Notes under the pieces: generated by a model
Told to the model about the DNA's origin: nothing
Database searches by the model: none
The model's input: the letters and a program-made list of their open reading frames with translations, nothing else
In this document: piece by piece, positions 1 through 44,127 of the stretch
Numbering within the stretch: the stretch's first letter is position 1
How the letters are laid out: the number at the start of each line of letters is the position of its first letter
Assembly: GCA_001794755.1 (NCBI GenBank)
Contig: MGKT01000007.1
Span: 1 to 44,127, forward strand
Length of the DNA: 44,127 nucleotides
Direction of reading: 5' to 3'
Source of the DNA: Candidatus Yanofskybacteria bacterium RIFCSPLOWO2_02_FULL_44_18
GTDB lineage: Bacteria > Patescibacteriota > Minisyncoccia > 2-02-FULL-40-12 > GWA2-44-9
Program-made: the position numbers and the translations under genes

Positions 1-327
1 AATGGGCACGACTTTTAAATCTGGGACAGCCCCAAGTAGTTGTGAAATTAAGTAATTGCCGGGATCATTTATTCCCGGCGTGCCCGCGTCTGAAACGAGA
101 GCGATTTTTTTGCCTTCTTTCAGCCAATTTGCAATTTCTATGATTTTCTTCTCGTCGCTGTGCTGATGATACGCCACCAGCTGTTTATTGATGTTGTAAC
201 GTTCAAGCAAAACTCTAGTTACTCTGGTATCCTCGGCCAATATTAAATCAGCATTGGAAAGAACATTAATCGCTCGAATTGAGATATCTTCGAGATTTCC
301 AATGGGCGTCGCTACTATGTACAGCAT
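1..327 (-). CDS. rsmI: 16S rRNA (cytidine-2'-O)-methyltransferase RsmI, N-terminal part (truncated by window edge)
   Basis: Reverse complement from 327 reads MLYIVATPIGNLEDISIRAINVLSNADLILAEDTRVTRVLLERY...SDAGTPGINDPG, characteristic of RsmI. Confidence 0.93.
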   Translation of the reverse strand, partial: MLYIVATPIGNLEDISIRAINVLSNADLILAEDTRVTRVLLERYNINKQLVAYHQHSDEKKIIEIANWLKEGKKIALVSDAGTPGINDPGNYLISQLLGAVPDLKVVPI

Positions 328-1373
328 TATGATGTAACTTTCCTCGATCTTTTTTCCCTAGCCATGTCCTCGAAAATCTCCACTATTACAGTCGAGACCG
401 GGACCGAGAGAATCATGCCGGGAATACCGGCCAGTTGAGCGCCGACGAGAAGAGCGATAATGACCACGACGGGATTAAGACCGATGGTTTTGCCCAAAAC
501 AAGAGGCACCAGTATGTGATTTTCGATTTGCTGAACAACGATATAAAATATCAAAACCCACAGCCCCAATGTCGGTTCCTGCATAAATGCCAGTATAATC
601 GCCGGAATCGCGGCTATTACCGGTCCGACAATCGGTATTATTTCCAACAGCATCGCCCACACCCCCAGAATCAAAGCAAATCTGATTCCGAGCAACGATA
701 GTCCGATGTACACCATCAGACCGACGATAAGCGAAAGAAGGAGTTGGCCCTGGAGCCATCGGCCCACTTTTACTTCGGTCCTCTTCCAGAGACTGATGGC
801 GTACTCTTCATATTTGTCGGGAACCACCGCTCCTAAAAAAGACTCGATGCCCTTTTTCATGACCGAGAGATAGAAAGAAATGACTAAAATGGCGACGAAA
901 GAGAATAAACCGCCGAATATGCTTACAACAAATCCGACAATTGATTGGGCCGATTGTTGGAAGTAAGTTGACAAAGTCTCAAAAACATTCTGAACCTCGC
1001 TCAAAAAATCAAGATATCTGGGCGCTCCGGCTTGAGCTTTTTCCAAAGAAACGGATATCTTATCAACCACTCCCGGCAGCATGCCCGCTAACCTGTCGAT
1101 GTCTTGTGAAAAATAAGGTATCACCAGAGAAAAGACCAAAGTAATCAGGCCTAGGACTATTCCGAAAAGCAGAATAACCCCCAAGAGGCGCGGAAATCCC
1201 TTTTCTTCTATCCAATCGGCAAACGGCGATATGGCTGAAGCGATAATCAGGGCAAATAGAAAAATAATTAAAACGTCTTTTAAAAGATAGAGAAGAATCA
1301 CAAGAACAACAACTGAAATTGCTTTTAATATGCTGGCGGACGATATTTCAATTTGGATTTTTGAATCGGGCAT
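327..1373 (-). CDS. AI-2E family transporter (PerM-like), multi-TM
   Basis: 348-aa ORF with many TM segments and the family-typical C-terminal part (QQIENHILVPLVLGKTIGLNPVVVIIALLVGAQLAGIPGMILSVPV); stop overlaps the rsmI start (TAATG). Confidence 0.9.
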   Translation of the reverse strand: MPDSKIQIEISSASILKAISVVVLVILLYLLKDVLIIFLFALIIASAISPFADWIEEKGFPRLLGVILLFGIVLGLITLVFSLVIPYFSQDIDRLAGMLPGVVDKISVSLEKAQAGAPRYLDFLSEVQNVFETLSTYFQQSAQSIVGFVVSIFGGLFSFVAILVISFYLSVMKKGIESFLGAVVPDKYEEYAISLWKRTEVKVGRWLQGQLLLSLIVGLMVYIGLSLLGIRFALILGVWAMLLEIIPIVGPVIAAIPAIILAFMQEPTLGLWVLIFYIVVQQIENHILVPLVLGKTIGLNPVVVIIALLVGAQLAGIPGMILSVPVSTVIVEIFEDMAREKRSRKVTS

Positions 1374-2653
1374 TAAATGGTAAGTATACTCCTAAACTCT
1401 GAATCGTCCTTGAAGGGTCCGATTAAAGCAAGATTTAGTTTCCTATTGTCGAAAACATCTCTTGCCACGTTAAGAATATCTTCGGCCGTTACTTCGTTAA
1501 TTTTAGCTAGCTTTTCTTCGGGCGTCAAAACTTTACCGAAGAACAAAGCGGTTCCTCCGTATTCGCCTGCGATATTTCTGGAGTTTTCAAGAAATATGGC
1601 CAGGCTTCCCTTGGCGTGATCTTTGGCTTGGCGCAGCTCTTTTTCAGTAATGCCGTGTTCTTTAATTTTCCGTAATTCGTCTATAACGACTTTAATCGCT
1701 TCGTGGGTCTTGTCCTTATTTACCCCGGCCCGGACGGTGAATATTCCGGTGTCGGTAGACATATCGGCATCGCTCCCCACGTAATATGCCAGGCCTCTTT
1801 TTTCCCTAACCTCCTGGAATAACCGCGAGCTCATGCCACCCCCCAATATCATTGCCAAAAGACTTTCGGCATATCTCTTTTCATCGAACATATGATATGC
1901 CCGCAAACCAATGTAAAAATGGGATTGGTTCGTATCTTTCCATGAAATCAATATTTCCGGTTTTTCCTGGGCTTCGATTACCGCCGGCTTGCCAACGGGT
2001 TTGCTTTCTCTCAAATGCTCAAATGTTTTTATGACTTTTTCTTTCGCCTCCTCGATGTTTATATTGCCGGCAACAGCAATAACGGTATTTCCGGATACAT
2101 AGTGGGTATTAAAATAATTGACAAAATCTTGCCTTTTCAGATTTATTATCGTTTCTTTATTTCCCGCTATTTCCCATCCGGCCGGCTGGTCGCCGTAAAT
2201 CAGTTCTTCCAACAGTTCAGCGACATGAGAAGTGGGGTCATCATGCCTCATGTTTATTTCCTCCAAAATAACCCCCTTCTCCATCGTAATATCTCTCTCG
2301 TCTAATTTTGAATTAAGATAAATGTCGGACACGACATCCAGTATCAAATCGAATTTGTCGGAGCTGGAGCGGGCGTAATATGCTGTGTTTTCTTTGCTGG
2401 TAAAAGCGTTGTAGTCGGCTCCGATGGATTCCAACTCTTGAGAAATATCCAGCGGTCCGGGCCGGCGCGACGTTCCTTTGAACATCATGTGTTCTAGAAA
2501 ATGGGATATGCCGCTTATTTCTTTGGTTTCATATTTGGAACCGGTTCCGGCGATTACCATGACAGTCACGGTTCTAGTTCCTTCCATCGGCACCAAAACG
2601 AGCCTTAGGCCCGAAGACAAAGTTTCAAATGTGTATTTAGAATCCATGTTCAT
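1373..2653 (-). CDS. M16 family zinc metallopeptidase (processing-peptidase-like)
   Basis: HFLEHMMFKGT inverted zinc motif (HxxEH), 426 aa. Confidence 0.93.
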   Translation of the reverse strand: MNMDSKYTFETLSSGLRLVLVPMEGTRTVTVMVIAGTGSKYETKEISGISHFLEHMMFKGTSRRPGPLDISQELESIGADYNAFTSKENTAYYARSSSDKFDLILDVVSDIYLNSKLDERDITMEKGVILEEINMRHDDPTSHVAELLEELIYGDQPAGWEIAGNKETIINLKRQDFVNYFNTHYVSGNTVIAVAGNINIEEAKEKVIKTFEHLRESKPVGKPAVIEAQEKPEILISWKDTNQSHFYIGLRAYHMFDEKRYAESLLAMILGGGMSSRLFQEVREKRGLAYYVGSDADMSTDTGIFTVRAGVNKDKTHEAIKVVIDELRKIKEHGITEKELRQAKDHAKGSLAIFLENSRNIAGEYGGTALFFGKVLTPEEKLAKINEVTAEDILNVARDVFDNRKLNLALIGPFKDDSEFRSILTI

Positions 2654-2688
2654 ATTCTGATTATACCGAATTAAGAGATTATGTAATG

Positions 2689-2760
2689 TGCCGGTGAATG
2701 GAGTTGAACCATTTTCTGAGCGTTATGAGTGCTCCGTTCTAACCGTTGAACTACACCGGC
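2689..2760 (-). tRNA. tRNA-Met (CAU), elongator-type
   Basis: Cloverleaf on reverse strand GCCGGTGTAGTTCAACGGTTAGAACGGAGCACTCATAACGCTCAGAAAATGGTTCAACTCCATTCACCGGCA; anticodon CAT; no encoded CCA. Confidence 0.9.
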
Positions 2761-2839
2761 CGCCAAAATACCATATTATTTTACACTTTTTCTTGATTTC
2801 TTCAAATTGAAGGAGTATGATATTAAGGTAATTTAATAT

Positions 2840-2914
2840 CCCGGGGTGGAGCAGTGGCAGCTCGCCAGGCTCATAACCTGGAGGTCGCAAGTTCGAATCT
2901 TGCCCCCGGAACCA
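2840..2914 (+). tRNA. initiator tRNA-fMet (CAU)
   Basis: CCCGGGGTGGAGCAGTGGCAGCTCGCCAGGCTCATAACCTGG...CCCCGGAACCA; C1:A72 mismatch typical of initiators; encoded CCA. Confidence 0.92.
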
Positions 2915-2917
2915 CCA

Positions 2918-2953
2918 AAAATAAAACACCCTGAATAGGTGTTTTATTTTAAC
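2918..2953. terminator. bidirectional-looking Rho-independent terminator after tRNA-fMet
   Basis: AAAATAAAACACC-ctgaata-GGTGTTTTATTTT perfect 13-bp stem. Confidence 0.75.
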
Positions 2954-2988
2954 TAAATCGTTTTTATTCCCTTGCCTACTTGCGCCTT

Positions 2989-3070
2989 GGTGGAGGCGGA
3001 ACTTTCGGTCACGGATAATTTGCTCGCCAGCCGCTTGCAAATTTCCGCGACCCCGCCAGCGGCGGGATTT
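2989..3070 (-). repeat. dispersed hairpin element, copy A (tRNA-tail-like end plus GGTCGCGGAAATTT/AAATTATCCGTGACC hairpin)
   Basis: TTCGGTCACGGATAATTT (3004-3021) and AAATTTCCGCGACCCCG (3039-3055) are shared exactly with copy B at 30620-30662. Confidence 0.75.
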
Positions 3071-3074
3071 ATGA

Positions 3075-3590
3075 TTAGATGCCGTCTGATATGTTGGCCT
3101 GAAGATTAATCGTTGCTGTATTTTCCGTTACTCCGCCCGCGGACCGGCAATCTATTCCCATCATATAGGGCAAAGCCTTGCTTGTTTTAACCGTAACCAC
3201 TTTCCAGCTGTAGCCGGCCAGTGTATAGGTATCGGCATCAAGCTTTAATGTTTTGGTATCTGATGATCTGTTGTCTAAAAGAATTTTCTCTCCGGTCTTT
3301 AAGGCCATCTGGCCCGGCGTAGCTTGGCATTGAGCGTTAAATTGAATCGTTTTGGTTTTATACTGACTCAATATATCGCTGTAACTGACATTGGTCCCGC
3401 TTGCTGTGCCGCCGCCGGTTGTTTTGGTTGATGACTTTGTCCCAGATGACACAGAGCTTCCCGAAACTGAAGGAGACGGTGAAACGTTGTCTCCAGTCGG
3501 CCCGATCGACCCGTTGTTCTTGGTCACCATCCAAATACCGTATCCCGCCACGGCAATGACGATGACCCAGACTATAGTTTGTTTTGACAT
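3075..3590 (-). CDS. membrane-anchored hypothetical protein, Ser/Thr/Gly-rich linker plus C-terminal beta-rich (cupredoxin-like?) domain
   Basis: Start trimmed to MSKQTIVWVIVIAVAGYGIWMV (single TM) inside the longer ORF 3075..3821. Confidence 0.7.
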   Translation of the reverse strand: MSKQTIVWVIVIAVAGYGIWMVTKNNGSIGPTGDNVSPSPSVSGSSVSSGTKSSTKTTGGGTASGTNVSYSDILSQYKTKTIQFNAQCQATPGQMALKTGEKILLDNRSSDTKTLKLDADTYTLAGYSWKVVTVKTSKALPYMMGIDCRSAGGVTENTATINLQANISDGI

Positions 3591-3662
3591 ATGTTTAATT
3601 ATATTCCCTCTTGCGTATTGTCGAAAGTGGATAATTGCCCTTACCCCTTTCTCTGCGTTCCC

Positions 3663-3690
3663 TTTACTTTCACGGGAAAGAGAGTATAAT
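3663..3690 (+). promoter_or_regulatory. sigma70-like promoter for the zinc-ribbon cassette
   Basis: TTTACT-N16-TATAAT (3663-3668 / 3685-3690). Confidence 0.5.
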
Positions 3691-3751
3691 GAAGCAATTC
3701 GGTAATTCCCATTAACCGCCCCTACGGGGCACCTTCTCTGAAGGAGACGTA

Positions 3752-4012
3752 ATGGAACAAACGCTGGGAACTGGCCAAGGCAGGTTTTTGCCGGAGGTGG
3801 TTCGTTGTGAGTGCGGGACAATTGTCACCCCATGGCGATTGTCCGACGGTGTGCGCTTCTGCGAGAAGTGCGCATGCCGGAAGTGCGGCGGTCAGATCGA
3901 ACTGAACCGCCGTCGGAATGACCGTGATCTTTGTCTGAGCTGCCAGCTCAGCAAAGACCAATTGGACGTCCGCGTGCGGAACACGCGCCGACGGACCAAG
4001 AACCACCACTGA
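3752..4012 (+). CDS. small Cys-rich zinc-ribbon protein
   Basis: 86 aa with CxC...CxxCxCxxC...CxxC; SD GAAGGAG upstream; GC-rich relative to neighbours. Confidence 0.65.
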   Translation: MEQTLGTGQGRFLPEVVRCECGTIVTPWRLSDGVRFCEKCACRKCGGQIELNRRRNDRDLCLSCQLSKDQLDVRVRNTRRRTKNHH

Positions 4013-4224
4013 AATACGTAGTGCCCGATCCCAGCCGGGCACGCCCCCTTGCATGTTTACGGTAGAGGCCGCTTGTCAGCAGAGCATTATCGCTCAACGC
4101 TGAGCCGCAATTCGGCCTTACCATTCCCTTCGTTCGCTCGTCGCCGCTTGTCGTCGTCGTCCGCCCGGAGGGTTTTATTTTCCTTTATTACTTATTCTTC
4201 TCATGGTATTTTAAAATGTGAGAT

Positions 4225-4309
4225 GGAGGGTTCGCCTAATGGTATGGCACTGGTTTCGAAAACCAGCAGGTGAAAGCCTTTAGAGGTTCGAGTCCTCTAC
4301 CCTCCGCCA
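4225..4309 (+). tRNA. tRNA-Ser (CGA)
   Basis: GGAGGGT...CTGGT-TTCGAAA-ACCAG, long variable arm, TTCGAGT loop, ACCCTCC G CCA. Confidence 0.93.
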
Positions 4310-4319
4310 ACCTTTTTAG

Positions 4320-4410
4320 GATGGGGTGCGTGAGTGGTTGAAACGGGAAGTCTTGAAAACTTCTGTACCGCAAAACGGTACCGTGGGTTCGAATCCCACC
4401 CCCATCGCCA
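4320..4410 (+). tRNA. tRNA-Ser (UGA)
   Basis: GATGGGG...GAAGT-CTTGAAA-ACTTC, long variable arm, TTCGAAT, CCCCATC G CCA. Confidence 0.93.
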
Positions 4411-4931
4411 TGATTGAAATCATCGATCTCCGAAATAAAAAAACAGAAGAAGCGCCAAAGATAGTGGAGCCAAAAAAGTATGAGACTTCAATCTCTTGGA
4501 CCGTGGAAGAAAGGGCAAATTTTAGAAAATCGTTTCTTTTTTCTATCTTTCTCATCGTATTTGGCATCGTCCTGTTTTTTTTGATAAACAATATTTTATT
4601 TTCTATAGTCCTGACGCTTGGAGGCATAGTCCTGATTCTTTCAAACACGAAAAAAGAAAATAAAATCAATATTTGTATTAATACATTAGGAGTGGAAATA
4701 AATGAAAGAATGTATACTTACGCTAAGATTAAATCCTTTTGGATTGACTATATCCCCGGCCGCACGGGAGAATTAAGTTTAGAAATTAAAAAGTGGTATA
4801 TGCCCTATTTGAGAATATCACTGGATTCGACAAACCCTTTGGAAATCCGCCATTTGATGATAGAATACGTACCCGAAAAGAAACATGAGCCTTCGACAGT
4901 TGATATCATTCTAAAAAGGCTGGGGATGTAA
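4410..4931 (+). CDS. hypothetical membrane protein with two TM segments
   Basis: Start trimmed to MIEIIDLRNKKTEE; upstream part of ORF 4326..4931 is tRNA-Ser sequence. Confidence 0.75.
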   Translation: MIEIIDLRNKKTEEAPKIVEPKKYETSISWTVEERANFRKSFLFSIFLIVFGIVLFFLINNILFSIVLTLGGIVLILSNTKKENKINICINTLGVEINERMYTYAKIKSFWIDYIPGRTGELSLEIKKWYMPYLRISLDSTNPLEIRHLMIEYVPEKKHEPSTVDIILKRLGM

Positions 4932-4934
4932 TTT

Positions 4935-5007
4935 GTCTTCGTAGCTCAATGGATAGAGCATCTGCTTGCGGAGCAGAAGGTTGCGCGTTCGAGTCGCGCC
5001 GAGGACG
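4935..5007 (+). tRNA. tRNA-Arg (GCG)
   Basis: GTCTTCGTAGCTCAATGGATAGAGCATCTGC-TTGCGGA-GCAGA...GCGCG TTCGAGT CGCGC CGAGGAC G; CCA not encoded. Confidence 0.9.
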
Positions 5008-5068
5008 CAATATTTTAAAGCCGCGTAGGCTTTCAATTCCCTCGTTCAAGTGGTATGAAATATATGCC

Positions 5069-7180
5069 ATGATTAGTCTCGCCACTCCGATACAGGAACT
5101 AAAAAATGTCGGGCCGAGGAATATTTCCAAATTGAAGAAGCTCGGCATACAGACAGTCCGCGAATTGCTTTGGCATTTTCCGGCTCGGTATGAAGATTAT
5201 CGAGATATCTCAACCATTGATTCAGTCGAACCAGGGCAAAAAGTAAATATCGTCGGGAATATTATCAAGATGGCGATAAGGCAGATTTTCCCGCGGCGAA
5301 TGATAATTGTATCGGCCATAGTTGAAGACGACACTGGCCGAATAACGGCTGTCTGGTTCAACCAGCCTTACATTGCCAATACTCTGAAAGAGGGAGTCCG
5401 GGTTAGTTTAGCCGGCAAAGTCACTCTTACCAAAAAGGGATTGCAGCTCTCAAGTCCGACATACGAGAAAATAAACACTCAATATTTTGAGCCGCAATTA
5501 AAACATACCGGCGGCTTAATACCCGTATATCCAGAAACGGAAGGAATCACATCAAAATACTTGAGATTTTTAATAAAGCCGATAATAGACAAGATCAATA
5601 TCCCGGATATGCTGCCTGGAACGGTAAGTGATAAACTGGGTTTTCCCGATGTCAGCTGGGCCATCAAAAATATCCATTATCCGTCAACATTATCCGACGC
5701 CGAAAAAGCCAGGGAAAGGCTCGCCTTCGACGATCTTCTGCTTTTCCAATTCAAAGCATTATTGGAAAGAAGAAAAATAAATCAGTACAAATCCATTCCC
5801 GTCCCTCTGGAGGCAGAATTAATAAAAGAATACATATCAAAACTTCCGTTTGAGTTAACCGGAGACCAGAAAATAGCGATATACGAAATACTTAAAGATT
5901 TAGAAAAAAGCTACCCCATGAATCGCCTGCTGGAGGGAGACGTCGGCAGCGGCAAAACGGTTGTTGCCGCAATTTGCGCTCTGGAAACAGTCCACCGGGG
6001 ATATCAAGCGGTATTCATGGCTCCGACTGAAGTTCTGGCAAACCAACATTTTAGAACGATAAGAAACCTGACATATCCTTTTGGAACCAGTGTTGCTCTT
6101 TTAACATCAAACAGTTCTCGGATAAATGACGATATATATAAAAAACCGGCATTGAAAAAATTGATTTCCGAGGGGAAAGCCGACATTGTCATCGGCACCC
6201 ATGCCGTCATTCAAAAAGACGTAAAATTCAACAAATTGGCTTTGGTGATAATTGATGAACAGCATCGATTCGGCATAAATCAGCGCAAGGCCCTGGTTCG
6301 GAGAACGGAATCTGTACCGCACCTTTTAAGCATGACGGCCACCCCTATTCCCCGTTCTTTGGCTCTCACTATATACGGCGATCTCGATATTTCCATAATC
6401 AAAGAGAAGCCGAAAAATAGGCGGAAAATTATAACCAGAATTATTTCTCCCGAAGAAAGAGAGGAGGCATACAATTTCATATCATCTCAAGTGAAAAACG
6501 GCAGACAAGTATTTGTCGTCTGCCCGAGAATAGAATTAGCCAAAAAAGAAGAAGGCGGAGAGCCGAAAAAACAAACGAAAATGGATTCGATATGGGCGGA
6601 AGTGAAAGCGGTCCAAGAAGAGCACAAAAAGCTTTCCGGGGAAATATTTCCCGGTTTAAGGGTGGCCATGCTTCACGGAAAATTAAAGCCGAAGGAAAAA
6701 CAAGAAATAATGGCTGATTTTAAGAACGAAAAAATAGATATTTTGGTGGCAACATCGGTCATTGAAGTCGGGGTTGATATCCCCAACGCCAGCATAATGA
6801 TGATTGAAAGCGCGGAGAGATTCGGTTTGGCCCAGCTCCATCAATTCCGAGGCCGTGTCGGCCGGGCCGAGCATCAATCATATTGCCTTCTTTTCACATC
6901 TTCGGGCATGAGCAATACCAGACTAAAAGCTCTCATAAAACACGACGATGGTTTCAGATTGGCCGAACAAGATATGGCGACACGCGGGCCGGGCGAATTT
7001 TTCGGCATAAAACAGTCCGGCATGGCCGACCTAGCAATGGCTTCTTTGGCCAATGTCGAATTGATTAAAAAAGCCCGGGCTACAGCTCGTGCGCTTCTTA
7101 AAGACGACCCGTCAATAAAAAAACTACCGCTCCTTAAGGAGCGGCTGGATCAGATTCAGAAGCTGGTACATTTTGAATAG
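5069..7180 (+). CDS. recG: ATP-dependent DNA helicase RecG
   Basis: Wedge/OB domain, LLEGDVGSGKTVVA Walker A, DEQHRFG, SMTATPIPR, QFRGRVGRAEHQSYC; start trimmed past the tRNA. Confidence 0.96.
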   Translation: MISLATPIQELKNVGPRNISKLKKLGIQTVRELLWHFPARYEDYRDISTIDSVEPGQKVNIVGNIIKMAIRQIFPRRMIIVSAIVEDDTGRITAVWFNQPYIANTLKEGVRVSLAGKVTLTKKGLQLSSPTYEKINTQYFEPQLKHTGGLIPVYPETEGITSKYLRFLIKPIIDKINIPDMLPGTVSDKLGFPDVSWAIKNIHYPSTLSDAEKARERLAFDDLLLFQFKALLERRKINQYKSIPVPLEAELIKEYISKLPFELTGDQKIAIYEILKDLEKSYPMNRLLEGDVGSGKTVVAAICALETVHRGYQAVFMAPTEVLANQHFRTIRNLTYPFGTSVALLTSNSSRINDDIYKKPALKKLISEGKADIVIGTHAVIQKDVKFNKLALVIIDEQHRFGINQRKALVRRTESVPHLLSMTATPIPRSLALTIYGDLDISIIKEKPKNRRKIITRIISPEEREEAYNFISSQVKNGRQVFVVCPRIELAKKEEGGEPKKQTKMDSIWAEVKAVQEEHKKLSGEIFPGLRVAMLHGKLKPKEKQEIMADFKNEKIDILVATSVIEVGVDIPNASIMMIESAERFGLAQLHQFRGRVGRAEHQSYCLLFTSSGMSNTRLKALIKHDDGFRLAEQDMATRGPGEFFGIKQSGMADLAMASLANVELIKKARATARALLKDDPSIKKLPLLKERLDQIQKLVHFE

Positions 7181-7664
7181 CGGCTAGGCCCTTTACTATT
7201 TCCAGTTTCTTCTGTAATTCTTTTTGTCTTGCGTCAATTTGAGCGACTTCACATTTTAGATCATTATATTTTCTGCCAACGTCTGACAGCTCCGGTTTTA
7301 TGGCTCGCGAACGCTTTCCAATTTCTTCCAATTCTTCAGAAAAGGATATTTCCGCAGCCTTGAATGATGCCGTCCGGTACAAATCAAACAGAGCGCCCAT
7401 TGAAATATTTCCATCACTATTATGACTTTCAAGAAATGCGGCGATGGTCATTTCATCAACTCCCCTGTTCCGAAACACCAAAGAATCAACGGAATGGGGA
7501 CCGATACTTATTTTCATAATATCCGCGCAGATATTTAAACACGGTTCGCAAACATGAATTGTGGCCGTCAATGGCGAATCACCCGCGCCGCAGAAGGTGC
7601 AATTTTTATCTGATTTTGCCGAATTATTGTTGTAAATGTTCGTCTGCGAGAAATTCGACATCAT
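7134..7664 (-). CDS. orphan ClpX-type C4 zinc-finger protein with coiled-coil C-terminus, no AAA+ domain
   Basis: CTFCGAGDSPLTATIHVCEPCLNICADIM resembles the ClpX N-terminal zinc-binding domain; strong SD AGGAGG upstream of ATGATG. Confidence 0.7.
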   Translation of the reverse strand: MMSNFSQTNIYNNNSAKSDKNCTFCGAGDSPLTATIHVCEPCLNICADIMKISIGPHSVDSLVFRNRGVDEMTIAAFLESHNSDGNISMGALFDLYRTASFKAAEISFSEELEEIGKRSRAIKPELSDVGRKYNDLKCEVAQIDARQKELQKKLEIVKGLAAIQNVPASESDPAAP

Positions 7665-7716
7665 TACCTCCTAAAAAAGAATATTCTAGCACATTACATC
7701 ATTTCATCAACACGGA

Positions 7717-9237
7717 TCATTTTCTTAATTTCGGCGTCACCCAAAAACCCATATATTTACCGAACATCAGTTTCGTCTGGGCGTGCAATGACGGCACGGC
7801 GCCGAAGAAAATAAAATTAATTGGGAACAATATCCACTGCAAGACCATCCAAATTGCTTTGAATTTTCCGTAATTTGGCGGGCGGGGCGGCAAAAGAGTA
7901 ATCGATATTATCGCTGATGTCACCAAACCGAGCATGGCGATATTCATTATCGTCCCTGTAATCCTTGGCAGATTGTATGACAATATTGTGGTCGTAAACG
8001 ATTCCCCGCCCAGCGTAATGGGAAGCCAGCCTAAAAGGAAAATGATAATGGCATTCGTGGCGCTGGAATGGGTTCTTTCCGCCGTTACAAATGTTTGATG
8101 CCATTTTGTCTTTCGGGGTATTTTTTTATTCTTTAAAAAACCGAACATAAAATAGGGATTATTCTCCGCTCCGTAATGCCATCTCAATATCTGCTTATAT
8201 TGATTTTTTAATGTCTTCCAAAATGTCGGGGCGACATTGGCATCCATGTTAACCGGGAAATACATGGGCACAGTCCGCCAGTCGCCGTCATACCGCAATA
8301 GGCATTGCCAGAATATTCTTGAATCTTCGCTGACAACGTTCTTTTGCCAAAAGCCGACGTCAACGAGCGCCTTAAACGAGATTGATTGGGATGAAAATGT
8401 AACTAATTGTTCGGGGCGAGATTGCTGTATCATCTGCCAGAACGTGGTTGAAAATGCGAAAACTCTGGCAAACGCCGGCGCTTCCCATATGTTATTAATA
8501 AACAGCGGGATGGGTTGGAAAGAAGATTTTAACGGTTTTTCAGCCGTTAAATAATTCCAGGTCAAGCAGGAGAAAAAATCTTGATGGACAATCGTATCTA
8601 TGTCAAAAACTGAAACGACAATCTTTTCATAAGGAATGCCCGCAGGATCGATAATGTAATTTTTGACTCGCTGTCCCGCCCAGGTCTCGTTTGATCCTTT
8701 CCCCCTTATTTCCCCCTCCTGTCCGTCTGGATGAGATGTAATTAAAAACTTGTAAAACCTGCTACCGTATTCTTTTTCTATTTCTTCCGCTATTTCCTTG
8801 CTTCCAATTACTCTCTCCTCGCGGGCCAAAACAACAATCATTTTGTCCAGCGGATACTCCGCCTTAATTAATCCCTTAAAGCTTTCCCTAAGAACTTCTA
8901 TGGGCTCGGTGGCGAAAGGCAATATGACCAAATGATAAATGTCCTGCCATTGAAGACGGTTTAACCTTTCGTGCCAATCGACTCTTAAATTAGCCTTCAT
9001 CTTAAAGAAAGCAGCCCGCATTAAAAGGGAAAGATAAATGGTCTTAATCAGCCAATATATGTCAAAAACTATAATAAACAGCGCCGTAAAGAACGGGAAA
9101 TAAAAAGAAATGGCGACAATGGCAATCAATGTCGCCCAAGCCAAAAAACCCGGTAAAATTTCAAGAATTCTATATATTCTCCTATCCTTGTAGTCAGATA
9201 AGTCGGCGGCTTTTCCGACGTGAAGATACTCGATCAT
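7717..9237 (-). CDS. family 2 glycosyltransferase with TM segments (processive/BcsA-like)
   Basis: 506 aa; VSVFDIDTIVHQDFFSCL (DxD-like), QILRWHYGAE (Q/RxxRW) motif, N- and C-terminal TM helices. Confidence 0.88.
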   Translation of the reverse strand: MIEYLHVGKAADLSDYKDRRIYRILEILPGFLAWATLIAIVAISFYFPFFTALFIIVFDIYWLIKTIYLSLLMRAAFFKMKANLRVDWHERLNRLQWQDIYHLVILPFATEPIEVLRESFKGLIKAEYPLDKMIVVLAREERVIGSKEIAEEIEKEYGSRFYKFLITSHPDGQEGEIRGKGSNETWAGQRVKNYIIDPAGIPYEKIVVSVFDIDTIVHQDFFSCLTWNYLTAEKPLKSSFQPIPLFINNIWEAPAFARVFAFSTTFWQMIQQSRPEQLVTFSSQSISFKALVDVGFWQKNVVSEDSRIFWQCLLRYDGDWRTVPMYFPVNMDANVAPTFWKTLKNQYKQILRWHYGAENNPYFMFGFLKNKKIPRKTKWHQTFVTAERTHSSATNAIIIFLLGWLPITLGGESFTTTILSYNLPRITGTIMNIAMLGLVTSAIISITLLPPRPPNYGKFKAIWMVLQWILFPINFIFFGAVPSLHAQTKLMFGKYMGFWVTPKLRK

Positions 9238-9271
9238 GAGTCAAGATTATACAATAAAATTTTAACTTTGA

Positions 9272-10219
9272 CTAGGCCTTAAAAATAAAGCTAAAAAGGG
9301 CGTCTGTAATATCTCTTTGGCCCATTTTTGATTCGATGTCCAAATTAGATAATTGAGAATGTTTTTCCTTCAGTTCCCCGAGAGTAAAATTCCTAACGGC
9401 AGACATGGTTTTTTTTATGACGAAGGGGTGTAGGCCGGTCTTTTTGGCCATTTCTCCGGATTGCAATTTGCGCTGGGATAAATCAGTGAGAATTATCAGA
9501 TTCCTTATCTGGAAACAAATCATGCCTAATACGTCAATCGGTTTTTGGCCGACGGCGAGCAGTTTGTACAAAATAGAAAACGCCTGAGATTTATCCCTGC
9601 GGGCAAGCGCGTCTGTAAGCTCAAAAATATTAGAATCAACGCGGTCAGGCACGAGTTCTAAGACCAATTCCTTTGTAATCACACCGCCTCGGCAATACGC
9701 GCAGAGTTTTGATATTTCCTGGATAAGGGACCAGGAATCCGAACCTCGCAAAGAAATTAAATTACCAGTGGCCGAACTTGTTATTTTACATCCCCTTTCA
9801 TGGCACTGAGCCGATATCCAGTTCTCCATTTTCTTGCCGGATAAATAACCAAACTCCCTAACCAAACAATTCGGACCGGTTAGTATCTTAAATAACTCTT
9901 TTGATTGGGACGAGAGAGATTTGGCCGAATCTTCTCCGAGAACCAACAGTGTTACTCCTTGGTCGCGCAAAAAATCGTTTTGGGAAATAATATCGACTGC
10001 TTTAAACGAATTGGAAAACATGTTCTTGGCCTGTATGAGTTTTACCTCGTTAAAAAAGGACAGCTCTTTGGCAATGCCGCTTAACAGCTCCAAATCGGTC
10101 TCGCAATCGACGGAAAAAAAATTAAACCCGCTTTTGTATTTTATTTTATATTTCTCCACAATATCCTTTGCCGCTTCCCGGAGCCTGTAATTGTCCTCGC
10201 CATAAAGAAAAATAATCAT
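9272..10219 (-). CDS. holA: DNA polymerase III delta subunit
   Basis: MIIFLYGEDNYRLREAAKDIVEKY...; HolA-like architecture, 315 aa. Confidence 0.88.
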   Translation of the reverse strand: MIIFLYGEDNYRLREAAKDIVEKYKIKYKSGFNFFSVDCETDLELLSGIAKELSFFNEVKLIQAKNMFSNSFKAVDIISQNDFLRDQGVTLLVLGEDSAKSLSSQSKELFKILTGPNCLVREFGYLSGKKMENWISAQCHERGCKITSSATGNLISLRGSDSWSLIQEISKLCAYCRGGVITKELVLELVPDRVDSNIFELTDALARRDKSQAFSILYKLLAVGQKPIDVLGMICFQIRNLIILTDLSQRKLQSGEMAKKTGLHPFVIKKTMSAVRNFTLGELKEKHSQLSNLDIESKMGQRDITDALFSFIFKA

Positions 10220-11220
10220 TTGGCCGCTATTTCCACCCAGATTTTTCCTGGGGTAAATTTAATTTCTTTGCCCTCGTGGTCATAAAAGAAGAGTTTGCTG
10301 TCGACGGCGGTGGCCTTTTGCCACGTTCCCGTGATGATTACTCCGTTTTGGTACACCTCCAGCGCCCCGACGCCGGAAACTCTCACGTTTATGTATTGGC
10401 CCGCCAAAGGCGTCCACGTCGTATGCACAACGGCAACGACACTGGCGGTTACTGTTTGATTGTTATTCTTGTCTATTTCGGGCCGACCGCCTCTTGATCT
10501 TGAATACGTATTGCTTTCCGGATTATATGTCCACTTAACGTCGTAAATCGTGTCGAAATCAATATCAATGCCGTCAACTAAATTCGACAGATTGCGGTTT
10601 GGTTTCTTATCGTCGTGGGGATATCCGGCAAAAGAATTCTTAGGTTCATACTTTAACAATTCGCTTGCGTTTGCCAGCCGTTCGTAACTTGTAAAACCGT
10701 TATGAGGCGCTTTAATTCCAGCCGCGCGGTAAAAAGCTCCGCCCTTATTCGTAAGCGCGTCAAGATTGTCCAGTACACCCGCATTGAGCCGGGTGAGCGC
10801 GCTGCGCTCCCCGCCCCAGTGGGCGTAAATTGATTTCAGGCCCGCGGCCAAAGGAATAAAATCCTCCCGAGCGGAGCGGATTGAACCTATTTTTTCTGGC
10901 TGCTCGCATTGAAAAACGGCCATCATCCGCGTAATTCCGCCGGGCGTAACCGGCATTTCAAAGACCATATCTGCTTGAGCAATGCCGGAAAGCGGGCGCG
11001 TTTCCGGATCAGAAGGCATCATGACGCTGAAAAGCCGGCCGTCGCCGTTGGTGCATTTGGTGCCGGTAATAATCCCCATTTTATCGACAACAGACGGTGA
11101 AACCAGAGAAGAACCATTGATATCGATGATTTTTTTCTGATTCCACCATATTACAATTACGACAAAAACGGCCAATGCAATCCCTCCGAAAACAATAAGC
11201 AGTTTGTTTTGGTTTATCAT
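10216..11220 (-). CDS. DUF3048 (YerB-like) membrane-anchored protein
   Basis: PLSGIAQADMVFEMPVTPGGITRMMAVFQCEQPEKIGSIRSAREDFIPLAAGLKSIYAHWGG; start trimmed to MINQNKLLIVFGG. Confidence 0.88.
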   Translation of the reverse strand: MINQNKLLIVFGGIALAVFVVIVIWWNQKKIIDINGSSLVSPSVVDKMGIITGTKCTNGDGRLFSVMMPSDPETRPLSGIAQADMVFEMPVTPGGITRMMAVFQCEQPEKIGSIRSAREDFIPLAAGLKSIYAHWGGERSALTRLNAGVLDNLDALTNKGGAFYRAAGIKAPHNGFTSYERLANASELLKYEPKNSFAGYPHDDKKPNRNLSNLVDGIDIDFDTIYDVKWTYNPESNTYSRSRGGRPEIDKNNNQTVTASVVAVVHTTWTPLAGQYINVRVSGVGALEVYQNGVIITGTWQKATAVDSKLFFYDHEGKEIKFTPGKIWVEIAAK

Positions 11221-12098
11221 TATTTTATTTTTTGATGAATCGGACAAAAATGCGCCGATCGTCCGCCTATTTTCAATCTGGCTATTATTCCCCCGTCCTT
11301 CTTGTCGCACGGCTCTCCTGTTTTATGGTACGCGTGCTGATAATTCTGAAAATTCCCCTTCCTTCCGGAAATCGTGCGATAGTCGTCCATACTCGAGCCT
11401 TTTAATTCAACAGCTTTAACTAAAACTTTTTGCATGTGCTTATATAATTTTTTAATATTTTCTTTTTCCAAATTTTCGACGCGGGACATCGGATGAAGTC
11501 CGGCAAACCAAAGAATTTCATCGCTGTAAATGTTGCCGATGCCGGCAATAAAATAAGGATCCATTAAAACTTGCTTTAATCTTCCTTTTTTGCCTGGGAA
11601 CAGTTTTTTAAAATCCGCATACGATATTTCTAGGGGTTCCGGCCCGAGATTTTTGATTTCCGGCAATTTATCGATTATATCATCGTTTGCCAATACAATT
11701 TTTCCAAATCGGCGTAAATCAGCCAAAACCAGCTGGAAACCGTTGTTAAGATTGAACAAAATCCGAATATGCTGATTCTTGGGATCGCTTTTCATGGGTC
11801 CGTTCCCAATGCTTAACCACCTCCCCTTTTCAAATTTCCACCGCCCGTACAGCAGATGACCCGATATTTTCTGATGGACAAACAAGCTGTTCGGTCCCTC
11901 AATATCAATGACTATAAATTTCGCCCGCCGCCAAACTTTTAAAATTTTCTTGTTTTTGACGATCTGATTCAGATTTTTAATCCCGCCAGCCTGGCGCACA
12001 CTCTTAGGCCGATCCGCCCAAACATCTTTAAATCGAAGACCGACAATCTTTTTCTTCAAATCCCTGACCGTTGTTTCGACTTCCGGCAGTTCAGGCAT
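11220..12098 (-). CDS. mutM: formamidopyrimidine-DNA glycosylase (Fpg/MutM)
   Basis: MPELPEVETTVRDLKKKIVG N-terminus, DPYFIAGIGNIYSDEILW; 292 aa. Confidence 0.95.
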   Translation of the reverse strand: MPELPEVETTVRDLKKKIVGLRFKDVWADRPKSVRQAGGIKNLNQIVKNKKILKVWRRAKFIVIDIEGPNSLFVHQKISGHLLYGRWKFEKGRWLSIGNGPMKSDPKNQHIRILFNLNNGFQLVLADLRRFGKIVLANDDIIDKLPEIKNLGPEPLEISYADFKKLFPGKKGRLKQVLMDPYFIAGIGNIYSDEILWFAGLHPMSRVENLEKENIKKLYKHMQKVLVKAVELKGSSMDDYRTISGRKGNFQNYQHAYHKTGEPCDKKDGGIIARLKIGGRSAHFCPIHQKIK

Positions 12099-12113
12099 TT
12101 TTTCTGTCTCTGT

Positions 12114-14747
12114 TTATTTCATTTCCGCCCAATTGTTGCCAATTTTAACGTCGGCGACAATCGGCACATCAAATTCATAAACATTTTCCATTATTTTTTT
12201 AATATTCCCGGACGCTTCGTTTACGACTTCCGGGTCCATTTCAAACAAAAGCTCATCGTGAATCTGCAGAAGCATATGAACAGAATCCTTATAAGTCACT
12301 TCAAGCAATTCCTGAATCTGAATCATTGCCAGTTTGATAAGGTCGGCGGCCGAGCCCTGAATCGGCGAATTCACGGCGATTCGTTCGGCTTGGCTCAAAA
12401 GCTGCGGCATTTTTGAATTTATTTCCAGAATATTCCGTCGCCGACCAAAGATTGTTTTTACGTAGCCGTTTTCACGAGCTTCGGATTTTATTTTTTCCAC
12501 GTATTCGGCGATGCCGGAGAATTCGGCCATGTACCTTTCGATGAAACCTTTCGCTTCTTCACGGGAAACTTTAGCCGCTCTCTGGAAGCCGAGCACTCCC
12601 ATGCCGTAAAGGATGCCGAAATTCAAGACTTTGGCTTTTCTCCTCATGGCCGCTGTTACTTTGTCAGGCAAAACATCGAATATCTCGGCTGCCGTGCGAG
12701 TGTGGATGTCTTCCCCTCTTTCAAATACGGCGGTCATAATTTTGTCACCCGACATGTGAGCGGCGATTCTTAATTCCAATTGCGAATAGTCGAATGAAAC
12801 AAGTTTTCTGCCTTTTTCAGCCGTAAAAGCCTTTCTGAATTCTTGTCCCAATTCGGTGCGAATCGGAACATTTTGGAGATTCGGATCCTGGCTGGAAAGT
12901 CGGCCCGTGGCCGCGCCTGTTTGGTTGTACGTCGTATGTAAACGGCCGTCCGGGCCGATAAATCCCGGAAAGGGTTCGATGTAAGTTGTTTTGAGCTTCT
13001 GCAATTCTCGATATTGCAGAATCAAAGGAATAACCGCGTGTTCGTCCGTTAACTTATCAAGCTCCGATGCCGCCGTGGAAAGGGCGCCTTTGCCTGTCTT
13101 GCGTATCTTGCCTTTCAGCCCCAGTTTTTCAAAAAGAATCCGGCTTAATTGGCTTGGTGAATTGATGTTAAATTCGCATCCGGCCATGTCATAAATTTTC
13201 TTTTCAAGTTTTATTATTTCTTTTTTTAAAGAGCTGGACAATTTGGAAATGGCCCTATTGTCGACTCTTATCCCTCGCATTTCCATTTTTGCCAAAACAG
13301 GAATCAGCGGCATTTCAATATCGCGCAAAACGCCTTCCATGCCCAGGTTTTTTATTCTGGCCAATAATCTTTTGCGAATTTCAAAATAGCGCATCGGCCA
13401 TGATTTGGAATCAGTCGGGGCCGAAGATTTAATCTCGTCAAAATATATTTTTTCAAAGGATATATTTCTGGATTCGGAATCCAGAAGAAAACCGCCTACT
13501 TCCGAATCAAATTCGATGTTATTAACACGAATTCCGTCTGTAAGCAGTTTTTTTACAATCGGTTTGGCGCCGTGAAATATCTTGGCAACTTTTTCGCTTT
13601 CAAAAACCGGTGCCAGGCTTAAATAAACATCAGCCGGCAAAATATAAGCGGTTTTTTCGTCCACCGCCAGTATTAAATCCCCCTCATCCATGGCGACTGC
13701 TACTCTATCTCCGACTGATTTAACGATTTCGAGTGCTTCTTTCTCGTTTCTTAGATATGTAATTGATTCGTTGGAATAATTAAGATTGAAGGATTCTTCC
13801 TTCGGCAACGTTTCGCCGAGGCCGATATCAGGCAGGCGGCGGACTAGACTGAAGAAACCGTATTTTTTAAGTATTTCCTCCAGTTCTTTAACGTTCCCCC
13901 GTTCCCTCCAGCGGGCCTGGTCAAGGCTGAAATCAATCGGCACATCTTTGGCAATGATGGAAAGTTTTTTCGAAAAAAATGCCATGTCCTTGTTTTCCAG
14001 CAATTTCTGAATCAATTTTTCCGACAACGGCGCTTTTATTTTTTCTTTATCTTTTTTTGAAATTGGAAATTTAAAATTCAAAATTGTCTTATATAAATTT
14101 TCGAGATTCCCAAAAGATTGGATGAGAGCCATGGCGGTTTTTTCGCCAATTCCCGGAACGCCAGGAATATTATCCGACGGATCCCCCTTTAAACCTCTGT
14201 AATCAACGAGCTGATTAGGTCTGAGTCCGTATCTTTTCAGTACCGCTTTTTCATCATAGATTACCGCGTCGGTAACTCCTCTTTTCAAAGTCCAGACGAC
14301 CACTTCGTCATTTTCAACCAACTGCAGCGTATCCAAATCGCCTGTCATTATCACGGTCTGAATGCCGGTGCTATTTTGGGCTTTTTCGGCCAAAGCGCCT
14401 ATCAAATCATCGGCTTCGTATCCCTGTTTCTCGTATACTGGGACGCCGAACGATTTTAAGACCTCTTTCACAATCGGCACTTGGGCATGGAGTTCATCCG
14501 CCGCTTTTTGTCTATGTATTTTATATTCGGCAAATTCTTTGTGGCGAAACGTGGGTCCGGCCAAATCAAAAGCCGCCGCAACGTAATCGGGATTCAAATC
14601 CTTAATCATCTTAATAAGTACGGACGTGAAGCCGTAAACGGCATTGGTGGTAACGCCTTTGGCGCTCATCGTCGGCGGCAACGCGTGGAAAGCTCTGTGG
14701 ACTAGGGCGTGGCCGTCAATTAAAACTAATTTCGATTTTTCTTTCAT
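12114..14747 (-). CDS. polA: DNA polymerase I
   Basis: 877 aa; N-terminal 5'-3' exonuclease (MTGDLDTLQLV, DNIPGVPGIGEKTA) and polymerase motifs (DYSQLELRIAAHMSGD, RRKAKVLNFGILYGMG, QIHDELLFE). Confidence 0.97.
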   Translation of the reverse strand: MKEKSKLVLIDGHALVHRAFHALPPTMSAKGVTTNAVYGFTSVLIKMIKDLNPDYVAAAFDLAGPTFRHKEFAEYKIHRQKAADELHAQVPIVKEVLKSFGVPVYEKQGYEADDLIGALAEKAQNSTGIQTVIMTGDLDTLQLVENDEVVVWTLKRGVTDAVIYDEKAVLKRYGLRPNQLVDYRGLKGDPSDNIPGVPGIGEKTAMALIQSFGNLENLYKTILNFKFPISKKDKEKIKAPLSEKLIQKLLENKDMAFFSKKLSIIAKDVPIDFSLDQARWRERGNVKELEEILKKYGFFSLVRRLPDIGLGETLPKEESFNLNYSNESITYLRNEKEALEIVKSVGDRVAVAMDEGDLILAVDEKTAYILPADVYLSLAPVFESEKVAKIFHGAKPIVKKLLTDGIRVNNIEFDSEVGGFLLDSESRNISFEKIYFDEIKSSAPTDSKSWPMRYFEIRKRLLARIKNLGMEGVLRDIEMPLIPVLAKMEMRGIRVDNRAISKLSSSLKKEIIKLEKKIYDMAGCEFNINSPSQLSRILFEKLGLKGKIRKTGKGALSTAASELDKLTDEHAVIPLILQYRELQKLKTTYIEPFPGFIGPDGRLHTTYNQTGAATGRLSSQDPNLQNVPIRTELGQEFRKAFTAEKGRKLVSFDYSQLELRIAAHMSGDKIMTAVFERGEDIHTRTAAEIFDVLPDKVTAAMRRKAKVLNFGILYGMGVLGFQRAAKVSREEAKGFIERYMAEFSGIAEYVEKIKSEARENGYVKTIFGRRRNILEINSKMPQLLSQAERIAVNSPIQGSAADLIKLAMIQIQELLEVTYKDSVHMLLQIHDELLFEMDPEVVNEASGNIKKIMENVYEFDVPIVADVKIGNNWAEMK

Positions 14748-15147
14748 TTTCAGAAATATGATCTATGTGTATTTTCCAGTGATTACCGGGCAGAATTTTC
14801 GACACTCTCTCCGCCCACTCAATTAAAACAATATTGCCGGAATCATTGAAAATTTCTTTCAAATCAAACGCCCGCAAATCATTTTCATCTTTCAATCGAT
14901 AGCAATCAAGATGATATATTCGTTCACCGTATTTTTTTAATATATTGAATGTCGGGCTTTTTACTTTTTCTTTTATTCCGCAGCCCGACACAAAGCCCTG
15001 AATAAAAGTTGTTTTGCCGGCTCCCAGTTCCCCTTCCAGAGCGATGACTATCGCCCCATTCGACTCAATATTCAAAATCCGCTCGGCGAAATTTGCGGCC
15101 TTTTTCTTAGTTTCTGAAACATTTTTTGATATAAAAACCTCTTTCAT
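14716..15147 (-). CDS. tsaE: tRNA threonylcarbamoyladenosine biosynthesis ATPase TsaE
   Basis: LEGELGAGKTTFIQGF, KSPTFNILKKY, HLDCYRL, LIEWAERV; 143 aa. Confidence 0.93.
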   Translation of the reverse strand: MKEVFISKNVSETKKKAANFAERILNIESNGAIVIALEGELGAGKTTFIQGFVSGCGIKEKVKSPTFNILKKYGERIYHLDCYRLKDENDLRAFDLKEIFNDSGNIVLIEWAERVSKILPGNHWKIHIDHISENERKIEISFN

Positions 15148-15205
15148 GGTATCACATATTACATTTTTTAAACTTATTTGATAAGGGCTCGTAGTAAATA
15201 AAAAT

Positions 15206-15249
15206 CCCTCGCTTCTCGTGGGTCACCGTTGCGGTGTGAGAAGCGAGGG
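15206..15249 (-). terminator. strong Rho-independent terminator ending the 15.3-16.4 kb operon
   Basis: CCCTCGCTTCTC...GAGAAGCGAGGG 12-bp stem with inner CACCG/CGGTG stem, followed on the minus strand by ATTTTTATTT. Confidence 0.85.
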
Positions 15250-15283
15250 TTGGCCAGAATCGAATGATTCGGCAAGGAAGGAA

Positions 15284-15643
15284 CTATTTATTTCTCTCGC
15301 GCAGAAGCGCGAGCTCGGCCAGTTCGTCCGGGGTGGGCCGACGACCTGGCGCCGTCGATTGGGTAACCGGCGGTGGCGAATCGTGCTGGACGTGGATGTC
15401 CAGTCGCGACGCCGAACTTGTCGAACCGGCAGGAGCCGAGGAGCGGGCCGTGGCGCGGCCCGCCAGAAACGAGGCACCGACTGTGCAGCCTGCCACTCCA
15501 AGGAGTAACAGGACCGTCGCCACGATACCCAGCCACATCATGGCGACCGTGAACCGATGACGGCCCGCCGTCTGGACGTCGTGCCAGACGTCCATCGGCA
15601 CGTCTTGCGCCGGAATCGGGATGTTCACTCCAATGTACGGCAT
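15284..15643 (-). CDS. hypothetical single-TM protein, GC-rich
   Basis: Start trimmed to MPYIGVNIPIPAQD (SD AGGAGT); TM segment TVAMMWLGIVATVLLLLGVAGC. Confidence 0.6.
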   Translation of the reverse strand: MPYIGVNIPIPAQDVPMDVWHDVQTAGRHRFTVAMMWLGIVATVLLLLGVAGCTVGASFLAGRATARSSAPAGSTSSASRLDIHVQHDSPPPVTQSTAPGRRPTPDELAELALLRERNK

Positions 15644-15651
15644 ATTAACTC

Positions 15652-16425
15652 CTATTTCAAAGTTGGCACGAGTTCCCAACTCGTGCCCTCGGTTGTGGGA
15701 ACAACCTGCCCCGACAGCTTGTTAAGACCGCCGACGACAGGTTGAATGAATCTGACTTCCGAGAAACCGCCATCCGGCCGGTCGACTTCGACCGAACCGT
15801 ACGGCTCCACTGTATACGTCCTGTTGTCCAGAACGAACTGGGCAACAAGACGCGTTGTGTTTTTCACGACCCAACGGTAGTTGGGTCGGAACGCCGCTTC
15901 GCGAACTTCGCGCTCTTGTTCAGCCATCGCCTCGGCTTGCGCCTCGGCGATACGGCGCGCCTCTCGCGCCTTCCGGCGTTCGATGAACGCCGACGTCGCT
16001 CCGGCGGCGATGCCGCCGATGAGGGCGCCCCTGCGCCCACCGAAGATTCCGCCAACCGTCGCGCCGGCAATACCGGCGCCGACGACGCGCTCCCCCGGCG
16101 TCAGGGGTCGAATTCCCGGCAGCCAACCGCCGTCGCCATACGTGATCGGCATCCAGCCCATCGGGCCCTGAACGCCCCAATAGTATCCGTTCCAGCTCGC
16201 CTGTTCGGCGAGGAAACGGAATCGTATAGCGCGCAGGGCATCAACCTGACGATCCACGATCGCTAGGTTGGCAATCTGGACGACGCCCAGATTGTCGAAC
16301 CCTACCCCGTACGAGTGAAACGTCTGCGGCATGCGGGGAACCGCCTGCCGCCTGTCGGCATGGGCCGGGACGGCCGCGCCGAGAACGACGATCACGGTGA
16401 TAATCGAAAACACGAAACGGCGCAT
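15652..16425 (-). CDS. hypothetical secreted protein with signal peptide and glycine-zipper segment
   Basis: MRRFVFSIITVIVVLGAAVPAHA signal peptide; GAGIAGATVGGIFGGRRGALIGGIAAGATSAF. Confidence 0.75.
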   Translation of the reverse strand: MRRFVFSIITVIVVLGAAVPAHADRRQAVPRMPQTFHSYGVGFDNLGVVQIANLAIVDRQVDALRAIRFRFLAEQASWNGYYWGVQGPMGWMPITYGDGGWLPGIRPLTPGERVVGAGIAGATVGGIFGGRRGALIGGIAAGATSAFIERRKAREARRIAEAQAEAMAEQEREVREAAFRPNYRWVVKNTTRLVAQFVLDNRTYTVEPYGSVEVDRPDGGFSEVRFIQPVVGGLNKLSGQVVPTTEGTSWELVPTLK

Positions 16426-16490
16426 GGCCGCTCCCTTCTGCCCTTATCGGGCTGAAAAGCCCAATTTGGGCGATTGTTAAAGATACATAT

Positions 16491-16519
16491 ATTATAACAA
16501 ATCTAGCCGATAACGTCAA
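16491..16519 (-). promoter_or_regulatory. sigma70-like promoter for the GC-rich operon
   Basis: Minus strand TTGACG (16519-16514) - N17 - TATAAT (16496-16491). Confidence 0.75.
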
Positions 16520-16880
16520 TATTGTGAAAATGCTTGATTTTAGCCGTTTTATTGAGACTATCGAATACAACGGTAATTAAATCAAATCGAAACTCCTGTT
16601 CCGGTTGAAACTTTTTATCGGCCATGTACATTTGAGCTGTCCGCGCAACCTTATGCATTTTCTTGTAGCCGGCTCTCAATTCCGGCTCAAAGCCGGGATG
16701 AATACCCCTGCTTGCTTTAACTTCTACGAAACACATTATGCGACCGAGTTTTGCGATGATATCTATCTCTCCCCACGGTTTTCTATAGTTTCTTTCTATA
16801 ATCAAATATCCCCTCTTTTCAAGGAATTCCGATGCTAATTTCTCGCAATAAAAGCCGAATTCTGATTTAATTGTCGTCAT
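16503..16880 (-). CDS. UPF0102/YraN family endonuclease-like protein
   Basis: GFYCEKLASEFLEKRGYLIIERNYRKPWGEIDIIAKLGRIMCFVEVKAS. Confidence 0.92.
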   Translation of the reverse strand: MTTIKSEFGFYCEKLASEFLEKRGYLIIERNYRKPWGEIDIIAKLGRIMCFVEVKASRGIHPGFEPELRAGYKKMHKVARTAQMYMADKKFQPEQEFRFDLITVVFDSLNKTAKIKHFHNIDVIG

Positions 16881-16954
16881 AATTGAAAAATCCAATTCAC
16901 ATTGTTTCCACAGTTTTGGATTGACAAGAGCCTCTTCATGATGATATCATGAAT

Positions 16955-18114
16955 ATGTATAAATTCTCTGAACGAGAGTTTTTTTAATCCCCTACCATCA
17001 ACTTAACGGAAAACTTATTAGTACAATACCCCAAAAATATACAGGCGCTACTCAAGGCAAATATTTCAATTTAACAGGCACACTGGCCTTAGTTTTTCTT
17101 ATGATAATCGCCAGAGGATCCGCTGAAAACGGCAGTATTTTTAATCAGATTGTCGGTAAATATATCGAGGAAACAGCCGCATCAATTGTAAGCATCTCCG
17201 AGGCGGAAAATCAATTTGTTGATTCCAGCAATCGAGTTTCTGTCAGCGCGAATGCGTCCGGACAAGGCGGACCGGAATCTCTTCTTCAGCCTTCTCCTAT
17301 TCAAAACAATTCATTCCTGGCATACAATCCCCCGTCTGAAGATTATTTATCAAAAGCCGGCGTTTCCACCAGTCAGATACTCCTATACGAGGTCCAGCCC
17401 GGAGACAATCTTTCTTTCATAGCATCCGATTACGGCGTCAGTGTTAATACCGTTATCTGGGCAAATAGCCTTAAAAACATCGATAGCATATCTCCGGGCC
17501 AAGTATTGAAAATACCGCCCGTTTCCGGTGTAGTTCACGCGGTAAAAAAAGGGGACACGGTTGCCGCCATCGCTAAAAAATACGGCGCGGACGAAAGTCG
17601 AATTATGGCGTTCAACAGCCTGCCGGCAACGGGTGAAGTCAGAGAAGGCGATGAATTAGTCATTCCTGACGGTAAAATCAGTTCTGCGCCCAAATCAAGC
17701 ATCGCGATTAAAAATTCAGCATCAGTATTTTCACACCTAACTGATTTGGGAGAATTCTTCAAATGGCCGGCCACGGGCTTTAATTGGGGTAAAATCCACG
17801 GCCGCAACGGCGTGGACGTAGCTAATGCTTGCGGAACCCCGATATACGCGTCAGCCGACGGCACGGTTACCAGGGCTGATGCCTCCGGCTGGAATGGCGG
17901 ATTCGGCAAGGTAATCAAATTGTCTCACTCCAACGGCACGGAGACTTTGTATGCACACAACAACAAGCTTCTGGTTAATCTTGGTCAGCAGGTTTCCAAG
18001 GGAGAACAAGTCGCTTCCATGGGCAGTACTGGCCGCTCAACCGGATGCCACCTTCATTTTGAAGTTCACGGCGCTCGCAACCCTTTGGCTAAATACTCTA
18101 ATTCAAGCCGCTAA
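16955..18114 (+). CDS. LysM (x2) + M23 peptidase; ATG ORF annotated from 17101, but the true N-terminus probably starts at 16955 with a frameshift at a T7 run
   Basis: YEVQPGDNLSFIASDYGVSVNTVIWAN and HAVKKGDTVAAIAKKYGADESRIMAFN LysMs; HGRNGVDVANACGTPIYASADG...GCHLHFEVHG M23 domain. Confidence 0.85.
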
Positions 18115-19632
18115 AAAAAGTTTTTCGTTGACTCTTAAATTTATCGCTTCGGCGATATTTTTTTCAGTAACTATTTCACTGCCCTCAAGATCGGCCAGAG
18201 TTCTGGATAACTTTTTTATTTTATGAAAAGTGCGGAAAGATAAATTTTTGGCGTTAACGACATCCTTCAGCAATGCTGATGCCTCGGGAGTTGATTGGCA
18301 AAATTTATCAATATTCTTAAAGCTAATTTCAGAATTCGTGAGTATGCCACTGTCTCTGTATCTTTCCGCCTGAATCTTTCTGGCATTTTGTATACTGTCT
18401 CTCATATTTTGAAAATCGCCTTGGGTCGTGGGTATTTTTTGTTCATCCACCTTTTCTCGAGAAACTTGAATTTGAACGTCAATGCGATCCAGAAGAGGGC
18501 CGGAAACTTTTTTTCTGTATTTTATGACATTATATGGCGGGCAGCTGCATATCGCTTTTTCATCGCCGTAATTACCGCACGGACACGGATTCATAGCCGC
18601 CACAAACATAAATTTTGCCGGCAATAACAGAGAACCGGAAACACGCGAAACGGTAACCACTCCTTCTTCCAATGGTTGACGTAAACTTTCGAGAACATTT
18701 CGAGGAAATTCCGGCAATTCATCAAGGAATAAAACTCCCCGATGGGCCAGACTGATTTCTCCCGGCCTTGGCCATGAACCGCCGCCGATGACAGCAGGCG
18801 CAGACGTGTTATGGTGGGGATTGCGAAAAGGCCTCTCCAGTGATAAGGAACCTCCGTTAAATAGGCCGATTGAACTGTATATTTTTGCAACTTCGACAGC
18901 TTCAGTAAATGACATTGGAGGCAGCAATTCCTGCAGTGATTTGGCCAGAATGGTTTTTCCGGAACCGGGCGCACCGCTCATTAATATATTATGGCTTCCG
19001 GCGGCAGCGACAACTAACGCCCTTTTTGCAAAGGCCTGGCCCATAATTGATAAGAATGATATATTCTGCGATTTTATGCTTTTTTCCGGTAATTTTTTGA
19101 CTATCGGCAGGGGAGAAGTGGAGTCAAGATGCGATATAATCTCCATTAAATTTTTGGCCGCGTAAACTTTCAATCCATCAATTATGGCGGCCTCATTTCG
19201 ATTTTCATGGGGAACCCAAAGTTCTTCAAATCCCTGCTCTTTGGCCATAATTGCGATAGGAAGAACTCCATTTATTTTTTTCAGCGAGCCGTCCAGTGAC
19301 ACCTCTCCGACAAAAATTTTTCCAGTAGGATTAAACTCAATTTGCCTGCTTTCGAGCAGATAGGCGATGGCAATGGGCAAATCATACGAGGGTCCTTCTT
19401 TGCGGATATCGGCCGGGGCTAGATTAACTATCACTTTCTTGTGATGGGCGCTCGGCGGCAAAAAACCGCTATTTCTAATAGCGGCCGTAATGCGGTCTTT
19501 GGATTCCTCTACGGCCTTATCTGGCAGGCCAACAATAGTTAGGTTATGCAGTCCTGGAGACGAGTCTACTTCAACATCTATGCGTTGAGCATCAATTCCC
19601 TGAATAGAGGCTGAAAAGATGCGAATGGGCAT
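18103..19632 (-). CDS. comM: YifB/ComM-family Mg-chelatase-like AAA+ ATPase
   Basis: MSGAPGSGKTILAKSLQELLPPMSF, GEISLAHRGVLFLDELPEFPRNVLESLRQPLEEG, AAMNPCPCGNYGD. Confidence 0.94.
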   Translation of the reverse strand: MPIRIFSASIQGIDAQRIDVEVDSSPGLHNLTIVGLPDKAVEESKDRITAAIRNSGFLPPSAHHKKVIVNLAPADIRKEGPSYDLPIAIAYLLESRQIEFNPTGKIFVGEVSLDGSLKKINGVLPIAIMAKEQGFEELWVPHENRNEAAIIDGLKVYAAKNLMEIISHLDSTSPLPIVKKLPEKSIKSQNISFLSIMGQAFAKRALVVAAAGSHNILMSGAPGSGKTILAKSLQELLPPMSFTEAVEVAKIYSSIGLFNGGSLSLERPFRNPHHNTSAPAVIGGGSWPRPGEISLAHRGVLFLDELPEFPRNVLESLRQPLEEGVVTVSRVSGSLLLPAKFMFVAAMNPCPCGNYGDEKAICSCPPYNVIKYRKKVSGPLLDRIDVQIQVSREKVDEQKIPTTQGDFQNMRDSIQNARKIQAERYRDSGILTNSEISFKNIDKFCQSTPEASALLKDVVNAKNLSFRTFHKIKKLSRTLADLEGSEIVTEKNIAEAINLRVNEKLFLAA

Positions 19633-20000
19633 TATTTAATCTTAGCGCAGGAAATACAGAGTTTCGCAACGGGCATGGCTTTTAAACGCTCAGAGTGAAT
19701 TGCTTGGGCGCACTTTTCGCACTTACCGTAGGTGCCGTCATCTATTTTTTTCAGCGTAGTTTGAATATCTTCGAGTTCCTTCTCAAGCTGTTGCTCGTAA
19801 GCGACATTAACGGCCATATCCGACACTTCGCGTACATACGAATCCTCATCGTGCATATCGTCATCATAATTAGGCATTTTAGGGTCGTAGTCGCCTTTAA
19901 TAGACGGGCTTTTTACTGCCACGCTCTCGAGCTCGGTCTTAATTTGATCCTTCCTAGCCTGAAGAATTTCCTTTAGCTTTTGTATTTCTTCGGTGGTCAT
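19632..20000 (-). CDS. TraR/DksA-family zinc-finger protein
   Basis: YGKCEKCAQAIHSERLKAMPVAKLCISCAK. Confidence 0.9.
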   Translation of the reverse strand: MTTEEIQKLKEILQARKDQIKTELESVAVKSPSIKGDYDPKMPNYDDDMHDEDSYVREVSDMAVNVAYEQQLEKELEDIQTTLKKIDDGTYGKCEKCAQAIHSERLKAMPVAKLCISCAKIK

Positions 20001-20233
20001 ATTGCTTTGATATTATTACTAAAATAAAGAAATTTCAAGTAGCAAAAAGCGCGAATCGCCATTTGAGATAGAGTGAGTGTGACGTCGCGCTTAGGTGGTG
20101 TTGTCACACGGCAAGATCGAAGCCGAATTGAAACGACTCCAGTCTTGCCGAATGACAGCATGATTTGCCAAACACCCACAGTTGAGTCAGGTGCTCAGCG
20201 GTATATACAAGGTACTGATGATATTTTAACAAT

Positions 20234-20508
20234 GGTGACAACAGTGTCAATTTGAAACTGTGGATAAGGTGACACCATCACCATGCGTTGGTGTCACCTG
20301 TGGTGTCACCTGCAACTGTCACCATGAAAAATTGGCATAATACATGGATTATTTAATGGTGACATGGTGACACTTCATGGTGACACTTCAAGTGTCACCA
20401 TGACGACAAAGTGACACCAATGGTGTCACCATAAATGCCAACACCGTCACCATGGGTGTCACCTACCATCACCACAAGTGACACCATCACCATGCGTTGG
20501 TGTCACCA
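20234..20508. repeat. cluster of GGTGACA/TGTCACC palindromic repeats
   Basis: 7 GTGACA plus 7 TGTCAC words; exact 30-bp repeat GTGACACCATCACCATGCGTTGGTGTCACC at 20269-20298 and 20478-20507. Confidence 0.95.
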
Positions 20509-21747
20509 TCATTGAGTCCTCAACCTATCAATGGCGGCATACATAGCTTCGCGAGATCCGGCGATAACCAAATATGATTTGCCATTTGCCGTCGAAACAA
20601 TGCCATAGTCTATGCTTGTGTCAGGGTTTGGTCCGTTAATATATCTAATGGCCACGCCCGAATATGTGTTGTCCATAAATTGAGCATCCTTTGGTAACTG
20701 AAGTCCGAACAGTGAATTGAGGTCCGCAGTAATTGTCTGTTCCCAAGATCGAATCGAGTTAGCCATTTGCAAAGGTACCGCTGATTCGGCGATAAGAACA
20801 AGTTTTGTCGGGTTGTTATTTGGCAAAATTGATTTTTGGCCTGCTTTGTCAAAAACCTCCTGCTGGCCGTAGCCAAGCAATACCGATTCGCTGCCTAAAC
20901 TCTGAAGCAAATCATTCGGATATTTAAGCAAAAATATTTGAAGAGCGCTTTCAAATGAAAGGCTTTGGGATGCGCCTTTCTGTGAAAAAATTATGTCATA
21001 ACGATTAAATTGGCCGGCTACACTGGGAATTGATTTTGTGTAATCCGTAAAGAATTTCAGCGGATCATGGCCTGTCGGCATTGATGTTTGTCGTGTCGTG
21101 GGAAAATATTCCGTGAGTTTTTTAACTTCCGGAGTTTGGGTGGGGGTTTCCGACGGAGTCGGGGATTCTATAACAACTTCCGGCTCGCTCATGTCAAAAT
21201 ACCAATACCCCAGTCCGGCCCCGGCCAATAATATCAGAAGAATTATTGTCCAAAGCAATATATTATTCTTTCGTTTTGGCGGGAGAGGGGAAATGGGCAT
21301 GGTGGGCGCCGGACTCGGTTTCGTCGGCAAGGGCGAAGTTGGAACTGGCGTTCTCATTGATCCGGATTTTTCCATTTCACCCAAAGAAATTTTAGGCAAG
21401 GGTCCTGTCGGCTTCGGCGGAATAGGAGGCGGGGCAGGCGTCAGCGCTGGTTTTTGGGGCGGCAGTTCGGTGATTTTCCTGACATCAATTCCGACCGGCT
21501 TTTGCCCGGCTTTTAAATTGGAAATGTCCCCGGCCATGGTTCGGATTGATGATTGGTATTCTTTCGGTGATGGCGGCATCGGCTGGGCCGGACGAGGCGG
21601 AGGAACTACCGGTTTGGGGACAACCTGACTGCTGCTCGGCGCGATAGGAGACGGGGCAGATTGCGACGCACTGGGTTGAGAGGACGAACTCTTGGTTAAT
21701 TCTTTTAACAATTCGTCTATATTCGTCGTTTTTTGAGAATCATCCAT
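20509..21747 (-). CDS. hypothetical Pro/Ser-rich cytoplasmic tail, single TM, extracytoplasmic C-terminal domain
   Basis: 412 aa; NILLWTIILLILLAGAGLGYWYF TM. Confidence 0.8.
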   Translation of the reverse strand: MDDSQKTTNIDELLKELTKSSSSQPSASQSAPSPIAPSSSQVVPKPVVPPPRPAQPMPPSPKEYQSSIRTMAGDISNLKAGQKPVGIDVRKITELPPQKPALTPAPPPIPPKPTGPLPKISLGEMEKSGSMRTPVPTSPLPTKPSPAPTMPISPLPPKRKNNILLWTIILLILLAGAGLGYWYFDMSEPEVVIESPTPSETPTQTPEVKKLTEYFPTTRQTSMPTGHDPLKFFTDYTKSIPSVAGQFNRYDIIFSQKGASQSLSFESALQIFLLKYPNDLLQSLGSESVLLGYGQQEVFDKAGQKSILPNNNPTKLVLIAESAVPLQMANSIRSWEQTITADLNSLFGLQLPKDAQFMDNTYSGVAIRYINGPNPDTSIDYGIVSTANGKSYLVIAGSREAMYAAIDRLRTQ

Positions 21748-21813
21748 CTATGCAAAGGATTAATGTTTAGATTAATTGTAGCACAAATGTGGAACGGCCT
21801 GTGCATATATAAA

Positions 21814-21843
21814 CCAAAGCCCGCCTTTGGTGGCGGGCTTTGG
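21814..21843 (-). terminator. terminator downstream of pnp
   Basis: Perfect 12-bp stem CCAAAGCCCGCC-loop-GGCGGGCTTTGG followed on the minus strand by TTTATATAT. Confidence 0.75.
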
Positions 21844-21854
21844 AAAGATGAATA

Positions 21855-23966
21855 CTATTTCCTGGCTCCTTTTATCGTCAGGTTTACTCTTCCCATATCA
21901 TCAATATTTTTTATCGTAACCGTAACCTCCTGGCCTAACTTCAACACATCAGAGGGACGATTGACTCTTTCCTTGGAAATTTCCGAAACGTGAACCAATC
22001 CTTCTTTGCCAGGCAGATATTCCACCATCGCTCCGAAATCAAAAAGCCGGCTTACTTTACCTTGAAACGTATCTCCGGTTTTCGGTTCGTAAGTTACATC
22101 TTTAATCATGCCGAGGGCCTTTTCCATTCCTTCAGGCTTGTCAGAGGTAATGAACACGGAGCCGTCATCATCGATATCTATCTGGACGCCCGTCTTTTCA
22201 ATGATATCGTTTATGACCTTGCCCTGAGGTCCGATAAGAGCGCCGATTCTCTTAGGATCAATGGTAATCATTTGAATCCTTGGCGCGTGAGGCGAAAGCT
22301 CTGGACGAGAAACGGGTATGGCCTTTGTTATCACATCCAAAATCTCAAGCCGCGCTTTTTTTGCTTGGGCAAGCGTTTCTTCGACGATTCGAGGAGTAAT
22401 TCCTTCGACTTTTACATCCATCTGCATACCGGTTATGCCTTCCCTCGTTCCGGCCACTTTCAAATCCATGTCTCCGTGATGGTCTTCCGGTCCTTGAATA
22501 TCAGTCAAAATTTTATATTTCTCGCATTTATCATCGAACATAATGCCCATGGCAATGCCGGCGGCAGGCGCCTTGATCGGCACGCCGCCGTCCATCAGGG
22601 CCAGTGTTGAACCGCACACTGAAGCCATGGATGAGGAGCCGTTGGATGACAGTATTTCCGAAACCAACCGGATTGTATACGGGAATTCTGTTTTGTTCGG
22701 AATAATGGGCTCAAGAGATCTTTCAGCCAAATAGCCGTGGCCGATATCCCGACGGCTGGGTGTGCCCAATCTTTTGACCTCGCCGACGCTATAGGGAGGG
22801 AAGGCGTAGTGGTGCATGAAACGTTTTTTGGTAAGATTTATCTCCATTGTCTCCAGCCATTGCTCCATGCCCGGAGAAGCGAGGGTCAATATTGAGAGGG
22901 CCTGGGTCGTGCCTCGGTTGAACAGGCCCGAACCATGGGTGTGAGGAAGAATACCGACGTCGGCCGACAAATCCCGCAACTCGTCCAGCTTCCGGCCGTC
23001 AGGACGCTTCTCTCCTTCAAGAATATTTCGATGAACAATACGATCTACTTCTTCTTCAAAAATGACGGAAACTTCGGCCATTTTTTTGCCGAGTTCCGGA
23101 CTTTCTGCAAATTGAGTTCTAATGTACTCTAATGTTTCTTCTTTGGCCTTTCCGATACCTTCGTAAAATTCAGTTTTTGATTTTCCGGGAGCGTAGAGAG
23201 CAGACTCCAATTTAGGCTCGGAAAAATCTTTAACCAGAGCCGCGAGGGCCTGATCATGGTTGAATGTACTTAACTCTTTTTTCTTTTTTCCGATTTCAGA
23301 CGCTATCATTTTTTGAAAGGCTATTATCTCTCCAAACTGGCCGAAAGCCTCGTTGATTGCCCCAGAAATATCTTTCTCAGAGACAATGTTGGCTCCTGCC
23401 TCAATCATGTTTATTCTTTCGGCCGTTCCGGCGACAACAACGTCAAAGTCGCTAGTAATTCTTTCGGCATATGTCGGATTAAATAATATTTTCCCGTCAG
23501 CGCGGCCAACACGCACCCCGGCTACGGGACCGTCCCAAGGAATGTCGGATATCAATAAAGCCAAAGACGAGCCGATCATGGCCGGAATATCGGGATCGTT
23601 TACACCGTCAAAAGAGAGAACCGTGGCCACAACCTGAATCTCATTTCTGATGTTCTGGTTGAACCGAGGGCGGAGAGTGCGGTCAATCAAGCGGCCGGAC
23701 AGTATGGCTTCATCGGAGGGTCGTGTTTCCCTCTTAATCCATTTTGAACCTTTTATTTTGCCAGCAGCGTAATATTTCTCTTCATATTCAACCGAAAGCG
23801 GCATGTAATCAACCGCTTTCTCTTGGCTGGACATCGTAGCATTGCACAGAACGCTTGTTTCGCCGTACTGAATTAAACAAACACCATTGGCTTGGCCGCC
23901 CAAGCGCCCAATTTCAACCGAAAGCGGCTTACCGCCGAAATCAACACTGTATTTTTTTACCGCCAT
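21855..23966 (-). CDS. pnp: polyribonucleotide nucleotidyltransferase (PNPase)
   Basis: 703 aa; RNase PH-like repeats, KH (IGALIGPQGKVINDIIEKTG) and S1 domains. Confidence 0.97.
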   Translation of the reverse strand: MAVKKYSVDFGGKPLSVEIGRLGGQANGVCLIQYGETSVLCNATMSSQEKAVDYMPLSVEYEEKYYAAGKIKGSKWIKRETRPSDEAILSGRLIDRTLRPRFNQNIRNEIQVVATVLSFDGVNDPDIPAMIGSSLALLISDIPWDGPVAGVRVGRADGKILFNPTYAERITSDFDVVVAGTAERINMIEAGANIVSEKDISGAINEAFGQFGEIIAFQKMIASEIGKKKKELSTFNHDQALAALVKDFSEPKLESALYAPGKSKTEFYEGIGKAKEETLEYIRTQFAESPELGKKMAEVSVIFEEEVDRIVHRNILEGEKRPDGRKLDELRDLSADVGILPHTHGSGLFNRGTTQALSILTLASPGMEQWLETMEINLTKKRFMHHYAFPPYSVGEVKRLGTPSRRDIGHGYLAERSLEPIIPNKTEFPYTIRLVSEILSSNGSSSMASVCGSTLALMDGGVPIKAPAAGIAMGIMFDDKCEKYKILTDIQGPEDHHGDMDLKVAGTREGITGMQMDVKVEGITPRIVEETLAQAKKARLEILDVITKAIPVSRPELSPHAPRIQMITIDPKRIGALIGPQGKVINDIIEKTGVQIDIDDDGSVFITSDKPEGMEKALGMIKDVTYEPKTGDTFQGKVSRLFDFGAMVEYLPGKEGLVHVSEISKERVNRPSDVLKLGQEVTVTIKNIDDMGRVNLTIKGARK

Positions 23967-23999
23967 GTGAAATCACCAGCAAAAGAGGAAGAAACAATC

Positions 24000-24036
24000 T
24001 GGCCGAAATCCTCAAAATTTTTAAGAATCTCGGCCA
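24000..24036 (-). promoter_or_regulatory. hairpin in pnp 5' leader
   Basis: TGGCCGA...TCGGCCA 7-bp outer stem extended by AU/GU pairs, 34 nt before the pnp start. Confidence 0.7.
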
Positions 24037-24090
24037 AATGACATTAGCCCCTTTTAGCTTGTTTTGCCGCTTTTACTGATTGTTAATGAA

Positions 24091-24606
24091 TTACCTAAGT
24101 ATAATCTTATCTTTATATTCCTCCAAATCTATGAAGTTATTGGCAGTTTCAATGATGCGTGAGCTGGCCGAGCGGCGGAAAGCAACAACCTCGACAATAA
24201 TACCGCCGTACTGGAGATATTCCACAAGCGGCTCAAAATCACCGTCGCCCGAAACAATAACCACCACATCAAGTTGTTTCGATAGACCGATGGCATCCAC
24301 CGAAAGTCCAACATCCCAGTCCGCCTTTTTCATACCGCCCGGAAATATTTGCAAGTCTTTGCTTTTGAGCTCATAACCCGATTTTTCCAAAGCATCAAAG
24401 AAACTTTTTTCCTCTTCCGTGTCTGATTTTACGACATAAGCAATGGCCCGAGAGAGCTGCCTATTGGCCGAAGCCAATTTGAGCAGTTCCTTGAAATTAA
24501 CTCTGGCCTTGTACAGATTCTTGGCCGAGTGATACATGTTCTGGACATCAACAAACACACCGACGCGGTGATTCTTCCTCTGGGGAGTAGTGATTTTATT
24601 TGACAT
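24091..24606 (-). CDS. NYN-domain (LabA/DUF88-type) putative ribonuclease
   Basis: GVFVDVQNMYHSAKNLY, LDVVVIVSGDGDFEPLVEYLQYGGIIVEVVAF. Confidence 0.9.
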   Translation of the reverse strand: MSNKITTPQRKNHRVGVFVDVQNMYHSAKNLYKARVNFKELLKLASANRQLSRAIAYVVKSDTEEEKSFFDALEKSGYELKSKDLQIFPGGMKKADWDVGLSVDAIGLSKQLDVVVIVSGDGDFEPLVEYLQYGGIIVEVVAFRRSASSRIIETANNFIDLEEYKDKIILR

Positions 24607-24610
24607 GAGA

Positions 24611-24874
24611 TTAATCCAGACCCAGTTTTTTAATCAAAGCGATATGGCGCTTGGGCGCCTCGCGCTTTAAGAAATCAAGCAGTCTCTTTCTTTTGGCAAC
24701 CATTTTCAAAAGGCCCAAACGAGAGCTGTTATCCTTCTGGTGCTTCTTCAGATGTTTGGCGAGTCTGACAATTTCCTCGCTGAAAATGGCTACCTGGGCT
24801 TCGGCTGAACCGGTGTCTTTTTCATGCAGCTGGACGTCCTTTAGGACTTTGACCTTGTCGTCTTTAGTTAACAT
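24611..24874 (-). CDS. rpsO: 30S ribosomal protein S15
   Basis: [54 protein letters not shown]. Confidence 0.97.
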
Positions 24875-24951
24875 AGCAACGCCAGAATATCATAAATTTT
24901 AGTATCCCGCAACTATTACATTTTGCGACTTAAAGATGTAAAATATCCAAT

Positions 24952-25863
24952 ATGGAAGACGTGAAGAAACTCAAAATCCAATACTTGGAATATCTGGAAA
25001 TAGAGAAAAACAGATCCCCGAAAACGGCGGGAAACTATGGGCGATACTTAGATAGGTTTATTCAATTTTCCAAAGCAAAAAGCGTTAGCGATATCACTGA
25101 GGAAGGTATAAGACAATACCGACTCCATTTAAACAGGGTTCGAGACCAAAGAGGACAGACTTTGAAGAAGACCACTCAAAACTACCACATAATCGCCCTT
25201 AGAAATTTCTTGAAGTACATGACCAAGATCGGCATTAAATGCGTGCCGGCAGATAGAATTGAATTGGGCAAGCAGGAAGACAGGGAAGTGACGTTTTTGG
25301 AACAAGATGAGTTAGACCGCCTCATGGATTCCCCCCAAGGAAAAGAACTTAACGCTCTCCGCGACAAGGCGATTATCTCCACCCTCTTCAGCACGGGCAT
25401 GCGAGTTTCGGAACTGTGCTCTCTCGACAGAGATAGAATTGACACAAAAAGAGGAGAGCTTTCGGTTGTAGGCAAAGGAAAGAAGATCCGGCTTGTCTTT
25501 CTTTCCGATGAAACGAAAAATCACATATCAGAGTACATCAATAAAAGAACTGATGTTGATGAATCGCTTTTTATCAGGATACCGAAAAGGGGATTTGGGA
25601 AAGAAACTAATTTAAGGCTTACCCCCCGGAGCATTCAAAGAATAATACAGAACCATGCCACCAAAGCGGGAATCATGGGGAAAAAAGTGTCTCCACACAC
25701 TTTACGACATTCATTCGCCACTGATTTATTAAGAAACGGGGCCGATATCCGCTCTGTCCAGGCGATGCTCGGACATTCCTCTGTAACGACTACGCAAATA
25801 TACACACATGTGACGGACAAACAACTAAGAGAGATTCATAAGAAATTTCACAATAAAAAATAG
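24952..25863 (+). CDS. tyrosine recombinase/integrase, XerC/XerD-like
   Basis: SAM-like N-terminal domain; GMRVSEL Arg, HTLRHSFATDLL, LGHSSVTTTQIYTHV Tyr. Confidence 0.93.
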   Translation: MEDVKKLKIQYLEYLEIEKNRSPKTAGNYGRYLDRFIQFSKAKSVSDITEEGIRQYRLHLNRVRDQRGQTLKKTTQNYHIIALRNFLKYMTKIGIKCVPADRIELGKQEDREVTFLEQDELDRLMDSPQGKELNALRDKAIISTLFSTGMRVSELCSLDRDRIDTKRGELSVVGKGKKIRLVFLSDETKNHISEYINKRTDVDESLFIRIPKRGFGKETNLRLTPRSIQRIIQNHATKAGIMGKKVSPHTLRHSFATDLLRNGADIRSVQAMLGHSSVTTTQIYTHVTDKQLREIHKKFHNKK

Positions 25864-25914
25864 CCTCTTCGGCCAATCTAAAACAACGAAAAGACATCGG
25901 GATTAAATTTGATA

Positions 25915-26157
25915 TTACTCAACGTAAACTTCCGCTCCCGAATCCGCTTTCTGGTCCACTTTCAGGCCTACGGTTTCGCCTTTCTTGGCTTTGGCCACTT
26001 CTTTGTGATCAATTTGCATTGACCCCACAACTTGGCTGAAGTCGGCGCCATGGCCCTGGAATTTTATATTGTCGCCCACATTAAGGGTTGATTCGAGGTC
26101 TATTATCGCCACCCCGATTTTCCCGTAATAATGGGTAACTGTTCCGACCTTTTTCAT
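25915..26157 (-). CDS. small translation-elongation-factor-like (EF-Tu domain II-like) protein
   Basis: MKKVGTVTHYYGKIGVAIIDLESTLNVGDNIKFQGHGADFSQVVGSMQIDHKEV. Confidence 0.75.
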   Translation of the reverse strand: MKKVGTVTHYYGKIGVAIIDLESTLNVGDNIKFQGHGADFSQVVGSMQIDHKEVAKAKKGETVGLKVDQKADSGAEVYVE

Positions 26158-26235
26158 ATTTCAATTATACGCCTACCTGACCTCTCTTGCAAAATATGTG
26201 GTTTCAAAGCTCGCCATAGCTTTTTTATTAACTCT

Positions 26236-26263
26236 TTGCATATTTTCTATTTTTTAATACTAT
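26236..26263 (+). promoter_or_regulatory. possible sigma70-like promoter for the deaminase gene
   Basis: TTGCAT-N16-TACTAT. Confidence 0.45.
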
Positions 26264-26298
26264 GAGTTATCTTGAACCGATGGAGGTAGGAGAGGGTC

Positions 26299-26841
26299 AT
26301 GGGCTTTGCACCTTTCCAGTACATGGCTACAGCCATAGAAGAAGCTCGTTTGAATCATAAAGCATCCAGTGATCATCCGGTCGGGGCCGCGATCGAGTAT
26401 AAAGATGGGATTATCGCCAAAGGTGGTAATCGTTGCCATCAGGACCAAGATCCAACTGCACATGCAGAAATAGTAGTAATTCGGGAAGCGGGCAGAATTG
26501 TGGGCCGCAAGAATCTCCGGTATTGCACTCTCTATGTGACCTGTGAGCCCTGCCCCATGTGTGCTTGGGCTATTGTCACGGCACGCCTGTGGCATGTTTA
26601 TTATGGCGTTAGCCGCATAGTTGTTGAAGAAGTTCTGTGTGTACCCGATGAGTTTAGGACCCAGAAAACAGAATCGAAAAAAATACTCTACAGCGGCGAT
26701 CATGTAGTCGGCTGTACGCCTGATTGCCATCTGGCGGGATGCCTCGAACTACTTAGACTTTGCACCAGACGCCCCCTTGGAGATCTGAATCCATTTAAGA
26801 ATATTGGCAATTATTGGAATCTGGAATCTGAGTGTGAATAG
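26299..26841 (+). CDS. nucleoside/nucleotide deaminase family (CDA fold)
   Basis: HAEIVVIREAG and CEPCPMC zinc motifs, YYGVSR; SD GGAGGTAGGAG upstream. Confidence 0.88.
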   Translation: MGFAPFQYMATAIEEARLNHKASSDHPVGAAIEYKDGIIAKGGNRCHQDQDPTAHAEIVVIREAGRIVGRKNLRYCTLYVTCEPCPMCAWAIVTARLWHVYYGVSRIVVEEVLCVPDEFRTQKTESKKILYSGDHVVGCTPDCHLAGCLELLRLCTRRPLGDLNPFKNIGNYWNLESECE

Positions 26842-26854
26842 GTCGCTCGACATC

Positions 26855-26893
26855 AGCCATCAGAGACTCGCCATCTCTGATGGCTTTTTATTT
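26855..26893 (+). terminator. Rho-independent terminator of deaminase gene
   Basis: AGCCATCAGAGA-ctcgcca-TCTCTGATGGCT then TTTTATTTT; 12-bp perfect stem. Confidence 0.9.
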
Positions 26894-26901
26894 TGGTGCC
26901 C

Positions 26902-27050
26902 GGGCGGGCAAAAAAAAAGGGGGTTGGGGGGAATGAATTTTTGCCCGCCCTCGCTTTCCGCCGCCGCTGAATTTCATATTTTGCAGAAGCAAAAAACAAT
27001 TAAGAATTTTTTGCTCTGCAAAATGCGCCATAGAACTCAAAAGTTGAGTT
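26902..27050. repeat. three consecutive intergenic inverted repeats
   Basis: GGGCGGGCAAAAA/TTTTTGCCCGCCC; ATTTTGCAG-AGCAAAAAA/TTTTTTGCT-CTGCAAAAT; AACTCA/TGAGTT. Confidence 0.8.
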
Positions 27051-27127
27051 GCGCTTGACCTCTCCCTCCCACTCGCGCGCAACATCAATTTTACTCCATA
27101 AAAGTTTATTGCTTAAATTCATTTTAT

Positions 27128-27178
27128 TTGGTAGTATAACAATAAGGTTAATGGCATTGTATACTACAATACTACCAA
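27128..27178. promoter_or_regulatory. inverted-repeat operator candidate upstream of the XRE gene
   Basis: TTGGTAGTAT (27128-27137) and ATACTACCAA (27169-27178), plus an additional ATACTAC at 27161. Confidence 0.65.
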
Positions 27179-27190
27179 AACTTTATTTAT

Positions 27191-27398
27191 ATGACAAATG
27201 GAAAAACAATCAGCGAAAATATCAAGAAATTAAGAGTTAAACTTGGATTAACCCAAGAAGATTTAGCCAAGAAAGTGGATATTAAATATACAACGCTTAT
27301 GAAGGTCGAAAGCGGAACAGTAGATAAACCGAGTGTCCAAACTATGGCAAAACATCGCCAAAGCGCTTGGAGTTTCAATAGAGGATTTGATAAAATAA
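27191..27398 (+). pseudogene. XRE-family HTH regulator, frameshifted near codon 55
   Basis: ISENIKKLRVKLGLTQEDLAKKVDIKYTTLMKVESGTVDKPSVQTMAK; removing C27353 restores IAKALGVSIEDLIK*. Confidence 0.75.
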
Positions 27399-27513
27399 AC
27401 TGGGTATTGCAAAAAGTGTCGGGGGGGGTAAGCTATAAGTGAGGTCAAATTAATTAACCATTAACTAACTTTCTCGAAGTTGGCTAAGCCATATAAGAGA
27501 AAAGGAGAAAAAT

Positions 27514-27645
27514 ATGGAAGGAAAAAAAGAAATTCTAACCGGAGGGAATCAGATAGAAGGTAACCAGATTGATACTATTCTCGCGGAATTGGGTATAAAT
27601 GACGATAATACTGTTCGTGAGTTAATTGAGCGAAAGAAATTTTAA
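27514..27645 (+). CDS. 43-aa orphan small protein
   Basis: MEGKKEILTGGNQIEGNQIDTILAELGINDDNTVRELIERKKF* with SD AAAGGAG. Confidence 0.6.
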   Translation: MEGKKEILTGGNQIEGNQIDTILAELGINDDNTVRELIERKKF

Positions 27646-27671
27646 ATGCATGGCATAGAAAAATTAAAACT

Positions 27672-27911
27672 ATGCCAGAGGGTCCTGAAAGAAAGGCAGA
27701 GGAGGATGAATTATTTGATAATGATGGGATGTGGTCTAGACGACTTTTTGATTGGATGAATGGGGGAGATATGACATTTCGCCCTTCTGATTTGGAGATT
27801 AATCCTGAAACAGGAAGAACGCGGGTGCATGATCAGAAACAAGCCGTATCTAAAGATAGGGGTCAGCTATGGGAGCAAGTTGAAAAAAGGATGAGTTTAA
27901 ATGATTTATGA
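27672..27911 (+). CDS. orphan hypothetical protein
   Basis: 79 aa; stop overlaps the start of the next ORF (ATGA). Confidence 0.6.
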   Translation: MPEGPERKAEEDELFDNDGMWSRRLFDWMNGGDMTFRPSDLEINPETGRTRVHDQKQAVSKDRGQLWEQVEKRMSLNDL

Positions 27912-28324
27912 AAAAATCTGGAATACTTAAATTTGATGGTAATAAAGAAAAAGAAGATTGCGGGAATAATCCTGAAAAAAGACGATCTATAGATCATGTG
28001 CTCCCACCAACTGTAGAGGATATTCAAATCCTAGTAGCTGATCGAACAGCTTTTTGGAGTGAAGGACCCTACCGTTTAGGATATGATCTCAAACATAGAT
28101 TCATACCGTGGTCAAAAGGAGAAAGAGGAGAAGAAAATATACGGAGAGAGTCTTACCCTAATTGGAGAGATGAGGATTTTGGACAATTATTAAGACAACT
28201 ATTAGAATCGTTGGAAAAAATCAACTTACGTTATGAAAAAAGAATGTTGACACTAACAAAAGATAGCCAAGAGCAGCTAAGAAGCCAAATAGAATTGTTA
28301 AAAGAAAGCATCGTAGATTTATAA
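27908..28324 (+). CDS. orphan hypothetical protein, helical C-terminus
   Basis: 138 aa, translationally coupled to the preceding ORF. Confidence 0.65.
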   Translation: MKKSGILKFDGNKEKEDCGNNPEKRRSIDHVLPPTVEDIQILVADRTAFWSEGPYRLGYDLKHRFIPWSKGERGEENIRRESYPNWRDEDFGQLLRQLLESLEKINLRYEKRMLTLTKDSQEQLRSQIELLKESIVDL

Positions 28325-28386
28325 AAAGGAAAGGGGTAGACCATCTTAAATCGATTTTGGTGCTGTAGTAGAACATCAAATGATGA

Positions 28387-28460
28387 CCAGAAGAGGTTTG
28401 GTGATGTTTTATGAGCGCGCAGAATCGTTTGGGACGCGCTTCGCGCGTCCCACCTTCTGG
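28387..28460. repeat. nested inverted repeat
   Basis: Outer CCAGAAG/CTTCTGG; inner perfect GGGACGCGC-TTC-GCGCGTCCC. Confidence 0.8.
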
Positions 28461-28487
28461 CTTCCAAAAAGCCGTTTAGTTTGTTGA

Positions 28488-28574
28488 TGGTGCCGGGAGA
28501 GGGACTCGAACCCTCAAGCCCTTGCGAGCGGGTGATTTTAAGTCACCTGCGGTTGCCAATTTCGCCACCCCGGC
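28488..28574 (-). tRNA. tRNA-Leu (UAA)
   Basis: GCCGGGG...GGTGA-CTTAAAA-TCACC, long variable arm, TTCGAGT, TCCCGGC A CCA. Confidence 0.93.
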
Positions 28575-28628
28575 ATATAGCGATTTTATCATTAAAAGAG
28601 CCATTTTCAAAGCGAGAACTAACTTTTG

Positions 28629-28700
28629 AGGTGCCGGTGGGATTTGCACCCACGTATAGCGGTTTTGCAGACCGCAGTGTAACTTCTTCACCACGGCACC
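28629..28700 (-). tRNA. tRNA-Cys (GCA)
   Basis: GGTGCCG...GCGGT-CTGCAAA-ACCGC...GTGGG TGCAAAT CCCAC CGGCACC T; CCA not encoded. Confidence 0.9.
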
Positions 28701-28702
28701 GA

Positions 28703-30217
28703 TTATAATTCTCTCCTTATTTTCTCCTCCTGATATATTTCCAGGATATCGCCTTCGGAAATTTGGGAAAAGTCTTTGCCGGGGACGGATTCTATTTTCA
28801 TGCCGGCTTCCAAACCTTCGGCCACTTCCAGGGATTCTTCTTTGTTGTGCTGTAACTGGCTTATTCTTCCCGACATTGATATCGCTCCATTTTTTATAAC
28901 ATCAAACATCGCTCCTCTGATGATTTTGCCTGACGTAACTTTACCCCCGACAATTTGGCTTCTGGCGTCTTTTTTAAATATAGCCAAAACTTTTATTTTG
29001 CCAATTACATTCTTAATAATCTCCGGTTCCAATAATTCAGTCATGGCGGCGCGGACATGGTTTACAAGATCGTAAATAATATCAAAACTTCTGATGGAAA
29101 TCCCCTCCCTTTCGGCCAGTTTTTTAGCTGATTCCTCGATACCGACTCTGAAGCCTATAATTTGAGCTTTGCTTGAAATTGCCGTCTTGATGTCTCCCTC
29201 GGCTATGTTACCAATATCATATGCCAATACTCTGTATCCGACTTGCTCCGATTTAATGCTGCTTAAAGCATTGTCTATCGCCTCAAGAGAACTTGAGACA
29301 TCAGTCTTAAATACCAGATTAAGTATTTTTCTTTCTTCATTTTCTTCTTTTTTGGGATTGAGGAACATCATAAGAGGGGAAAGATCGATATTGTCTTCAG
29401 CAATTCTCATAGCCTTATCCTTATTTTCAGTTACTGCAAATTTTTGTCCGATTTGAGGCGCTGACGGCCAGCCGGTAATAAGAACGGGTTGGGCCGGGAC
29501 GGCCTCCGTCATCATTCGGCCGGTGGAATCTTCCATTGACTTTACTTTTCCGACAACGGTTCCGACCACAAGCCAGTCGCCGAGACCAAGAATTCCCTTC
29601 TGCACCAGGGCCGTGGCCACATAACCTCTCCTTTTGTCTAAGTTTGATTCAATAATGACGCCTTGAGCCGGAGCAGACACGTCTTCTCTTAAATCTTCGA
29701 CTTCGGCCACGAGAAGAATCATGTCAAGAAGCTCCTTGATGTTGGTTCCTTTTTTGGCCGATACCTCAATCACTGGGATCTGACCGCCCCAATCTTCAAC
29801 CAGAATATTTTCGGATGCCAGATCCTGCTTAACTTTTTGCACGTTTGATCCCTCTTTGTCTATTTTATTAATCGCCACAATCGCCTGAATCTTCTCGTCG
29901 AGTATTATTTTTATAGCTTCTTTTGTTTGAGGCTTTACGCTCTCATCGGCGGCCACAACAAGAATCGCGATATCGGCTACTTTGGTTCCCCGAGAACGAA
30001 TTGCGGTAAACGCTTCATGGCCCGGGGTATCGAGAAAGGTGATGCGTTTCCCATTTACATCAATTTGATAGGCGCCGATATGCTGGGTTATACCGCCCGA
30101 TTCTTTACCGGCGACATTTGTCTTACGGACAGCATCCAGCAACGCAGTTTTACCATGATCAACATGGCCCAAAACGACAACTACCGGCGGTCTTGATTGT
30201 GAGGGCGTATTTGACAT
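28703..30217 (-). CDS. infB: translation initiation factor IF-2, short form
   Basis: [40 protein letters not shown]...[17 protein letters not shown]...NKIDK; start trimmed to MSNTPSQ. Confidence 0.96.
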
Positions 30218-30348
30218 ATGGCGTGATGAATATTGTAGCATTTAATAGAGATTTTTACAAACAAAAACAAGCTTTGTCTGCCTGTTACAATAAAACTATA
30301 ACTTTATGAAATCCCAGATAGAAATACCGGCCTGTTTGATAATTTTGG

Positions 30349-30555
30349 TTATTGGATTCTGAAAATAGCTTTCGCTTCAATAGCCCCCTCAACAGCTTCT
30401 ACAATCATTCTCTTTGCTTCATTAATATTTTTCCCCCAGGAAACAGCGCCCTGTACATTTTTAGCCTCTACAGAGTATCCGCCTATGTCTTTTTCAGATT
30501 CAAAAATACAATTAAACGATCCGTATTTTGTTTTTACATTAAGTATTTTTTTCAT
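30349..30555 (-). CDS. HicB-like antitoxin-fold protein (possibly frameshifted; continuation to 30296)
   Basis: 68 aa, KTKYGSFNCIFESEKDIGGYSVEAKNVQGAVSWGKNINEAKRMIVEAVEGAIEA; +1 frame continues QNPITKIIKQAGISIWDFIKL*. Confidence 0.65.
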   Translation of the reverse strand: MKKILNVKTKYGSFNCIFESEKDIGGYSVEAKNVQGAVSWGKNINEAKRMIVEAVEGAIEAKAIFRIQ

Positions 30556-30600
30556 AAATCAATAATAACACAATTGAATATAACATACATGAGTTTCCCA

Positions 30601-30774
30601 ATTGGCGATGAGGGAGGGATTCGGTCACGGATAATTTTCTTCTGAAAATTTCCGCGACCCCGGCTCGGCGCCGTCGCGCCTCCGCCTTTCTCATCCCTCC
30701 TCACCCGCAATGATGCTCCGTTCAGACAGCCACAAGCTGTCTTTACGGATCATTGGCGATGAGGGAGGGATTCG
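30601..30774 (-). repeat. dispersed hairpin element, copy B, bounded by a 23-bp direct repeat of the tRNA-Ser 3' end
   Basis: ATTGGCGATGAGGGAGGGATTCG at 30601-30623 and 30752-30774; element core 30620-30662. Confidence 0.85.
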
Positions 30775-30847
30775 AACCCTCGATACGGGTTTAACCCCGT
30801 ATAACAGGTTAGCAACCTGCCGCCTTCAGCCTCTCGGCCACCTCATC
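30754..30847 (-). tRNA. tRNA-Ser (GCU)
   Basis: GATGAGGTGGCCGAGAGGCTGAAGGCG GCAGG-TTGCTAA-CCTGT...CGAGGG TTCGAAT CCCTC CCTCATC G CCA. Confidence 0.93.
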
Positions 30848-30883
30848 TTTTTGTCATAAACCAGCAAATTATATCATTTTTCT

Positions 30884-31554
30884 CTACCCTCTCGCAATAA
30901 CCAGCGCGTCAACTTTTACGGACCCATTTTGCTTTAACACTCTGGCACACTCATTAAGCGTTGCTCCCGTTGTGCAAACATCGTCAACAAGTAAAACCGA
31001 GACAGGAAATTTTCTTTTTTGTCTTACTGAGAATGAATCAGTAATGTTGATCAATCGCTCTTCCTTTTGTTTAATCTGGGCTTGCGGCTTCCTCATAATA
31101 TTTCTTATCAATATATCGGCATCCATTTTAGCGCCGATTTTTTTGGAAATACTCCTGGCTATTAATTCAGCCTGATTGAATCCCCGCCAGTTCAACCGAC
31201 TGGGCGACAAGGGGACTGGGATAACGGCCGAGTGGTTAAACGTATTCTTCGGAAACCTTTCGATGTACTCTTTGGCAATTTCGGCCAAATGTTTGGAACA
31301 TTCGGAAATATATGAATACTTCATCTTGTGAATCAGCTTAGAAACAATCTGGTTATTGTAGTCGGCGCAAATGAACAAGGAGTCCAGATGCCATTTGTTT
31401 CTGCAATTTTCACATGTGGCTCCGTAGTTTGACGGAATATTGCAGCCAATGCAATTAAATTCTGTACTGATATTAATGGTCCGCAAGCAGTTCCTACAGA
31501 GGTACTTCCCATACTTGTTACAGGCCAGGCAGCGTATCGGAAAAAACAGTTCCA
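30884..31554 (-). CDS. comF: ComF/GntX-family phosphoribosyltransferase with zinc ribbon
   Basis: CLACNKYGKYLCRNC, CIGCNIPSNYGATCENC, VLLVDDVCTTGATLNECARVL PRPP motif; approximate start. Confidence 0.9.
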
Positions 31555-31626
31555 TAATCCATTTAAATCCTTTTTGGGGATAATTGCGCATACATTTTAC
31601 GTATATTGGTATATACTAATATATAT

Positions 31627-32682
31627 ATGTTCGGACTCTTTAAGTCTAATGGAAATCTCGGCATCGATATCGGCACGGCATCCATCAAGATTGTCGAGCT
31701 GGAAAAGCAGGGGGCTAGAAAAGGCCTTATAAACTACGGCCTGTTTGAATTAAAAGGAGCTTCTTCCAATACCGACGGCAAGACCGGCATATTAAACTTA
31801 CCCGACGGCGATATCGTTTGGGGCATAAAAGAAGTGATTTCGAAGGCGAAGATAAAAGCCAAAGACGTCATCGCTTCAATTCCGGCTTTTTCAACTTTTT
31901 CAACCATTATCGAAATGCCTTATCTTTCCGAGGCTGATTTGGCTAAATCAATTCCTTTTGAAGCCAAGAAATACGTGCCTGTGCCGTTAAATGAGGTCAT
32001 TTTGGATTGGTCTATTATAGGGACTAAGACGCCTGAACCCGGCAAACCGGCCACCGTTGAAATATTTTTAGCCTCGGTACCCAAAGATGAAACGGAGAGA
32101 TATCAGCGAATCATGCAAAACGCGGGGTTGAGTTTAAAGGCAATCGAATTGGAAAACTCGGCCTTAACTAGGAGCCTTCTTGGCAACGACCTGTCTCCGG
32201 CGGCAATCGTAAACATCGGGGGGAGAAGCACGTCCATATTAATAGCAGACAAAGGATATGAAAGAATAAACCACAATTATGAAGTCGGTGGATTTGAAAT
32301 TACAAAATCGATAGCCAAGTCTTTAAATATCAGTTTGGAAAAGGCCGAAGATTTAAAGAAAAAATTCGGCCTTACGGAAAGTGATGAGAATATCATAAAC
32401 GAGGCCATGATCCATTTGATTGACATGATGGCTTTTGAAACGAAAAAAACGATATCTGCGTACGAGGAAAAAACAAAACAAAAAATATTGAAAGTGATAT
32501 TGGTGGGCGGAATGGTGAACATGCCCAACTTCGCTGAATACTTCAAGCAAAAACTGGGCTTGCAGACCATCATCGGCAATCCCATGGCCAGAATCGTATA
32601 TCCCCAAACACTAACTCCCGTCCTGCCAGAGCTTTCAAGCACTTTTGCAGTCGCTCTGGGCCTGGCAATGCGGGAAATATAA
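31627..32682 (+). CDS. pilM: type IV pilus assembly protein PilM
   Basis: LGIDIGTASIKIVELEK, actin-like fold motifs, VILVGGMVNMPNFAEYF. Confidence 0.93.
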   Translation: MFGLFKSNGNLGIDIGTASIKIVELEKQGARKGLINYGLFELKGASSNTDGKTGILNLPDGDIVWGIKEVISKAKIKAKDVIASIPAFSTFSTIIEMPYLSEADLAKSIPFEAKKYVPVPLNEVILDWSIIGTKTPEPGKPATVEIFLASVPKDETERYQRIMQNAGLSLKAIELENSALTRSLLGNDLSPAAIVNIGGRSTSILIADKGYERINHNYEVGGFEITKSIAKSLNISLEKAEDLKKKFGLTESDENIINEAMIHLIDMMAFETKKTISAYEEKTKQKILKVILVGGMVNMPNFAEYFKQKLGLQTIIGNPMARIVYPQTLTPVLPELSSTFAVALGLAMREI

Positions 32683-33474
32683 ATGGAGGGAGATCAAATT
32701 AAACCCACGCCGGAAGAAATCCCACAAGCTTCGACACAAACTGCTGATCAAAGCACCACGCCTTCGCCAGTCATCCCCGCTGTGGGGACTGCGGGGGGCA
32801 TGTCGGCTTTAATGAAGCTCGTAATCGTCCTGGCTGTCGCAGTGGCGGCGGTTGTAACTATTCTCATTTTCAAAAATCAAATATTTGGAATGTTTGGTTC
32901 CGATAACAATAATGCCGATGATATTGCTACAACAAGCACGGCGTCGCCGGCAAGTTCTAGAGCCGCCCAGAATTCATGCAAAAACTTAAATGAGGATGCT
33001 TTCAATGACATGGTCAGGCGATTGGGGCTTAACCAGCCTGGGCTCAAGTGGGTCGCCACGGATAAGTATCCCGAAGAATTTCCAGATGATTTTCCAAAAT
33101 ATGAAAATGCTACCGTTCAAGCATATGTTTCAGCTGATGTGCCAGCCAGCAAAGACAACCCGGCCTCAAAGTCATTCATTGTCGTGACTTGCAGTAACGA
33201 TGACGAAGTAAAAATAAAGAAGTATTTTGAGGGTTTGACTTTCAGCGCCACCGGCTGGGAGTCACTATACGAAGCGGCTCAAAGGCAATATTCCCAAATG
33301 AGCAATGTTCCGCCGGAAGTAAAACAGACGATTCTTCAGGGCATTAAGAATCAGTTGTTAACCGGGTATGTGCGCGGCGGAGTGCCGGCAACGGGAAAAG
33401 CGAAGGTTGAAAATATAATGAGTGTCGGGATTATCCAAGGCAAAATCCTGTACTCATTCGCGATTCCGCAATAG
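32683..33474 (+). CDS. hypothetical single-TM protein in the pilus operon
   Basis: 263 aa; LVIVLAVAVAAVVTILIF TM. Confidence 0.75.
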   Translation: MEGDQIKPTPEEIPQASTQTADQSTTPSPVIPAVGTAGGMSALMKLVIVLAVAVAAVVTILIFKNQIFGMFGSDNNNADDIATTSTASPASSRAAQNSCKNLNEDAFNDMVRRLGLNQPGLKWVATDKYPEEFPDDFPKYENATVQAYVSADVPASKDNPASKSFIVVTCSNDDEVKIKKYFEGLTFSATGWESLYEAAQRQYSQMSNVPPEVKQTILQGIKNQLLTGYVRGGVPATGKAKVENIMSVGIIQGKILYSFAIPQ

Positions 33475-33547
33475 AACTAGCGTTTAATGTTGATAACAAA
33501 TAATCGGTAAGAGGTATAATAAAAGAGGGGAAATCTAATTAATAATT

Positions 33548-34111
33548 TTGGCCGACGTAAAAGGACTACAACTTCTTCCTGAAACCAGGAAAAAAATCGA
33601 AGTCGTCATGCCCGGGGAAAACAGATGGCTATATTCAGGCATCATATTTTTGATTTTATGCGCCTCGATTGTCGGCGGACTCTATTTTTATTCTTCTTCA
33701 TTATCGGCAAAAATAGCGGAAATAGATTCCCAGCTCGCCGCCATGGAAGGAGACAGGGATTCGGCCTTTGAAAGAGAAGTGCTGACGTTGAATAAGCAGT
33801 TGGCCTTAATAAGCCAGCTGGCCGGAAATCACATATATTGGACAAAATCCCTTGATAAACTCGAAACTTTAGCCGTGGATCAGGTCCAGCTTACGTCATT
33901 AAAAATGGAATCAGACGGAAAAATAGCATTAAGCGCCTTGGCCGGAAATTACTCGGCCTTGGCCAGACAAATTGCTTCGCTGACCGCTTCCGACGCTGTT
34001 ACTGATATTGATTTGGGAACGATAAAAGGCCGGACTGACGGGAAATTGGAGTTCAATTTAAGTATTTTGATTGATAAAAGTAGGATGATATTAAATGGAC
34101 AGAGCCGCTAA
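33548..34111 (+). CDS. pilN: PilN-like pilus assembly protein
   Basis: Single TM near N-terminus plus coiled coil, position after pilM; TTG start. Confidence 0.7.
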   Translation: MADVKGLQLLPETRKKIEVVMPGENRWLYSGIIFLILCASIVGGLYFYSSSLSAKIAEIDSQLAAMEGDRDSAFEREVLTLNKQLALISQLAGNHIYWTKSLDKLETLAVDQVQLTSLKMESDGKIALSALAGNYSALARQIASLTASDAVTDIDLGTIKGRTDGKLEFNLSILIDKSRMILNGQSR

Positions 34112-34625
34112 AAATTATCTTGGAGCCGGTCTGGCCGCACTGGGCCTTTTCATCGCAGTCGGTTTCGGCTGGACGTATTACAACAATGTTTCGTCTCTAA
34201 GAGCCGCCGTTCTGGAAAAAGAAGAAACATTGGCCGAGCGGCAGAATATTCTTGCCAATATCGCTAAACTCAAGGAGGAATATAAATCAAGAGCCGCCGA
34301 AGTGAAAAAAATATCAGAATTTATTCCGGCCAAAAAAAGCTTAGCTGAAATGGTTTCAGGTTTAAATGAGATTGCCACCACAAGCGGCAATTTAATCACG
34401 GACATCTCCGTCGGAAAAGTCGAGAACAACGATAATCCGTATTCGACATTAAGTATAAACATATCCTCGAGCGGCACGTATTATACGCTGCGCCAATTAT
34501 TGGCCAATATAGAAAAGAACATCCGCATGATGGACGTTTCGGTGCTGGAAATCGGATCCAGCCAGGGCGGGGCGTCGAACAATTTGAACGCCAAATTAAT
34601 AGTCAACACTTACTATCTAAAATGA
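34095..34625 (+). CDS. pilO: PilO-like pilus assembly protein
   Basis: TM, coiled coil, PilO-like C-terminal fold; follows pilN. Confidence 0.75.
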   Translation: MDRAAKNYLGAGLAALGLFIAVGFGWTYYNNVSSLRAAVLEKEETLAERQNILANIAKLKEEYKSRAAEVKKISEFIPAKKSLAEMVSGLNEIATTSGNLITDISVGKVENNDNPYSTLSINISSSGTYYTLRQLLANIEKNIRMMDVSVLEIGSSQGGASNNLNAKLIVNTYYLK

Positions 34626-34891
34626 ATCAGAGCCGACAGAACAATCTAATTATGATTCTCATACTGATTTTCGGCGCGGCGGCCGGATATTTCTTTTACG
34701 TTTCTTTCGGGTCCTCGCTTGAAGCAAGCGTGCCCGTTGCCGCCGGGCCGGGCCGCGACAGTCTGGGCTCGTTTAAAAATTTGAAAATAAATTTCCTGGA
34801 ATCCAACATATTCGACACGTTCCGCACTTTCGGAGAATATCCGGTTAATCCCGGATCAGTTGGCCGCAAAGATCTTTTCGCCCCTTTCTAA
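34622..34891 (+). CDS. short membrane-anchored hypothetical protein of the pilus operon
   Basis: 89 aa with N-terminal TM; overlaps pilO end (ATGA). Confidence 0.7.
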   Translation: MNQSRQNNLIMILILIFGAAAGYFFYVSFGSSLEASVPVAAGPGRDSLGSFKNLKINFLESNIFDTFRTFGEYPVNPGSVGRKDLFAPF

Positions 34892-34898
34892 TATATCC

Positions 34899-36656
34899 AT
34901 GACTACGCCCCAAACCCTAATCGACGAGCTGATTGCGCGTCAATTAATTTCCGAACAAGAAGTCGCCGAGATATCTGAAGCGGCCGAAAAACAAAACAAA
35001 GATTTCGGCCGTATTTTGGTTGAAAGTAAAAAAATATCAGATGCCGATCTGGCAAAAATAAAATCGGAGATTTATCATTTGCCTTTGGTTGAACTTGAAC
35101 AAATCGAAGTTGACAAGACGGTCCTCAAAGAAATTGCCGAAGATGTCGTCACTCTCTACAAAGTAGCCCCTTTCGGCAGGGAAGGAAACACCATTAGAGT
35201 CGGCGTTTCCAATCCTGAAGATATCAACGCCCTGGAAGCTCTTAAATTTATTGCCCAAAACAAAGGCTGGGGCGTGGAAAAATACGTGATTTCATACAAA
35301 GATTTTGACGCCATTTTAAAGAGTTACCGGACTCTGACCGGAGAGGTAAAAGAAGCATTGAAAAATCTGTCCGATGAGGTCGAAAAAAAGACAACGGACC
35401 AGGAATTAAAGGAAGTCTCGGGAAATCTGGAAGAAATCACGGCTGAAGCCCCGGTTACCAAAATCGTGGCCGTAATCGTAAAACACGCGGTTGAATCCCG
35501 AGCATCCGATATTCATATTGAGCCGTTCGAAGACAGAGTAAGGATCAGATTTAGAGTCGACGGAATTTTAAATACCACGTTAACGCTGCCTAAAAATCTC
35601 CATTCTCCGGTCGTGACGAGAATCAAGATAATGTCCGACTTAAAGATAGACGAAACAAGACTCGCTCAGGACGGCCGCTTCGCGACAAATTTAAATGACA
35701 AGAAAATAGATTTCCGCGTTTCAACGTTTCCCACCAAGAACGGTGAAAAGGTCGTAATGAGAATCCTCGATCCTTTGAGCGGGAAAATAACCCTCGTTGA
35801 TTTAGGCATAGAAGGACAGCAGGCCGAAGTTTTAGAACGAGGGATGAAAAAACCATTCGGAAGCATCCTTATTACCGGCCCGACCGGATCCGGAAAATCC
35901 ACGACTTTGGCCGCCATGTTAAAGCAAATCAATATCGAGGATATTAATATCGTCACACTGGAAGATCCGATTGAATATTTCGTCGACGGCGTAAATCAAT
36001 CACAGGTTCACGAAGAAATAGGATATACATTCGCCAGCGGTCTAAGACATATCCTAAGGCAGGACCCGGATGTAATAATGGTCGGGGAAATAAGAGACAA
36101 GGAGACGGCTCAATTGGCGACTCAGGCCGCTTTGACCGGTCATATCGTCCTCTCGACATTGCACACCAACGACGCCATTGGCGTTATCCCGAGATTAATA
36201 GATATGGGCGTCGAAAAATACTTGATTCCCCCAACCGTAAATATCGCCGCGGCTCAAAGATTACTAAGACGGCTCTGCCCGGAATGCAAATTAAAAATGA
36301 AGGCAAATTCTGGCGAAGAACAGATGATAACGGCAGCCATAAAAGAAATGCCTAAAGAGTATCAGGAATTAATAACTGCCGATGGTTATCAGATATACAA
36401 ACCGAATTTGAAAAATCCCTGCAAACAGTGCGGCGGCAAAGCGTTTAAGGGCCGCATCGGCATTTATGAAATGCTGGAAATGACGCCGGAATTGGAGAAA
36501 ATAATTTTGGGGACCATTTCAGAAACCGCAATCAGAGCGGAAGCGGCCCGCCAAGGCATGCTGACCCTGTATCAGGACGGAATATTAAAAGTATTGAAGG
36601 GGGTAGTTTCATTAGATGAGCTGCTTGAAGTCGCTCAAGCTAATGACAGCGCGTAA
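34899..36656 (+). CDS. pilB: type IV pilus assembly ATPase PilB (GspE family)
   Basis: MshE-N domain, ASDIHIEPFEDRVRIRFRVDG, ITGPTGSGKSTTLAAML, LRQDPDVIMVGEIRDKETAQLA, CxxC pair. Confidence 0.96.
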   Translation: MTTPQTLIDELIARQLISEQEVAEISEAAEKQNKDFGRILVESKKISDADLAKIKSEIYHLPLVELEQIEVDKTVLKEIAEDVVTLYKVAPFGREGNTIRVGVSNPEDINALEALKFIAQNKGWGVEKYVISYKDFDAILKSYRTLTGEVKEALKNLSDEVEKKTTDQELKEVSGNLEEITAEAPVTKIVAVIVKHAVESRASDIHIEPFEDRVRIRFRVDGILNTTLTLPKNLHSPVVTRIKIMSDLKIDETRLAQDGRFATNLNDKKIDFRVSTFPTKNGEKVVMRILDPLSGKITLVDLGIEGQQAEVLERGMKKPFGSILITGPTGSGKSTTLAAMLKQINIEDINIVTLEDPIEYFVDGVNQSQVHEEIGYTFASGLRHILRQDPDVIMVGEIRDKETAQLATQAALTGHIVLSTLHTNDAIGVIPRLIDMGVEKYLIPPTVNIAAAQRLLRRLCPECKLKMKANSGEEQMITAAIKEMPKEYQELITADGYQIYKPNLKNPCKQCGGKAFKGRIGIYEMLEMTPELEKIILGTISETAIRAEAARQGMLTLYQDGILKVLKGVVSLDELLEVAQANDSA

Positions 36657-36658
36657 CT

Positions 36659-37717
36659 ATGGACTATAAACAAAAACTCGATGATCTTTTATCCGCCGCG
36701 GCTCAGAGCGGGGCTTCCGATCTGCATATTTCAGCCGGTCATTATCCGTCAATAAGAGTGGATGGACAGCTGATTAACGTTTCAAATCAAAATATTCTTG
36801 ATACCGAAACCACGAGCGGCCTTGTATTTGCGCTGCTCGGTGACAAAAAAGATCGCTTTATATTGGAAAAGGAGCTGGATTTTTCCTATGATTTTCAAAG
36901 CAAGCACAGATTTAGGGTAAATGCCTACATGACCAAAGGCGCGCACGCCGCCGCCCTTAGGCTCATCCCCAATATGGTCAGAACGATAGAAGAGCTCAGT
37001 TTACCCAAAATAATCAACGTATTTTCAAAACTTTCCCAGGGATTTGTCCTTGTCGTCGGTCCGAACGGCCACGGCAAATCAACGACACTGGCCGGAATAA
37101 TAGAAGCAATTAACACGGAAAGAATGGATAAAATAATAACGATAGAAGACCCGATTGAATACATCTTTACTCCTAAAAAATCAATTATCGACCAAAGAGA
37201 ACTGTATCTGGACACATTTTCTTTCCACAAAGCACTAAGATCGACGTTTCGAGAAAATGTTAATGTTATCATGGTTGGCGAAATGAGGGATTACGAAACG
37301 ATGAGCGCGGCAGTTACGGCCGCCGAAACGGGCCATTTGGTTTTGGCATCAATACACACCAACAGCGCTTCCCAGACAATTGAAAGAATAATCGATAGTT
37401 TTCCGCCTAATCAGCATCCCCAAATTAGAACCCAGCTGGCCAATACCATCTCCGGCATTATCTCTCAAAGATTAATACCCAGAATCAGGGGAGGGCTGAT
37501 ACCAGCCGTTGAGGTTATGGTTGCCACGCCGGCAATACGAACATTGATTAGAGATAATCGGCCCAGACAGATAGATCTTGTCATCGAAACAAGCCAAGAC
37601 ATGGGCATGATTCCTATGGATAGATCATTGGCCGACTTGGTCCGCCGGAAAGAAATCAGCCTGGAAAAAGCCGAGTTCTATTCCACCGATCCGTTGGAAT
37701 TTAAGAAAAACATATAA
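36659..37717 (+). CDS. pilT: pilus retraction ATPase PilT
   Basis: GASDLHISAGHYPSIRVDGQL, VVGPNGHGKSTTLAGIIEAIN, VIMVGEMRDYETMSAAVTAAETGHLVLASIHTNSA. Confidence 0.95.
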   Translation: MDYKQKLDDLLSAAAQSGASDLHISAGHYPSIRVDGQLINVSNQNILDTETTSGLVFALLGDKKDRFILEKELDFSYDFQSKHRFRVNAYMTKGAHAAALRLIPNMVRTIEELSLPKIINVFSKLSQGFVLVVGPNGHGKSTTLAGIIEAINTERMDKIITIEDPIEYIFTPKKSIIDQRELYLDTFSFHKALRSTFRENVNVIMVGEMRDYETMSAAVTAAETGHLVLASIHTNSASQTIERIIDSFPPNQHPQIRTQLANTISGIISQRLIPRIRGGLIPAVEVMVATPAIRTLIRDNRPRQIDLVIETSQDMGMIPMDRSLADLVRRKEISLEKAEFYSTDPLEFKKNI

Positions 37718-38928
37718 TGCCGGACTTTAAATACAAAGCCAGAAACCAGGCCGGGGAAATGTTTGACGGCATTGTCAGCGCGCCAAGTATTGGCGTCGGC
37801 GTAGATATACTCCACAATAAGGGTTACGTTGTTTTTTCAATAAATCCGGTGTCAAAAAGCGCCTTCTCAGTGGACATAAACAATATATTCTCCCGAGCCA
37901 GCAACAAGGACATTGTCATATTCACGCGGCAACTTTCAACATTGATAGACGCGGATATGCCGTTGGCGGAAAGCTTGCGGACCCTGGCCAAGCAAATGGA
38001 AAAACCCTCGCTTAGAAATATAATTTCCGAAGTTTCGGAATCTATCGAGGGCGGATCATCGCTGTCCTCGGCGCTGGAGGCCCACCCTAATCTTTTCAAC
38101 AATTTCTATGTGAAATTGGTAAAATCGGGCGAAGTTTCGGGTAAACTTCATGACGTGCTCCTCTATTTGGCCGATTACCTGGAAAGAAGCCAATCTATTA
38201 ACTCCAAAATCAGGGGAGCGCTGGCTTATCCTATATTCGTTATTGTTGCCTTGGTGCTTGTTTCCATAGTCATGGCGACTTACGTCCTGCCGCAGCTTCT
38301 TTCCATTTTCAAGGAAACGGGGGCGGTTGATTTGCCCGTAACAACACGAGCCTTAATTTGGATAACTGATTTTGTGGCCGCTTATCAATGGCCAATGCTG
38401 GTATTTTTCCTGGCCGCCATATCCGGCATTTGGTGGTTTTTAAGAACACCGGCCGGCAAAATAAAGTCCGATCACCTCAAAATCAGGATTCCGATTTTAG
38501 GCAAAGCTATTAGAAATTTATACCTCTCCCGTATCGCCGAAAGTTTGGCTACTTTAATTAAATCCGGAATCCCGATATTAGACGCGCTTCATATCACATC
38601 GGATCTGGTTAACAATGTAAACTACAGGGATATTCTTTTAAAAAGCGAGGAAAATGTAAGAGGAGGAGGCAGCATATCAGAAATTTTTTCACAATATTCC
38701 GATATCCCCGCTCTATTGACTTCGATGATTGCCATCGGAGAAAAAACCGGAAAACTGGATTATATGCTCCAGCACGTTTCCAAGTTTTACAAATCCGAAG
38801 CCGAAACGGCCGTGGACAGCATTGCCCAGCTGATAGAGCCTGTCTTGGTCTTGATTTTGGGTTTTGGCGTGGCCATATTAGTATCAAGCATATTGCTGCC
38901 AATATATAATATCGTCGGCTCGGGGTAG
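37717..38928 (+). CDS. pilC: type IV pilus inner-membrane platform protein PilC (GspF family)
   Basis: FTRQLSTLIDADMPLAESLRTL, GEVSGKLHDVLLYLADYLE, two T2SS F domains. Confidence 0.95.
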   Translation: MPDFKYKARNQAGEMFDGIVSAPSIGVGVDILHNKGYVVFSINPVSKSAFSVDINNIFSRASNKDIVIFTRQLSTLIDADMPLAESLRTLAKQMEKPSLRNIISEVSESIEGGSSLSSALEAHPNLFNNFYVKLVKSGEVSGKLHDVLLYLADYLERSQSINSKIRGALAYPIFVIVALVLVSIVMATYVLPQLLSIFKETGAVDLPVTTRALIWITDFVAAYQWPMLVFFLAAISGIWWFLRTPAGKIKSDHLKIRIPILGKAIRNLYLSRIAESLATLIKSGIPILDALHITSDLVNNVNYRDILLKSEENVRGGGSISEIFSQYSDIPALLTSMIAIGEKTGKLDYMLQHVSKFYKSEAETAVDSIAQLIEPVLVLILGFGVAILVSSILLPIYNIVGSG

Positions 38929-38983
38929 TTGTTGACAAATGTCCTTGTATTAAATTGCGAAGGCTCTATACTTTATATTAAAC

Positions 38984-39556
38984 ATGTCTATCTTAAACAA
39001 ATTTCTCAAGAAATCCTCAAAGGGTTTCACATTGGTCGAATTGCTTGTGGTCATCGCCATTATCGGTATCTTGGCTACGCTACTCTTGCTTCAACTGGGC
39101 ACGGCCCGAGGCAAAGCCAGAGACGCGAAAAGAGTTTCCGATTTAAATCAAGTGGCATCAGCGCTGGAGCTCTTTTATGACGATTATGGCTATTATCCAA
39201 GAGGCGGGAATAATCTATCGGCCGCGCCGCCAACAGGCCTGTCCAAATACATGAAGCTTTTGCCTTTAGATCCATCAACAGTAGGTTGCACCAACACATA
39301 TTCCGGAAATAACGGGTCAACCGGCGGCTGCTACGGATACGCAACTTCCAGCGGCGCCACTCCCATTAAATATCACATCTGGACCCGCATGGAACAGTTT
39401 AACAAAGGGGCTCTGGAAAACGATTTGAACTTTAACAGCACCGGCTGGGATGGGGCGCCAATTAATGCCACAACCGTGGAGACTACCGCCACTTGTAATG
39501 GAGATATTACTACCGCGAACAGCAGCTGTATATACGACGTCGGCCAAACGGATTAA
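38984..39556 (+). CDS. type IV pilin-like prepilin
   Basis: KSSKGFTLVELLVVIAIIGILATLLLLQLGTARGKARDAKR class III signal. Confidence 0.93.
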   Translation: MSILNKFLKKSSKGFTLVELLVVIAIIGILATLLLLQLGTARGKARDAKRVSDLNQVASALELFYDDYGYYPRGGNNLSAAPPTGLSKYMKLLPLDPSTVGCTNTYSGNNGSTGGCYGYATSSGATPIKYHIWTRMEQFNKGALENDLNFNSTGWDGAPINATTVETTATCNGDITTANSSCIYDVGQTD

Positions 39557-39567
39557 TCTTAAAAAGG

Positions 39568-39598
39568 ACCGCCCTCATAAACTCGGGGGCGGTTTTTT
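39568..39598 (+). terminator. terminator between first pilin gene and pilD
   Basis: ACCGCCC...GGGCGGT followed by TTTTT. Confidence 0.8.
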
Positions 39599-39612
39599 GT
39601 TATACTATAAAT

Positions 39613-40350
39613 ATGGTTTTGGCCTATCTGATTATTTTTTTTCTGGGAGCGTCGTTTGCCAGTTTTATTAACGTGCTCGCGATAAGGAAAAACGGCATGT
39701 CCGGCCGATCCAAGTGCGATATTTGCGGCCGGAAAATTTATTGGTACGGTTTAACCCCGGTTCTGGGGTACGTATTCTCCCTCGGCCGCTGTCGTTTTTG
39801 CAAAAAAAAAATTCCCGTCTGGAATTTGGTATCTGAAATATCCCTGGGAGCGATTATGACAACCCTGGTCTATTTTTACGGATTTTCCTATCAGGCATAT
39901 GTTGCTTTGGCCATCGTTCTCATTCTTTTCTATCTTCTGTCTTTCGACTACCACAACATGATTTTGCCGGATGCGGCCATAATTCTTCTTGCTGTTATCG
40001 GATTAATTTACCAAATCTATTTTCTGGGAACAGACGTTTGGGAAATACTTCTGACCGCCTTACTCGCCGCTCTTCCCTTTGGTATACTTTATGTGTACTC
40101 GAGAGGGATGTGGCTGGGCATGGGGGACATTAAATTAATATTCGCGTTGTCGCTGTCTTTGGGTTATCCCTGGGCGGCCATATCAATCATCCTTGGTATC
40201 TGGTCGGCAGCCGCTTTCGGCTTAATTTTGGTCATGTTTAAAAGAGCAACATTAAAAAGTGCTTTGCCATTCGGATCATTTCTGGCTTTTACTTCCATAC
40301 TGGTAATATTGTTTCAAAATGAATTTCAAATCGTTAACACACTATTCTAG
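39613..40350 (+). CDS. pilD: prepilin peptidase PilD (A24 family)
   Basis: Two CxxC pairs (CDICGRKI, CRFCKKKI), FDYHNMILPD and GMGDIKL aspartates. Confidence 0.95.
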   Translation: MVLAYLIIFFLGASFASFINVLAIRKNGMSGRSKCDICGRKIYWYGLTPVLGYVFSLGRCRFCKKKIPVWNLVSEISLGAIMTTLVYFYGFSYQAYVALAIVLILFYLLSFDYHNMILPDAAIILLAVIGLIYQIYFLGTDVWEILLTALLAALPFGILYVYSRGMWLGMGDIKLIFALSLSLGYPWAAISIILGIWSAAAFGLILVMFKRATLKSALPFGSFLAFTSILVILFQNEFQIVNTLF

Positions 40351-40891
40351 AGGCTTTACTTTAATCGAGGTCTTGGTTGTCGCATCGATAACCGTTTTGA
40401 TTTCCGTATCTATGATATCTAATTTCCCGCGAACGAGAATCAATATCATAGAATCAGCGAACGCGGTCGTGGCTGATATTCGCCAAGCTCAAACCAAGGC
40501 CGTAACCAGCACTCAGTACAATAGCTCCATACGCTGTGGTTACGGCATATATTACATTAATTCAAACTCATATGGATATTTCACAGGACCGGACGCGGCA
40601 TTAACTGACTGCTCAACATACGGAAGGACCGGAATTAACGGCTCCTCGACGACAATTAAAACCGCTGTATTATTCGACCAGAAACTGGAAATTAAACAAT
40701 CATTCAGGGATATATTCTTCGAACCGCCCCGGCCGAAGATATATTTTAACAATGCTTACTCGGCCACAGACAGCGAGAAAATTGTAATCGGAAAAATTGG
40801 CAGTTCCTGCGATACCGTAAATTGCCGCACCATCTGCGTCTATACTTCCGGTAAAATCGAGACATTCCCCAATTCCGTGTTATGCCCATAA
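40319..40891 (+). CDS. prepilin-like pseudopilin (GspH-like)
   Basis: SRGFTLIEVLVVASITVLISVSMIS. Confidence 0.9.
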   Translation: MNFKSLTHYSRGFTLIEVLVVASITVLISVSMISNFPRTRINIIESANAVVADIRQAQTKAVTSTQYNSSIRCGYGIYYINSNSYGYFTGPDAALTDCSTYGRTGINGSSTTIKTAVLFDQKLEIKQSFRDIFFEPPRPKIYFNNAYSATDSEKIVIGKIGSSCDTVNCRTICVYTSGKIETFPNSVLCP

Positions 40892-41352
40892 ATAATCAAA
40901 AAGGATTTACAATAATTGAATCTCTGGTTGCTTTTATGATACTGACGACGGCCGTTATTCCGGCGCTTTATGTTTCGCGGCTGGCCAACAGCATATCGGC
41001 GTCAATCAGGAATAATATGGCCGCTTCCGGCTTGGCTCAAGAAGGAGTCGAAATCGTCAGGGCCTTAAGGGACCAAAATTGGAATAACGGCCTGCCTTTC
41101 GACCAGGGATTGGCCGGTTCATGGCGCGTTCAATACAATTCAAACTCACTGATTGCTATCGCCGATAATCCGCCGCTGAAAATTTCCAACGGCCTGTACA
41201 ATTACAATTCCGGCACGGACACCATTTTCAAAAGAACGCTTACCATTGCGAAAATAAACGGCGCCGTCCAAATAATATCGGACGTCACTTGGACGGAAAG
41301 GGAAAGAAGCAAGGATGTCCGAGTTGAATCTTACCTATATGACTGGAAATAA
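40882..41352 (+). CDS. prepilin-like minor pilin (PilV/GspI-like)
   Basis: NQKGFTIIESLVAFMILTTAVIPALYVSR. Confidence 0.9.
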   Translation: MPINNQKGFTIIESLVAFMILTTAVIPALYVSRLANSISASIRNNMAASGLAQEGVEIVRALRDQNWNNGLPFDQGLAGSWRVQYNSNSLIAIADNPPLKISNGLYNYNSGTDTIFKRTLTIAKINGAVQIISDVTWTERERSKDVRVESYLYDWK

Positions 41353-41842
41353 GGGCTTTACATTAATCGAAACAATTACATCTATTTTCATATTTTCCAT
41401 ATTGGTCGTGGAGATAGGAGGATTGATGGCTCAATCCACTAACCTAGAGCGCCGGGCTTTTTCAGCCCAAAAAATTCAGGAAAATACCTTGGCCGTTTTG
41501 GAAACGATGACCCGTGAAATCAGGGTCGGCCGGATATCGAACCAGGACAACAACTGCACAGCAACATTATTGACCATAGAACATCCGACTGACGGGACGA
41601 TATCATATTCCGTCTCTAACGGTGTGGTTCAAAAAACCATGGCCGGAAGCACCGTAAATTTAAGCTCTTCGGAAGTAAATTTCGCGAAACTGAATTTTTG
41701 CGTTCAAGGATCGGGAGTAAACGACAATCAGCAGCCGAGAGTAACGATAGTGAGCATAGTTGAAAACAGGGTCGGCGCGGATATACTGCAATTTAATATC
41801 CAAACGACGGTCGTCTCCCGTGAATATTCAGATGAATTTTAA
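41315..41842 (+). CDS. prepilin-like minor pilin (PilW/GspJ-like)
   Basis: NKGFTLIETITSIFIFSILVVEIGGLMAQ. Confidence 0.9.
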   Translation: MSELNLTYMTGNKGFTLIETITSIFIFSILVVEIGGLMAQSTNLERRAFSAQKIQENTLAVLETMTREIRVGRISNQDNNCTATLLTIEHPTDGTISYSVSNGVVQKTMAGSTVNLSSSEVNFAKLNFCVQGSGVNDNQQPRVTIVSIVENRVGADILQFNIQTTVVSREYSDEF

Positions 41843-42191
41843 TATAAACGAAAACGAGGGATCGGTTATAATATTCGCCGTCTTAATATTGTCGGTGATT
41901 TTAACCACATCTTTGGCTTTGGCCCGTATATTTTTCCCCAAAGTCAGAATCGTCACCGAATCGGTTAATTCCGTTGTTTCGGCGTACGCCGCGGACAGCG
42001 CCATAGAATGGTGTCTTTACACCAATAACGAGAATACTTCGCCTCTGCCGGCGCCGGCCATGACCAACACTGCCACATATCAGATATACTTTGGCAGCAG
42101 CAACGCAACGTGCCAACCTTCGGAAGAACCTCTAAACCATAGGGCTGTCGGCACATATCGCGCTGTGAGCCGATCATTTCTGGTACAATAA
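41832..42191 (+). CDS. minor pilus protein, PilX/GspK-like
   Basis: ENEGSVIIFAVLILSVILTTSLALARIFF; start trimmed from ORF 41760..42191. Confidence 0.7.
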   Translation: MNFNINENEGSVIIFAVLILSVILTTSLALARIFFPKVRIVTESVNSVVSAYAADSAIEWCLYTNNENTSPLPAPAMTNTATYQIYFGSSNATCQPSEEPLNHRAVGTYRAVSRSFLVQ

Positions 42192-42235
42192 CGGCCTGGA
42201 AAAAGCCTATTTATTGTTATATATTGGGACCTGAA

Positions 42236-44127
42236 ATGAATCTCAAAGAAGCCCGCCTAAGAGCTAAAAAATTAAGAGAGCTTATAGAACACCATCGCCG
42301 TCTGTATTACGAAAAGGATAAGCCGGAAATATCCGATGCCGCTTTTGATACCTTGGCGCATGAATTAGAGGAATTAGAGCAAAAATTTCCGGAACTGGCC
42401 CAGAAAGATTCGCCGACCCAAAGGGTCGGCGGCGAGCCCCAGAAACAGTTTAACAAAGTTCCTCATCCGACCCGAATGAATTCGTTGAACGACGCCTTTT
42501 CCGAGGATGACATCAAAAAATGGCTGGAACGGCTTGAAAATCTAGGAATTAAAGACGTTGATGAATTCTATTGCGATCTTAAAATGGACGGGTTGGCCAT
42601 TGAACTTCTGTACCGCAACGGCAAGCTTGCCCAGACCTCAACAAGAGGCGACGGCAATATCGGCGAAGATGTCACGGCAAATATTAGAACGGTCGAGGCC
42701 ATTCCGCTTGAACTTCTCGGTCGTTATCCAAACGAAGTCTTCATCCGGGGCGAGATTTTTCTTTCTAAAAAAGAATTTGATCGCATTAATAAAGAGCAGC
42801 TGGAAGTCGGCGGCAAGGTGTACGCGAATCCAAGAAATGTGGCCGCCGGCACGGTAAGGCAGCTTGACCCGAAAGTTACGGCCGGCCGAAAACTTAATTT
42901 TTACGCCTATGACATCCTTGACTCCGGCAAAAAGACGAAAGTCGAAGAATACGAGCTCCTGAACAGCTGGGGCATAAAAACAAACCCATACGGCAAAGTC
43001 GTTCATTCCTTAAATGAAATCCGGCAGTTCAGGGACAGGTGGGAAAAAGAGAGGGAAAAAATTGATTACGAGCTGGATGGCGTGGTGGTGACGATAAATG
43101 ACAACCGGCTTTACAGAAATGCGGGAATTGTCGGCAAAGCTCCTCGCGGCGCCATTGCCTATAAATTTACGCCGCGGGAAGCCGAAACGATTGTCGAAAA
43201 TATCATTGTCCAAGTCGGCCGAACCGGTGTTTTGACGCCGGTTGCAGTTTTAAGACCAGTCCAAATCGGCGGCACGACCGTCTCCCGGGCCACGCTCCAC
43301 AATCTGGACGAAATCAAGCGCCTCGATGTGAAAATAGGGGACACGGTTATCGTTGGTCGGGCCGGCGATGTCATCCCGGATATCATTAAAGTTTTGCCTG
43401 AACTTCGTACCGGCAAGGAAATGAATTTCAAAATGCCGTCAAAATGTCCCGCCTGTGGCCAGCCCGTCAAAAAAATCGAAGACCAAGTAGCGTACAAATG
43501 CGTCAACGCCGATTGTCCGGCCATCCAGAGGGAAAAAATATACCATTTCGTTTCGCGCCGGGCTTTTGACATGGTCGGGATAGGACCGAAACTGATAGAC
43601 CAACTCATGGACTCGGGTTTAATTCAAGATTCCGCTGATCTCTTTTCTATAACCAAAGAAGATTTACTCAACCTTGAACGTTTCGCCGATGTTTCAGCTG
43701 AAAAAGCGGTCAAGTCAATTCGTTCGAAAAATAAAATTAGTCTGGCCCGGTTCATATATGCTTTAGGCATGCCGAATGTCGGTGAAGAAACGGCGGTAAC
43801 TTTGGCCAAAGAATTTGGAAACTTAGATTCTTTACTAAAAGCTAATTCTCATAACCTAGAGGCTATCCCCGATATCGGCCCCATCGTCGCCGAAAGCATC
43901 GTTAATTGGTTCAAGAAACCGTATAATCAAAAACTTTTGTCAAAGCTGGAAAAATACGGTGTCGTCATCGAAAAAGAAAAAGGTCCGGCAACTGCCAGAA
44001 AACTGGCCGGCAAAACGTTTGTCCTGACCGGCACCCTTGAATCAATGGGTCGCGACGAAGCCAAAGACCGCATCCGCACTTTGGGCGGCGATATCTCCTC
44101 ATCCGTCTCCAAAGAAACCGACTACGT
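42236..44127 (+). CDS. ligA: NAD-dependent DNA ligase LigA (3' end beyond window)
   Basis: LKMDGLAIELLYRNG (KxDG), CPACGQPV...CVNADCPA zinc finger, HhH, start of BRCT (GKTFVLTGTLESMGRDEAKDRI). Confidence 0.96.
   Translation, partial: MNLKEARLRAKKLRELIEHHRRLYYEKDKPEISDAAFDTLAHELEELEQKFPELAQKDSPTQRVGGEPQKQFNKVPHPTRMNSLNDAFSEDDIKKWLERLENLGIKDVDEFYCDLKMDGLAIELLYRNGKLAQTSTRGDGNIGEDVTANIRTVEAIPLELLGRYPNEVFIRGEIFLSKKEFDRINKEQLEVGGKVYANPRNVAAGTVRQLDPKVTAGRKLNFYAYDILDSGKKTKVEEYELLNSWGIKTNPYGKVVHSLNEIRQFRDRWEKEREKIDYELDGVVVTINDNRLYRNAGIVGKAPRGAIAYKFTPREAETIVENIIVQVGRTGVLTPVAVLRPVQIGGTTVSRATLHNLDEIKRLDVKIGDTVIVGRAGDVIPDIIKVLPELRTGKEMNFKMPSKCPACGQPVKKIEDQVAYKCVNADCPAIQREKIYHFVSRRAFDMVGIGPKLIDQLMDSGLIQDSADLFSITKEDLLNLERFADVSAEKAVKSIRSKNKISLARFIYALGMPNVGEETAVTLAKEFGNLDSLLKANSHNLEAIPDIGPIVAESIVNWFKKPYNQKLLSKLEKYGVVIEKEKGPATARKLAGKTFVLTGTLESMGRDEAKDRIRTLGGDISSSVSKETDY

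Follow-up and report, generated by a model that had tools for sequence, protein, structure and literature searches.

What function is served by a gap between two genes of a Candidatus Yanofskybacteria genome that is packed with copies of the words GTGACA and TGTCAC? The genome amounts to 631 kb in nine contigs, and the window analysed here, 44,127 nucleotides in length, is the whole of one of them (C7). Its host group consists of Candidatus Yanofskybacteria relatives (Paceibacteria, CPR), those with GTDB names being mostly Candidatus Yanofskybacteria; these bacteria are tiny and probably parasitic, and gene regulation in CPR/Patescibacteria seems to be little known. The gap is bounded by a gene for a Pro-rich membrane protein (hereafter DUF3352-like), which has a PNPase gene upstream of it, and by genes for a DksA-type protein and a YifB-type ATPase (Table 1), an order of genes that is kept across the taxonomic order. 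All seven GTGACA and seven TGTCAC words listed in the preliminary description are present (positions 20235-20506), at a density far above chance: the window as a whole holds 22 such words over its two strands, where dinucleotide shuffles lead one to expect 8.3, and the chance maximum for any 275 bp in 30 Markov-simulated windows is two. Its palindromes at 20376-20402 (13-bp arms, or 14 bp if taken as 20375-20403) and 20411-20429 proved correct, as did its exact 30-bp repeat (20269-20298 = 20478-20507) and its stops in all frames, which number four to seven in each of the six. It was also right to see neither a CRISPR nor a simple tandem repeat here, since orientation is mixed and spacing irregular; regular direct repeats with spacers are absent from the window array.

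The palindrome itself, which that description took as the unit of repetition, does not hold up in this role, because the unit is asymmetric and occurs in mixed orientation. The conserved element is an 8-9-mer, TGGTGACA(C/T), or T-GGTGACA-Y, found either way round, and the palindromes in the array are by-products of such sites. Genome-wide, GGTGACACC/GGTGTCACC occurs 16 times: six copies in the window cluster, seven at C6:137444-138277, and three singletons, one of which lies in what we read by eye as 23S-rRNA-like sequence. The words are not scattered, and form two clusters only. Both loci have the T-GGTGACA-Y consensus in common (126 and 176 sites), and in both arrays the direct spacings between sites cluster at 8-13, 17-22, and 30-35 bp. 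The expectation that the cluster would recur in relatives with the same synteny was borne out: GGTGACA/TGTCACC clusters are seen in the DUF3352-like-to-DksA gap in about 20 genera, with varying arrangement. Paired GGTGACA sites are present in 27 of 28 genomes of the family, where control matches are near zero, whereas outside the family at least one paired site is found in only 9 of 272 genomes of the class. Arrays of altered words, such as TGTCAAA, GACATAA, CGACACC, and GATGACA, occupy this gap in families f2 and f3 (L045 of G031, L100 of G035, L043, L048, L096), which suggests that the site has drifted there. One further genome, G011, has two non-coding arrays on either side of the DksA-YifB genes (L106:10600-10900 and 12980-13210).

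Read along the minus strand, the array is followed by a TTATC[CA]AC box, a sigma-70 promoter, and a conserved RNA. The box, present in 26 of 28 syntenic gaps, is represented in the window by TTATCCACA, which, from the known consensus only, we take to be a DnaA box; 16 exact copies exist in the genome. In 25 of the 29 stretches scored, box, -35, and -10 elements could be aligned, with the box 7-10 bp from the -35 in 22 and 0 bp in three. The array abuts the box, and the sites overlap or abut the promoter in relatives, as operators do; judged by sequence, the consensus box at a conserved distance from the -35 likewise agrees with a DnaA-regulated promoter. Elsewhere in the genome (C8:14592-14678), two opposed TTATCCACA boxes surround AAGTGGGA-type repeats that have the look of MraZ boxes.

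Table 1. Positions of the array, the promoter elements, the small RNA, and the neighbouring genes in the window
Feature	Position	Strand	Basis or remark
YifB-type Mg-chelatase-like ATPase	18103..19632	-	next gene, conserved
DksA/TraR-type zinc-finger protein	19632..20000	-	downstream neighbour
Putative structured small RNA, ~170 nt	20044..20214	-	covariance model R1, 27.5 bits, E 4.8e-4
Terminator hairpin H3 and T run	20044..20092	-	stem 20047-20092, 2-nt bulge on 3' side
Long hairpin H2, optional	20102..20157	-	found in some relatives
Helix H1, GCUGG...CYGGC stem	20167..20199	-	covarying across relatives
-10 hexamer TAAAAT	20223..20228	-	16-bp spacer
TGTCACC site within -35/-10 spacer	20234..20240	-	likewise in 15/25 promoters scored
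-35 hexamer TTGACA	20245..20250	-	small-RNA promoter
DnaA-type box TTATCCACA	20259..20267	-	only exact copy in window; 8 bp upstream of -35
Array, 12 exact GGTGACA/TGTCACC sites	20234..20507	.	near matches besides
Forward GGTGACA sites	20234, 20268, 20358, 20366, 20379		
Reverse TGTCACC sites	20292, 20304, 20317, 20393, 20424, 20457, 20501		
Pro-rich membrane protein, 412 aa, weak DUF3352 match	20509..21747	-	upstream neighbour; locus marker across order

The RNA was recognised with a covariance model (R1) built without the window sequence, which has a single, weakly scoring match in the window's own genome. Matches were recovered from 30 of 45 genomes of the order, and coordinate comparison places 29 of the 30 best ones directly downstream of the DUF3352-like gene; the one match outside the order (G065) comes after a gene that shares the IRTM motif, and box and promoter are the same there too. 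The layout in relatives begins with a 5' AGNUCYUU-like segment; the GCUGG...CYGGC hairpin comes next, then one that is optional, and last a terminator hairpin, frequently with a 2-nt bulge. Among 18 pairs predicted by RNAalifold from 18 sequences, 14 show compensatory changes, and the covariation score is 0.591 against 0.312 (sd 0.026) for shuffled alignments and at most 0.20 for slid structures. An Rfam search with the locus and 12 relatives returned nothing at gathering score, and weak matches, mostly on the inverted words, were set aside as chance. With a conserved and compensated structure, a promoter, and a terminator, the locus has the makings of a small non-coding RNA gene, and conservation lends good support to this RNA, which would constitute a new, previously undescribed family. 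No base-pairing target came out of the one test made, in which the RNA's 5' segment was paired with the leader upstream of the surface-like gene described below: there was no signal, the energies being -25.5 within the same genome and -24.5 between genomes. A metatranscriptome of the Yanofskybacteria family has been reported (PMC10936435).

The second array, on contig C6, sits within the gene of a 521-aa lamin-tail protein, where the words take the form of GTG ACA CCN / GTG TCA CCN codons and encode Val-Thr/Ser-Pro linkers. In relatives the corresponding synteny is FKBP, a winged-helix protein, the lamin-tail (or ComEA-like) gene, and a gene for a protein of about 1245 aa. The lamin-tail/ComEA genes hold 6-17 words against about 0.5-2.5 expected under synonymous shuffling, an excess seen in 15 of 15 genes (0 of 500 shuffles in each), which indicates that selection acts on them at the level of DNA. 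Where the lamin-tail gene is absent, a non-coding array occupies the same place. A promoter of similar design recurs nearby: 50 bp to about 3 kb downstream of the array is a TTATCCACA-type box that, together with a recognisable promoter, precedes the ~1245-aa protein gene and its 450-650-nt leader in 17 of 19 genomes examined, one further genome of the 19 having the box and a poor -10 match. This box (L017 ~8820-8880, that is C6:136820-136880, and L133-L152 in relatives) is mostly 9-10 bp before the sigma-70 promoter. A sequence search of the ~1245-aa protein against solved structures returned no match. Separately, some relatives have a REP-like palindrome, CCTGTGGATAATCGACTTCGCAAGTCGATTATCCACAGG, whose arms carry the DnaA-box word TTATCCACA (L139:7780-8260 and L137:8440-9270), and one copy stands beside the start of an ORF that presumably resembles a REP-associated transposase.

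In most genomes of the family, the gene next to the second array encodes the winged-helix protein (about 180-250 aa), which we consider most likely to be the binder of the arrays, judging from its neighbourhood, its co-occurrence with them, and suggestive co-variation in family f3. In the window's own genome this gene is on the minus strand at about C6:138450-138986 (L017:10451-10987). Of the 45 genomes from the order, 39 encode the protein, 37 with a single match, and in genus g17, represented by two genomes in which the DUF3352-like-to-DksA gap is only 67-71 bp, it is missing together with the paired sites and the RNA. In the predicted structure a four-helix bundle is joined through a disordered linker (residues 99-111) to a C-terminal winged helix weakly resembling ArsR/BlaI/MarR-type domains (best E 6e-3). 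A search of solved structures by sequence with the winged-helix profile gave no match. The winged helix is of the general type of DeoR/BlaI/ArsR-type regulators, whereas the N-terminal bundle with its long linker matches no solved full-length structure. Such a flexible and possibly oligomeric protein would suit irregularly spaced sites. Co-variation between the word and the recognition helix in families f3 and f4 is only suggestive. A short stretch containing VAQ(Y/S) is found repeatedly in a variable loop of otherwise divergent homologues (L139, L141, L142, L145, L146, L149, L151, and L152), and G011 has a distant homologue only.

Taken together, these observations favour, with a probability of about 0.7, the reading that the cluster is a multi-site operator array of the small-RNA promoter, likely bound by the winged-helix protein, with DnaA as a second input. 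The sites, the promoter, the box, the RNA structure, and the two conserved loci are well supported computationally; we infer which protein binds, that the effect is repression rather than activation, that DnaA occupies the box, and what the RNA does. Transcription of the small RNA would start at about 20216 on the minus strand and end at 20044, from a promoter under control of the array. The protein would recognise the asymmetric unit, and because one site lies between the -35 and -10, its occupancy would block RNA polymerase; the flanking sites would allow cooperative binding by a flexible, multi-headed protein. DnaA, at its box upstream of the -35, would supply the second input. The second array lies upstream of another DnaA-box promoter, that of the ~1245-aa surface-like protein. 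The operator reading explains why sites fall in promoter spacers and are linked to the promoter, why their orientation is mixed, why two loci are conserved, and why coding sequence shows selection. The earlier proposal of a multi-site platform for a DNA-binding protein survives as the best reading, while its picture of a dimer reading palindromes is not an obvious fit to asymmetric sites of mixed orientation and variable spacing. A possible, if doubtful, extension is a two-node system in which one multi-headed winged-helix protein binds both arrays, one of which selection would maintain within the gene of a secreted protein, perhaps bridging them, and the adjacent DnaA boxes tie replication to the RNA and to the surface-like protein gene.

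Among other readings, the one closest to ours keeps the operator array and assigns it to a different binder. The winged-helix gene is several kb away from the second array in seven genomes, which leaves room for this; its position beside that array in most of the family, its usually single copy, and its absence from g17 along with array and RNA make such a substitution rather unlikely. A centromere-like or nucleoid-organising platform for an oligomeric protein, with the promoter incidental, would account for dense, irregular sites of mixed orientation beside the gene of a putative binder, as in plasmid centromeres, and in G011, a single contig, the array is about 25 kb from dnaA at a change of sign in GC skew. 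Against this, spacer sites occur at 15 of 25 loci, next to a conserved DnaA box, and a canonical ParB gene is present in 10 of 10 genomes tested, in the window's own genome on another contig. The window contains no parS-like 16-mer at up to two mismatches and no exact matS sequence. The presence of ParB and the link to a promoter render the partition or segregation role suggested in the preliminary description less likely, and the platform reading as a whole is improbable. We also rejected the array as a replication origin: in G011 the distance to dnaA is 25 kb, and in the genome of the window dnaA is on a different contig.

The words could instead act as hairpins of a structured RNA, in the 3' UTR of the DUF3352-like gene, as was also proposed at the outset, or in a leader. 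A fold z-score of -9.3 was obtained for the minus strand, and the stop codon of the DUF3352-like gene abuts the array in the window, but opposite-facing copies of a single word fold by construction, and the conserved RNA starts beyond the array. This reading is further weakened, to the point of being very improbable, because in 8 of 19 relatives the array is separated from the DUF3352-like gene by strong hairpins, several of them terminator-like, and the copy in lamin-tail coding DNA has the same site consensus and exceeds synonymous expectation. Local expansion, by mutation, of a neutral or selfish palindromic repeat (REP/RPE-like) might be read into the exact 30-bp duplication, the nested palindromes, and the REP-like elements of relatives, yet it is hardly credible for words that, unlike the palindromes dispersed over many loci of REP/RAYT systems, occupy only two loci per genome, syntenic in about 20 genera, with one consensus and a changing arrangement.

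Parallels exist with several known systems. MraZ boxes at mraZ exemplify bacterial operator arrays upstream of regulated promoters, and the present arrays resemble them in having several copies of a short word at a promoter and an adjoining or linked gene for the candidate binder. They differ in the use of both orientations, in variable spacing, in having at most 15 sites per locus at two loci per genome, one usually in coding sequence, and in that the candidate binder is uncharacterised. DnaA-regulated promoters share the perfect TTATCCACA at a fixed distance from a sigma-70 promoter, whereas here, in CPR bacteria, the promoters are those of a small RNA and of a gene for a surface-like protein, and the DnaA input is predicted. 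The matS consensus GTGACRNYGTCAC, a single 13-bp palindrome found across the Ter region and bound by MatP, has a half-site, GTGAC, that fits the array word, but the window has no exact match to it and two one-mismatch matches, both within the repeated units. CcnA, a non-coding RNA at the Caulobacter origin that is presumed to be activated by CtrA (PMC8959179), is likewise a small RNA with promoter sites for a cell-cycle regulator and DnaA boxes in its region; it belongs to another organism and lies in the origin, whereas the RNA described here is in the DUF3352-DksA gap, at least 25 kb from dnaA where this distance is known.

A search of the open-licence literature found neither a small RNA nor an operator system for CPR/Patescibacteria, and the cluster and the second array point to an unstudied gene switch. 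For the CPR there is now an RNA family, together with a consensus for the sites, a candidate regulator, and DnaA as a likely second input; each of these can be tested in vitro or in E. coli, with no need to culture the organism. More generally, the array within coding sequence offers an unusually clean case of DNA-binding sites shaping the sequence of a protein.

What the first reader, a model, noticed from the sequence alone, without database searches (positions are those of the whole stretch)
30601..30774. Short hairpin element abutting tRNA-Ser(GCU) and bounded by a 23-bp duplication of its 3' end
ATTGGCGATGAGGGAGGGATTCG occurs at 30601-30623 and at 30752-30774; the second copy is the real 3' end of tRNA-Ser including encoded CCA. 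Identity to the tRNA stops inside the T-loop (TTCGAA), where the sequence switches to GGTCACGG... So the element carries its own tRNA tail (minus strand ...CCGTGACCGAATCCCTCCCTCATCGCCA). This resembles an attL/attR-like arrangement at a tRNA T-loop, but the insert is only about 150 bp and has no ORF. It may be a non-autonomous mobile element, a tRNA-derived chimera, or a remnant of a larger excised island.
Basis: partly seen in the sequence, partly recalled or inferred. Interest (0 to 1): 0.8.

Follow-up and report, generated by a model that had tools for sequence, protein, structure and literature searches.

The report
Hairpin mobile element at tRNA ends
A tiny gene-less DNA element, probably mobile, sits exactly in the T-loop of a tRNA gene and brings a replacement tRNA end; relatives with the same folded core occur at many tRNA genes across Patescibacteria and appear not to have been described, so what moves them is an open question.

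Summary
In detail: an exact 23-bp duplication of the tRNA-Ser(GCU) 3' end bounds a 151-bp non-coding insert whose two junctions lie at C56|G57 of the T-loop. It is not unique. A strict hairpin pattern finds 114 stretches in GTDB genomes, every lineage-named one Patescibacteria; a covariance model finds it in 98 of 384 genomes of the same class, up to 12 copies each. The core (hairpins H1, H2) shows strong covariation and folds on the tRNA-sense strand. Of 70 testable copies, 47 face a detected tRNA 3' end (26 anticodons); about ten more face tmRNA, topA or split tRNAs. Each copy carries its own gene tail plus an arm complementary to that target. A sister-genome pair shows one site empty and filled, with a 19-bp tail duplication. 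Core similarity is unrelated to which tRNA is occupied, so cores seem to move between tRNAs. No dedicated integrase, Y1 or IS110 transposase, or reverse transcriptase tracks it; no Rfam family or paper found matches. Best reading: a non-autonomous, structure-dependent integrative element family; enzyme and intermediate (ssDNA or RNA) unknown.

The parts
30601..30622 (-). outer (displaced) copy of the tRNA-Ser 3' tail, up to the T-loop junction C|G
   Evidence: exact duplicate
30623..30773 (-). the inserted element (151 bp) between the two T-loop junctions
   Evidence: same arrangement at tRNA-Lys C6:60383 and in other genomes
30623..30659 (-). hairpin H1, conserved GGTCACRGATAATTT...AAATTTCCGCGACC (plus-strand reading)
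30660..30686 (-). hairpin H2, CCGnCTCG...CTCCGnC, n/n' pair covaries through all four pair types
   Evidence: model hit 30623-30686, E 6e-15
30691..30714 (-). target arm: imperfect complement of this tRNA's tail
   Evidence: inverted repeats I2-I7; specificity test
30713..30753 (.). hairpin between target arm and tRNA tail (loop of the long palindrome)
   Evidence: inverted repeat I1
30752..30774 (-). inner copy of the tail, the working 3' end of tRNA-Ser(GCU) including CCA
30754..30847 (-). tRNA-Ser(GCU), the target gene
2988..3063 (-). second, truncated copy in the window: tail TGGTGGAGGCGGAACTTTC (looks like a tRNA 3' end with CCA, tRNA not identified) joined to H1 3007-3052 and the start of H2

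Best explanation
It is one copy of a widespread family of very small, non-coding, probably non-autonomous integrative elements of Patescibacteria. Shown: a conserved two-hairpin core that folds on the tRNA-sense strand; insertion at one exact position (C56|G57 of the T-loop, or near the 3' end of tRNA and other genes); a gene-tail copy carried by each T-loop element that keeps the gene whole; an arm complementary to that target; tandem arrays; one empty/filled pair. Inferred: the element is excised and inserted as a folded single strand (ssDNA or RNA) by an enzyme supplied in trans; the arm holds the left end, the right end or the new target in the same place relative to H1/H2, so the exchange happens at the shared start of the tail. 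The displaced old tail then decays.
For: Same hairpin with tails of tRNA-Ser and tRNA-Lys in this genome, Glu and Ser in distant genomes; 80 loci, all lineage-named ones Patescibacteria; 47 of 70 face a tRNA 3' end versus 2 in the wrong orientation, 26 anticodons; T-loop junction 17-20 nt from the tRNA end, direct repeats up to 60 bp; empty/filled pair L046 vs L094/L099 with 19-bp duplication; syntenic tRNA-Ser without element in G012; copy number 0 to 12 inside one genus; arm pairs its own tail at -21.1 versus -15.4 kcal/mol for other tRNAs, no permutation of 2000 as good, and runs 3-7 nt into the gene at most 3'-end sites; 81 double-change cells versus 20.5 shuffled; H1 mismatches read on plus are 108 A.C and 0 G.T, i.e. 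G.U wobbles on the sense strand; nearest cores sit at other isoacceptors, 3 of 48 same versus 2.0 expected; tandem identical units; an arm-tail-H1 fragment at C6:56504 reads like a circle or tandem junction.
Against: No mobilising enzyme found: element-rich genomes carry only the usual single Xer-type recombinase, one (G294) none; Y1 absent from this genome; IS110 in 0 of 42; RT absent from 4 of 6 carriers. Only one close empty/filled pair was examined. Core/target decoupling could also come from gene conversion between copies. The sense-strand fold fits RNA or ssDNA alike. No element seen in viral or phage collections, one weak partial hit in plasmids.
Confidence: 0.6

Rival explanations
1. 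Att-site remnants or minimal satellites of ordinary tyrosine-integrase islands that use tRNA T-loops; the integrase belongs to a phage or plasmid not sampled.
For: T-loop location, reconstituted gene tail, outer tail decay, tmRNA as target, accretion arrays.
Against: No integrase recurs near the elements, no integrase excess in element-rich genomes, one core serves 26 anticodon types plus protein genes, hairpins with covariation and a target-matching arm; nothing in viral contigs.
Confidence: 0.2
2. RNA-level element: the sense RNA inserts into abundant RNAs (tRNA, tmRNA, r-protein mRNAs) at a guide-matched site and returns to DNA by reverse transcription, a SINE- or intron-like cycle.
For: Sense-strand fold with G.U pairs; arm complementary to both sides of the junction like an intron guide; abundant RNAs as targets.
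Against: Four of six carriers lack RVT_1, including G368 with 12 copies; duplication runs past the mature tRNA end, into the terminator in L097, and includes the encoded non-CCA end at tRNA-Lys, so a mature tRNA was not the template.
Confidence: 0.12
3. A host-useful 3'-end module (terminator or trailer RNA) spread by horizontal transfer and ordinary recombination, not a selfish element.
For: Nearly always in sense orientation just downstream of genes expected to be highly expressed; palindromes look like terminators.
Against: Patchy presence (98 of 384 genomes), exact T-loop duplication and decaying outer tails, arrays of identical units.
Confidence: 0.08

Closest known systems
tRNA-integrated genomic islands and satellites (tyrosine integrase, T-loop subclass)
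   Same: site inside a tRNA gene, gene tail restored by the element, direct repeats, tandem accretion
   Different: about 130-300 bp, no genes, no integrase found, one core at dozens of different genes, structured core and target-complementary arm
Integron gene cassettes with attC
   Same: folded strand with unpaired bases, arrays, genes lying between repeated sites (PEP synthase at tRNA-Lys, 166-aa ORF at tmRNA)
   Different: junction is C|G, no GTTRRRY core; no surplus of integrase-like proteins; target is a host gene end; genes between sites lie in either orientation
IS200/IS605 elements and REP/RAYT-type repeats
   Same: strand-specific hairpins and a guide that pairs with the cleavage site
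   Different: Y1 transposase absent from this genome; long tail duplication; arm of 8-25 nt instead of about 4
MITEs
   Same: short non-autonomous repeats in intergenic DNA
   Different: no terminal inverted repeats, no fixed-length target duplication

Membership tests
tyrosine-integrase tRNA island | direct repeat of a tRNA 3' end with crossover in the T-loop | tested here: met
tyrosine-integrase tRNA island | integrase gene inside or tracking the element | tested here: not met
tyrosine-integrase tRNA island | element lineage tied to one or few tRNA targets | tested here: not met
integron cassette/attC | G|TTRRRY core at the crossover | tested here: not met
   junction sequences read
integron cassette/attC | IntI-type recombinase in the genome | tested here: inconclusive
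   only the common single PF00589 protein; subfamily not resolved
IS200/IS605 or RAYT | Y1 transposase | tested here: not met
   none in carriers G000, G056, G184, G368
IS110 (bridge RNA) | DEDD transposase | tested here: not met
   0 of 42 genomes
retroelement / group II-like | reverse transcriptase in the carrier | tested here: not met
   absent from 4 of 6 carriers
MITE | terminal inverted repeats and fixed-length target duplication | tested here: not met
   repeat length 5-60 bp, H1 and target arm are not a terminal pair
known structured RNA (Rfam 15) | covariance-model match at gathering score | tested here: not met

The most novel reading that the evidence does not exclude
A self-contained, retargetable element that chooses its insertion site by base pairing: a fixed two-hairpin core plus an exchangeable arm complementary to the target gene across the junction, moved as a folded single strand by a host enzyme not yet linked to mobility. 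That would be a guide-directed insertion system distinct from integrons, IS605, IS110 and CRISPR-linked transposons.
Probability: 0.25. Interest if true: 0.95.

Novelty: new variant of a known kind. Interest (0 to 1): 0.75.

Why it matters
About a quarter of the sampled genomes of a huge, mostly uncultured bacterial class carry this element, yet no catalogue or paper found here names it. It inserts into essential tRNA genes at one exact base without breaking them, in dozens of tRNA types, with no recognisable enzyme. If the target arm really guides insertion, it is a new principle for site choice; even if not, it gives a defined natural system for how tiny gene-less elements spread, and it can mislead annotation of tRNA ends and islands in Patescibacteria.

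Tried and rejected
Chance repeat: rejected. Known RNA family: none. Remnant of a big island: rejected by constant small size. Target-primed reverse transcription of mature tRNA: weakened by duplication beyond the tRNA end and by RT absence. Copying of the tail by fold-back at insertion: weakened, since the arm is imperfect even where the 60-bp direct repeat is perfect (L097) and short at topA. Neighbouring-gene clustering for a helper: only housekeeping genes such as ParB, TopA, RuvA, LepA (names are my reading of the sequences). Phage, plasmid and viral searches: empty apart from one weak partial match. Literature: nothing on point. A full-length alignment on the minus strand misaligned H2 and was not used.

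Full report
Observation. The 23-bp repeat is exact, occurs twice and is not expected by chance. The inner copy is the 3' end of tRNA-Ser(GCU). Reading the sequence, both copies diverge at the same T-loop step: outer GGATTC|GGTCAC, inner GGATTC|GAACCC. The inserted unit is 151 bp, 30623-30773. It folds strongly on both strands, better on the tRNA-sense strand.

Not a single case. In the 631-kb genome (9 contigs) the hairpin GGTCACGGATAATTT occurs perfectly four times: at this tRNA-Ser; at tRNA-Lys(TTT), with exactly the same tail-hairpin-tail-tRNA layout; 3.9 kb further out, again with the tRNA-Lys tail, a PEP-synthase-like gene lying between; and at window 3007, joined to another tRNA-like tail. 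In distant genomes of the class it is joined to tRNA-Glu and tRNA-Ser tails.

Distribution. A strict hairpin pattern found 114 stretches in one-genome-per-species GTDB data; every title that names a lineage is Patescibacteria. A covariance model built from 70 cores found matches in 98 of 384 genomes of the class, up to 12 copies, and in 36 of 380 genomes spread over the phylum at a stricter limit. Within one genus (g121) copies range from 0 to 12.

Anatomy (plus-strand reading). Outer tail | H1 | H2 | TTTC | target arm | loop, often a terminator | inner tail | gene body. The n/n' pair of H2 takes C-G, A-U, G-C and U-A in 32, 17, 14 and 7 sequences with none broken; double-change cells number 81 against 20.5 in shuffles. 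In the first nine pairs of H1 the non-Watson-Crick cells are 108 A.C and no G.T (4 other) when read on plus, hence G.U on the sense strand. H2 also folds better on the sense strand in 67 of 70.

Targets. Of 70 testable copies 47 face a detected tRNA 3' end, with 26 anticodons, and 2 have the wrong orientation. By reading the other contexts, three more face tmRNA, two face tRNAs that seem to contain an intron, and five face the 3' end of topA (tmRNA confirmed in L043 and L231). Copies at the ends of genes that read as rplL and rpsI were seen in G368 (my reading of the translated ends). At tRNAs the T-loop junction is 17-20 nt from the 3' end and the base step is the same; direct repeats run from 5 to 60 bp, as expected if the outer, unselected copy decays. 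A second class has its junction at the tRNA 3' end itself.

Mobility. Two sister contigs show one tRNA-Leu(CAG) site empty (L046) and filled (L094 with L099); the filled site has the element plus a 19-bp tail duplication and intact outer flank. A syntenic comF/tRNA-Ser(GCU)/IF2 region in family member G012 lacks the element. Arrays of near-identical units exist at tRNA-Glu and tRNA-Leu, and at tmRNA two nearly identical units flank a 166-aa ORF. In tRNA-Glu of G090 inner and outer tails share only about 10 bp next to the junction, so the inner tail probably travelled with the element.

Target arm. The region after H2 pairs with the copy's own tail at -21.1 kcal/mol on average and with other isoacceptor tails at -15.4; no permutation of 2000 did as well. 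In most of the 3'-end class the complement enters the gene by 3-7 nt, and in the shortest elements it begins right at the end of H2. Core similarity does not follow the target: the nearest core sits at the same isoacceptor in 3 of 48 copies, 2.0 expected. Cores one edit apart sit at tRNA-Lys and tRNA-Arg, or Val and Lys. So core and target half are exchanged independently, by retargeting or by gene conversion; I cannot separate the two.

Machinery. Element-rich genomes have the one common Xer-type recombinase and no surplus; G294 with 8 copies shows none. Y1 transposase is absent from this genome and three other carriers, IS110 from all 42 tested, RVT_1 from 4 of 6 carriers. Neighbours are housekeeping genes. 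IMG/VR and the phage collection gave no hit, and the plasmid collection one weak partial hit.

Verdict. The element is real, recurrent and integrative in behaviour; the mechanism of movement is inferred. I favour structure-dependent insertion of a folded sense strand with an enzyme in trans, with the arm aligning target and ends. It resembles tRNA islands in its site logic, attC and IS605 in folding, and none in machinery. The paper search covers only open-licence PubMed Central, so an undetected description elsewhere is possible.

Noticed in passing
L072, L074, L092, L117, L119, L089, L052: A second unit type with CTTACAG..GTACACCTTTTG plus a hairpin, either alone at the T-loop junction in arrays or inserted between H1 and H2.
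   Followed up: partly
L036, L045, L096, L100, L106, L109, L115 and topA copies: An extra hairpin, often with a GCAG loop, is inserted in the target arm.
   Followed up: no
L179 2563-6330 (this genome, contig C6): A 1255-aa PEP-synthase-like gene lies between two tRNA-Lys tail copies, cassette-like.
   Followed up: partly
L231 1639-2139: 166-aa ORF with an N-terminal membrane segment between two near-identical elements at tmRNA.
   Followed up: no
L104, L109: tRNA genes missed by ARAGORN appear to be split by intron-like inserts next to the element.
   Followed up: no
G000 C6:145072: H1-like hairpin directly 3' of tRNA-Leu(CAG) without a tail copy.
   Followed up: no
L234 1592 and 5271: Two nearly identical copies in inverted orientation 3.7 kb apart.
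   Followed up: no
L178 1689-4620: A large serine recombinase and a 374-aa phage-type integrase side by side in this genome, probably another mobile element.
   Followed up: no
window 30300-30560 minus: Small HicB-like ORF next to the outer tail, judged from reading only.
   Followed up: no
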